Assembly: GCA_018241325.1 (NCBI GenBank)
Contig: JAFEEB010000029.1
Span: 1 to 35,104 of the forward strand
From: Pseudomonadota bacterium
GTDB taxonomy: Bacteria > Pseudomonadota > Gammaproteobacteria > Burkholderiales > Burkholderiaceae_C
Length of the DNA: 35,104 nt
Direction of reading: 5' to 3'
Shown here piece by piece: positions 1 through 35,104 of the stretch. The notes beneath the pieces are model-generated. The model worked only from the letters and a program-made list of their open reading frames with translations. It searched no databases and had not been told where the DNA came from. Position numbers and translations under genes: made by a program. How positions within the stretch are numbered: position 1 is the stretch's first letter; each line of letters opens with the position of its first letter.

Positions 1-1
1 C

Positions 2-526
2 AAGGAAGTGTGGCTGCAGTCCGAAAACGGCCTGCTGGGCATCGGCCCCTTCCCGACCGAAAAGACCATCGACGCCGACTTGATCAACGCCGGCAAGCAG
101 ACCGTGACTACCATCCCCGGTTCGTCGATCTTCGGCAGCCACGACAGCTTTGCCATGATCCGCGGCGGCAAGATCAACCTGGCCATTCTGGGCGCCATGC
201 AGGTGAGCGAAAAGGGCGATCTGGCCAACTGGATGATCCCCGGCAAGATGGTCAAGGGCATGGGCGGCGCCATGGATCTGGTGGGCGGCGTGCCCAAGGT
301 CATCGTGCTGATGGAGCACGTGGCCAAGAAGAAGGACGGCACCACCGACCTGAAGATCCTGCCCCAGTGCACCCTGCCGCTGACCGGCGTGGGCGTGGTG
401 CACGAGATCATCACCGACCTGGGCGTGTTCGCGGTCACGCCCAAGGGCCTGAAGGTGGTCGAGCTGGCCGACGGCGTGAGCTTTGACGAAGTGCAGGGCA
501 AGACCGGCGTCACGCTGCTTCAATAA
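2..526 (+). CDS. scoB: 3-oxoacid CoA-transferase subunit B, 5'-truncated by the window edge
   Basis: This is the C-terminal three quarters of the beta subunit of a family I CoA-transferase, which moves CoA between succinyl-CoA and acetoacetate in the cytoplasm. The reading frame is already open at base 2, so the true start lies upstream and the GTG at base 8 is internal. The SENGLLG motif at the start of the visible part carries the family's catalytic glutamate (residue 8 of the fragment). The block [14 protein letters not shown] and the [14 protein letters not shown] loop are also typical. The alpha subunit should lie just upstream, outside the window. The next gene downstream is a 3-hydroxybutyrate dehydrogenase, so the pair would turn 3-hydroxybutyrate into acetoacetyl-CoA. 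The exact CoA donor is inferred from the family, not visible in the sequence. Confidence 0.9.
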
Positions 527-551
527 GCATAGCTGCCCGCGCAGACTGGAC

Positions 552-591
552 AAGGGCGAGCTGGCAATCTGGCTCGCCCTTTCGTTTTTTT
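552..591 (+). terminator. Rho-independent terminator after the CoA-transferase gene
   Basis: A perfect 10 bp stem (AAGGGCGAGC at 552-561 pairing with GCTCGCCCTT at 572-581) encloses a 10-base loop and is followed by a run of seven T at 585-591. This is a textbook intrinsic terminator for transcription coming from scoB. It ends only 21 bases before the ATG of the next gene. Confidence 0.9.
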
Positions 592-612
592 GACCCCGAG
601 AGGAATCGCTTC

Positions 613-1386
613 ATGCAACTGAAAGGCAAAACCGCCCTCGTCACCGGCTCCACCAGCGGCATTGGCTTGGGCATCGCCATCGAACTGGCCAAACAGGGCG
701 CCCACATCGTGATGAACGGCTTTGGCGACGTCGAGGGGCCCAAGGCGCAGATCACCGCCCTGGGCGTGCGCGCCGAATACCACGGCGCCGACATGAGCAA
801 GCCGGCCGAGATCGAAGCCATGATGGCGTTCGCGGCCGACAAATTCGGCGGCGTGGACATCCTGGTCAACAACGCCGGCATCCAGCACGTGGCGCCGATC
901 GAGAGCTTTCCGCCCGAGAAGTGGGACGCCATCATCGCCATCAACCTCAGCTCGGCGTTTCACACCACGCGGCTGGCGATCCCCTTCATGCGCCAAAAAA
1001 ATTGGGGCCGCATCATCAACATCGCCTCGGCCCACGGACTGGTGGCGTCGGCGCAAAAGTCGGCCTACGTCGCGGCCAAGCACGGCATCGTCGGCCTGAC
1101 CAAGGTGACGGCGCTGGAGCTGGCGACCACCGGCGTGACCGCCAACGCCATCTGCCCCGGCTGGGTGCTCACGCCCCTGGTGCAAAAGCAGATCGACGCG
1201 CGCGCCGCGGCCGAGAAAATCAGCGTGGAGCAGGCCACCAAGGAGCTGCTGGGTGAGAAAGAGCCTTCGCTGCAGTTCACCACGCCCGAGCAACTGGGCG
1301 GGCTGGCGGTGTTCTTCTGCTCGCCGGCCGCCGACAACGTGCGCGGGCAGGCGTGGGCCAACGACGGGGGCTGGACGGCGCAGTAA
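613..1386 (+). CDS. bdhA: 3-hydroxybutyrate dehydrogenase (SDR family)
   Basis: A 257-residue classical short-chain dehydrogenase that oxidises 3-hydroxybutyrate to acetoacetate with NAD+ in the cytoplasm. The TGSTSGIG cofactor motif is at residues 11-18, NNAG at 86-89, and the catalytic set is N111, S139, Y152 and K156. Length and the C-terminal VRGQAWANDGGWTAQ ending match the PHB/ketone-body dehydrogenases rather than 3-oxoacyl-ACP reductases. The start is supported by GAGAGGA at 598-604, eight bases before the ATG. It follows a CoA-transferase gene that would take the acetoacetate on to acetoacetyl-CoA. The intrinsic terminator just ahead leaves little room for its own promoter. Confidence 0.92.
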   Translation: MQLKGKTALVTGSTSGIGLGIAIELAKQGAHIVMNGFGDVEGPKAQITALGVRAEYHGADMSKPAEIEAMMAFAADKFGGVDILVNNAGIQHVAPIESFPPEKWDAIIAINLSSAFHTTRLAIPFMRQKNWGRIINIASAHGLVASAQKSAYVAAKHGIVGLTKVTALELATTGVTANAICPGWVLTPLVQKQIDARAAAEKISVEQATKELLGEKEPSLQFTTPEQLGGLAVFFCSPAADNVRGQAWANDGGWTAQ

Positions 1387-1439
1387 GCGGCGATCCGAGG
1401 GCTGGGTTGGCGGCGCCGTGCCTGGCGGGACGCTGCCGG

Positions 1440-1531
1440 CCCTCACCCCAACCCTCTCCCTGCAGGGAGAGGGAGCCAAGGCCCAGCCGGCCGATCGCCC
1501 TCGCCCCTCTGGGGAGAGGGAGGGGTGAGGG
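1440..1531. repeat. Long inverted repeat with inner palindrome
   Basis: Arms at 1440-1460 and 1511-1531 are complementary at 19 of 21 positions (outer part CCCTCACCCC against GGGGTGAGGG). Inside the left half, 1452-1473 is a perfect 22 bp palindrome centred on CTGCAG. The element lies between the convergent bdhA and truC genes, encodes nothing convincing, and could fold in either transcript. It looks like a dispersed intergenic repeat. Its effect on termination is an inference because there is no T-run. Confidence 0.75.
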
Positions 1532-1570
1532 GCAGCATGCCAGGCGCGCGGACTTTCAAGGAAAACCGGC

Positions 1571-1615
1571 CGCTCACGCTTGTGCGGTGTGCGCGAGCAG
1601 CTATCAAAACGATAG
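1571..1615 (+). repeat. Dispersed GCTATCAA repeat, copy a
   Basis: The order CGCTTGT, then GTGCGCG, then CAGCTATCAAAACGATAG matches the core shared by several other sites in this window (13515-13554, 23719-23755 and inside ileS). CTATC at 1601-1605 pairs with GATAG at 1611-1615. It sits just beyond the 3' end of truC. Confidence 0.65.
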
Positions 1616-1637
1616 AAATCGACGGATTCAACCGTCT

Positions 1638-2339
1638 CTACTTGATATCGGCGCCGGCCCAGCGCGCCCACTCCGGCCCCGGCGGCGCTTGCAGGCACAA
1701 CGCCCGCCCGCTCACCGGATGCGCCAGCGCCAGCGCGCTCGCATGCAGCCACAGGCGCTGCACGCCCAGCCGCTCGGCCACGGCGCGGTTGAGCGGCCCC
1801 TTGCCATGGGTGGCGTCACCAATGATGGGGTGGGCCATGTGCTTGCAGTGGCGGCGCAGCTGGTGGCGTCGGCCGGTTTCGGGTGCCAGCTCCAGCAGCG
1901 CGCAGCGGGTGTGGGCAAAGCCGCGATCGGGCAGCGGCAGGGCGTGGCGCACCAGGGTGCGAAACGCCGTGCGGGCCGCCTGCACCTCGACCTGGCGCGA
2001 CGCGCGGGCGTCGTCGGGCAGGCGGGCCAGCGGGTGGTCGATCAGGCCCGCATCCGGCGGCCAGCCGCGCACCACGGCCAGATAGCTCTTGCGCACGGCG
2101 CTCGCCTCGAACGCACCGGCCAATGCCCGCGCGGTGGTGGCGTCCAGTGCAAACAGCAGCACGCCGCTGGTGCCCTTGTCCAGCCGGTGCGCGGGCCACA
2201 CGGGCCGGCCGATCTGATCGCGCAGCAGTTGCACGGCAAAGCGCGTCTCGCCGGCGTCCAGGCCGGTGCGGTGCATCAGCAGGCCGGCGGGCTTGTCGAT
2301 GGCGATGAGGGCCTCGTCCTGGTACAAAATCGGCAACAT
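1638..2339 (-). CDS. truC: tRNA pseudouridine(65) synthase TruC
   Basis: An RluA-family pseudouridine synthase of 233 residues, expected to isomerise U65 in certain tRNAs. The catalytic HRLDKGTSG motif carries the essential aspartate, and GRRHQLRRHCKHMAHPIIGD is the conserved C-terminal substrate-binding segment. TruC-type features are the short length with no S4 domain and the MLPILYQDE N-terminus, which parallels E. coli TruC. That parallel fixes the start at the ATG read from 2339. A TTG eight codons upstream (2363) is possible but would add residues the family lacks. The ATG overlaps the start codon of divergent yaaA on the opposite strand, so any promoter and ribosome site must lie within yaaA. 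Confidence 0.88.
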   Translation of the reverse strand: MLPILYQDEALIAIDKPAGLLMHRTGLDAGETRFAVQLLRDQIGRPVWPAHRLDKGTSGVLLFALDATTARALAGAFEASAVRKSYLAVVRGWPPDAGLIDHPLARLPDDARASRQVEVQAARTAFRTLVRHALPLPDRGFAHTRCALLELAPETGRRHQLRRHCKHMAHPIIGDATHGKGPLNRAVAERLGVQRLWLHASALALAHPVSGRALCLQAPPGPEWARWAGADIK

Positions 2340-3120
2340 GCTTTTTCTATTGTCCCCGGCCAAGGCGCTGGACTACGAAACCCCGCTGCCCCCCGGCGTG
2401 CCGCACACCGAGGCCTTGTTCAAGCAGCCCGCAGCCGAGCTGATCGCCGTGCTGCGCCAAAAGTCGCCCCAGCAGATCGCCGCGCTGATGCACCTGAGCG
2501 ACGCGCTGGCCGGCCTGAATGCGGCGCGCTACGAGGCCTTCAGCCCGCGTTTCACGGCCCGCAACTCGCGCCCGGCCGTGCTGGCCTTCAACGGCGACGT
2601 GTACGAGGGCCTGCAGGCGCGCACGCTGAGCGCGCCCCAACTCGACTGGTTGCAGCAGCACGTGTGCATCCTGAGTGGCCTGTACGGCGTGCTGCGCCCG
2701 CTGGACCGCATGCAGCCCTACCGCCTGGAGATGGGCACGCGCCTGGCCACCGAGCGCGGCAGCAACCTCTACCAGTTCTGGGGCCCGCGCATTGCCGAGT
2801 ACCTGAACCAGCGGCTGGCCGATGAAAAATCGCCCATCGTCGTCAATCTGGCCTCGCAGGAGTACTTCAAGTCCGTCGATCGCAAGGCGCTGAAGGCGCG
2901 CGTGGTCGAGTGCGTGTTCGAGGACGAGAAGGGCGGGCAGTTCAAGGTCATCAGCTTCTTCGCCAAGCGCGCGCGCGGGCTGATGGCGCGCTGGGCGGCG
3001 CAGCACCGGGCCGCCACGCCCAAGGCACTGCAGTCCTTTGACTTGGAGGGCTATGCGTTCGCGGCGGCGGCCTCCGATGTCGATCGCCTGGTCTTTCGTC
3101 GCCGCCAGGCCCAGCCATGA
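2338..3120 (+). CDS. yaaA: Peroxide stress protein YaaA
   Basis: A 260-residue YaaA/DUF328 family protein. In E. coli, YaaA limits intracellular iron and oxidative DNA damage during peroxide stress, and a related structure shows DNA binding. The N-terminus MLFLLSPAKALDYE, the blocks NAARYEAF, LSGLYGVLRPLD, MQPYRLEMG and NLASQEYFKSV, and KVISFFAKRARGLM are diagnostic. The start at 2338 is chosen by alignment to the family; an upstream ATG at 2266 would add 24 residues that are just the antisense of truC. It heads a run of four genes joined by ATGA overlaps, so its translation is probably coupled to the oxygenase gene that follows. Confidence 0.93.
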   Translation: MLFLLSPAKALDYETPLPPGVPHTEALFKQPAAELIAVLRQKSPQQIAALMHLSDALAGLNAARYEAFSPRFTARNSRPAVLAFNGDVYEGLQARTLSAPQLDWLQQHVCILSGLYGVLRPLDRMQPYRLEMGTRLATERGSNLYQFWGPRIAEYLNQRLADEKSPIVVNLASQEYFKSVDRKALKARVVECVFEDEKGGQFKVISFFAKRARGLMARWAAQHRAATPKALQSFDLEGYAFAAAASDVDRLVFRRRQAQP

Positions 3121-3965
3121 CGCAAGCCATCACCCCCGACTTGCGCCGCTGGATCGTCGCGCAGGTGCAGGCCGGCCAGGACGCCGACGCCGTGCTCCAG
3201 TCCATGAAGACCTCGGGCTGGGACGAGGACGTCGCCATTGAGGCCATGGAAACCACGCTGCGCGAGCACCTTCAGGCGCAGGCCCACGCGCGCCAGCTGC
3301 CGCCCGGCGTGCCGGTGCCCGAGCCATCGATGGGCGAGGCGCCGCTGTACCTGGACGCAGGCGACCGGCGCGTGACCGTGCTCGCGGCCATGACCGCGCC
3401 GCGCATCGTGGTGTTGGGCGGCCTGCTGACGGACGCCGAATGCGACGCGCTGATGGACGCCGCGCGCCCGCGCCTGAGCCGCTCGCTCACCGTGGCCACG
3501 GCCACGGGCGGCCAGGAGGTCAACGCCGACCGCACCAGCCAGGGCATGTTTTTCGAGCGCGGCGAAAGCGAGCTGACGGCCCGCATCGAGGCGCGCATTG
3601 CCCGATTGCTGAACTGGCCGGTGGCAAACGGCGAGGGCCTGCAGGTGCTGCGCTACGGGCCCGGCACCGAGTACAAGCCGCACTACGACTACTTCGACCC
3701 CGAACAGCCCGGCACGCCGACGCTGCTGGCGCGCGGCGGCCAGCGCGTGGGCACGCTGGTCATGTACCTGAACGAGCCCGAAAAAGGCGGCGCCACCACC
3801 TTTCCCGATGTGGGCCTGTCGGTGGCGCCCAAGCGCGGCAACGCCGTGTTCTTCAGCTACGAGCGGGCGCACCCCGGCACCCGCACCCTGCACGGCGGCG
3901 CGCCGGTGCTGGCGGGCGAAAAATGGATCGCCACCAAGTGGCTGCGCGAAGGGGAATTTCGATGA
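3117..3965 (+). CDS. 2OG-Fe(II) oxygenase, prolyl 4-hydroxylase alpha-subunit type
   Basis: A 282-residue P4Hc-fold dioxygenase that should couple 2-oxoglutarate decarboxylation to hydroxylation of a peptide or protein. The iron ligands read as H189 and D191 (in YKPHYDYFDP) and H259, with K269 as the 2-oxoglutarate anchor. VLRYGPG and GGATTFPDVG are typical of bacterial P4H-like enzymes. Residues 1-55 form a separate helical extension (VLQSMKTSGWDEDVAIEAMETTL) that loosely resembles a UBA-type three-helix domain; that likeness is an inference. The start codon overlaps the yaaA stop (ATGA at 3117-3120), and its stop overlaps the next gene in the same way. The substrate is unknown. Confidence 0.85.
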   Translation: MTQAITPDLRRWIVAQVQAGQDADAVLQSMKTSGWDEDVAIEAMETTLREHLQAQAHARQLPPGVPVPEPSMGEAPLYLDAGDRRVTVLAAMTAPRIVVLGGLLTDAECDALMDAARPRLSRSLTVATATGGQEVNADRTSQGMFFERGESELTARIEARIARLLNWPVANGEGLQVLRYGPGTEYKPHYDYFDPEQPGTPTLLARGGQRVGTLVMYLNEPEKGGATTFPDVGLSVAPKRGNAVFFSYERAHPGTRTLHGGAPVLAGEKWIATKWLREGEFR

Positions 3966-4855
3966 AAGTCAAGGCCAGCGGGGTCGAGATCGAGGTGCAG
4001 GACACCGGCGGCGCCGGCCCGGCCGTGCTGCTGGTGATGGGCCTGGGCATGCAGCTCATCGCCTGGCCCGATGCGCTGGTGCAGGCGCTGGCGGCGGCCG
4101 GCTACCGCGTGATCCGCCACGACAACCGCGACGCCGGCCTGTCGCAGGGCTTTGACGAGCTGGGCACGCCCAGCCTGGTGCTGGCCCTGCTGCGCCAAAA
4201 GCTCGGCCTGCGCCTGCGCCCCCCGTACACGCTGGGCGAGATGGCGCAGGACGCGCTGGGCGTGCTCGACGCGCTGGGCGTGCGGCAGGCGCACGTGGTT
4301 GGTGCCAGCATGGGCGGCATGATCGCGCAGCGCATGGCGCTGGCTGCGCCCGAGCGGCTGCTGTCGCTGACCAGCATCATGAGCACCAGCGGCGCGCGCG
4401 GCCTGCCCGGGCCCACGCCCGAGGTGCAGCGCGTCCTGCTCTCGCGCCCGCGCGATGCGCAGGGCATGCGGGAGCGCTCGGTGCGCCTGTTTCGCCTGAT
4501 TGGCGGCAGCGGCTTTGCAACGCCCGAGGCCGACTTGCGCACCCGCGTGACCGCCGCCATGGCACGCGCCACGCGGCCGCTGGGCGTGCAGCGCCAGCTG
4601 CTGGCCATCCTGGCCGACATCACCCGCGCCGAACAACTCGCGCGCATCGCCACGCCCACCCTGGTCATCCATGGCGGCGACGACACGCTGGTGCCCCTGG
4701 CCGCCGGGCAGGACACGGCGCGGCGCATTCCCGGCGCGCGCCTGGCCGTCATCGATGGCATGGGGCATGATCTGCCGCCCGGCGTGGTCGATCGCGTGCT
4801 GGCGCCGCTGCTGCCGCACCTGGCCGCGCATTCCTTGCAAGCCCCGCTTTCATGA
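3962..4855 (+). CDS. Alpha/beta hydrolase
   Basis: A 297-residue alpha/beta-hydrolase fold protein. The nucleophile elbow GASMGG places the serine at residue 116. The acid is probably the aspartate in HGGDDTLVP, and the base is the histidine in [10 protein letters not shown]. The N-terminal [15 protein letters not shown] forms the oxyanion-hole strand. There is no signal peptide, so it is cytoplasmic. It resembles the TAP/esterase-like hydrolases that often accompany modification enzymes, but its substrate cannot be told. It is embedded in an overlapping run: ATGA joins it to the oxygenase gene upstream (3962-3965) and to queF downstream (4852-4855), which suggests translational coupling. Confidence 0.85.
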
Positions 4856-5721
4856 ACCATCCGCCATTTCCCCTGTCCGGCACCGTCGAGGGCAGCGCCC
4901 TGGGGCGCGCCACGGCCTATGTCGATCGATACGACAGCGCGCTGCTGTACCCCATCGCCCGCGCGCCGCAGCGCCAGCGCCTGGGCATCGCGGGCCAGCC
5001 GCGCTTCTTCGGCGCCGACTGGTGGACCGCCTACGAGCTGTCCTGGCTGAACGCGCGCGGCAAGCCGCAACTGGCCATCGCCCACATCCTGGTGCCCTGC
5101 GAGAGCACGCACATCGTCGAAAGCAAGTCCTTCAAGCTGTACCTGAACAGCTTCAACGGCACGGTGTTTGCCGACGCCGCCGAGGTGCGCGCGCGCGTCG
5201 AGGCCGACGTGAGCGCGGCGGTGTGGGCCGGCGATGCGGTGCGCGCGCGCGTGGCGGTGCGCCTGATCGACCCCGATGACTTCGACCGCGAGCCGATCCA
5301 TGAAATGGACGGCGTCAACCTCGATCGTCTGGACCTGGAGTGCACACACAGCGAGCCCGCGCCCGAGCTGCTCACGGCCGCGCTGGACGAGCAGCCGGTC
5401 GAGGAGACGCTCACCAGCCGCCTGCTCAAGAGCAACTGCCCCGTCACCGGCCAGCCCGACTGGGGCAGCGTGCAGATTCGTTACGCCGGCCCGCAGATCG
5501 ACCAGGCGGGCCTGCTGCGCTACATCATCAGCTTTCGCCGCCACAACGACTTTCACGAGCACTGCGTCGAGCGCATGTTCATGGACATCTGGCAGCGCTG
5601 CCAGCCCACGCAGCTGACGGTGTACGCGCGCTACACGCGCCGCGGCGGGCTGGACATCAACCCCTGGCGCACCAGCCATCCGGGCGCGCTGCCAAAAAAC
5701 GTGCGAACCGCAAGACAATGA
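4852..5721 (+). CDS. queF: NADPH-dependent 7-cyano-7-deazaguanine reductase QueF
   Basis: A 289-residue two-domain (E. coli type) QueF, which reduces the nitrile preQ0 to preQ1 in queuosine biosynthesis. The [12 protein letters not shown] motif (90-101) is the NADPH-binding signature. The catalytic cysteine is C196 in [16 protein letters not shown], with D203 as the proton donor. H235-E236 in the FHEHC segment bind the substrate. The length agrees with the long form of the family. The start overlaps the hydrolase stop by four bases. The stop at 5719-5721 is followed at once by a dispersed repeat. With truC it makes two tRNA-modification genes in this stretch. Confidence 0.95.
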
Positions 5722-5842
5722 CCCACCCCCAGTCTCCACACGCTGCGCGTTGTTGCGCCCACCCCCTGAAGGGGGCATCGCCTGTGACCGGGGAAACCCC
5801 GGCCACGGCGATCGCTTGCATGGCTTGCTCCGCAGCCTCTTG
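5722..5842 (+). repeat. Hairpin-rich dispersed repeat, copy 1
   Basis: It begins directly after the queF stop with CCCCCAGTCTCCACACGCTG. It contains a CCCCC/GGGGG hairpin (about 5760-5775), the hairpin CCGGGGAAACCCCGG and a GCGATCGC octamer, and ends near TGCTCCGCAGCC. The same series occurs at 16013-16336 (split by an insert) and 34493-34660. This copy diverges from the other two after about 5842, where they continue into GCGTTTCATCG. It separates queF from glmM and encodes nothing convincing. Confidence 0.88.
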
Positions 5843-5872
5843 ATTGGCTCCAGCCCATTCGGATTCATCACC

Positions 5873-7216
5873 ATGACACGACGCTATTTCGGCACCGACG
5901 GCATCCGCGGCACCGTGGGGCAGGAGCCCATTACCCCCGACTTCGCCTTGCGCCTGGGCCACGCGGTGGGCCGCGTGCTGAAAGAGCGCGACGCCAACCC
6001 GCTGGTGCTGATCGGCAAGGACACGCGCATCTCGGGCTACATGCTGGAGAGCGCGCTCGAGTCGGGCCTGATCTCCGCCGGCGCCGGCGTGATGCTGCTC
6101 GGCCCCGTGCCGACGCCGGCAGTGGCCTACCTCACGCGGGCGCAGCGCGCGCAGCTGGGCGTGGTCATCAGCGCCAGCCACAACGCCTATCCCGACAACG
6201 GCATCAAGTTCTTCAACGCGCAGGGCGCCAAGCTGCCCGACGCCTGGGAGCACGAGGTCGAGGCCGCGCTGGACCAGGCGCCGCAGTGGGTGGACTCGGC
6301 CGGCCTGGGCCGCGCGCGCCGGCTGGACGATGCCGCCGGCCGCTACATCGAGTTCTGCAAGAGCACCTTCAGCCATGCGCTCAGCCTGCGCGGTCTGAAG
6401 ATCGTGGTGGACGCGGCGCACGGCGCGGCCTACCAGATCGCGCCCATGGTGTTTCACGAGCTGGGCGCCGAGGTGACGGCCATCGGCTGCACGCCCGACG
6501 GCCTGAACATCAACGACGGCGTGGGCGCCACCCACCCCGAGGCCCTGGTGCGCGCGGTGCGCGCCAATCATGCGGACTACGGCATCGCGCTGGACGGCGA
6601 CGCCGACCGCCTGCAGATGGTGGACGCCCACGGCCGCCTGTTCAACGGCGACGAGCTGCTGTACGTGCTGGCCATGGACCGGCTGGCGCGCGCGGGCGTG
6701 GCGCGCGAGGCGGGCCTGACCGGCGTGGTCGGCACCCTGATGACCAACCTGGCGGTCGAGCAGGCGCTGCGCGGGCGAGGCTTCGACTTCGTGCGCGCCA
6801 AGGTGGGCGACCGCTACGTGCTGGAGGAGCTGAACCAGCGCCGCTGGCTGCTGGGCGGCGAGGGCTCGGGCCATCTGCTGATGCTGGACAAGCACACCAC
6901 GGGCGACGGCCTGATCTCGGCCCTGCAGGTGCTGCAAGCCTGCGTGCAGCAGCAGCGCAGCCTGGCCGAGCTGCTGGCCGAGGTGAGCCTGTGCCCGCAG
7001 GTGCTGATCAACGTGCGCACCGCCCCCGGCGCCGACTGGCAGACCAATGCGCGCCTGCAGGCCGAGACCGCCGCGGTGCAGGACGAGCTGGGCGAAGGCG
7101 GACGCGTGCTGATCCGCGCCAGCGGCACCGAGCCGCTGCTGCGCGTGATGGTGGAGGCGGGGGATGCGGCGCAGGCCCGGCGCTGCGCCGAACGCCTGGC
7201 GGCCTCCGTGGCCTGA
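5873..7216 (+). CDS. glmM: Phosphoglucosamine mutase GlmM
   Basis: A 447-residue alpha-D-phosphohexomutase that converts glucosamine-6-phosphate to glucosamine-1-phosphate for UDP-GlcNAc, peptidoglycan and LPS synthesis. The family start [11 protein letters not shown] sets the initiation codon at 5873; a longer frame exists upstream but runs through the repeat. The phosphoserine is S102 in [16 protein letters not shown]. The metal loop DGDADR has D241, D243 and D245. [14 protein letters not shown] near the C-terminus binds the substrate phosphate. In many proteobacteria glmM follows folP/ftsH; here it follows queF and a repeat, so it may have its own promoter, though none is obvious. Confidence 0.96.
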
Positions 7217-7227
7217 CCTGGCATGGC

Positions 7228-7316
7228 TGAACAGAACACGCAGACGCGAAGACACCGAGAAAAGTGGCGCTGTTGCCGTGTTTTTTCGTGCCTCTGAGCC
7301 TCCGTGTCCTGTTCGA
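7228..7316. repeat. Imperfect fold-back repeat downstream of glmM
   Basis: The left arm (TGAACAGAACACGCAGACGC, 7228-7247) is an imperfect inverted copy of the right arm ending CCGTGTCCTGTTCG (7302-7315). The middle carries GTGTTTTTTCGTG. It looks like an interspersed palindromic element and may also terminate glmM transcription through the hairpin and T-run; that role is inferred. Confidence 0.6.
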
Positions 7317-7349
7317 TTTTCCGCATCGCAGTGATACGCTCGCCCGATC

Positions 7350-8105
7350 GTGAAATCCCGTGCCCGTGCATTCAGCGAAGTCAACCTGTCGGAGTGGGAC
7401 GGCGTGCGCCATTTGCACCTGGGCAGCGAATGGGTGCAGGGCTCGATGCGCATCGACGCGCCGTTCGAGCTGGAGCTGGAGTACGTGCAGCGCATGATGG
7501 CCTGGCTGCTGTTCGTGCCGCCCGCATCCGTGGCCGGGCGCCACGCCATGCAACTGGGCCTGGGCGCCGGCGCCATCACCAAGTACTGCTACAAGAGGCT
7601 GCGCATGACCTGCACGGCCATCGAGATCAACCCGCGCGTGGCCGACGTGTGCCGCGCGTGGCTCAAGCTGCCGCCCGACGACGCACGCCTGCGCGTGGTG
7701 ATTGCCGATGCGGCGCAGGAGATTCGGCGCGATGAATGGCTGGGCACGGTGGACGCGCTGGCGGTGGACCTGTATGACGACGAGGCCGCTGCGCCCGTGC
7801 TCGACAGCGCCGATTTTTATGCCGACTGTCGCCGCCTGCTGACCGAGGACGGCTGCATGACGGTGAACCTGTTTGGCCGCAGCGCCCACTTCGAGCGCAG
7901 CCTGGCGCGCATCGCCCAGGCCTTCGGCGCGCGCGCCGTGTGGGCCTTCAAGCCCACGCGCGAAGGCAATGCGGTGGTGCTGGCGCAGCGCACACCCACG
8001 CGCCCCAAGCGCGCGGCGCTGCATGCGCAGGCCGAGGCCATCGAAGCGCGCTGGGGCTTGCCGGCCGGCAAATGGCTGCGCGTCTTCAAGGCGATCGAAA
8101 AATGA
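7350..8105 (+). CDS. Spermidine-synthase-like methyltransferase-fold protein
   Basis: A 251-residue protein with the Rossmann core of the spermidine synthase family. QLGLGAGAITKYCYK (about residues 67-81) is the SAM/dcSAM glycine loop, IEINPRVADVCRAWL the acidic ribose-binding strand, and VDLYDDEAAAPVLDSADFY the catalytic-loop region. It lacks the N-terminal beta domain and the exact GGGDGG motif of true SpeE, so polyamine synthesis is not assured. Such short relatives are common and largely unassigned. The start is GTG at 7350 with no clear ribosome site. The stop overlaps the ATG of the ATPase gene downstream (ATGA at 8102-8105). Confidence 0.75.
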   Translation: MKSRARAFSEVNLSEWDGVRHLHLGSEWVQGSMRIDAPFELELEYVQRMMAWLLFVPPASVAGRHAMQLGLGAGAITKYCYKRLRMTCTAIEINPRVADVCRAWLKLPPDDARLRVVIADAAQEIRRDEWLGTVDALAVDLYDDEAAAPVLDSADFYADCRRLLTEDGCMTVNLFGRSAHFERSLARIAQAFGARAVWAFKPTREGNAVVLAQRTPTRPKRAALHAQAEAIEARWGLPAGKWLRVFKAIEK

Positions 8106-9901
8106 CCCGACACTCCCGCTCCGCGCCGCTGGCCGCGCTGGCCCCTGCCCACACCGGCCCGGTCTCGTGGCAGCGGCTGCTGAAATGGCTGCACGAAGAC
8201 GGCGTGATCAGCGCCGAGGAGTCCGAGCGCACGGCCCAGCGCTGCTCGCACGCCGAAAGCGCGCAGCCGGCGCTGGAGCGCCTGGCGTCGGTGGGCGTGG
8301 TGCGCGCCAGCGACGGCGCGGCGCTGGACGTGGAGGAGCTGACGCGCTTTCTGGCGCGCCGGGCGCAACTGGAGTATTTGCGCATCGACCCGCTCAAGGT
8401 CGATGCGGGCAAGGTGGCCGACAGCATGAGCGCCAGCTATGCCGAGCGCCACAAGGTCCTGCCCGTGCAGGTGACGGCCGCCGAGCTGGTGGTGGCCACC
8501 AGCGAGCCTTTCATCACCGACTGGGTGGGCGAGGTCGAGCGCCAGGCACGCCGCTCGGTGCGCCGCGTGGTGGCCAGCCCGGCGGCCATCCGGCGCTACA
8601 CGGCCGAGTTCTTTGCGCTGGCGCGGTCGGTGCGCGCGGCGCAAAAAAGCGGCGGCGCGGCGGGCACGGCCAGCTTCGAGCAACTGGTGGAGCTGGGCAA
8701 GTCGGGCCGCCCGCTGGACGCCAACGACCAGGGCGTGATCCAGGTGGTGGACTGGCTGTGGCAGTACGCCTTCAACCAGCGCGCCAGCGACATCCACCTG
8801 GAGCCGCGGCGCGAGCAGGGCGTGATCCGCTTTCGCATCGACGGCGTGCTGCACCCGGTCTACCAGGTGCCGCCCGGCGTGATGAACGCCATTACCGCGC
8901 GCGTCAAGCTGCTGGGCCGCATGGACGTGGTCGAGCGCCGCCGCCCGCAGGACGGGCGCATCAAGACGCGCAACCCGGCGGGCGAGGAGGTCGAGATGCG
9001 CCTGTCCACCCTGCCCACGGCGTTTGGCGAGAAGCTGGTGATGCGCATCTTCGACCCCGAGACCGCCGTCAAGGACCTGGCGCAGCTGGGCTTTACCCCG
9101 CACGACGCCGAGCGCTGGCAGGCCCTGGTGGCGCGCCCGCACGGCATCATTTTGGTGACCGGGCCGACCGGCTCGGGCAAGACCACCACGCTGTACTCCA
9201 CGCTGCGGCGGGTGGCCACCGAGGAGGTCAACGTCAGCACCATCGAGGACCCGATCGAGAACATCGACCCGCGCCTGAACCAGACCCAGGTGCAGCCGCA
9301 GCTGGACTTCGGCTTTGCCGAGGGCGTGCGCGCGCTGATGCGCCAGGACCCGGACATCATCATGATCGGCGAAATCCGCGATCTGCAGACGGCCGAGATG
9401 GCGGTGCAGGCGGCGCTGACCGGCCACCTGGTGTTCAGCACCTTGCACACCAACGACGCGCCCTCGGCCTTCACGCGCCTGATGGAGCTGGGCGTGCCCT
9501 CGTACCTGCTGAGCGCCACCATGCTGGGCGTGCTGGCGCAGCGCCTGGTGCGCACCCTGTGCCCGCACTGCAAGCAGCCCGACGAGCAGGCCGGCACCGA
9601 GCTGCTGGCCGAGGCGGTGCGGCCCTGGAAGATCAACAAGGGCAACTACCGGCCGTTCAAGGCGGTGGGCTGCGTGGACTGCCGCATGACCGGCTATCGC
9701 GGGCGCATGGGCATCTACGAGCTGCTGTCGGTGAGCGACGCCTTGCGCGCCGTGGTGCACGGCGACGTGAGCATGGCCGCGCTGCGCAAACAGGCCGTGG
9801 CCGACGGCATGCACCCGCTGCGCCTGGCCGGCGCCCTGCGCGCGGCCGAGGGGCTGACCACGCTGGCCGAGATCATTGCGGCAACGCCACCGCTCCAATA
9901 A
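8102..9901 (+). CDS. GspE/PilB-type secretion or pilus ATPase
   Basis: A 599-residue hexameric traffic ATPase of the GspE/PilB superfamily, which powers type II secretion or type IV pilus extension from the cytoplasmic face of the inner membrane. An N-terminal GspE_N-like region (about 20-190) is followed by the ATPase core with Walker A GPTGSGKTTT at 354-363, the Asp box STIEDPIENI, Walker B DPDIIMIGEIRD and the His box LTGHLVFSTLHTNDA. A zinc-type loop is present as C487-x2-C490 and C524-x2-C527. No gspF, gspD or pilin gene lies nearby, so it is a lone ATPase here. Its ATG overlaps the preceding stop, so the two are probably translated together. Confidence 0.88.
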   Translation: MTRHSRSAPLAALAPAHTGPVSWQRLLKWLHEDGVISAEESERTAQRCSHAESAQPALERLASVGVVRASDGAALDVEELTRFLARRAQLEYLRIDPLKVDAGKVADSMSASYAERHKVLPVQVTAAELVVATSEPFITDWVGEVERQARRSVRRVVASPAAIRRYTAEFFALARSVRAAQKSGGAAGTASFEQLVELGKSGRPLDANDQGVIQVVDWLWQYAFNQRASDIHLEPRREQGVIRFRIDGVLHPVYQVPPGVMNAITARVKLLGRMDVVERRRPQDGRIKTRNPAGEEVEMRLSTLPTAFGEKLVMRIFDPETAVKDLAQLGFTPHDAERWQALVARPHGIILVTGPTGSGKTTTLYSTLRRVATEEVNVSTIEDPIENIDPRLNQTQVQPQLDFGFAEGVRALMRQDPDIIMIGEIRDLQTAEMAVQAALTGHLVFSTLHTNDAPSAFTRLMELGVPSYLLSATMLGVLAQRLVRTLCPHCKQPDEQAGTELLAEAVRPWKINKGNYRPFKAVGCVDCRMTGYRGRMGIYELLSVSDALRAVVHGDVSMAALRKQAVADGMHPLRLAGALRAAEGLTTLAEIIAATPPLQ

Positions 9902-10037
9902 AAAGGGCGTTTGCAAGGGGCGCCGGGGGCGGGCGGAAACCCGGGAAATCCCTAGGCCGGATAGGTGGAATCCACATAGCTTGCGCCCCAACCGCTGGGG
10001 ACAATGCGCGGTGTCTGGTCACTTCAGGAGACGACTC

Positions 10038-10526
10038 GTGCGCATCAAGAGTCAGAAGGATTTTTTCTCGGGGTTGCTCTACCTCATCATCGGCGGCGGC
10101 TTTGCCATCGGCGCCTTCAACTACACCATCGGCGATTCGGCCCGCATGGGGCCGGGTTACTTTCCGCTGCTGGTCGGCATCCTGCTGGCGATCCTGGGCG
10201 CAATCATCGTGGTCAAGTCGCTGGTGGTCGAAACCCCCGATGGCGACCCGATCGGCCAATGGGCCTGGAAGCCGCTCATCTTCATCATCCTGGCCAATTT
10301 TCTGTTCGGCATCCTGCTGGGCGGCGTTCCGTCGCTGGGCATTCCCGCGCTGGGCGTGATGGTCGGCATCATCGTGCTGACCCTGGTAGCGGCCTATGCG
10401 GGCCCCGAATTCAAGCTCAAGGAGGTGATCATTCTGGCCATCATCCTGGCGGTCGGCAGCTACGTGGTCTTCATCTGGGGGCTCAACCTGCAGATGCAGG
10501 TCTGGCCGAGCTTCATTTCGGGCTGA
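10038..10526 (+). CDS. tctB: Tripartite tricarboxylate transporter small membrane subunit TctB
   Basis: A 162-residue membrane protein with about four hydrophobic helices, matching the small TctB subunit of the tripartite tricarboxylate (TTT) carriers. The first helix is GLLYLIIGGGFAIGAFNYTI, followed by the conserved ARMGPGYFPLLVGILLAILG. The start is GTG at 10038, placed by AGGAG at 10026-10030 with a seven-base gap; the longer frame upstream overlaps noncoding sequence. tctA follows after 19 bases, so the two form one operon. No periplasmic binding protein gene (tctC/bug) lies on either side, so the binding protein must come from elsewhere. The substrate is therefore unknown. Confidence 0.88.
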   Translation: MRIKSQKDFFSGLLYLIIGGGFAIGAFNYTIGDSARMGPGYFPLLVGILLAILGAIIVVKSLVVETPDGDPIGQWAWKPLIFIILANFLFGILLGGVPSLGIPALGVMVGIIVLTLVAAYAGPEFKLKEVIILAIILAVGSYVVFIWGLNLQMQVWPSFISG

Positions 10527-10545
10527 GCGGCAGGAGCACGACATC

Positions 10546-12057
10546 ATGGAAATATTTGAACATCTCTCCCTGGGTTTCAGCGTCGCCTTCACGATGCAGA
10601 ACCTGGCCTACGCCTTCATCGGCTGTTTCCTCGGCACGCTGATCGGCGTGCTGCCCGGCGTCGGCCCGGTGGCCACCATCGCCATGCTGCTGCCCACCAC
10701 CTACGCGCTGCCGCCGGTGGCCGCGCTGATCATGCTGGCGGGCATCTACTACGGCGCGGCGTACGGCGGCTCCACCACCGCCATCCTGGTCAACCTGCCG
10801 GGCGAGACCTCCTCGGTGGTCACGGTGATCGACGGCTACCAGATGGCGCGCAAGGGCCGCGCCGGTCCGGCGCTGGCCTCGGCGGCGCTCGGCTCGTTCT
10901 TCGCGGGCTGCGTCGGCACGCTGGTGCTGGCGGCGTTTGCCGTGCCATTGACCGAGGTGGCCTTCAAGTTCGGCCCGGCCGAATACTTCTCGCTGATGGT
11001 GCTGGGCCTGCTGGCCGCGGTGGTGCTGGCTTCGGGTTCCATCATCAAGGCCGTCGGCATGATCGTGCTGGGTCTGCTGCTGGGCCTGGTGGGCACCGAC
11101 GTCAACTCGGGCGTGGCCCGCTACAGCTTCGACATCCCGGAGCTGACCGACGGCATCGGCTTCATCGCCATCGCCATGGGTGTGTTCGGCTACGGCGAGA
11201 TCATCGCCAACCTGGGCCGGGCGGATGAAAAGCGCGAGGTATTCGACGTCAAGGTGCAGCACCTGTACCCGACCAAGGAAGACTGGAAGCTGATCACCCC
11301 GGCCATCCTGCGCGGCACGCTGCTGGGCTCGCTGCTGGGCATCCTGCCGGGCGGCGGCGCCGTGCTGTCGGCCTTCGCGGCCTACACCATCGAGAAGAAG
11401 ACCAAACTGCGTCCGGGCGAAGTGCCCTTCGGCCAGGGCAACATCCGCGGCGTGGCATCGCCCGAGGCGGCCAACAACGCCGGCTCGCAGACCGCCTTCA
11501 TCCCGCTGCTGACGCTGGGCATTCCGCCCAACGCCGTGATGGCGCTGATGGTGGGGGCCATGACCATCCACAACATCCAGCCGGGCCCGCAGGTGATGAC
11601 CAGCAATCCGGACCTGTTCTGGGGCCTGATCGCCTCCATGTGGATCGGCAACGCCATGCTGGTGATCCTGAACCTGCCGCTGATCGGGCTGTGGATCAAG
11701 CTGCTGACGGTGCCCTACCGCTGGCTGTTCCCGGCCATCGTGCTGTTTTGCGCCATCGGCGTGTACACCACCAACAACAACACCTTCGACATCTGGATCA
11801 TGGGCTGGTTCGGCATCATCGGCTACATCTTCCACAAACTGGCGATGGAGCCTGCGCCGCTGCTGCTGGGCCTGATCCTGGGGCCGATGATGGAAGAGAA
11901 CCTGCGCCGCGCCCTGCTGCTCTCGCGCGGCAGCTGGAGCGTGCTGGTGACCCGGCCTATTTCGGCCACCATGCTGGCCCTGGCGGTGCTGCTGCTGATC
12001 ATCATGGTGCTGCCCTCGGTCAAGAAGAGCCGCGAGGAAGCCTTCGTCGAAGACTGA
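10546..12057 (+). CDS. tctA: Tripartite tricarboxylate transporter large membrane subunit TctA
   Basis: A 503-residue inner-membrane permease with about 10-12 predicted helices, the transport channel of a TTT-family secondary carrier for carboxylates. TctA signatures are GCFLGTLIGVLPGVGPVATI near the N-terminus, YYGAAYGGSTTAILVNLPGE, and the second inverted half with LLGILPGGGAVLSAFAAYTI and GVASPEAANNAGSQTAFIPL. AGGAG at 10532-10536 sits nine bases before the ATG. A strong hairpin terminator closes the operon just after the stop. It partners TctB encoded immediately upstream. Confidence 0.95.
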   Translation: MEIFEHLSLGFSVAFTMQNLAYAFIGCFLGTLIGVLPGVGPVATIAMLLPTTYALPPVAALIMLAGIYYGAAYGGSTTAILVNLPGETSSVVTVIDGYQMARKGRAGPALASAALGSFFAGCVGTLVLAAFAVPLTEVAFKFGPAEYFSLMVLGLLAAVVLASGSIIKAVGMIVLGLLLGLVGTDVNSGVARYSFDIPELTDGIGFIAIAMGVFGYGEIIANLGRADEKREVFDVKVQHLYPTKEDWKLITPAILRGTLLGSLLGILPGGGAVLSAFAAYTIEKKTKLRPGEVPFGQGNIRGVASPEAANNAGSQTAFIPLLTLGIPPNAVMALMVGAMTIHNIQPGPQVMTSNPDLFWGLIASMWIGNAMLVILNLPLIGLWIKLLTVPYRWLFPAIVLFCAIGVYTTNNNTFDIWIMGWFGIIGYIFHKLAMEPAPLLLGLILGPMMEENLRRALLLSRGSWSVLVTRPISATMLALAVLLLIIMVLPSVKKSREEAFVED

Positions 12058-12072
12058 CCGTCCCGCGCACTC

Positions 12073-12104
12073 GCAAAACGGCGCCCCGACGGGCGCCGTT
12101 TTGC
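12073..12104 (+). terminator. Hairpin terminator after tctBA
   Basis: A perfect 14 bp stem (GCAAAACGGCGCCC, 12073-12086, with GGGCGCCGTTTTGC, 12091-12104) closes a four-base loop. The T-run is built into the 3' arm (TTTT), which gives a terminator shape that would also work from the other strand. It marks the end of the tct operon. Confidence 0.85.
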
Positions 12105-12150
12105 ATGGCTCGCGCACAATGCGCGCCTGTTGCCTTTCGTCCCTGTCGCC

Positions 12151-13506
12151 ATGCCCATGCCCGAAGCCGCCGACCTCCTGACCCCCGAACTGCGCCAGGC
12201 CCTGCACCAGGAGTTGCACGCCCGCCCGCCGCAAGCGCTGGTCGCGCCGCTGGCGGTGACGCACTGGGTGCAGTGGATCGACGAAGCCGAACGCGCCGCC
12301 AGCCGCCAGTACCTGAGCGAGCTGATGGCGGGTGCCGGCCTGCCCGCGCCGGCGCCCGAGGCGGCCTTCGTGCAGGCCGAGCTGGACGCCTTCACGCTGC
12401 GCTGGGAGCTGCACACCGAATATGTGGCCTGGACCGTGACGCGCGTCCTGAGTGCCGAGGAGCTGGTCGCCTTCGGGCACGGCGAGCCGCCCACCGCCGC
12501 CGAGGGGGTGCCTGCCGCCTGGCGCCGCGGCATGCCCGGCACGCCCCTGACCGGCGTGCATCTGTGGGCCTTGCCGCGTCCGCGGGGCGACACCGCGCCG
12601 CTGCTGCGCCAGCTGTTTGGCGAACAGGGGGTGGTCACCGGCTCGCGCGTGATCAGCCACAGCAGCGACCTGCACACCGACCTGCGCCTGCGCGATGACG
12701 GCTGCGTGCGCGTGCTGGTGCTGGCCGGCGCCGCCGGGGCCGACGCGGTCACGCCGCGGCGCCTGGGGCGACTGGTGCAGCGCGTGCTGGAGATCGAAAC
12801 CTATCGCATGGCCGCGCTGCTGGGCTTTCCGGTGGCGCGCCGCGTCTCGCGCTGGCTGGCCGAGGGCGAGGCCGAGCTGGCTGCGCTGGCCGAGGCCGTG
12901 GGCCAGGCCCGGCGCGCCGACGAGCCCGCGCTGCTGGATCGCCTGACGCAGCTGGCCGCGCGCCTGGAGAGCCTGTACGCCGGCACGCACGCGCGTTTTT
13001 CGGCCACCGCGGCCTATGACGACCTGGTGCGCCAGCGCCTGATGGACATCGCCGAAGTGCGCATCGAGGGCATGCAGTCGCTGCGCGACTTCATGGAGCG
13101 GCGCCTGACGCCGGCCATGGCCACCTGCCGCTCCACCGACCGGCGCCAGGCCGCGCTGTCGGCGCGCATCGCCCGCGTGGGCGAGCTGCTGCGCACCCGC
13201 GTGGAAGTCGAGCAGCAGCAAAGCAGCCGCGAGCTGCTGGCGGCCATGAACCGGCGCCAGGGTTTGCAGTTGCAGCTGCAATCCACGGTGGAGGGCTTGT
13301 CGGTGGCGGCCATCACCTATTACGTGGTGGGGCTGATCGGCTACCTGGCCAAGGGCGCGCACGGCCTGGGCTGGCCGCTGAGCGTGGAAGTGAGCATGGC
13401 CGCTGCCGTGCCGGTGGTGGCGCTGATCGTGTGGGCCGGGCTGCGGCGGCTGCACCACCGCATCGTCGACACCGATGCACCGCCGCCAGCGTCAAAAGAA
13501 AAATAG
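12151..13506 (+). CDS. DUF3422 family membrane-anchored protein
   Basis: A 451-residue protein that I recognise as DUF3422, a proteobacterial family of unknown function. The N-terminal signature ELRQALHQELHARPP is typical. The middle (about 250-390) is rich in acidic and basic heptads and probably coiled. The C-terminus holds two hydrophobic helices, VEGLSVAAITYYVVGLIGYL and SMAAAVPVVALIVWAGLRRL, separated by a short loop, so the bulk should be anchored in the inner membrane facing the cytoplasm. ATG at 12151 is preferred; ATG at 12157 and a TTG at 12130 are alternatives, and none has a clear ribosome site. It stands alone, after the tct terminator. Confidence 0.8.
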   Translation: MPMPEAADLLTPELRQALHQELHARPPQALVAPLAVTHWVQWIDEAERAASRQYLSELMAGAGLPAPAPEAAFVQAELDAFTLRWELHTEYVAWTVTRVLSAEELVAFGHGEPPTAAEGVPAAWRRGMPGTPLTGVHLWALPRPRGDTAPLLRQLFGEQGVVTGSRVISHSSDLHTDLRLRDDGCVRVLVLAGAAGADAVTPRRLGRLVQRVLEIETYRMAALLGFPVARRVSRWLAEGEAELAALAEAVGQARRADEPALLDRLTQLAARLESLYAGTHARFSATAAYDDLVRQRLMDIAEVRIEGMQSLRDFMERRLTPAMATCRSTDRRQAALSARIARVGELLRTRVEVEQQQSSRELLAAMNRRQGLQLQLQSTVEGLSVAAITYYVVGLIGYLAKGAHGLGWPLSVEVSMAAAVPVVALIVWAGLRRLHHRIVDTDAPPPASKEK

Positions 13507-13514
13507 GGCTGTGA

Positions 13515-13554
13515 TCCGCTTGTGACCAGCGCGGGCAGCTATCAAATCGATAGT
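13515..13554 (+). repeat. Dispersed GCTATCAA repeat, copy b
   Basis: CGCTTGT, then CAGCGCG, then CAGCTATCAAATCGATAG match the core of copy a at 1571-1615. The site is intergenic, just after the DUF3422 gene. The remaining bases up to 13665 hold no gene that I can support. Confidence 0.65.
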
Positions 13555-13665
13555 TTTCACAAGCACGATCCGGCGCCGCCGGGCGCACCCCATCGCCCCG
13601 ACGCCTGCGAAAAAGCGGCGTGTCCGCTATCCTCGCCGGTTTTTTGCACCCAGGATTGCACCCTC

Positions 13666-14232
13666 ATGTCGCTCAAGCTTCACGTCATCATTTGCAGCAC
13701 CCGCCCGGGCCGCGTCGGGCCCGCCGTGGCACGCTGGTTTCACGGCTTTGCGCGCCAGCACGGCGGCTTCGACGCCGAGCTGGTGGACCTGGCCGACTTC
13801 AAGCTGCCGCTGTACGACGAGCCGGTGCACCCGCGCATGCAGCAGTACGAGCACGAGCACACCAAGCGCTGGAGCGCCAGCGTGGCCGCCGCCGATGCCT
13901 ATGTGTTCGTGATGCCCGAGTACAACTACATGCCCTCGCCGGCGCTGACCAACGCGCTGGACTACGTGTACCGCGAGTGGAACTACAAGCCCTGCGGCTT
14001 TGTCGGCTACGGCGGCGTCTCGGGCGGCCTGCGCGCCGTGCAGATGGCGCGCCTGCACGCCACCACGCTCAAGATGATGCCCATGGTCGAGGGCGTGGCC
14101 ATCCCGATGGTGGCCAGCCTGCTGGACGACGGCGGCCAGTTCGGCTCCAACGAGCTGATCGACGCCTCGGCGCGCAGCCTGCTCGACGAGCTGCTGCGCT
14201 GGGCCGACGCGCTGCGGCCCATGCGCGCCTGA
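13666..14232 (+). CDS. NAD(P)H-dependent FMN reductase family flavoprotein
   Basis: A 188-residue flavodoxin-like reductase (NADPH-dependent FMN reductase family). The phosphate loop STRPGRVGPAVARWF is near the N-terminus. MPEYNYMPSPALTNALDYV is the conserved flavin-contact segment and VGYGGVSGGLRAVQ the second one. It should bind FMN non-covalently and transfer hydride from NAD(P)H to a quinone, azo compound or flavin; the acceptor is not visible in the sequence. The ATG at 13666 starts the conserved LHVIICSTRPGR strand; the longer frame from 13522 crosses a dispersed repeat and is unlikely. It is followed after 25 bases by an EamA transporter. Confidence 0.86.
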   Translation: MSLKLHVIICSTRPGRVGPAVARWFHGFARQHGGFDAELVDLADFKLPLYDEPVHPRMQQYEHEHTKRWSASVAAADAYVFVMPEYNYMPSPALTNALDYVYREWNYKPCGFVGYGGVSGGLRAVQMARLHATTLKMMPMVEGVAIPMVASLLDDGGQFGSNELIDASARSLLDELLRWADALRPMRA

Positions 14233-14257
14233 GCGCCGGCCAAAAAATTGGTTAAAA

Positions 14258-15187
14258 ATGGCTGCGGCGCGCGCGGTACAAGCGAAGACAGCTATCGATA
14301 GCAGAGCAATCGGCATCGTTTTCGCGACTGTGGGCGCCATCGGCTTCAGCGGCAAGGCCATCATCGTCAAGCTGGCCTACCGCTACGGGGTGGACGCCAT
14401 CACCCTGCTGATGTACCGCATGCTGATGGCCTTGCCCTTCTTCCTGCTGATGGCCTGGTGGGGCGGGCGCGGGCGACCGGCGCTGAGCCGCAGCGAGCAC
14501 TGGGCGGTGCTGGGCCTGGGCTTTTGCGGCTACTACCTGGCCAGCATGCTGGACTTCGTCGGTCTGCAGTTCATCACCGCCGGGCTGGAGCGGCTCATCC
14601 TGTATCTCACGCCCACCCTGGTGCTGGTTTGCGGCTGGGCCTGGCGCGGGCGCGCCATCACGCTCGGGCACCTGCTGGCGACGTTGGTGAGCTATGGCGG
14701 CGCGCTGCTGGTGTTCGGCTTCGAGGTGCGCCAGGCGCCGGGCGGGGCCACGGCCTGGGGTGCGCTGTGGGTGCTGGGCTCGGCGGCGGCGTATGCGCTG
14801 TACCTGTTTTTCAGCGGCGAGTTCGTGCAACGCATCGGCAGCCTGCGCCTGGTGGGCCTGGCCTCCACCGTGGCCAGCGTGTGCTGCATCGCGTATTTCT
14901 TGCTGCTCAATCCGTTGGGCGCCGCGCGCGTGGCCGAGCCGGTGCTGTGGCTGTCGCTGCTCAACGCCACGCTGTGCACCGCCGTGCCGGTGCTGCTGGT
15001 GATGCTGGGCGTGGAGCGCATCGGCGCCAGCCTGGCCGCGCAGGTGGGCATGATCGGGCCGCTGTCCACCATTGCCATGAGCGTGGTGCTGCTGGGCGAA
15101 CCCTTTACGCCCGGGCTGGCGGCGGGCACCGTGCTGGTGGTGGCCGGCATTGCGCTGTTCAGCCGCGCGGGAAGGCGAGTGGGGTAG
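14258..15187 (+). CDS. EamA/DMT-family transporter (first of two)
   Basis: A 309-residue inner-membrane protein with about ten hydrophobic helices arranged as two EamA repeats, typical of the drug/metabolite exporter superfamily. The first repeat starts at GIVFATVGAIGFSGKAIIVK and the second at GALWVLGSAAAYALYLFFSG. PVLLVMLGVERIGASLAAQ and LSTIAMSVVLLGEPFTPG are the conserved ends of the second repeat. The substrate cannot be predicted. The first 17 residues come from a stretch resembling the dispersed GCTATCAA repeat, so the true start may differ; ATG at 14258 has no good ribosome site. Confidence 0.85.
   Translation: MAAARAVQAKTAIDSRAIGIVFATVGAIGFSGKAIIVKLAYRYGVDAITLLMYRMLMALPFFLLMAWWGGRGRPALSRSEHWAVLGLGFCGYYLASMLDFVGLQFITAGLERLILYLTPTLVLVCGWAWRGRAITLGHLLATLVSYGGALLVFGFEVRQAPGGATAWGALWVLGSAAAYALYLFFSGEFVQRIGSLRLVGLASTVASVCCIAYFLLLNPLGAARVAEPVLWLSLLNATLCTAVPVLLVMLGVERIGASLAAQVGMIGPLSTIAMSVVLLGEPFTPGLAAGTVLVVAGIALFSRAGRRVG
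14278..14303 (+). repeat. Dispersed GCTATCAA repeat remnant inside the EamA N-terminus
   Basis: ACAAGCGAAGACAGCTATCG followed by ATAG repeats the CAGCTATC...GATAG end of the family seen at 1571 and 13515, here within the first 17 codons of the EamA gene. The match is partial, so this is a tentative call. Confidence 0.4.
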
Positions 15188-15219
15188 CCTCGGGTATCGA
15201 CTTGGAAGGAGTTTGAATC

Positions 15220-16011
15220 ATGGACTTGGGAATGGCCGGCAAATGGGCGCTGGTGTGCGGCGCCAGCAAGGGCCTGGGCCTGGGCTGCGTGCAGGCGCTG
15301 GCGGGCGAGGGCGCCAACGTGCTGATGGTGGCGCGCGGCGCCGAGGCACTGCAGGCTTCGGCCGCGGCCCTGCGCCAGCGCGTGGGCGCCGGCGTGCAGG
15401 TGCTGGCGGTGGCGGCCGACATCACCACCGCCGAAGGGCGCGCGGCGGTGTTCGCCGAGCGCGCCGATTTCGATATCGTGGTCACCAACGCCGGCGGCCC
15501 GCCCATGGGCAGCTTTCGCGACTGGGATCGCACGGCCTGGATCAAGGCGGTGGACGCCAACATGCTCACGCCCATCGAGCTGATCAAGGCCACGATCGAC
15601 GGCATGCTGGCGCGCGGCTTCGGGCGCGTGGTCAACATCACCTCCAGCGCGGTCAAGGCGCCGATCGACGTGCTGGGCCTGTCCAACGGCGCGCGCTCGG
15701 GCCTGACGGGTTTTGTTGCCGGGCTGGCGCGCAACCCCCAGATCGCGGCCAAGGGCGTCACCATCAACAACCTGCTGCCCGGCAAGTTCGACACCGACCG
15801 GCTGGCCGGGCTGATGCAGGGCATGGTCAAGCAAAGCGGCAAGACCGTGGACGAGGTGCGCGCCGCGCAGGCCGCGCCCATTCCAGCCAAGCGCTTCGGC
15901 ACGCCGGCCGAGTTCGGCGCGGTCTGCGCCTTCTTGTGCAGCCAGCAGGCGGCCTACCTGACGGGGCAGAACATCCTGCTGGATGGCGGGGCGTATCCGG
16001 GAACTTTTTGA
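15220..16011 (+). CDS. Atypical SDR-family oxidoreductase lacking the catalytic tyrosine
   Basis: A 263-residue short-chain dehydrogenase-like protein. The cofactor loop CGASKGLGLG (13-22) and TNAGGPP (89-95) are kept, and the C-terminus LTGQNILLDGGAYPGTF is classical. The active site is not: after the TSS at 141-143, the YxxxK position reads S155-N-G-A-R159. Tyrosine and lysine are therefore replaced by serine and arginine. This LSNxxR pattern is characteristic of a subgroup of 'BKR-like' SDRs known to depart from the normal tetrad, so the gene is not simply damaged. AAGGAG at 15206-15211 supports the start. The stop is followed directly by a dispersed repeat. Function is unknown. Confidence 0.85.
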   Translation: MDLGMAGKWALVCGASKGLGLGCVQALAGEGANVLMVARGAEALQASAAALRQRVGAGVQVLAVAADITTAEGRAAVFAERADFDIVVTNAGGPPMGSFRDWDRTAWIKAVDANMLTPIELIKATIDGMLARGFGRVVNITSSAVKAPIDVLGLSNGARSGLTGFVAGLARNPQIAAKGVTINNLLPGKFDTDRLAGLMQGMVKQSGKTVDEVRAAQAAPIPAKRFGTPAEFGAVCAFLCSQQAAYLTGQNILLDGGAYPGTF

Positions 16012-16012
16012 C

Positions 16013-16336
16013 CCCCCCAGTCTCCACTCGCGGCGCGATGTTTCGCCTCCCCCTCTAGTACTGCGACCCGAAAGTATCGAAACATGAAATCGCGCCTTCG
16101 CACGCATGGCGGCGTTGCAAATCCTCGCAATAGCTTCGGCTATTGCTGCGGTTTGCGCCTTGCCCTGCGCGCGAATTCATCGATTTCGTCTTGTTCCTCT
16201 ACTTCCGGGTCGCAGTACTAGGGGCATCGCCAGTGACCGGGGAAACCCCGGCCACGGCGATCGCTGGCCTGGCCTGCTCCGCGGCCGTTGGGCCCTTTGC
16301 GTTTCATCGGCTGCGGGTGGCGCGCAACGCCATGGA
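16013..16336 (+). repeat. Hairpin-rich dispersed repeat, copy 2, split by an insert
   Basis: The left part (CCCCCCAGTCTCCACTCG to 16055) and the right part (from GGGGCATCGCCAGTGACC at 16221 to about 16336) match copies 1 and 3 in order, including the CCGGGGAAACCCCGG hairpin and the GCGTTTCATCG tail shared with copy 3. A 161 bp fold-back element lies between the two parts. The copy begins right after the SDR stop and fills the gap to the end of the convergent EamA gene. No coding potential is convincing in these 340 bases. Confidence 0.88.
16056..16220. mobile_element. MITE-like 161 bp fold-back element with TA flanks
   Basis: Terminal inverted repeats GTACTGCGACCCG (from 16058) and CGGGTCGCAGTAC (to 16218) match across 18 bases with one mismatch when extended to the next five bases. 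Both ends are bounded by TA (16056-16057 and 16219-16220), consistent with the TA duplication made by IS630/Tc1-mariner-type transposases. The interior is a further imperfect palindrome centred on GCAATAGCTTCGGCTATTGC (16117-16136). No transposase is encoded, so it would be non-autonomous. It interrupts copy 2 of the hairpin-rich repeat, so it arrived after that repeat. Confidence 0.8.
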
Positions 16337-16350
16337 TCACTGACCAGTGT

Positions 16351-17247
16351 TCAGCGCCGCGCGGCCACCCAGATGCCGAGCACGATCAGCGCAAACGCCA
16401 GGCCGTGGTACAGCTGGGGCGCCTCGCCCAGAAACAGCGCCGACAAGATGGCGGCAAAGACTGGCGTGAGGTTGGAGAAAAACCCGGCGACAGCCGGCCC
16501 CGCGCGCTCCACCCCCAGGCCCCAGCAGCGATAGGCCAGCACGGCGGGGCCCACCGCCACGAAGAGCAGGGCCGCGGCGAGCGGCCAGGATGGGTGGATG
16601 AACGCATCGCCCGTGGCCCATTCGGCGCCCGCGAACAGGCCCGACCAGCCCAGGCCGAAGCCCACCTGCCCCAGCAGCAGCGCGGCCCAGTCGGCGCGCA
16701 GCCGTGTGGGCTCGCCCGCCCGCGCGGGCAGCAGCCACGAATACCAGGCCCAACAGAGCGTGGCCAGCAGCATGTACAAGTCCCCGGGCACCAGTTGCAA
16801 CTGCGCCAATTGCTGCCAGCGCCCGCGCGCCAGCACCACCAGCACCCCGGCCATGGACAGCGCGACACCGGCCATCTGCATGCGGGTCACGCGCATGCCG
16901 AAGAACAGCCGACCCAGCGCCAGCATCCACAGCGGCATGGTGGACGCCACCAGCGTCACGTTGACGGGCGTGGACGTGCGCAGCGCCAGGTATTGCAGCG
17001 CGTTGTAGCTGCCCACGCCCAGCAGCCCCATAAGCGCGTAGCGCCGCCACATCGGCCACAAGCCGCTGCCGCGCCGCAACACCCAGGGCGCCAGCGGCAG
17101 CAAGATGCAAAACGCCAGGCACCAGCGGATGAAGTTCAGCGTGATCGGCGACACCAGGCCCACCACCGCGCGGCCGACCACCGCATTGCCGGCCCACAGC
17201 AGGGTCGAGGTGGTCAGCAGGGCGGCGGTGGTGGCGGTCAGGCGCAT
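16351..17247 (-). CDS. EamA/DMT-family transporter (second)
   Basis: A 298-residue inner-membrane protein with about ten hydrophobic segments and two EamA repeats. The first repeat has LLWAGNAVVGRAVVGLVSPI and LNFIRWCLAFCILLPLAPWV; the motif ASTMPLWMLALGRLFFGMR ends the first half, and FSNLTPVFAAILSALFLGE ends the second. Likely a metabolite exporter of the plasma membrane; the substrate is unknown. It is only distantly like the EamA gene at 14258, so it is not a recent duplicate. It is divergent from the quinone oxidoreductase, with 99 bases between the start codons. ATG at 17247 is chosen because hydrophobic sequence begins right after it; no clear ribosome site is seen. Confidence 0.86.
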   Translation of the reverse strand: MRLTATTAALLTTSTLLWAGNAVVGRAVVGLVSPITLNFIRWCLAFCILLPLAPWVLRRGSGLWPMWRRYALMGLLGVGSYNALQYLALRTSTPVNVTLVASTMPLWMLALGRLFFGMRVTRMQMAGVALSMAGVLVVLARGRWQQLAQLQLVPGDLYMLLATLCWAWYSWLLPARAGEPTRLRADWAALLLGQVGFGLGWSGLFAGAEWATGDAFIHPSWPLAAALLFVAVGPAVLAYRCWGLGVERAGPAVAGFFSNLTPVFAAILSALFLGEAPQLYHGLAFALIVLGIWVAARR

Positions 17248-17346
17248 GGGAGAAGGCGGGCGATGCCCATGACCTTGCGCAACACCAACGCCGCGCGCCG
17301 TGGCACCATCGGCGGATGTTTGGAGCTTAAACGAGGACAAGGACCC

Positions 17347-18327
17347 ATGCCGCTTGCCGTTCAAATCGCCCGCCAGGGCGGCCCCGAGGAGATGAAGCTG
17401 GTCGAGGTGGCCGTGGGCGCGCCCGGCCCGGGCGAGGTGCGCATACGCCACCATGCCATTGGCCTGAACTTCATCGACGTCTATCAGCGCAGCGGCCTGT
17501 ACCCGCTGCCCACGCCGCTCACCCTGGGCATGGAGGGCGCGGGCGTCATCGAGGCGGTGGGCGAGGGCGTGACGCACCTGCGCGTGGGCGACCGCGCCGC
17601 CTACGCCAGCAACCCGCCGGGCAGCTACAGCCAGGTGCGCGTGCTGCCCGCGCAGGCGGTGTGCCAGCTGCCCGACGAGATCGACTTCGACACCGGCGCG
17701 GCCATGATGCTCAAGGGCCTGACGGTGCAATACCTGCTGCGCCGCACGCTGCCGGCGGAGGGGTTGCAGGCGGGCGACTTCGTGCTGTGGCACGCGGCCG
17801 CCGGCGGCGTGGGCCTGATCGCCTGCCAGTGGGCCAAGGCGCTGGGCTATCGGCTGATCGCGACCGCTGGATCTGAAGAAAAATGCGCGCTGGCGCTTGC
17901 CAATGGGGCGCAGTACGCTATCAACTACAGAGCAGAGAGTTTTGTCGAACGGGTCCGGGACATCACGGGCGGAGCGGGCGTCAAGGTGGTTTACGACTCG
18001 GTCGGCAAGGACACCTGGGAGGGCTCGCTGCAATGCCTGCGGCCCTTCGGCCTGATGGCCAGCTTCGGCAACGCCAGCGGCGCCGTGCCGCCCTTCGCAC
18101 CGGCCGTGCTGGCGGCCAAGTGCCTGTACGTCACGCGCGCCACGCTGTTTACCCACATCGCCACGCGCGAGCGCTGCCAGGCCATGGCCGATGACTTGTT
18201 TGCCGTGGTGCGCTCGGGCCAGGTCAGGATCCACATCAGCCAGCGCTTTGCCTTGGCCGACGTGCAGGCCGCGCACCGGGCGCTGGAGGCGCGGCAGACC
18301 ACGGGATCGACGATCTTGACCGTGTAG
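17347..18327 (+). CDS. qorA: NADPH:quinone oxidoreductase (QorA type)
   Basis: A 326-residue zinc-free medium-chain reductase that should reduce quinones with NADPH. The N-terminus has GLNFIDVYQRSGLYPLP, the GroES-like domain has LGMEGAGVIEAVGEGV, and the Rossmann loop reads HAAAGGVGLIACQWAKALG. VVYDSVGKDTWEGSLQCLRPFGLMASFGNASG closely parallels E. coli QorA. GAGGA at 17333-17337 sits nine bases before the ATG at 17347; a longer frame from 16288 is an artefact antisense to the EamA gene. Bases 17895-17930, coding for part of the cofactor-binding domain, resemble the dispersed GCTATCAA repeat. Confidence 0.92.
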   Translation: MPLAVQIARQGGPEEMKLVEVAVGAPGPGEVRIRHHAIGLNFIDVYQRSGLYPLPTPLTLGMEGAGVIEAVGEGVTHLRVGDRAAYASNPPGSYSQVRVLPAQAVCQLPDEIDFDTGAAMMLKGLTVQYLLRRTLPAEGLQAGDFVLWHAAAGGVGLIACQWAKALGYRLIATAGSEEKCALALANGAQYAINYRAESFVERVRDITGGAGVKVVYDSVGKDTWEGSLQCLRPFGLMASFGNASGAVPPFAPAVLAAKCLYVTRATLFTHIATRERCQAMADDLFAVVRSGQVRIHISQRFALADVQAAHRALEARQTTGSTILTV

Positions 18328-18461
18328 GCGGCTGCGACGGCAGGTGGCAACGCGATCGCGCCGAATCCATAGAATGAAGCGGCATCGGCGCACTTGCTGC
18401 GACGGCGACCGTCCGCCCTTGCACCCATCTTCCACCCACCGGTCGTGTCGCGGAGCCCAGC

Positions 18462-18932
18462 ATGGCCAAGGCGCATCCCCTTGATCGTTTCATTGGTGCC
18501 GAGCGGACACGCGCCGTGGTCATCGACCGCTGCGCTCTCGTGCGACGCCGTGCCGCCATGTGCCTGCGAGCGTTGATCGTGCTGGCGGCGCTGGGCTTGG
18601 GCTTGGGCGCCGCGCCGCCGGCACGCGCTGCCGACGTCGCCATCACCCAGCCCGCCAACGAGCAAACCATCCACAGCAACCCGGGCGAAGTGCTGGTCCG
18701 CGTGCAAGCCACCGGCGCCGCCCCCGGCAGCCGCGTGCGCCTGTTCGTCGATGGAGCGCAGCAGTCCCAAGACCAAGGCGGCGGCGTGTTTGTCCTGCGC
18801 GGCGTCGAACGCGGGGCGCATGTCCTGCGGGCCGAGTTGATCGACGCCCAGGGCAACCTGGTGGCGGCGGCCCAGCCGGTGACCTTTTACCTGTGGCATG
18901 CGTCGCGCCTCAATCCCCATCGGGGGAGGTGA
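18462..18932 (+). CDS. Secreted protein with Ig-like/PBP1C C-terminal-like domain
   Basis: A 156-residue predicted exported protein. The hydrophobic stretch CLRALIVLAALGLGLGAA (about 34-51) followed by PARAAD looks like a signal peptide ending at ARA-AD. The mature part, ITQPANEQTIHSNPGEVLVRVQ to AAQPVTFYLWHASRLNP, resembles the small all-beta domain found at the C-terminus of PBP1C and in many proteobacterial periplasmic proteins. The first 32 residues before the signal are unusually long and basic; initiation at ATG 18558 is a fair alternative, although only 18462 has a ribosome-like CGGAG upstream. Function is unknown. Confidence 0.7.
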   Translation: MAKAHPLDRFIGAERTRAVVIDRCALVRRRAAMCLRALIVLAALGLGLGAAPPARAADVAITQPANEQTIHSNPGEVLVRVQATGAAPGSRVRLFVDGAQQSQDQGGGVFVLRGVERGAHVLRAELIDAQGNLVAAAQPVTFYLWHASRLNPHRGR

Positions 18933-19026
18933 AGTGGGGGCTAATCCCGCCGTCGAGGCGAGCCTCACATTCAGTGCATGTCCTATCATGCTGCAGAACC
19001 ATCCGCTCGAGTTCAAAGGGAACCTT

Positions 19027-19533
19027 ATGAAAACGTTCGCGATGATCATCCTTCTCGCGGCTTCGGTTCACGGAGCGCTCGCACAAACACCGGAGCAAAT
19101 TGCCGCAGCCAAGGTAACCCGCTGCGTGACCGACGAGTACAGCTTCAAGAGGCCCGGTGTCTTCGACCGGAGTCAAGCCTATTTCAGCGCGTTCAATGAT
19201 CCGACTTCCAAAACCGTGCTCTTGTCAATAACTGGAGTTGCGGAGCGAAGCTTCGTGAACCCAGGCTTCGACATTTATCGAGCCAAATTGGTGCAGAACG
19301 GTCGCGTTATCAACTTGGCCATGGAAAATCGAGAAATAAATGCCAACACGGCGCTGGCGGTGCCGGAGCCGGGATTCAAAACAGGTTTGGCGTCGGATGC
19401 TGTACCGGAGGGTGTCACCAGAGGTGTGTTGATTTCCAGTCTCCCGAGTTTCTTCGATCTCGAAAAACCGATTTCAGGGGTCGTTTTTGGTGACATCAAC
19501 TACAAGTGCAGAAACCTGCCGGCCGCGCATTAG
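19027..19533 (+). CDS. Secreted hypothetical protein, AT-richer than its neighbours
   Basis: A 168-residue protein I do not recognise. MKTFAMIILLAASVHGALA-QT is a clear signal peptide, so the product is periplasmic or secreted. The mature part has two cysteines (in TRCVTDEY near the start and NYKCRNLP near the end), which could form one disulfide, and is rich in beta-type sequence. AAAGGGAA at 19015-19022 supports the ATG at 19027. Codon choice is less GC-biased than in the surrounding genes (for example GAAAATCGAGAAATAAATGC), which with the neighbouring toxin-antitoxin genes suggests a horizontally acquired patch. Confidence 0.7.
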   Translation: MKTFAMIILLAASVHGALAQTPEQIAAAKVTRCVTDEYSFKRPGVFDRSQAYFSAFNDPTSKTVLLSITGVAERSFVNPGFDIYRAKLVQNGRVINLAMENREINANTALAVPEPGFKTGLASDAVPEGVTRGVLISSLPSFFDLEKPISGVVFGDINYKCRNLPAAH

Positions 19534-19561
19534 GGCGGGTCGATCTGTGAGAAACCAGACT

Positions 19562-19788
19562 ATGACTGTCACCGCCACGCTGTCGAGCAAGTTTCAAATC
19601 ACCATCCCGAAAGCCGTGCGCGAAGAGCAGCGCTGATACGCGGAGCAAGAGTTCGCCTTCATTCCCCCAAGGGCAAGGGTGTGCTTGTCATGCCCGTGTC
19701 TGAATTGGCCCAGTTGTGGGGTATCGCCAAGGGTGCACGCAAGGGCGGCTGTCGCGATCTCAACCGTAGTGGTATCGACACGCAATGA
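19562..19788 (+). pseudogene. Broken AbrB/SpoVT-type antitoxin gene
   Basis: The first 24 codons read MTVTATLSSKFQITIPKAVR, the swapped-hairpin DNA-binding domain of AbrB/MazE-like antitoxins. The frame then meets TGA at 19634-19636, where the family usually has a tryptophan (TGG). Translation past it continues as YAEQEFAFIP, then shifts frame at a run of five C (19664-19668). In the new frame it reads KGKGVLVMPVSELAQLWGIA to the TGA at 19786. One nonsense change plus one frameshift make a full product unlikely. No matching toxin gene is present. The last 29 bases overlap the 3' end of yoeB on the other strand. Confidence 0.8.
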
Positions 19789-20023
19789 TCGCCAGCGCAT
19801 CGCCTTCGACGGCATAGACGAGCCGGTGGGTGTCATCAATGCGTCTTGACCAGAAGCCTGACAGGTTCTCGCGCAAGGGCTCGGGCTTGCCGATGCCGTC
19901 GAAAGGGTGTCGCATCGCGTCCTGGATCAGAAGGTTGATGCGTCGCAGCGTCTTTCGGTCCTGGCCTTGCCACCAGACGTAGTCGGCCCAAGCGGAAGCG
20001 GTCCAGAGCAGCCGTTCAGGCAT
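19760..20023 (-). CDS. yoeB: YoeB toxin (Txe/YoeB family mRNA interferase)
   Basis: An 87-residue RelE-superfamily endoribonuclease that cleaves mRNA on the ribosome. The sequence follows E. coli YoeB closely: KPEPLRENLSGFWSRRI, THRLVYAV and the ending ACRYHYG. The catalytic residues map to E48, R67, H85 and Y86, all present, so the toxin looks active. It overlaps the end of yefM by eight bases, the usual antitoxin-first arrangement, with production coupled to the antitoxin. Its 3' end overlaps the broken AbrB-like gene. Confidence 0.93.
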   Translation of the reverse strand: MPERLLWTASAWADYVWWQGQDRKTLRRINLLIQDAMRHPFDGIGKPEPLRENLSGFWSRRIDDTHRLVYAVEGDALAIIACRYHYG

Positions 20024-20270
20024 CGGCCAGACCGCGTGCCTTGGATTTGCCCGCGCGCAACTGCTGGATGGATCGGGCCAGGTGCGCGGCGTTGGCGGGT
20101 GACTTGAGCAGGTGCACCGTTTCTTGCCAACTGTTGAAGGTGTCCAGCGACATCACGACCGCATCCGGCGCATCCCTCCGCGTGATGACGGCGACGTCCG
20201 CGTCTTCAACAACTTGATCAATCACCTGTTTCAGGCGATTGCGGGCGTCTGAGAAGTTGATGGCGCGCAT
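20016..20270 (-). CDS. yefM: YefM antitoxin (Phd/YefM family)
   Basis: An 84-residue antitoxin that binds YoeB and represses its own operon. MRAINFSDARNRLKQVIDQV is the Phd/YefM DNA-binding N-terminus, and VVMSLDTFNSWQETVHLLKS is the conserved middle; the rest is the flexible toxin-binding tail. The start is ATG at 20270; the frame extends to 20357 but through promoter sequence. A palindrome and a -10-like TATACT lie just upstream. It comes first in the operon and overlaps yoeB by eight bases. Confidence 0.93.
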   Translation of the reverse strand: MRAINFSDARNRLKQVIDQVVEDADVAVITRRDAPDAVVMSLDTFNSWQETVHLLKSPANAAHLARSIQQLRAGKSKARGLADA

Positions 20271-20274
20271 TGGA

Positions 20275-20300
20275 CTTGACCAGTAAATTGGACAAGTATA
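20275..20300 (-). promoter_or_regulatory. yefM-yoeB promoter and operator palindrome
   Basis: CTTGACCA (20275-20282) and TTGGACAAG (20288-20296) form an inverted repeat 4-26 bases upstream of the yefM start. Read on the minus strand, TATACT at 20300-20295 fits a -10 box about 25 bases before the ATG. A good -35 is not seen. The palindrome spans the predicted start of transcription, where an autorepressing antitoxin would bind; that role is inferred. Confidence 0.55.
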
Positions 20301-20325
20301 CGCCAAGGATTCGATTCGACCCGGT

Positions 20326-20844
20326 TCATTTGCCACGCCGCACCCGCAGCAGCTCATCCAGGATCAACCCGACCGCCCCCGCCGTGATCGCCGCGTCCGC
20401 CAGGTTGAAGGCCGGGAAGTGACCGCGGTAGAACAGGCCGTCCAGAAACGGCCAGTGGAAGTCCAGAAAGTCCACCACGTAGCCGTGCTGCAGCCGGTCG
20501 ATGACGTTGCCGACGGCGCCGCCCAGGATCATCGAGAGGGAAAACGAAAACAGCCTTTGCCCCGCGTGCGTGCGCAGCAGCCAGACGATGAAGCCGGACG
20601 CGCCCAGCGCCAGCGCGACGAAGAACCAGCGCTGCCAGCCGCTGCCGCCGGCCAAGAAGGAAAACGCCGCGCCGGTGTTGTGGGCGCGCACGATGTTGAA
20701 GAAGCCCGTGACAGGCGTGGCGTCGCCCAACTGGTAGGCGCCCAGGATCAGCCACTTGGTCAGCTGATCGAGCAGCACCACCAGGACGGCCAGCGCCAGC
20801 CATGGGGCCAGGCGGGCGCTCGCCATTGCGTTGCCGCGCGCCAT
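20326..20844 (-). CDS. lspA: Lipoprotein signal peptidase LspA
   Basis: A 172-residue inner-membrane aspartic protease that removes the signal peptide of prolipoproteins after lipid attachment. Four hydrophobic helices are visible. The conserved blocks are [41 protein letters not shown] and [11 protein letters not shown]. The catalytic pair is D125 (in VVDF) and D150 (in NLAD). The segment between them is somewhat longer than in Pseudomonas LspA. It follows ileS with one base between the ileS TGA and its ATG, the standard ileS-lspA operon. ATG at 20826 is an alternative start. Confidence 0.96.
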
Positions 20845-20845
20845 G

Positions 20846-23680
20846 TCAGGCGATGGTGCGCGTCTCGCCCGCGCCGTACAGGTTGCTGACGCAGCGCCCG
20901 CACAGGGTGGGGTGCTCGGCCGTGTGGCCGACGTCGGCGCGGTAGTGCCAGCAGCGCTCGCATTTTTGATGCTTTGAGGCGCTGGCGCTTGCCTGGAGCG
21001 CGCTGCCAGCTATCAATTCGATATCAGAGGTGATGAAGACGAAGCGCAACTCGTCGCCCAGGCTGGCCAGCAGGGCGTGGTCGTCGGGGGGCACGGTCAG
21101 TTGCAGCTCGGCCTGCAATGACGAGCCGACGGCGCCTTGCTCGCGCACGGCCTCGATTTCCTTGTTGACCGCTTCGCGCACGGCGCGGATGCGCGCCCAC
21201 TTGGCCAGCAGCGCGGCGTCGGGCGCGGGAAAGCGCCAGAACTCTTCCAGAAATATCGAGTCGCCCCCGCCCACCAGCTTCCAGGCCTCTTCGGCGGTGA
21301 AGCTGAGAAAGGGCGCCATCCAGCGCAGCAGGGCCTGCGTCAATTGCCACAGCGCCGTCTGCGCGCTGCGCCGCGCCAGCGATTTGGGCTGCGTGGTGTA
21401 GAGGCGGTCTTTCAGCACATCCAGATAAAAACCGCCCAGGTCTTCGGAGCAGAACAATTGCAGCTTGGCGACGACGGGGTGGAACTCGTACACCTCGTAG
21501 TGCGCCAGCACCTCGGCCTGAAACTCGGCGGCGCGCGCCAGCAGCCAGCGGTCGATCTCCAGCATCTCGGCTGGCGGCACCGCGTCTTTGGCGGGGTCGA
21601 AGTCGCTGGTGTTGGCCAGCAAAAAGCGCAGCGTGTTGCGGATGCGGCGGTAGGTGTCCACCACGCGCGCCATGATCTTGTCGTCGCCGGCGATGTCGCC
21701 CGAGTAGTCGCTCGACGCCGTCCACAGGCGCAGCAGCTCGGCGCCCCATTTCTTGTTGGCCTGCTGCAGGTCGATGCCGTTGCCCAGGCTCTTGCTCATC
21801 TTGCGGCCCTGCGCATCGACGGTGAAGCCGTGCGTGAGCAGGCTGCGGTAGGGCGCGCGGCCGCGGATGGCGCTGGCCAGCAGCAGCGACGAATGAAACC
21901 AGCCGCGGTGCTGGTCGTGGCCCTCCAGGTACATGTCGGCCTCGGGACCGCTTTTGTGGTGCTCGCTCGGGTGCGAGCCGCACAGCACGTGCTCGAAGGT
22001 CGAGCCCGAGTCGAACCAGACTTCGAGGATGTCGTTGAACTTGCGGTAGTGCTGCGCGTCCTCGGCACCCAGGATTTCCTCGGCCGTCACGCGGCTCCAG
22101 GCCTCGATGCCGCCCCGCTCGATGATGTCGGCCGCCTGGTCCAGAATTTCGAGCGTGCGCGGGTGCAGCTCGTCCGTCTCCTTGTGCAAAAAGAAGGCAA
22201 TCGGCACGCCCCAGGCGCGCTGGCGGCTGATGACCCAGTCGGGCCGGCCGGCGATCATGTCGCGCAGGCGGGCCTTGCCGGAGGGCGGGTAGAAGGCGGT
22301 GTCTTCGATGGCGCGCAGGGCGGTGGTGCGCAGCGTTTCGGGGGCCTTGTCCCGGGTGAAGACGCCAACGCCCTCGTCCATGCGCACGAACCACTGCGAG
22401 GCGGCGCGGTAGATCACCGGCGACTTGTGGCGCCAGCAGTGCGGGTAGCTGTGTTGCAGGCTGCTGGTGGCCAGCAGGCGTCCGGCGTCTTGCAGCGTCT
22501 TGATGATGACGGGCTGGGCCTTCCAGATGTTCAGGCCGCCGAACAGCGGAAAGTCATCGGCGTAGCTGCCGCCGCCCTGCACCGGGTTCAGGATGTCGGC
22601 GTGCGCCAAGCCGTGCGATACGCAGGAGTTGAAATCTTCCACGCCATAGGCGGGCGCCGAGTGCACGATGCCGGTGCCGTCGGTGTCGGTGGCGTAGTCC
22701 GCCAGATACACGGGCGAGAGGCGCCGGTAGCCGGCATCGACGTCGTAGAGCGGGTGCTTGAATTCGAGGCCGGCCAGCTTCTCGCCCTGGGCGGTGGCGA
22801 TGACCTTGCCATCGATTTGATAGCGCTTGAGGCAGTCTTCGACGCGCGCCGTGGCCAGCACCAGCAGGCCCTTGGGCGTATCGACCAGCGCGTATTCGAT
22901 CTCGGGGCCGAGGTTGAGCGCCTGGTTGGCGGGGACCGTCCAGGCCGTCGTCGTCCAGATGACGACGAAGGCGGGCTTGTCCAGTTTGGGCAGGCCGAAG
23001 GCGGCGGCGAGCTGGCCCGGATCGGCCGCCTCGAAGGCGACATCGACGGTGTGGCTCTTCTTGTCCTGATACTCGATCTCGGCCTCGGCCAGCGCCGATC
23101 CGCAGTCGAAGCACCAATAAACCGGCTTGAGGCCCCGATAGACGAAGCCGCGCTCGACCAGGCGCTTGAACACGCGCAGCTCGCCCGCCTCGTTGCCGAA
23201 GTTCATCGTCTTGTACGGGTTGTCCCATTCGCCCAGCACGCCCAGGCGCTTGAAGTCGGCCATCTGCAGGGCGATCTGCTCGGTGGCGTAGGCGCGGCCC
23301 CTGGCCTGCATCTCGTCGCGGCTCAGGTTGCGGCCGTAGAGCTTTTCGATCTGGTTTTCGATCGGCAGGCCGTGGCAGTCCCAGCCGGGCACGTAGTGCG
23401 CGTCCATGCCGGAGAGTTGCCGGGCCTTGACGATCATGTCCTTCAGGATCTTGTTGACCGCGTGGCCCGCGTGCAGCGTGCCGTTGGCATACGGCGGGCC
23501 GTCGTGCAGGATGAACTTCTCGCGTCCGGCGCGGGCGGCGCGCAGCCGCTTGTACAGGCCCTGGTCTTCCCAGTCCTTGACCCAGCCGGGCTCGCGCTTG
23601 GGCAGGTCGCCGCGCATGGGGAAGGGCGTGTCGGTCAGGTTGAGCGTGGCGCGGTAGTCGGTCTGGGTGTCGGTGTTCAT
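20846..23680 (-). CDS. ileS: Isoleucyl-tRNA synthetase
   Basis: A 944-residue class I synthetase that charges tRNA-Ile and edits valine. The HIGH signature appears as HAGH (70-73) in [17 protein letters not shown], and KMSKS is at 627-631. The editing domain is in the middle, with [16 protein letters not shown]. The C-terminal zinc site is C907-x2-C910 and C927-x2-C930. Just before it, residues 886-906 ([20 protein letters not shown]) are encoded by a copy of the dispersed GCTATCAA repeat, so the linker between the anticodon-binding part and the zinc finger appears to be repeat-derived. Gene order ribF-ileS-lspA is normal for proteobacteria. ATG at 23680 fits the family but lacks a strong ribosome site. 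Confidence 0.97.
20961..21025 (+). repeat. Dispersed GCTATCAA repeat inside ileS
   Basis: On the plus strand, GCGCTTGCC, GAGCGCG and CCAGCTATCAATTCGATA appear in the same order and spacing as in the intergenic copies. The copy lies wholly within ileS, in antisense orientation, and is read through in frame as residues 886-906. Confidence 0.65.
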
Positions 23681-23700
23681 GGCGGGAGCAGGGCGGAATA

Positions 23701-23755
23701 TGAGTCAAATCAGCCGTTTGCGCTTGACGGATGCGCGCAGGCAGCTATCAATACA
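23701..23755 (+). repeat. Dispersed GCTATCAA repeat between ribF and ileS
   Basis: A long copy: TGAGTCAAATCAGCC, then GCGCTTGACGG, then GCGCGCAGGCAGCTATCAAT. It fills much of the 116-base gap upstream of ileS, so it is part of the ileS leader or of the intercistronic RNA after ribF. Confidence 0.7.
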
Positions 23756-23796
23756 GGAGCGGGGCGCAGGGCGGCGTGCGGGGCGCCGCGGCCCCT

Positions 23797-24819
23797 TCAA
23801 ATTCGCGCCGGGTGTGCGGCCAGCCAGGCGCGCGCGTCGGCCAGGTCGCGCGCAATGCCTTCGGCGAGCGCCGCCAGGCTGTGATAGCGCAACTCGTCGT
23901 GCAGTTTGTGCAGCAGTTCCACGCGGATGATTTTACCGTAGGCCCCCTCGGCACCCAGGTGCGCGGGCCACTGCAGGCAATAGGTTTCCAGCAGCACGCG
24001 CCCGCCGTTGATGTCGTGCGGATCGAGCGAGGGGCGCACGCCCAGGTTGGCCACGCCGGGCAGCGGCGCATCCCCCAGCCCGTGCACGCGCACCACGAAG
24101 ATGCCGCTGGCGGCGGGCTTCCAGGCGTGCGAGCGGCGCGAAAAGCGCAGGTTCAGCGTGCGAAAGCCGTCGCCGCGGCCGGCCGCGCTCTCGCCCAGCT
24201 TGCGGCCCAGGTGCCGCCCATGCACCACGTGGCCGCTGATGGCGTAGGGCCGCCCCAGCAGCGCGGCCGCCTCATCCATGCGCCCGGCGGCCAGGGCGGT
24301 GCGCACGGCCGTGCTGGACACACGCACGCCATGCACCTCGTAGCTTTGCATGCGCGCCACGTCAAAGCCCCGCTGCTGGCCGGCCGCGTCCAGCATGGCG
24401 TAGTCGCCCGCGCGCTTGGCGCCAAAGCGAAAGTCGTCGCCCACCAGCGCGTAGCGCACGCCCAGGCCGCGCACCAGCATGTCGTCGATGAAGGCCTGGG
24501 GCGGCTGCGCCGCCAACCGTGCGTTGAAGGGCAGCACGATGGCCTGGTCGATGCCGCAACGCGCCAGTTCGGCCAGCTTGTCGCGGAAGGTGACGATGCG
24601 CGCGGGCGCCAGCTCGGGCTTGTTCAGCACGGCGGCAAAGTGGTCGCGCGGGTGCGGCTCGAAGCTCATCACGCAGCTGGGCACGCCGCGCTGCGCCGCC
24701 TCGGCACGCAGCAGCGCCAGCATGGCCTGGTGGCCGCGGTGCACGCCGTCGAAATTGCCGATGGTGAGCGCGCAACCCGGGGCGATGCCGGGGTGGTGCA
24801 GGCCGCGAAAGATCTTCAT
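23797..24819 (-). CDS. ribF: Bifunctional riboflavin kinase/FAD synthetase RibF
   Basis: A 340-residue enzyme that phosphorylates riboflavin to FMN and adenylates FMN to FAD. The N-terminal FAD synthetase domain has LTIGNFDGVHRGH (18-30), FEPHPRDHF and VSSTAVRTAL. The C-terminal kinase domain starts near residue 190. There the conserved GRxLGFPTxN loop is split: GRKLG (205-209), then about nine extra residues ESAAGRGDG, then FRTLNLRF. The rest (KPAASGIFVVRV, GVANLGVRPS, LLETYCL) is normal, so the insertion is probably a lineage feature rather than damage. ATG at 24819 fits the family; a piece of the GCTATCAA repeat occupies the 5' leader. It is the first gene of the ribF-ileS-lspA run. Confidence 0.95.
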   Translation of the reverse strand: MKIFRGLHHPGIAPGCALTIGNFDGVHRGHQAMLALLRAEAAQRGVPSCVMSFEPHPRDHFAAVLNKPELAPARIVTFRDKLAELARCGIDQAIVLPFNARLAAQPPQAFIDDMLVRGLGVRYALVGDDFRFGAKRAGDYAMLDAAGQQRGFDVARMQSYEVHGVRVSSTAVRTALAAGRMDEAAALLGRPYAISGHVVHGRHLGRKLGESAAGRGDGFRTLNLRFSRRSHAWKPAASGIFVVRVHGLGDAPLPGVANLGVRPSLDPHDINGGRVLLETYCLQWPAHLGAEGAYGKIIRVELLHKLHDELRYHSLAALAEGIARDLADARAWLAAHPARI

Positions 24820-24827
24820 GAAGTATT

Positions 24828-24851
24828 GAATTGATAGCGCCTCGCGCAAGC
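24828..24851 (-). repeat. GCTATCAA repeat remnant in the ribF leader
   Basis: Read on the minus strand the site gives GGCGCTATCAATTCAATA just ahead of the ribF ATG, matching one end of the dispersed repeat. The other half is degenerate, so it is a partial copy. Confidence 0.45.
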
Positions 24852-24868
24852 CACGTCCGCGCCAGACG

Positions 24869-24929
24869 GTCAAATCCTTTTGAAAAAAAGAGTATATTGC
24901 CAAGGCACCCGCAGGCTTGTCGCGGGTGC
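24869..24929 (+). promoter_or_regulatory. Candidate promoter and leader hairpin of the HNH gene
   Basis: An AT-rich island in very GC-rich surroundings holds TATATT at 24893-24898, a good -10 box, with only a weak -35-like GTCAAA at 24869-24874 (18-base spacer). Directly downstream, GCACCCGC (24905-24912) pairs perfectly with GCGGGTGC (24922-24929) around a nine-base loop. The leader to the GTG start would be about 85 bases and would begin with this hairpin. Promoter function is inferred. Confidence 0.5.
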
Positions 24930-24989
24930 GGCGCGGCTGGCGCTGGCAACGTCGGTCATCCACAGGGGTTCCGTGTCAGGAGTCGTTTT

Positions 24990-25547
24990 GTGAAGGTGCT
25001 CAAGCTGTCGGCCCAAGGGCTGCCGCAATCGTGGATTTCGCTGCAACAGGCGGTGATCCATTACGCTGCCGAAGAGGTGCGCTGGGAGGCGGGCGGGCAG
25101 ATTGCCGTGTTTCATGGCGGGTACAACGCGGTCACCGGCGCGCAGTCGATCATCGAGGTCAACAGCATCATCGGCACGCGCGGCGTGCCGGGCATCAACC
25201 CCTTCGAGCTGCGCCCCGGCCTGACCAACGCCAAGCTGTTTGCGCGCGACCGCAACGTGTGCGCCTATTGCGGCGGGCACTTTCACGAGACCGAGCTCAC
25301 GCGCGAGCACATCACGCCGCTGGCCCAGCGCGGACGCGACCACTGGATGAACGTGGTCACCGCCTGCCGCGCCTGCAACCACCGCAAGAGCGACCGCACG
25401 CCCGAGCAGGCCCGCATGCCCCTGCTGTACGCGCCCTACGTGCCCAGCCTGTGGGAAGACTTCATTCTGCGCAACCGCCGCATCCTGGCCGACCAGATGG
25501 AGTTTTTGATGGCGCACCTGCCGCGCAACTCGCGCCTGCACGCGTAG
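24990..25547 (+). CDS. HNH endonuclease family protein
   Basis: A 185-residue protein with a C-terminal HNH/McrA-type nuclease domain. CAYCGGHF and CRACNHRKSDR supply the two CxxC zinc knuckles. LTREHITPLAQRGRDHWMNVV holds the H-N-H residues (REH, N of MNVV, H of CNHR). The N-terminal 85 residues carry no motif I recognise. The start is GTG at 24990, supported by AGGAG at 24978-24982; the frame extends upstream through the promoter region but has no ribosome site there. It stands alone as a chromosomal HNH protein with no modification enzyme beside it, so restriction is not indicated. A DNA repair or maintenance role is a guess. Confidence 0.86.
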   Translation: MKVLKLSAQGLPQSWISLQQAVIHYAAEEVRWEAGGQIAVFHGGYNAVTGAQSIIEVNSIIGTRGVPGINPFELRPGLTNAKLFARDRNVCAYCGGHFHETELTREHITPLAQRGRDHWMNVVTACRACNHRKSDRTPEQARMPLLYAPYVPSLWEDFILRNRRILADQMEFLMAHLPRNSRLHA

Positions 25548-25586
25548 CCGGCCGGCGCCGGGCAGGCCGCGGCTATGCTTGGCGGC

Positions 25587-26168
25587 ATGCCCCGCCTCAT
25601 CTTCTTCTGCGGCCACGCTGGCACCGGCAAGACCACGCTGGCCAAGCGCGCCTTGCCCCTGCTGCACCAGCGCAGCGGCGAGTCGTTTTGCCTGCTGGAC
25701 AAGGACACGCTCTACGGCGGCTACAGCAGCGCCGTGATGGGCGTGCTGACGGGCGATGCCAACGACCGCGACAGCCCCCTGTACCTGCAGCACCTGCGCG
25801 CACCCGAGTACGCGGGCTTGCTGAATACGGCGCGCGAGAATTTGTCGGTAGGCGTCAACTGCATCGTCGTCGGCCCCTTCTCGCGCGAGGTTCGCGCCCA
25901 TCAGCTTGCCGACCGCGCCTGGCTGGGCGTGGGCGACGACGTGACCGTGCATGTGGTGTGGGTGCATCTGCAAGAGGCCGAGGCGCGCCAGCGCATCCAG
26001 GCGCGCGGCAACCCCAACGACGCCTGGAAGCTGGCGCACTGGGACGCGTATCGAACGCGGCTGTTCATGCCCGAGGCGGCGCAATACCCCGAGCTGCTGC
26101 TGCATGACAACACGCACACGTCGAACGAGTCCTTCGAAGCCTTGCTGGATGCCTTGAGCCGGGCTTGA
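25587..26168 (+). CDS. P-loop kinase-like ATPase (AAA_33/zeta-like)
   Basis: A 193-residue cytoplasmic P-loop protein. The Walker A is FFCGHAGTGKTTLA right at the N-terminus, followed by LLDKDTLYGGYS, which has the DxD/T acceptor-binding look of small-molecule kinases. VNCIVVGPFSREVR is a Walker-B-like strand, and the LID region is HLQEAEARQRIQARGNPNDAWK with basic residues. It belongs to the broad AAA_33/gluconokinase/zeta-toxin-like group; the phosphate acceptor is unknown. ATG at 25587 brings the P-loop to the usual distance from the start; ATG at 25575 is possible. It lies 39 bases after the HNH gene, perhaps in the same transcript. Confidence 0.75.
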   Translation: MPRLIFFCGHAGTGKTTLAKRALPLLHQRSGESFCLLDKDTLYGGYSSAVMGVLTGDANDRDSPLYLQHLRAPEYAGLLNTARENLSVGVNCIVVGPFSREVRAHQLADRAWLGVGDDVTVHVVWVHLQEAEARQRIQARGNPNDAWKLAHWDAYRTRLFMPEAAQYPELLLHDNTHTSNESFEALLDALSRA

Positions 26169-26184
26169 GTGTCGTTGCGATCCT

Positions 26185-26213
26185 GCTCCCTCGCCCCATA
26201 GGGGCGAGGGAGC
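26185..26213. terminator. Perfect hairpin between convergent genes
   Basis: GCTCCCTCGCCCC (26185-26197) and GGGGCGAGGGAGC (26201-26213) form a perfect 13 bp stem with a three-base loop. It lies in the 67-base gap between the kinase gene and the convergent amidohydrolase gene. There is no T-run on either strand, so it may stall or protect transcripts rather than terminate alone. Related CCCTC-rich sequence occurs at 1440-1531. Confidence 0.6.
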
Positions 26214-26235
26214 AAGGCAACGCCAGCGCCGCCCG

Positions 26236-27423
26236 TTACAAAACCACCGGCACCTCGGTTGCTGGCGGCGTGTTGCGGCTGCGCCCGCAGCGCACCAGGC
26301 CGTCGATCATCACCATGCCGATGCCGGGGATGTCGCCCAGTTGAACGCTATCCAGCAGGTCGCGCCCGGCCGAGTGCTGGGCCTTGTCCATGAAGACGAA
26401 GTCGGCCGCGCGGCCCACTTCGATCAGGCCGCAATTGAGCCGGCGCATGCGCGCCGTGTTGCCGGTGGCAAAGCCGAACACCAGCTCGGCCGGGATGCCG
26501 GCAAAGCTGGAGATCAGCGCGATCATGCGCAGGATGCCCAGCGGCTGCACGCCCGATCCGGCGGGCCCGTCGGTGCCCAAAATCACGCGGTGCGGGCACT
26601 TCAACTCGATGGCCGCGCGCGCCGCCTCGATGGCGATCTTCTCGTTGCCGTTGTGCACCAGCTCGATGGCGCGGCTGGATTTTTCGCACAGCTCGCACAC
26701 GTGCTTCCAGGGCAGCGCGGTGTGGCCGCCGTTGATGTGGCCGATGATGTCGGCATCGGCCGCCAGCACCACGTCCTTGTCGATCAGGCCGGAGCCCGGA
26801 ATCGACGGACCGCCCGTGTGGATGGTGCTCTGGATGCCGTACTTGCGCGCCCAGGCCACCATCTGCTGCGCCTCATCGCCGGCCTTGACCGAGCCCAGGC
26901 CGACTTCGCCCAGCAGCTTGACGCCGGCGTCGGCCAAGTCCTTGAAGTCCTGCTCGACCATGCCCTTTTCGATCACCGGCGCGCCGGCCAGCACCTTCAC
27001 GCCACCGGGGCGAAAGTTGTCGAACGCGCGCTGCGCCGTGATGGCCAGCGCCTTGAGGCCGACGATGTCCTTGGGGCGGCCGGGCAGGTGCACTTCGCCG
27101 GCCGAGATCATGGTGGTCACCCCCCCGTTCATGGTGGATTCGATCCAGCCCAGCTGGCCCTGGCGCGGCGTCCAGTCGCCGAACACCGGGTGCACATGGC
27201 TGTCGATCAGGCCGGGCGCCACGGCGGTGCGGCGCGCGTCGATGGTGTGCCTGGCGCCCTCCAGGTCGCAGTCGCTGCGTTTGCCCACGGCGGTGATCAG
27301 GCCGTCGTTGACCACGATGGTGTCGGCGTCCAGGATCGGCCGGTCGATGTCGCCCGAGAGCAGCAGGCCGATGTGGGTGATGACGATCTTGCCGGACTTT
27401 TCGGTGGGGGCGGCTTCTGCCAT
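26236..27423 (-). CDS. Enamidase-like metal-dependent amidohydrolase
   Basis: A 395-residue amidohydrolase-superfamily enzyme. The metal site begins with GLIDSHVHP (H76, H78); further candidate ligands are H202 (IHTGG), H229 and H234 (GHINGGHTALP) and D285 (ILGTDGPAGSG). It most resembles enamidase of anaerobic nicotinate fermentation, which hydrolyses the enamide ring of tetrahydro-6-oxonicotinate and releases ammonia. AAGGAG lies upstream of the ATG at 27423; the longer frame is not needed. It is the last gene of fdxA-fpr-tetR-amidohydrolase and is divergent from a 6-hydroxynicotinate-reductase-like gene, the enzyme that precedes enamidase in that pathway. The substrate in this organism is inferred, not shown. 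Confidence 0.75.
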   Translation of the reverse strand: MAEAAPTEKSGKIVITHIGLLLSGDIDRPILDADTIVVNDGLITAVGKRSDCDLEGARHTIDARRTAVAPGLIDSHVHPVFGDWTPRQGQLGWIESTMNGGVTTMISAGEVHLPGRPKDIVGLKALAITAQRAFDNFRPGGVKVLAGAPVIEKGMVEQDFKDLADAGVKLLGEVGLGSVKAGDEAQQMVAWARKYGIQSTIHTGGPSIPGSGLIDKDVVLAADADIIGHINGGHTALPWKHVCELCEKSSRAIELVHNGNEKIAIEAARAAIELKCPHRVILGTDGPAGSGVQPLGILRMIALISSFAGIPAELVFGFATGNTARMRRLNCGLIEVGRAADFVFMDKAQHSAGRDLLDSVQLGDIPGIGMVMIDGLVRCGRSRNTPPATEVPVVL

Positions 27424-27448
27424 GGCAGGCTCCTTGTTGCGTGCAGGT

Positions 27449-28138
27449 TCAGGGTTTGACGGTGCGCAGCACCGCATCGACGGCGAAGGCGTGCCAGTCT
27501 TGCAGCGCCTGGCTGCTGTCCAGCTTGTCACCGAAAAAGGCCGACAGCGTGTGACGGTTGGACAGGTAAAAGTAGTTCAGGCTGGCGATCATCAGGTACA
27601 GATCGCGCGCCGAAACGCCGGCGCGAAACACGCCCTGCGCCGCGCCGCTGGCCAGCACCGTGTCCAGGATGCGCGTGGCCGGTGACGAATAGTCGTGCGC
27701 CCGCAGCGACTTGGCGATGTGCTTGCCGCGGTGCAGGTTCTCGTCGTTGAGCAGGGTGATGAACTCGGGGTTGCGCTGGTAGTAGGTCCAGATGAAGCCG
27801 ATCACGGCGACCAGCGCCTGCTCGGGCGCGTCGGCATTCAGCTTGAGCGCCGCCTCGGCCTCGTTGAAGCGCCGGTACAGGTTTTCGAGAACGGCGATGT
27901 ACAGGCCTTCCTTGCTCCCGAAATAGTAGTAGATCATGCGGTCATGCGACTTGGCCGCCTTGGATATCTGCTCCACCCGTCCGCCCGAAAACCCGTGTTT
28001 GGCGAAGATGCGCGTGGCCGCGCGCAAGATGGCGTCCTGCGTTTCCTGGGCCGCCCGCTCGCGCACACCGGGCTTGCGCCCGGGCTTGGCCAGGCCCCTC
28101 AGCGCGCTGCGACCGGGCGGAGCGATGTCGGTCTTCAT
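27449..28138 (-). CDS. TetR-family regulator, RutR-like
   Basis: A 229-residue TetR-type repressor. The helix-turn-helix runs from about residue 45 to 79 (IFAKHGFSGGRVEQISKAAK, then MIYYYFGSKEGLY). The ligand-binding domain with its YYQRNPEFITLLNDENLHRG segment recalls RutR/YcdC-type regulators, several of which sense pyrimidines or other small N-compounds. The N-terminal 20 residues are basic and probably disordered. Its ATG overlaps the fpr stop (28135-28138), and the amidohydrolase follows after 25 bases, so it is embedded in the operon it most likely controls. Its operators may be the repeats in the divergent region 29248-29402. Confidence 0.85.
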   Translation of the reverse strand: MKTDIAPPGRSALRGLAKPGRKPGVRERAAQETQDAILRAATRIFAKHGFSGGRVEQISKAAKSHDRMIYYYFGSKEGLYIAVLENLYRRFNEAEAALKLNADAPEQALVAVIGFIWTYYQRNPEFITLLNDENLHRGKHIAKSLRAHDYSSPATRILDTVLASGAAQGVFRAGVSARDLYLMIASLNYFYLSNRHTLSAFFGDKLDSSQALQDWHAFAVDAVLRTVKP

Positions 28139-28908
28139 GAGTCGGCAAAGGCCCGTTCAATCACGAAATCGCCCGCACGCGTGGTGTTTCCTTCCTTGAA
28201 CCCTCGCGCCTCCAGCAGATGGCGCAAGTCCTTGAGCATGGCTGGGCTGCCGCAAATCATGGCTCGGTCGGTGGCAGCGTCCAGTGGTGGCACGTCGAGG
28301 TCGGCGAACAACTTGCCCGACTCGATCAAGTCAGGCACGCGCCCGACGTTGCGAAAATTTTCGCGCGTGACGGTGGGGTAATACAGCAGCTGACCAGCAA
28401 TCATGTCGCCCAGGAACTCATGGTTGGGCAGGTGCTGAAGGATCACGTCGTGATAGGCCAGCTCGCCCACGGTGCGCACGCCGTGCACCAGGATGATCTG
28501 CTCGAACTTCTCGTAGCTCTCGGGGTCGCGGACGATGCTCATGAAGGGCGCCAGCCCCGTGCCGGTCGAAAACAGATACAGGCGCTTGCCCGGCAGCAGG
28601 TAGTCCACCACCAGGGTGCCCGTGGGCTTGCGCCCGACGACGATGGAGTCGCCCGGCTGGATGTGCTGCAGGCGCGAGGTGAGCGGGCCGTCCTCCACCT
28701 TGATGCTGAGGAACTCCAGATGGTCCTCATAGTTGGGCGAGGCGATGCTGTAGGCGCGCAGCAGCGGTTTGTCGTTCACGCGCAGGCCGATCATGGTGAA
28801 GTGGCCGTTGGAAAAGCGCAGCGCCGCGTCGCGCGTGGTGGTGAAGCTGAACAGCCGGTCGGTCCAGTGGTGCACGCGGAGCACGCGCGCTTCGATGAAG
28901 GCACTCAT
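28135..28908 (-). CDS. fpr: Ferredoxin-NADP+ reductase
   Basis: A 257-residue FAD-dependent reductase of the bacterial Fpr type, exchanging electrons between NADPH and ferredoxin or flavodoxin. RAYSIASPNY (51-60) is the FAD-binding RxYS motif, FSTGTGLAPFMSIVRDPE the NADP pyrophosphate loop, and MICGSPAMLKDLRHLLEARG the nicotinamide-side segment. It ends with AFADS rather than the Trp ending of E. coli Fpr. It follows fdxA by 15 bases, so the two make a natural NADPH-to-ferredoxin couple. Its stop overlaps the TetR start. Placement opposite an Fe-S reductase gene suggests it feeds electrons to that enzyme. Confidence 0.92.
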   Translation of the reverse strand: MSAFIEARVLRVHHWTDRLFSFTTTRDAALRFSNGHFTMIGLRVNDKPLLRAYSIASPNYEDHLEFLSIKVEDGPLTSRLQHIQPGDSIVVGRKPTGTLVVDYLLPGKRLYLFSTGTGLAPFMSIVRDPESYEKFEQIILVHGVRTVGELAYHDVILQHLPNHEFLGDMIAGQLLYYPTVTRENFRNVGRVPDLIESGKLFADLDVPPLDAATDRAMICGSPAMLKDLRHLLEARGFKEGNTTRAGDFVIERAFADS

Positions 28909-28923
28909 GATGGTCGGGGGCGT

Positions 28924-29247
28924 TCAGGCCGTCAGCGTGGCGTACTTGTTGGCCCGGTCTTTCCACTGCTCGGCGTCGGGCAGCGGCTCGCGGCTTTTGG
29001 AGATCACCGGCCATTGGGGGGCCAGATCCCGGTTGATCGCGGTGAAGTGACGCTGGTCGGCCGGCAGGTCTTCCTCGGCATAGATGGCGTTGACCGGGCA
29101 CTCGGGGATGCACACCGCGCAGTCGATGCACTCGTCGGGGTCGATCACCAGAAACTGCGCCCCCTCCTTGAAGCAGTCCACCGGACACACATCCACGCAG
29201 TCGGTGTACTTGCAGCGCACGCAGGCGTCGGTGACGACGTGGGTCAT
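28924..29247 (-). CDS. fdxA: 7Fe ferredoxin FdxA
   Basis: A 107-residue seven-iron ferredoxin. By comparison with Azotobacter FdI, C9, C17 and C50 should hold the [3Fe-4S] cluster and C21, C40, C43 and C46 the [4Fe-4S] cluster; the extra C12 and C25 are also typical. [20 protein letters not shown] and [14 protein letters not shown] contain them. AGGAG stands upstream of the ATG at 29247. It is the first gene of the minus-strand operon, next to fpr, and divergent from a reductase whose known relative uses ferredoxin as donor. Confidence 0.94.
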
Positions 29248-29402
29248 GAAAGCTCCTGGGCCTGGCGTGCCGACGTGGTGCAGGCGTGCGTGAGTCGCGC
29301 GTTTTTCATCCGGAAAAGACTACACCAGAATTTTCCACTTCGGTTCAGGGTTTACTCCATGTTGATTCAGTGGTTACTCCATTAAATTGGCAAGGCCACG
29401 CC
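29248..29402. promoter_or_regulatory. Divergent control region with a direct repeat and a palindrome
   Basis: This gap separates fdxA (minus) from the reductase gene (plus) and should hold both promoters. TTACTCCAT occurs twice, at 29352-29360 and 29374-29382, exactly 22 bases apart (two helical turns). GGAAAA at 29312-29317 and TTTTCC at 29331-29336 form an inverted repeat. TTGATT at 29362-29367 followed by TAAATT at 29383-29388 is a possible plus-strand promoter with a short 15-base spacer that overlaps the second TTACTCCAT. The repeats are seen; their use by the TetR protein is inferred. Confidence 0.55.
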
Positions 29403-29432
29403 ATGCGCGCGGCCCACCGATTCCGCTGCCCG

Positions 29433-31046
29433 ATGACCGAACACACCCGTACCGACGGCTTGCCCGAGCTGGCCGAACCCCAGGTGCTCGAGCGCGCCCG
29501 CCCGCGCAACGAGCGCATGGCGACCACCAAGGTGGAGTGCAACGCCTGCCCCATCCTGTGCCAGATCGCCGAGGGCCGCACCGGCGCGTGCGACCGCTAC
29601 GCCAACCAGGGCGGCGTGCTGATCCGCGTCGATCCGGTCGTGCTGCTGCGCAAGACCGTGGATGAAGGGCGCGCGCCCCTGGTGCAGTTCAGCGGCCGGG
29701 TGGTGCAGGACACGGGCGACGCCGCGGGGGAGGTGTCGCAGTCCCCCGATTGGGACGGCGACCTGCTGCGGGCCAACGAGGTGTTCGTCACCGGCATCGG
29801 CTCGTCCACCACCTATCCCGACTACAAGCCCGCGCCCTTCATTGTCGGCTCGCAGGCCGATGGGGTGGACATGGTGACGGTGGTCACCGAGGGCATTTTC
29901 AGCTATTGCAGCCTGAAGGTGAAGATCGACACCGACCGCTACCTGGGTCCCGAGCAGGCCAACGTGCGCTGCAGGGGCGAGGTGGTGGGTCACGTCACCA
30001 CGGCCGAATACGGCTCGCAGATGCTGTCGCTGGGCGGGGTGCATCACCTCACGGGCGGCAGCAAGAAGGAAGGGCGCGTCACCCTGGAGGTGATGGAGCA
30101 ACTGAGCAACAAGCAGGCGGTGGAGCTGGCCATCGACGGCGGCTCGCAGATCGCGATTGCCGCCGGTCAGGCGCCCATCGTCAACGGCGTGACGGAGCAG
30201 CGCATGCGCGTGGGCTGCGGCTCGGCCACGGTGGGCATCTTTGCCAAGCAGCTTTACGGCCAGGTCGATGAGGTGGTGGTGGTGGACGACCACATCACCG
30301 GCGTGCTGAGCGAGCACCAGGCCGGGCGCTGCCTGGACATGCGTCCCTCGGGCGTTGCCATGCGCGGGCGCAAGTCCACGCCGGGGCGCTATTTTCAGGT
30401 GGCCGATCCGGGCACGGGCTGGGGCGGCACTTCCATTTCCGATCCCTTGTCCGTCATCGAGGGCTGGGACGCCCAGGTGGCCTGGCCCGGCCTGCGCCTG
30501 CTCATGACCTCCACCACCGGCGAGCACGCCGCCTGGTACGTGCTGGACGAGCAACTCGTGCCGCGCGAGCAGCCCATGCCGGCGGGCGTGCACGCCGTGG
30601 TCGAGCGCATCGGCGAGAACTGCGAGCCCTCGCTCGCCACGGTGCTGTTCGTGGGCGGCGCCGGCGGCAGCCTGCGCGCCGGCGCCACCGAAAACCCGGT
30701 GCTGCTCACGCGCGCCATCAAGAACGCGCTGGTCAACGTCACCTGCGGCGGCGCGCCGGCCTACGTGTGGCCGGGCGGTGGCATCACCGTGATGGTCGAT
30801 GTGATGCGCATGCCCGATCGCAGCTTCGGCACCGTGCCCACGCCGGCCATCGTGGCGCCCATCGAGTTTTCCATGCGCCTGGCCGACTACGCCGCGCTGG
30901 GCGGCCACGTCAAGAACGTGCGCCCGCTGCAGGACGTGCTGCGCACGGGCGCCTGGCACAACGACGGCGCGCCCACGCGGCGCCTGTGGGCGCCAGGCAA
31001 CCCGGGCAACCCGTGGCCCCTGGGCCACCCGCCCCAATTGGGCTGA
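29433..31046 (+). CDS. 6-hydroxynicotinate-reductase-like Fe-S protein
   Basis: A 537-residue protein I assign to the 6-hydroxynicotinate reductase family, whose known member in Eubacterium barkeri reduces the pyridone ring with ferredoxin. An N-terminal cysteine group VECNACPILC (C36, C39, C43), with C53 after nine more residues, suits an Fe-S cluster. Conserved-looking glycine-rich blocks follow: GIGSSTTYPDYKPAPF, GGVHHLTGGSKKEGR and CGGAPAYVWPGGGI (438-451). No signal peptide or membrane helix is seen. Neighbours supply ferredoxin, its reductase and an enamidase-like hydrolase, matching that chemistry. ATG 29433 is chosen; ATG 29403, with AAGG ahead of it, and ATG 29518 are alternatives. 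The real substrate could be another N-heterocycle. Confidence 0.7.
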   Translation: MTEHTRTDGLPELAEPQVLERARPRNERMATTKVECNACPILCQIAEGRTGACDRYANQGGVLIRVDPVVLLRKTVDEGRAPLVQFSGRVVQDTGDAAGEVSQSPDWDGDLLRANEVFVTGIGSSTTYPDYKPAPFIVGSQADGVDMVTVVTEGIFSYCSLKVKIDTDRYLGPEQANVRCRGEVVGHVTTAEYGSQMLSLGGVHHLTGGSKKEGRVTLEVMEQLSNKQAVELAIDGGSQIAIAAGQAPIVNGVTEQRMRVGCGSATVGIFAKQLYGQVDEVVVVDDHITGVLSEHQAGRCLDMRPSGVAMRGRKSTPGRYFQVADPGTGWGGTSISDPLSVIEGWDAQVAWPGLRLLMTSTTGEHAAWYVLDEQLVPREQPMPAGVHAVVERIGENCEPSLATVLFVGGAGGSLRAGATENPVLLTRAIKNALVNVTCGGAPAYVWPGGGITVMVDVMRMPDRSFGTVPTPAIVAPIEFSMRLADYAALGGHVKNVRPLQDVLRTGAWHNDGAPTRRLWAPGNPGNPWPLGHPPQLG

Positions 31047-31049
31047 CGG

Positions 31050-31970
31050 ATGACGGCGCAGTGCACCACCTTGCCCGACGGGCGGCTTCACTTGCAGCAT
31101 GGCCCGATGGACATCGTCATCGGCGCCGACGGGGATACAGAGGCCGTGCGCGAGGCCCATGCCGATGCGGGGCAGCGCTTTCGCGGCTTGCTGGACGAGC
31201 TGGTGGTCGAGCTGCCCGCCCTGCGCGCGCCCATCGCCCGCGGCAGCCCCTTGCGCGGCCCGGTGGCGCGGCGCATGGGGCAGGCGGTGTGGCCTTATCG
31301 CGATGTCTTTGTCACGCCCATGGCGGCGGTGGCCGGCGCGGTGGCGCAGGAGCTGGTGGCGTTTTACCAGTGCCCCGGCGTGCGCCGCGCCTGGGTCAAC
31401 AACGGCGGCGACATTGCTTTGCACCTGACGGCGGGCGAGCGCTTTCGCATCGGCCTGTTTGCCGACGTGGATCAGTGGCCGCGCGCGCTGGCCGCGCAAG
31501 GCTTGGCGGTGGACGCCGTGTTTGACGTGACCCACGACAGCCCCGTGCGCGGTGTGGCCACCAGCGGCTGGAAAGGACGCAGCTTCTCGCTGGGAATTGC
31601 CGACAGCGTGACGGTGCTGGCCGCCACCGCGGCCCAGGCCGATGCGGCGGCCACCATCGTCGGCAACGCGGTGGACGTGGCGCATCCTGGCATCGTGCGC
31701 CGCCCCGCCAACACCTTGCGCGAGGACAGCGACCTGGGTGCGATCGAGGTGACGGTGGACGTGCCGGCCCTCACGCCCGCGCAGGCCCAGGCGGCGTTGG
31801 CGGCGGGCCGGGCCAAGGCGCTGAATTTGCAGCGCACGGGCCACATCGTTTCGTGTGTAATCACCTGCCAGGGCTGGGCCGCGTCAACCGAAGGCGTACC
31901 CGGGCGTTTTTTGTCCCTTGACCCCATGGCGAAGGAGCCGGCGCAGCGCCTGCTGCTGGAGACTGCATGA
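31050..31970 (+). CDS. UPF0280/COG2122 (ApbE-like) protein
   Basis: A 306-residue protein of the UPF0280 family, distantly related to the flavin transferase ApbE. RRAWVNNGGDIALHL (112-126) and ATSGWKGRSFSLGIADSVTV (170-189) parallel the ApbE regions that bind FAD and magnesium. No lipoprotein signal is present, unlike many ApbE proteins, so it should act in the cytoplasm. As I recall, an archaeal COG2122 member has been tied to sulfide assimilation, but the biochemical function is not settled. Three bases separate it from the reductase gene, and its stop overlaps the next ATG, so it belongs to the same operon. It may mature or flavinylate the reductase; this is a guess from context. Confidence 0.8.
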   Translation: MTAQCTTLPDGRLHLQHGPMDIVIGADGDTEAVREAHADAGQRFRGLLDELVVELPALRAPIARGSPLRGPVARRMGQAVWPYRDVFVTPMAAVAGAVAQELVAFYQCPGVRRAWVNNGGDIALHLTAGERFRIGLFADVDQWPRALAAQGLAVDAVFDVTHDSPVRGVATSGWKGRSFSLGIADSVTVLAATAAQADAAATIVGNAVDVAHPGIVRRPANTLREDSDLGAIEVTVDVPALTPAQAQAALAAGRAKALNLQRTGHIVSCVITCQGWAASTEGVPGRFLSLDPMAKEPAQRLLLETA

Positions 31971-32608
31971 TCGAGATTCGACGCACCCACGCGCACGTGG
32001 AAGACATCTTCCACGAGTTCGGCCCGCCGGCTGCCGAGCCGCTCAAACGCGGTTTCATCGCCGCTGTGCTGACCAACCCCTTTGCCGGTCGCTACGAGGC
32101 CGACATCCTGCCCATGATGGATGCGCTCAACGCCGTGGGTACGCAAATGGCGCACCAGTTGCTGGCCGCCATGGCGGTGCCGGCCGAGCAAATCCAGAGC
32201 TACGGCAAGGGCGCCATCGTGGGCGCCGCCGGCGAGCTGGAGCACGGCGCGCTGTGGCACGTGCCCGGCGGCTACGCCATGCGCGAGCTGCTGGGCTGGA
32301 GCGGCGACCGCGCGGCCTACACGCAAGGTCAGGGCGAGGCCAAGACGGGTCAGCCCGGCAATGCGCTGTCCATCGTGCCCTCCACCAAGAAGGTCGGCCC
32401 GCCCGGCTGCACGCTGGACGTGCCGCTCACCCACATCAACGCCAGCTACGTGCGCAGCCACTTCGATGCCATCGAGGCGCGCGTGCCGGGCAGCCCGCTG
32501 GCCGACGAGGTGATTTACGTGCTGGCCATGTCCTGCGGCCCGCGGGTGCACGCGCGCGTGGGTGGGCTCAAGGCTGCCGATATTTCGAAGTGGGACGGCT
32601 TGCGCTGA
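31967..32608 (+). CDS. DUF1185 'amino acid synthesis' family protein A
   Basis: A 213-residue member of the DUF1185 (AA_synth) family, function unknown despite the name. Family blocks are LTNPFAGRYEADI (35-47), SYGKGAIVGAAGELEHGAL (78-96) and YVRSHFDAIEARV (161-173). Compared with the second copy directly downstream, it carries about 20 extra residues near 110-131 (WSGDRAAYTQGQGEAKTG). It starts within the stop of the COG2122 gene (ATGA, 31967-31970), so the two are probably coupled in translation. The fold, as I recall from a solved relative, is chorismate-mutase-like and oligomeric. A role in ring-opening or isomerisation of the pathway product is conceivable but unproven. Confidence 0.85.
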   Translation: MIEIRRTHAHVEDIFHEFGPPAAEPLKRGFIAAVLTNPFAGRYEADILPMMDALNAVGTQMAHQLLAAMAVPAEQIQSYGKGAIVGAAGELEHGALWHVPGGYAMRELLGWSGDRAAYTQGQGEAKTGQPGNALSIVPSTKKVGPPGCTLDVPLTHINASYVRSHFDAIEARVPGSPLADEVIYVLAMSCGPRVHARVGGLKAADISKWDGLR

Positions 32609-32633
32609 CCCCTTTTATTGAAAGAGCAACACC

Positions 32634-33218
32634 ATGGCTGCAAAAATTCGCAAACTGGTCGTGCAGGTCGATGAAACCCGCATCGAGATGGGCCAGGCCG
32701 TCAACCCGCCCACGCGCCGCGCGCTGGCGATGGCGGTGATCGAGAACCCGTATGCCGGGCGCTACGAGGCCAAGCTGGACGCGCTGATCGACATCGGCGA
32801 GGAACTGGGCGCGCTGCTGGGCCAAAAGTGCGTGGCTGCCTTGGGCATTGCGCCGGGCCAGGCGCACAGCTACGGCAAGGCCGCCATCGTCGGCGAGGCC
32901 GGCGAGCTGGAGCACGCCGCCGCCATCTTGCACCCCAAGCTGGGCGCGCCGCTGCGCAAGGCGGTCGAGAAGGGCGCCGCCCTGGTGCCCTCGGCCAAGA
33001 AGCGCGGCGGCCTGGGCACGGCCGTGGATGTGCCCCTGGGCCACAAGGACGCCGCCTTCGTGCGCAGCCACTTCGACGCCATCGAGGCGCGCGTGTCCGA
33101 TGCGCCGCGTGCGGGCGAGATCGTGGTGGCCGTGGCCGTGACCGACAGCGGGCGCCCGCTGCCGCGCATCGGCGGGTTGCAGGTCGGCGAGATCAAGGGT
33201 GAAGATGGTTTGAGGTAA
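32634..33218 (+). CDS. DUF1185 'amino acid synthesis' family protein B
   Basis: A 194-residue paralog of the gene just upstream. The same blocks are present: IENPYAGRYEAKL (36-48), SYGKAAIVGEAGELEHAAA (79-97) and FVRSHFDAIEARV (142-154), and both proteins end in DGLR. Outside these blocks the two differ strongly, so the duplication is old and both copies have been kept under selection. GAAAGAG lies upstream of the ATG at 32634. Two unlike subunits could form a mixed oligomer, or each could act on its own substrate. No catalytic residue is known to me. Confidence 0.85.
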   Translation: MAAKIRKLVVQVDETRIEMGQAVNPPTRRALAMAVIENPYAGRYEAKLDALIDIGEELGALLGQKCVAALGIAPGQAHSYGKAAIVGEAGELEHAAAILHPKLGAPLRKAVEKGAALVPSAKKRGGLGTAVDVPLGHKDAAFVRSHFDAIEARVSDAPRAGEIVVAVAVTDSGRPLPRIGGLQVGEIKGEDGLR

Positions 33219-33277
33219 GCAAGGCAGTCCCGCAGTGCGTGTGTTTGACAACTGACTCAATCAAGGAAGGAACGACC

Positions 33278-34492
33278 ATGTCGAAGTTCAAGATGAATGC
33301 CGTGCGCCGCGCCCTGCTGGCCGGTGCTGCGGGCCTGGTGCTCGCGGGGGGCGCCCAGGCGCAAGGCACGCTCAAGATCGGCGAAGTCAACAGCTACAAG
33401 GCGCAGCCGGCGTTCCTGGAGCCCTACAAAAAGGGCATGGAGCTGGCGGTGGACGAGATCAACGCCTCCGGGGGCCTGCTGGGCCGCAAGGTCGAGCTGG
33501 TGATTCGCGACGACAACGCCAACCCCGGCGAGGCCGTGCGCGCCGCCGAAGAGCTGCTCTCGCGCGAGAAGGTGGATGTGCTGATGGGCGGCTTCCTGTC
33601 CAACATCGGCCTGGCGCTGACCGACTTCGCCAAACAAAAGAAAACCTTCTTTCTGGCCGGCGAGCCGCTGACCGACAAGATCGTCTGGGCCGACGGCAAC
33701 CGCTACACCTATCGCCTGCGGGCCTCCACCTACATGCAGGTGGCCATGCTGATCCCCGATGTGGTGGCAATGAAGAAGAAGCGCTGGGCGCTGGTCTACC
33801 CCAACTACGAATACGGTCAGTCGGCCGCGGCCAGCTTCAAGGCCCTGTTGAAGGCCGCGCAGCCGGACGTGGAGTTCGTGACCGAGCAGGCCCCGCCGCT
33901 GGGCAAGGTGGACGCCGGCAGCGTGGTGCAGGCGCTGGCCGACGCCAAGCCCGACGCCATCTTCAACGTGCTGTTCGGCGCCGATCTGACCAAGTTCGTG
34001 CGCGAGGGCAACACCCGCGGCCTGTTCAAGGGCATCGAGGTGGCCAGCCTGCTGACCGGCGAGCCCGACTACCTGGACCCGCTCAAGGACGACGCGCCCA
34101 ACGGCTGGCTGGTGACGGGCTACCCCTGGTATGGCATCAAGACGCCCGAACACCAGGCCTTCCTGAAGGCCTACGAGGCCAAGTTCAAGGACTACCCGCG
34201 CCTGGGATCGGTGGTGGGTTATTCGGCCATCAAGTCGATCGAGGCGGGCGTCAAGAAGGCCGGTGCCACCGACACCGACAAGCTGGTGACAGCCTTCAGC
34301 GGCTTGAACGTGGGCACGCCCTTCGGCCCCATCGTGTATCGCCCCGAAGACCACCAATCGACCATGGGCGCCTACGTGGGCCGCACCAAGAATGAAGGAG
34401 GCAAAGGCGTGATGGTGGACTTCCGCTACGTGGACGGTGCCAAGGTCCTGCCTTCGGCCGCCGAAGTCAAGAAGCTGCGTCCGGCGGAATGA
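33278..34492 (+). CDS. Branched-chain-type ABC transporter substrate-binding protein
   Basis: A 404-residue periplasmic binding protein of the LivK/Peripla_BP_6 type. The signal peptide is MSKFKMNAVRRALLAGAAGL to about residue 28, with an AQA-QG cleavage site. The mature protein begins GTLKIGEVNSYKAQPAFLEP and has GMELAVDEINASGGLLGRKV and DDNANPGEAVRAAEELL, standard for family members that bind amino acids, aromatic acids, amides or urea. AAGGAAGGA just ahead of the ATG at 33278 is a strong ribosome site. Being part of the same plus-strand run as the reductase and DUF1185 genes, it probably captures the pathway substrate. Its ligand cannot be read from the sequence. Confidence 0.9.
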   Translation: MSKFKMNAVRRALLAGAAGLVLAGGAQAQGTLKIGEVNSYKAQPAFLEPYKKGMELAVDEINASGGLLGRKVELVIRDDNANPGEAVRAAEELLSREKVDVLMGGFLSNIGLALTDFAKQKKTFFLAGEPLTDKIVWADGNRYTYRLRASTYMQVAMLIPDVVAMKKKRWALVYPNYEYGQSAAASFKALLKAAQPDVEFVTEQAPPLGKVDAGSVVQALADAKPDAIFNVLFGADLTKFVREGNTRGLFKGIEVASLLTGEPDYLDPLKDDAPNGWLVTGYPWYGIKTPEHQAFLKAYEAKFKDYPRLGSVVGYSAIKSIEAGVKKAGATDTDKLVTAFSGLNVGTPFGPIVYRPEDHQSTMGAYVGRTKNEGGKGVMVDFRYVDGAKVLPSAAEVKKLRPAE

Positions 34493-34660
34493 CCCTCCCC
34501 CAGTCTCCACACGCTGCGCGTTGTTTCGCCTGCCCCCTCGAAGGGGGCATCGCCTGTGACCGGGGAATCGCCGGCCACGGCGATCGCTGGCTTGGCCTGC
34601 TCCGCGGCCATTGGACTCTTTGCGTTTCATCGACTGCGGGTGGCGCGCGGCGCGATGGAC
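34493..34660 (+). repeat. Hairpin-rich dispersed repeat, copy 3, inside the ABC operon
   Basis: It begins right after the binding-protein stop with CCCAGTCTCCACACGCTGCG, then CCCCCTCGAAGGGGG, a CCGGGGAATCGCCGG hairpin and GGCGATCGCTGGC, and runs on through TGCGTTTCATCG as copy 2 does. It occupies the 175-base gap before the LivH permease gene and encodes nothing convincing. Its hairpins could reduce transcription into the permease genes. Confidence 0.88.
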
Positions 34661-34667
34661 GACGGAC

Positions 34668-35104
34668 ATGAACCTCTTCGGCCTGGTGGTCCAACTGCTC
34701 AACGGCCTGTCCGGCGCGTCGTCGCTGTTCCTGGTGTCGGCGGGCCTGTCGCTGATCTTCGGCGTCACGCGCATCGTCAACTTTGCCCACGGCTCGTTCT
34801 ACATGGTGGGCATCTATGTGGCCTACGCGCTGGTGGAGCGGCTGAACTGGCTGGGCTTCTGGCTGGCGGTGCCCGCCGCGGCGCTGGTGGTGGGGCTGCT
34901 GGGCGTGGTGGTGGAGATGACGGTGCTGCGCCGCATTTACCGCGCGCCCGAGCTGTTCCAGCTGCTGGCCACCTTCGCCCTGGTGCTGGTCATCAAGGAC
35001 GCCATGCTGTGGCTGTTCGGCCCCGAGGAGCTGCTGGGCCCGCGCGCGCCGGGCATGAAGGGCGCGGTGGACATCCTGGGGCGCAACTTTCCCAGCTACG
35101 ACCT
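34668..35104 (+). CDS. livH: Branched-chain-type ABC transporter permease LivH, 3'-truncated by the window edge
   Basis: The open frame from ATG 34668 runs off the end of the window (145 complete codons visible). It encodes MNLFGLVVQLLNGLSGASSL, then LSLIFGVTRIVNFAHGSFYM, the signature first helices of LivH permeases, then several more hydrophobic helices. It should form the inner-membrane channel for the binding protein encoded upstream. LivM and the LivG/LivF ATPases are expected beyond the window. The start is the first in-frame ATG after the repeat; no strong ribosome site is seen (GACGGAC lies just upstream). Confidence 0.9.
   Translation, partial: MNLFGLVVQLLNGLSGASSLFLVSAGLSLIFGVTRIVNFAHGSFYMVGIYVAYALVERLNWLGFWLAVPAAALVVGLLGVVVEMTVLRRIYRAPELFQLLATFALVLVIKDAMLWLFGPEELLGPRAPGMKGAVDILGRNFPSYD

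Follow-up and report, generated by a model that had tools for sequence, protein, structure and literature searches.

A probable nicotinate catabolic gene cluster in a Burkholderiales bacterium, with candidate partners for the COG2122 and DUF1185 families

The nicotinate pathway itself is already known, and several described systems resemble parts of the locus presented here. The nicotinate fermentation cluster of Eubacterium barkeri shares with it the 6-hydroxynicotinate reductase (HNR) and enamidase steps, the enamidase being available as a solved structure (2VUN); that pathway is reportedly anaerobic, with 2-formylglutarate undergoing reduction and not decarboxylation, and with later steps that run through hydroxymethylglutarate and not through glutarate. 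Trigonelline-type (tgn) clusters are alike in placing DUF1185 beside a hydrolase and in passing through a 2-formyl dicarboxylate, and differ in following an oxygenase route. A nicotinate cluster is known from Azorhizobium caulinodans, Bradyrhizobium japonicum, Rhodopseudomonas palustris HaA2 and strain SG-6C (PMC3511419) and, as far as its published description goes, resembles the present locus in covering the first three nicotinate steps including HNR, together with an ABC importer and two conserved proteins of unknown function; here, by comparison, enamidase, tetR, fpr and fdxA form a divergent arm and a hydroxylase with a fused cytochrome c comes last. COG2122 has been placed in the DUF39/NIL-ferredoxin/COG2122 system of homocysteine synthesis, where the accessible account has it needed together with a ferredoxin-linked system (PMC5764234), although that system employs another COG2122 subfamily and another substrate, and its methanogen proteins fall below the NF003322 cut-off. 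A literature search, outside which most subscription papers lay, returned no paper that mentions more than one of hydroxynicotinate, UPF0280 and 'amino acid synthesis family'. To our knowledge, no publication links COG2122 or DUF1185 to HNR or enamidase.

The stretch of interest occupies positions 26236..35104 of a window of 35,104 nucleotides, the whole stretch of DNA analysed, on contig JAFEEB010000029.1 of assembly GCA_018241325.1 from a Pseudomonadota bacterium (Gammaproteobacteria; Burkholderiales; Burkholderiaceae_C). The contig totals 128,458 bases and runs on past the window, which ends just before a 68-base run of Ns inside livHM (35105-35172); an apparent frameshift in livHM is caused by this assembly gap. 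All genes named in the first-pass annotation of this DNA (fdxA, fpr, tetR, an amidohydrolase, a reductase, COG2122, two DUF1185 genes and LivK/LivH) are long, high-GC3 open reading frames with family matches, and homology bears out the inventory (Table 1). The two DUF1185 copies match PF06684 at E 5.4e-66 and 1.2e-70 (222 and 237 bits, cut-off 27). The arrangement is not due to chance, since COG2122 adjoins the reductase in 80/80 relative loci.

Table 1. Features of the stretch of interest (coordinates of the window)
Feature	Position	Strand	Basis or remark
Enamidase (ena-like amidohydrolase)	26236..27423	-	PF01979; 2VUN; start inferred
TetR-family regulator (RutR-like)	27449..28138	-	PF00440, PF17938; RutR 57 bits, below cut-off
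fpr, ferredoxin-NADP reductase	28135..28908	-	PRK10926 family 152 bits, below cut-off 390
fdxA ferredoxin	28924..29247	-	NF045490, 163 bits, cut-off 135
Divergent control region, ~185 bases	29248..29432	.	from fdxA ATG to likely reductase ATG
6-Hydroxynicotinate reductase (HNR)	29433..31046	+	65-89% identity to 80 relatives; annotation of plasmid relatives
COG2122/UPF0280, ApbE-superfamily, without catalytic-His loop	31050..31970	+	NF003322, 369 bits, cut-off 290
DUF1185 copy a	31967..32608	+	PF06684; tree
DUF1185 copy b, enamidase-linked lineage	32634..33218	+	PF06684; 2QTP match; tree
LivK-type substrate-binding protein	33239..34492	+	PF13458, E 2.7e-73
livHM-type permease, 5' part, cut by window edge and N gap	34668..35104	+	start inferred

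The cluster, in a chromosomal or large-contig setting, very probably degrades nicotinate aerobically along a reductive route of the Azorhizobium type. Homology gives its gene identities, and conservation and co-occurrence are likewise observed; the substrate, the path of the electrons and what COG2122 and DUF1185 do are our inferences. The amidohydrolase is identical to E. barkeri enamidase 2VUN at 178 of 380 residues (E 4.2e-104), and the enamidase motifs HVH, GEVGLG, HTGG and HINGG align between the two. Together with the conserved loci, this match supports the earlier proposal of a reductive N-heterocycle module composed of reductase, enamidase and importer; the genes are conserved together in the 80 relative loci, and 2VUN places the amidohydrolase within the expected chemistry. 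The first-pass annotation had also considered a different heterocycle and a possibly new route, given that the first-step nicotinate hydroxylase seemed to be missing, and had pointed to the DNA beyond 35104. There, after the remaining importer genes LivHM, LivG and LivF, which with LivK complete the importer, a molybdopterin hydroxylase pair starts 3.4 kb past the window edge (contig bases 38530-42704, a molybdenum hydroxylase with cytochrome c directly downstream of LivF). The absence was a window-edge artefact, and with the hydroxylase just past that edge the case for another substrate falls; nor is the route new, because a matching cluster has been published, as far as its description there extends, as a nicotinate cluster (PMC3511419). 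Matches to the hydroxylase occur in 63/80 loci, 55 of them at 55% identity or more and eight more distant, and both the hydroxylase and the importer would have nicotinate as their substrate. That the cluster instead degrades another N-heterocycle, nicotinate being merely the nearest known case, is improbable. The HNR family does occur in several settings: enamidase at E 1e-40 is absent from 12 of the 23 HNR-positive genomes, so HNR alone is no proof of a nicotinate pathway, and some genomes have hydantoinase/caprolactamase-like or isochorismatase-family genes close to HNR. The window, however, holds both enamidase and the DUF1185-b lineage, and the hydroxylase adjoins the importer.

In the proposed nicotinate route, the Liv-type importer would take up nicotinate, the hydroxylase ([2Fe-2S] plus molybdopterin/cytochrome-c) beyond the window would convert it to 6-hydroxynicotinate, and HNR would reduce this to 1,4,5,6-tetrahydro-6-oxonicotinate, whose ring enamidase would open to give 2-formylglutarate and ammonia. 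COG2122 would act as an HNR-specific partner for maturation or cofactor handling, while DUF1185, above all copy b, would convert the enamidase product, most likely from 2-formylglutarate to glutarate semialdehyde and CO2. Electrons for HNR may pass from NADPH through Fpr to FdxA or other ferredoxins. Of the earlier scheme in which NADPH, Fpr, FdxA, reductase and amidohydrolase act in series, a ferredoxin-type reduction followed by enamidase holds, but fdxA (found in 18/80 relative loci) and fpr (51/80) are not fixed parts, and the electron chain is therefore plausible but optional. Genes for the later glutarate steps could not be recognised in the cluster; the acyl-CoA dehydrogenases close by have their best scores, which stay below cut-off, with pimeloyl-CoA dehydrogenase subunits.

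The identity of HNR rests on its relatives, namely the 80 loci and plasmid relatives annotated '6-hydroxynicotinate reductase'. The protein has no match at E 0.001 in Pfam or NCBIfam, no relative of solved structure was found by sequence, and a fold search with its model (mean pLDDT 74) gave 384 matches at E ≤10 and none at 0.001. A GCV_T_C match below cut-off recurs in 31/32 members (best E 0.0042), and eight cysteines (C36, C39, C43, C53, C159, C262, C300 and C397) are invariant across the 32 aligned members. We also considered whether HNR is kin to DUF39, a relation that would link both COG2122 systems, and set this aside, there being no DUF39 among Pfam matches with E up to 10.

The first-pass annotation saw no place for COG2122 or DUF1185 in the pathway; both belong to the cluster in nearly all relatives, and their respective partners, HNR and enamidase, can be told apart. 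As well as in the 80 loci, COG2122 and HNR coincide in genome surveys: among 299 phylum genomes, the 21 with one are also the 21 with the other, and the two share 19 of the 21 order genomes that have either (250 genomes) and 26/27 plasmid records. The two co-occur even when they lie apart, on different contigs in two genomes (G348 and G467) and ~13.5 kb from each other in a third (G430). Three genomes depart from this pairing: G437 has HNR without COG2122 on a contig that ends there; in G397, COG2122 and DUF1185-b are accompanied by an enamidase match that contains an internal stop, and no HNR match is seen even with 3.8 kb upstream of COG2122 covered; G473 (68% complete) retains cluster pieces, in which COG2122 matches in part and HNR not at all. 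We consider it somewhat better than an even chance that COG2122 matures HNR or handles its cofactor. That it is a true flavin transferase attaching a covalent flavin to HNR is unlikely, even though this would suit the tight co-occurrence with HNR. The E. barkeri HNR is said to bear such a flavin, and COG2122 has an ApbE-like fold, matching 2o34 and ApbE structures (Foldseek E ~2e-4, probability 1.0) at low TM-scores of 0.35-0.42, with a weak PF02424 match in 31/32 members, below cut-off for the window protein. Against this, COG2122 is missing the H-x-x-D-P-x-T-G segment with its histidine (H257 in V. cholerae), only 12 residues separating TSG from SVTV as compared with 30; the canonical flavinylation motif D-x-x-[ST]-G-A-[ST] occurs in 0/32 HNR members; and two ApbE genes besides COG2122 exceed the Pfam cut-off in this genome. 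The lost histidine loop and the missing target motif weaken the candidacy of COG2122 as a plain ApbE and speak against a simple ApbE-type flavin transfer.

DUF1185, by comparison, follows enamidase. The DUF1185-b lineage is found in 11/11 enamidase-positive HNR genomes and in 0/12 negative ones (assigned by tree, and by identity for G071), and in a second set, for the fetched stretches, in 6/6 assessable cases with a close enamidase as against 0/10 without. Copy b is kept in 71/71 assessable loci and copy a in 60/71, and two genomes (L157 and L158) have DUF1185-a, DUF1185-b and enamidase located together away from HNR. DUF1185 also stands beside an enamidase-like gene of 40-41% identity in three genomes (G289, G238 and G367); around the distant enamidase-like genes (38-39%) of G447 and G483 no DUF1185 was found within the 14 kb fetched. 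Tentatively, and with some doubt, DUF1185 may decarboxylate the 2-formylglutarate released by enamidase. It is quite possible, if short of an even chance, that it is not a decarboxylase at all but deaminates an imine or enamine, acts as a tautomerase or stabilises the hydrolase as its partner, which would agree with DUF1185 adjoining different hydrolases. One such neighbourhood (L168) encodes a luciferase-like monooxygenase, a flavin reductase and an aldehyde dehydrogenase, and we take DUF1185 clusters of this kind to be trigonelline-type. The nicotinate and trigonelline routes share a 2-formyl dicarboxylate that loses CO2, a point in favour of decarboxylation. From the accessible parts of the literature, the likeness of the DUF1185 fold to Bacillus chorismate mutase (PMC2954203) and the lack of effect in tests of HcdD, a DUF1185 relative of a coumarin pathway (PMC7913881), count for a role other than decarboxylation, while the bifunctionality of enamidase, which deaminates by itself (PMC9304392), counts against it. 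Copy b matches PDB 2QTP at E 1.4e-86 over 192 residues, and the string 'nicotin' does not occur in the available text of the fold paper (PMC2954203).

A broader proposal, that DUF1185 proteins are 2-formyl-dicarboxylate decarboxylases completing the ring opening of several N-heterocycle pathways (2-formylglutarate for nicotinate, 2-formylsuccinate for trigonelline) and that the COG2122 subfamily seen here is devoted to maturing HNR, which would not work without it, must be called doubtful as a whole; were it true, the 2QTP structure would be that of a nicotinate-pathway enzyme and not of an amino-acid-synthesis protein. What is new here is a strong hint at the steps served by unexplained helper genes, and its value lies in providing partners for two orphan families, COG2122, so far connected with homocysteine synthesis, tracking HNR and a DUF1185 lineage tracking enamidase.

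The start sites bear on the divergent control region. Most relatives align to the reductase from about ATG 29433 onward, and the region accordingly measures about 185 bases in place of the 155 first assigned to it. Enamidase is likely to start at ATG 27423 and hence does not overlap tetR. The palindrome CTACAT-N-ATGTAG, sought as a TetR operator, is absent from this control region; it is operator-like and lies 5' of HNR in 15/79 relative loci, one locus with fewer than 200 bases upstream being excluded, as against a mean of 0.01 loci for shuffled sequences.

The window lies on a contig of 128,458 bases, part of a 3.82-Mb draft genome, and its edge falls within the gene set of interest (see table). 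The likely start codons are ATG 29433 for the 6-hydroxynicotinate reductase (HNR) gene and ATG 27423 for the enamidase gene; the former sets the divergent control region at about 185 bases. The gap in livHM looks like a frameshift, and the fetched stretch L004 (contig bases 30001-50000) carries on with LivM, LivG and LivF. The first-pass annotation had considered a different substrate chiefly because the first-step hydroxylase seemed to be missing, a ground now lost since a molybdenum hydroxylase is encoded past the edge, at contig bases 38530-42704. PDB relatives of its 1216-residue protein include two subunits, the cytochrome-c and the large one, of a molybdenum aldehyde dehydrogenase (8GY3) and the nicotinate dehydrogenase subunits 3HRD, and the [2Fe-2S] plus molybdopterin/cytochrome-c make-up is typical of aerobic nicotinate hydroxylases of the NicA/NicB type. 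Both acyl-CoA dehydrogenases further on best match pimeloyl-CoA dehydrogenase subunits, below the cut-off. Most simply, the window holds a betaproteobacterial member of the kind of nicotinate cluster that PMC3511419 describes in A. caulinodans, B. japonicum, R. palustris HaA2 and strain SG-6C. The cluster is ordinary and well conserved, and looked odd because the window edge cuts through it; it is of moderate interest, as the partners proposed for COG2122 and DUF1185 can now be tested.

Features of the cluster, of its continuation past the window edge and of two loci in genomes without HNR
Feature	Position	Strand	Remark
enamidase, tetR, fpr, fdxA	from 26236 on	minus	
reductase, COG2122, two DUF1185 genes, livK, start of livHM	up to window edge 35104	plus	
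68-N assembly gap	contig 35105-35172 (L004:5105-5172)		inside livHM, exactly at window edge
[2Fe-2S] protein	contig 38530-39057		after LivF
1216-residue protein	contig 39054-42704		molybdopterin-binding and cytochrome-c domains
two acyl-CoA dehydrogenases	L004:14222-15337 and 15503-16711	minus	beyond hydroxylase
distant enamidase-like genes	L197:4624-5910 and L203:5631-6809		beside DUF1185

The alignment of the window amidohydrolase with enamidase 2VUN spans 380 residues (178 identical) and brings the HVH, GEVGLG, HTGG and HINGG motifs into register. The reductase gave nothing at E 0.001 in Pfam and NCBIfam and no match of note in the PDB. Its relatives were drawn from 117 stretches matching a sequence pattern, 102 of them confirmed; to the best 80 of the 102 it is 65-89% identical, and 6-hydroxynicotinate reductase is the annotation that several relatives on plasmids carry. 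Across 32 aligned members eight cysteines are invariant, and four of these form a C-x2-C-x3-C-x9-C motif, an arrangement that would fit Fe-S clusters. At G016:C1:2969811-2971261 the match to HNR is broken into two adjacent parts, which may mean a frameshifted or split gene.

COG2122 directly follows the reductase in all 80 loci, the two matches being 6-174 bases apart (median 18). Among the 71 loci with at least 1.9 kb of sequence beyond COG2122, the second PF06684 gene, DUF1185-b (at least 60% identity), occurs in every one and DUF1185-a in 60. Enamidase at 55% identity or more is found in 68 of the 80; the sole such locus without copy b is L030, whose sequence ends inside the DUF1185 region. 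TetR (67 loci) and a hydroxylase match (63) are counted as lower bounds because many contigs are short, as are FdxA (18/80) and Fpr (51/80); the proposed chain from NADPH through Fpr and FdxA to the reductase is thus plausible but not fixed. Of 79 relative loci, 15 (e.g. L008, L026, L043) have a palindrome, CTACAT-N-ATGTAG, about 60-165 bases 5' of HNR; it is likely a TetR operator and is absent from the window.

In a phylum sample of 299 genomes, 21 have the reductase and exactly these 21 have COG2122 above cut-off; in G293 a COG2122 match falls below it. An order sample of 250 genomes, which overlaps the first (G000, G207 and others are in both), yielded 20 of each with 19 in common, and COG2122 matches below cut-off in five more. 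In G437, HNR stands at the end of a contig without COG2122. A search for HNR found no match in G397, a genome with COG2122, enamidase and DUF1185-b, nor in G473 (68% complete), where COG2122 matches in part and hydroxylase and enamidase are represented by fragments. The two genes are on separate contigs in G348 and G467 and about 13.5 kb apart in G430, so tight linkage is not the sole cause of their co-occurrence. Among plasmids, COG2122 accompanies the reductase in 26/26 records. The 27th COG2122 record is from Hydrogenophaga sp. BPS33, whose plasmid pBPS33-1 (L134) bears the gene at four places; the two copies in the stretch examined sit in repeated units that also contain genes for an IS1071 transposase and a Rieske protein but no HNR.

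The fold of COG2122 is that of ApbE, and its GGD, TSG and AD-x3-T elements are retained. It lacks the segment bearing H257 of V. cholerae ApbE (a TSG-to-SVTV gap of 12 residues versus 30), which makes ordinary flavin transfer doubtful. A role as maturation or cofactor-handling partner fits best; the E. barkeri HNR reportedly bears covalent flavin.

DUF1185-b, for its part, tracks the enamidase, which was found at E 1e-40 in 11 of 23 HNR-positive genomes searched. In a FastTree phylogeny of a subset of DUF1185 sequences, one clade (support 0.986) unites window copy b with members from all 11 enamidase-positive genomes, and none of the 12 enamidase-negative ones has a member. Nine of these 12 are in the tree and three were judged otherwise: in G139 the whole genome gave no PF06684 match, G071 has a single match, copy-a-like by identity, and G331, like G324 of the tree, was examined in fetched stretches only. 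In another set of 18 genomes from the order, seven have close enamidase (77-84% identity), three a distant one (38-41%) and eight none. Judged by identity in fetched stretches only, copy b (79-86%) is present in six of the seven, the contigs of the seventh, G437, being too short to judge, and in 0/10 of the others, fragmentary G473 left out; nine of these ten carry a gene resembling copy a (49-52%), and the tenth, G415, shows none in the stretches fetched. The DUFa-DUFb-enamidase triplet is distant from HNR in G123 and G194 (L157, L158). Searching the 299 genomes for enamidase gave two extra matches, at 40-41% identity, in genomes without HNR (L197, L203), each beside a DUF1185 gene. The distant enamidase of G367 also has a DUF1185 neighbour (L229), while those of G447 and G483 have none within 14 kb. 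An HpaB-type hydroxylase is encoded near one of the enamidase-like genes in L197 and L203; the second has an AMP-binding enzyme and an FAD monooxygenase in its neighbourhood.

In the PDB, copy b closely matches the 2QTP protein (E 1.4e-86, 192 residues). This is presumably S. pomeroyi SPO0826 of PMC2954203, and 3BYQ is presumably BB2672. In window-like clusters the genes of the kind mentioned beside those proteins are the importer. In L168, presumably a trigonelline-type cluster, DUF1185 stands with an alpha/beta hydrolase, a flavin reductase, a luciferase-like monooxygenase and an aldehyde dehydrogenase. The nicotinate and trigonelline routes each go through a 2-formyl dicarboxylate that then loses CO2, and on this shared step rests our proposal that DUF1185 may be a decarboxylase of 2-formyl dicarboxylates. 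Against it, such acids can lose CO2 unaided. According to PMC7913881, the oxidation of succinate semialdehyde is stimulated by TgnF of the trigonelline cluster, and HcdD, another relative, had no effect in tests, which also speaks against a decarboxylase.

A new route could lie in the enamidase-free HNR clusters, not in the window. There, neighbours of HNR may encode alternative enzymes that open the ring, perhaps that of another reduced heterocycle: hydantoinase/oxoprolinase genes in L138 and L139, a caprolactamase-alpha-like gene in L148 (511 bits, cut-off 1000), and, in L149, an isochorismatase-family gene accompanied by a transporter of CitMHS_2, the one family for which L143 was scanned.
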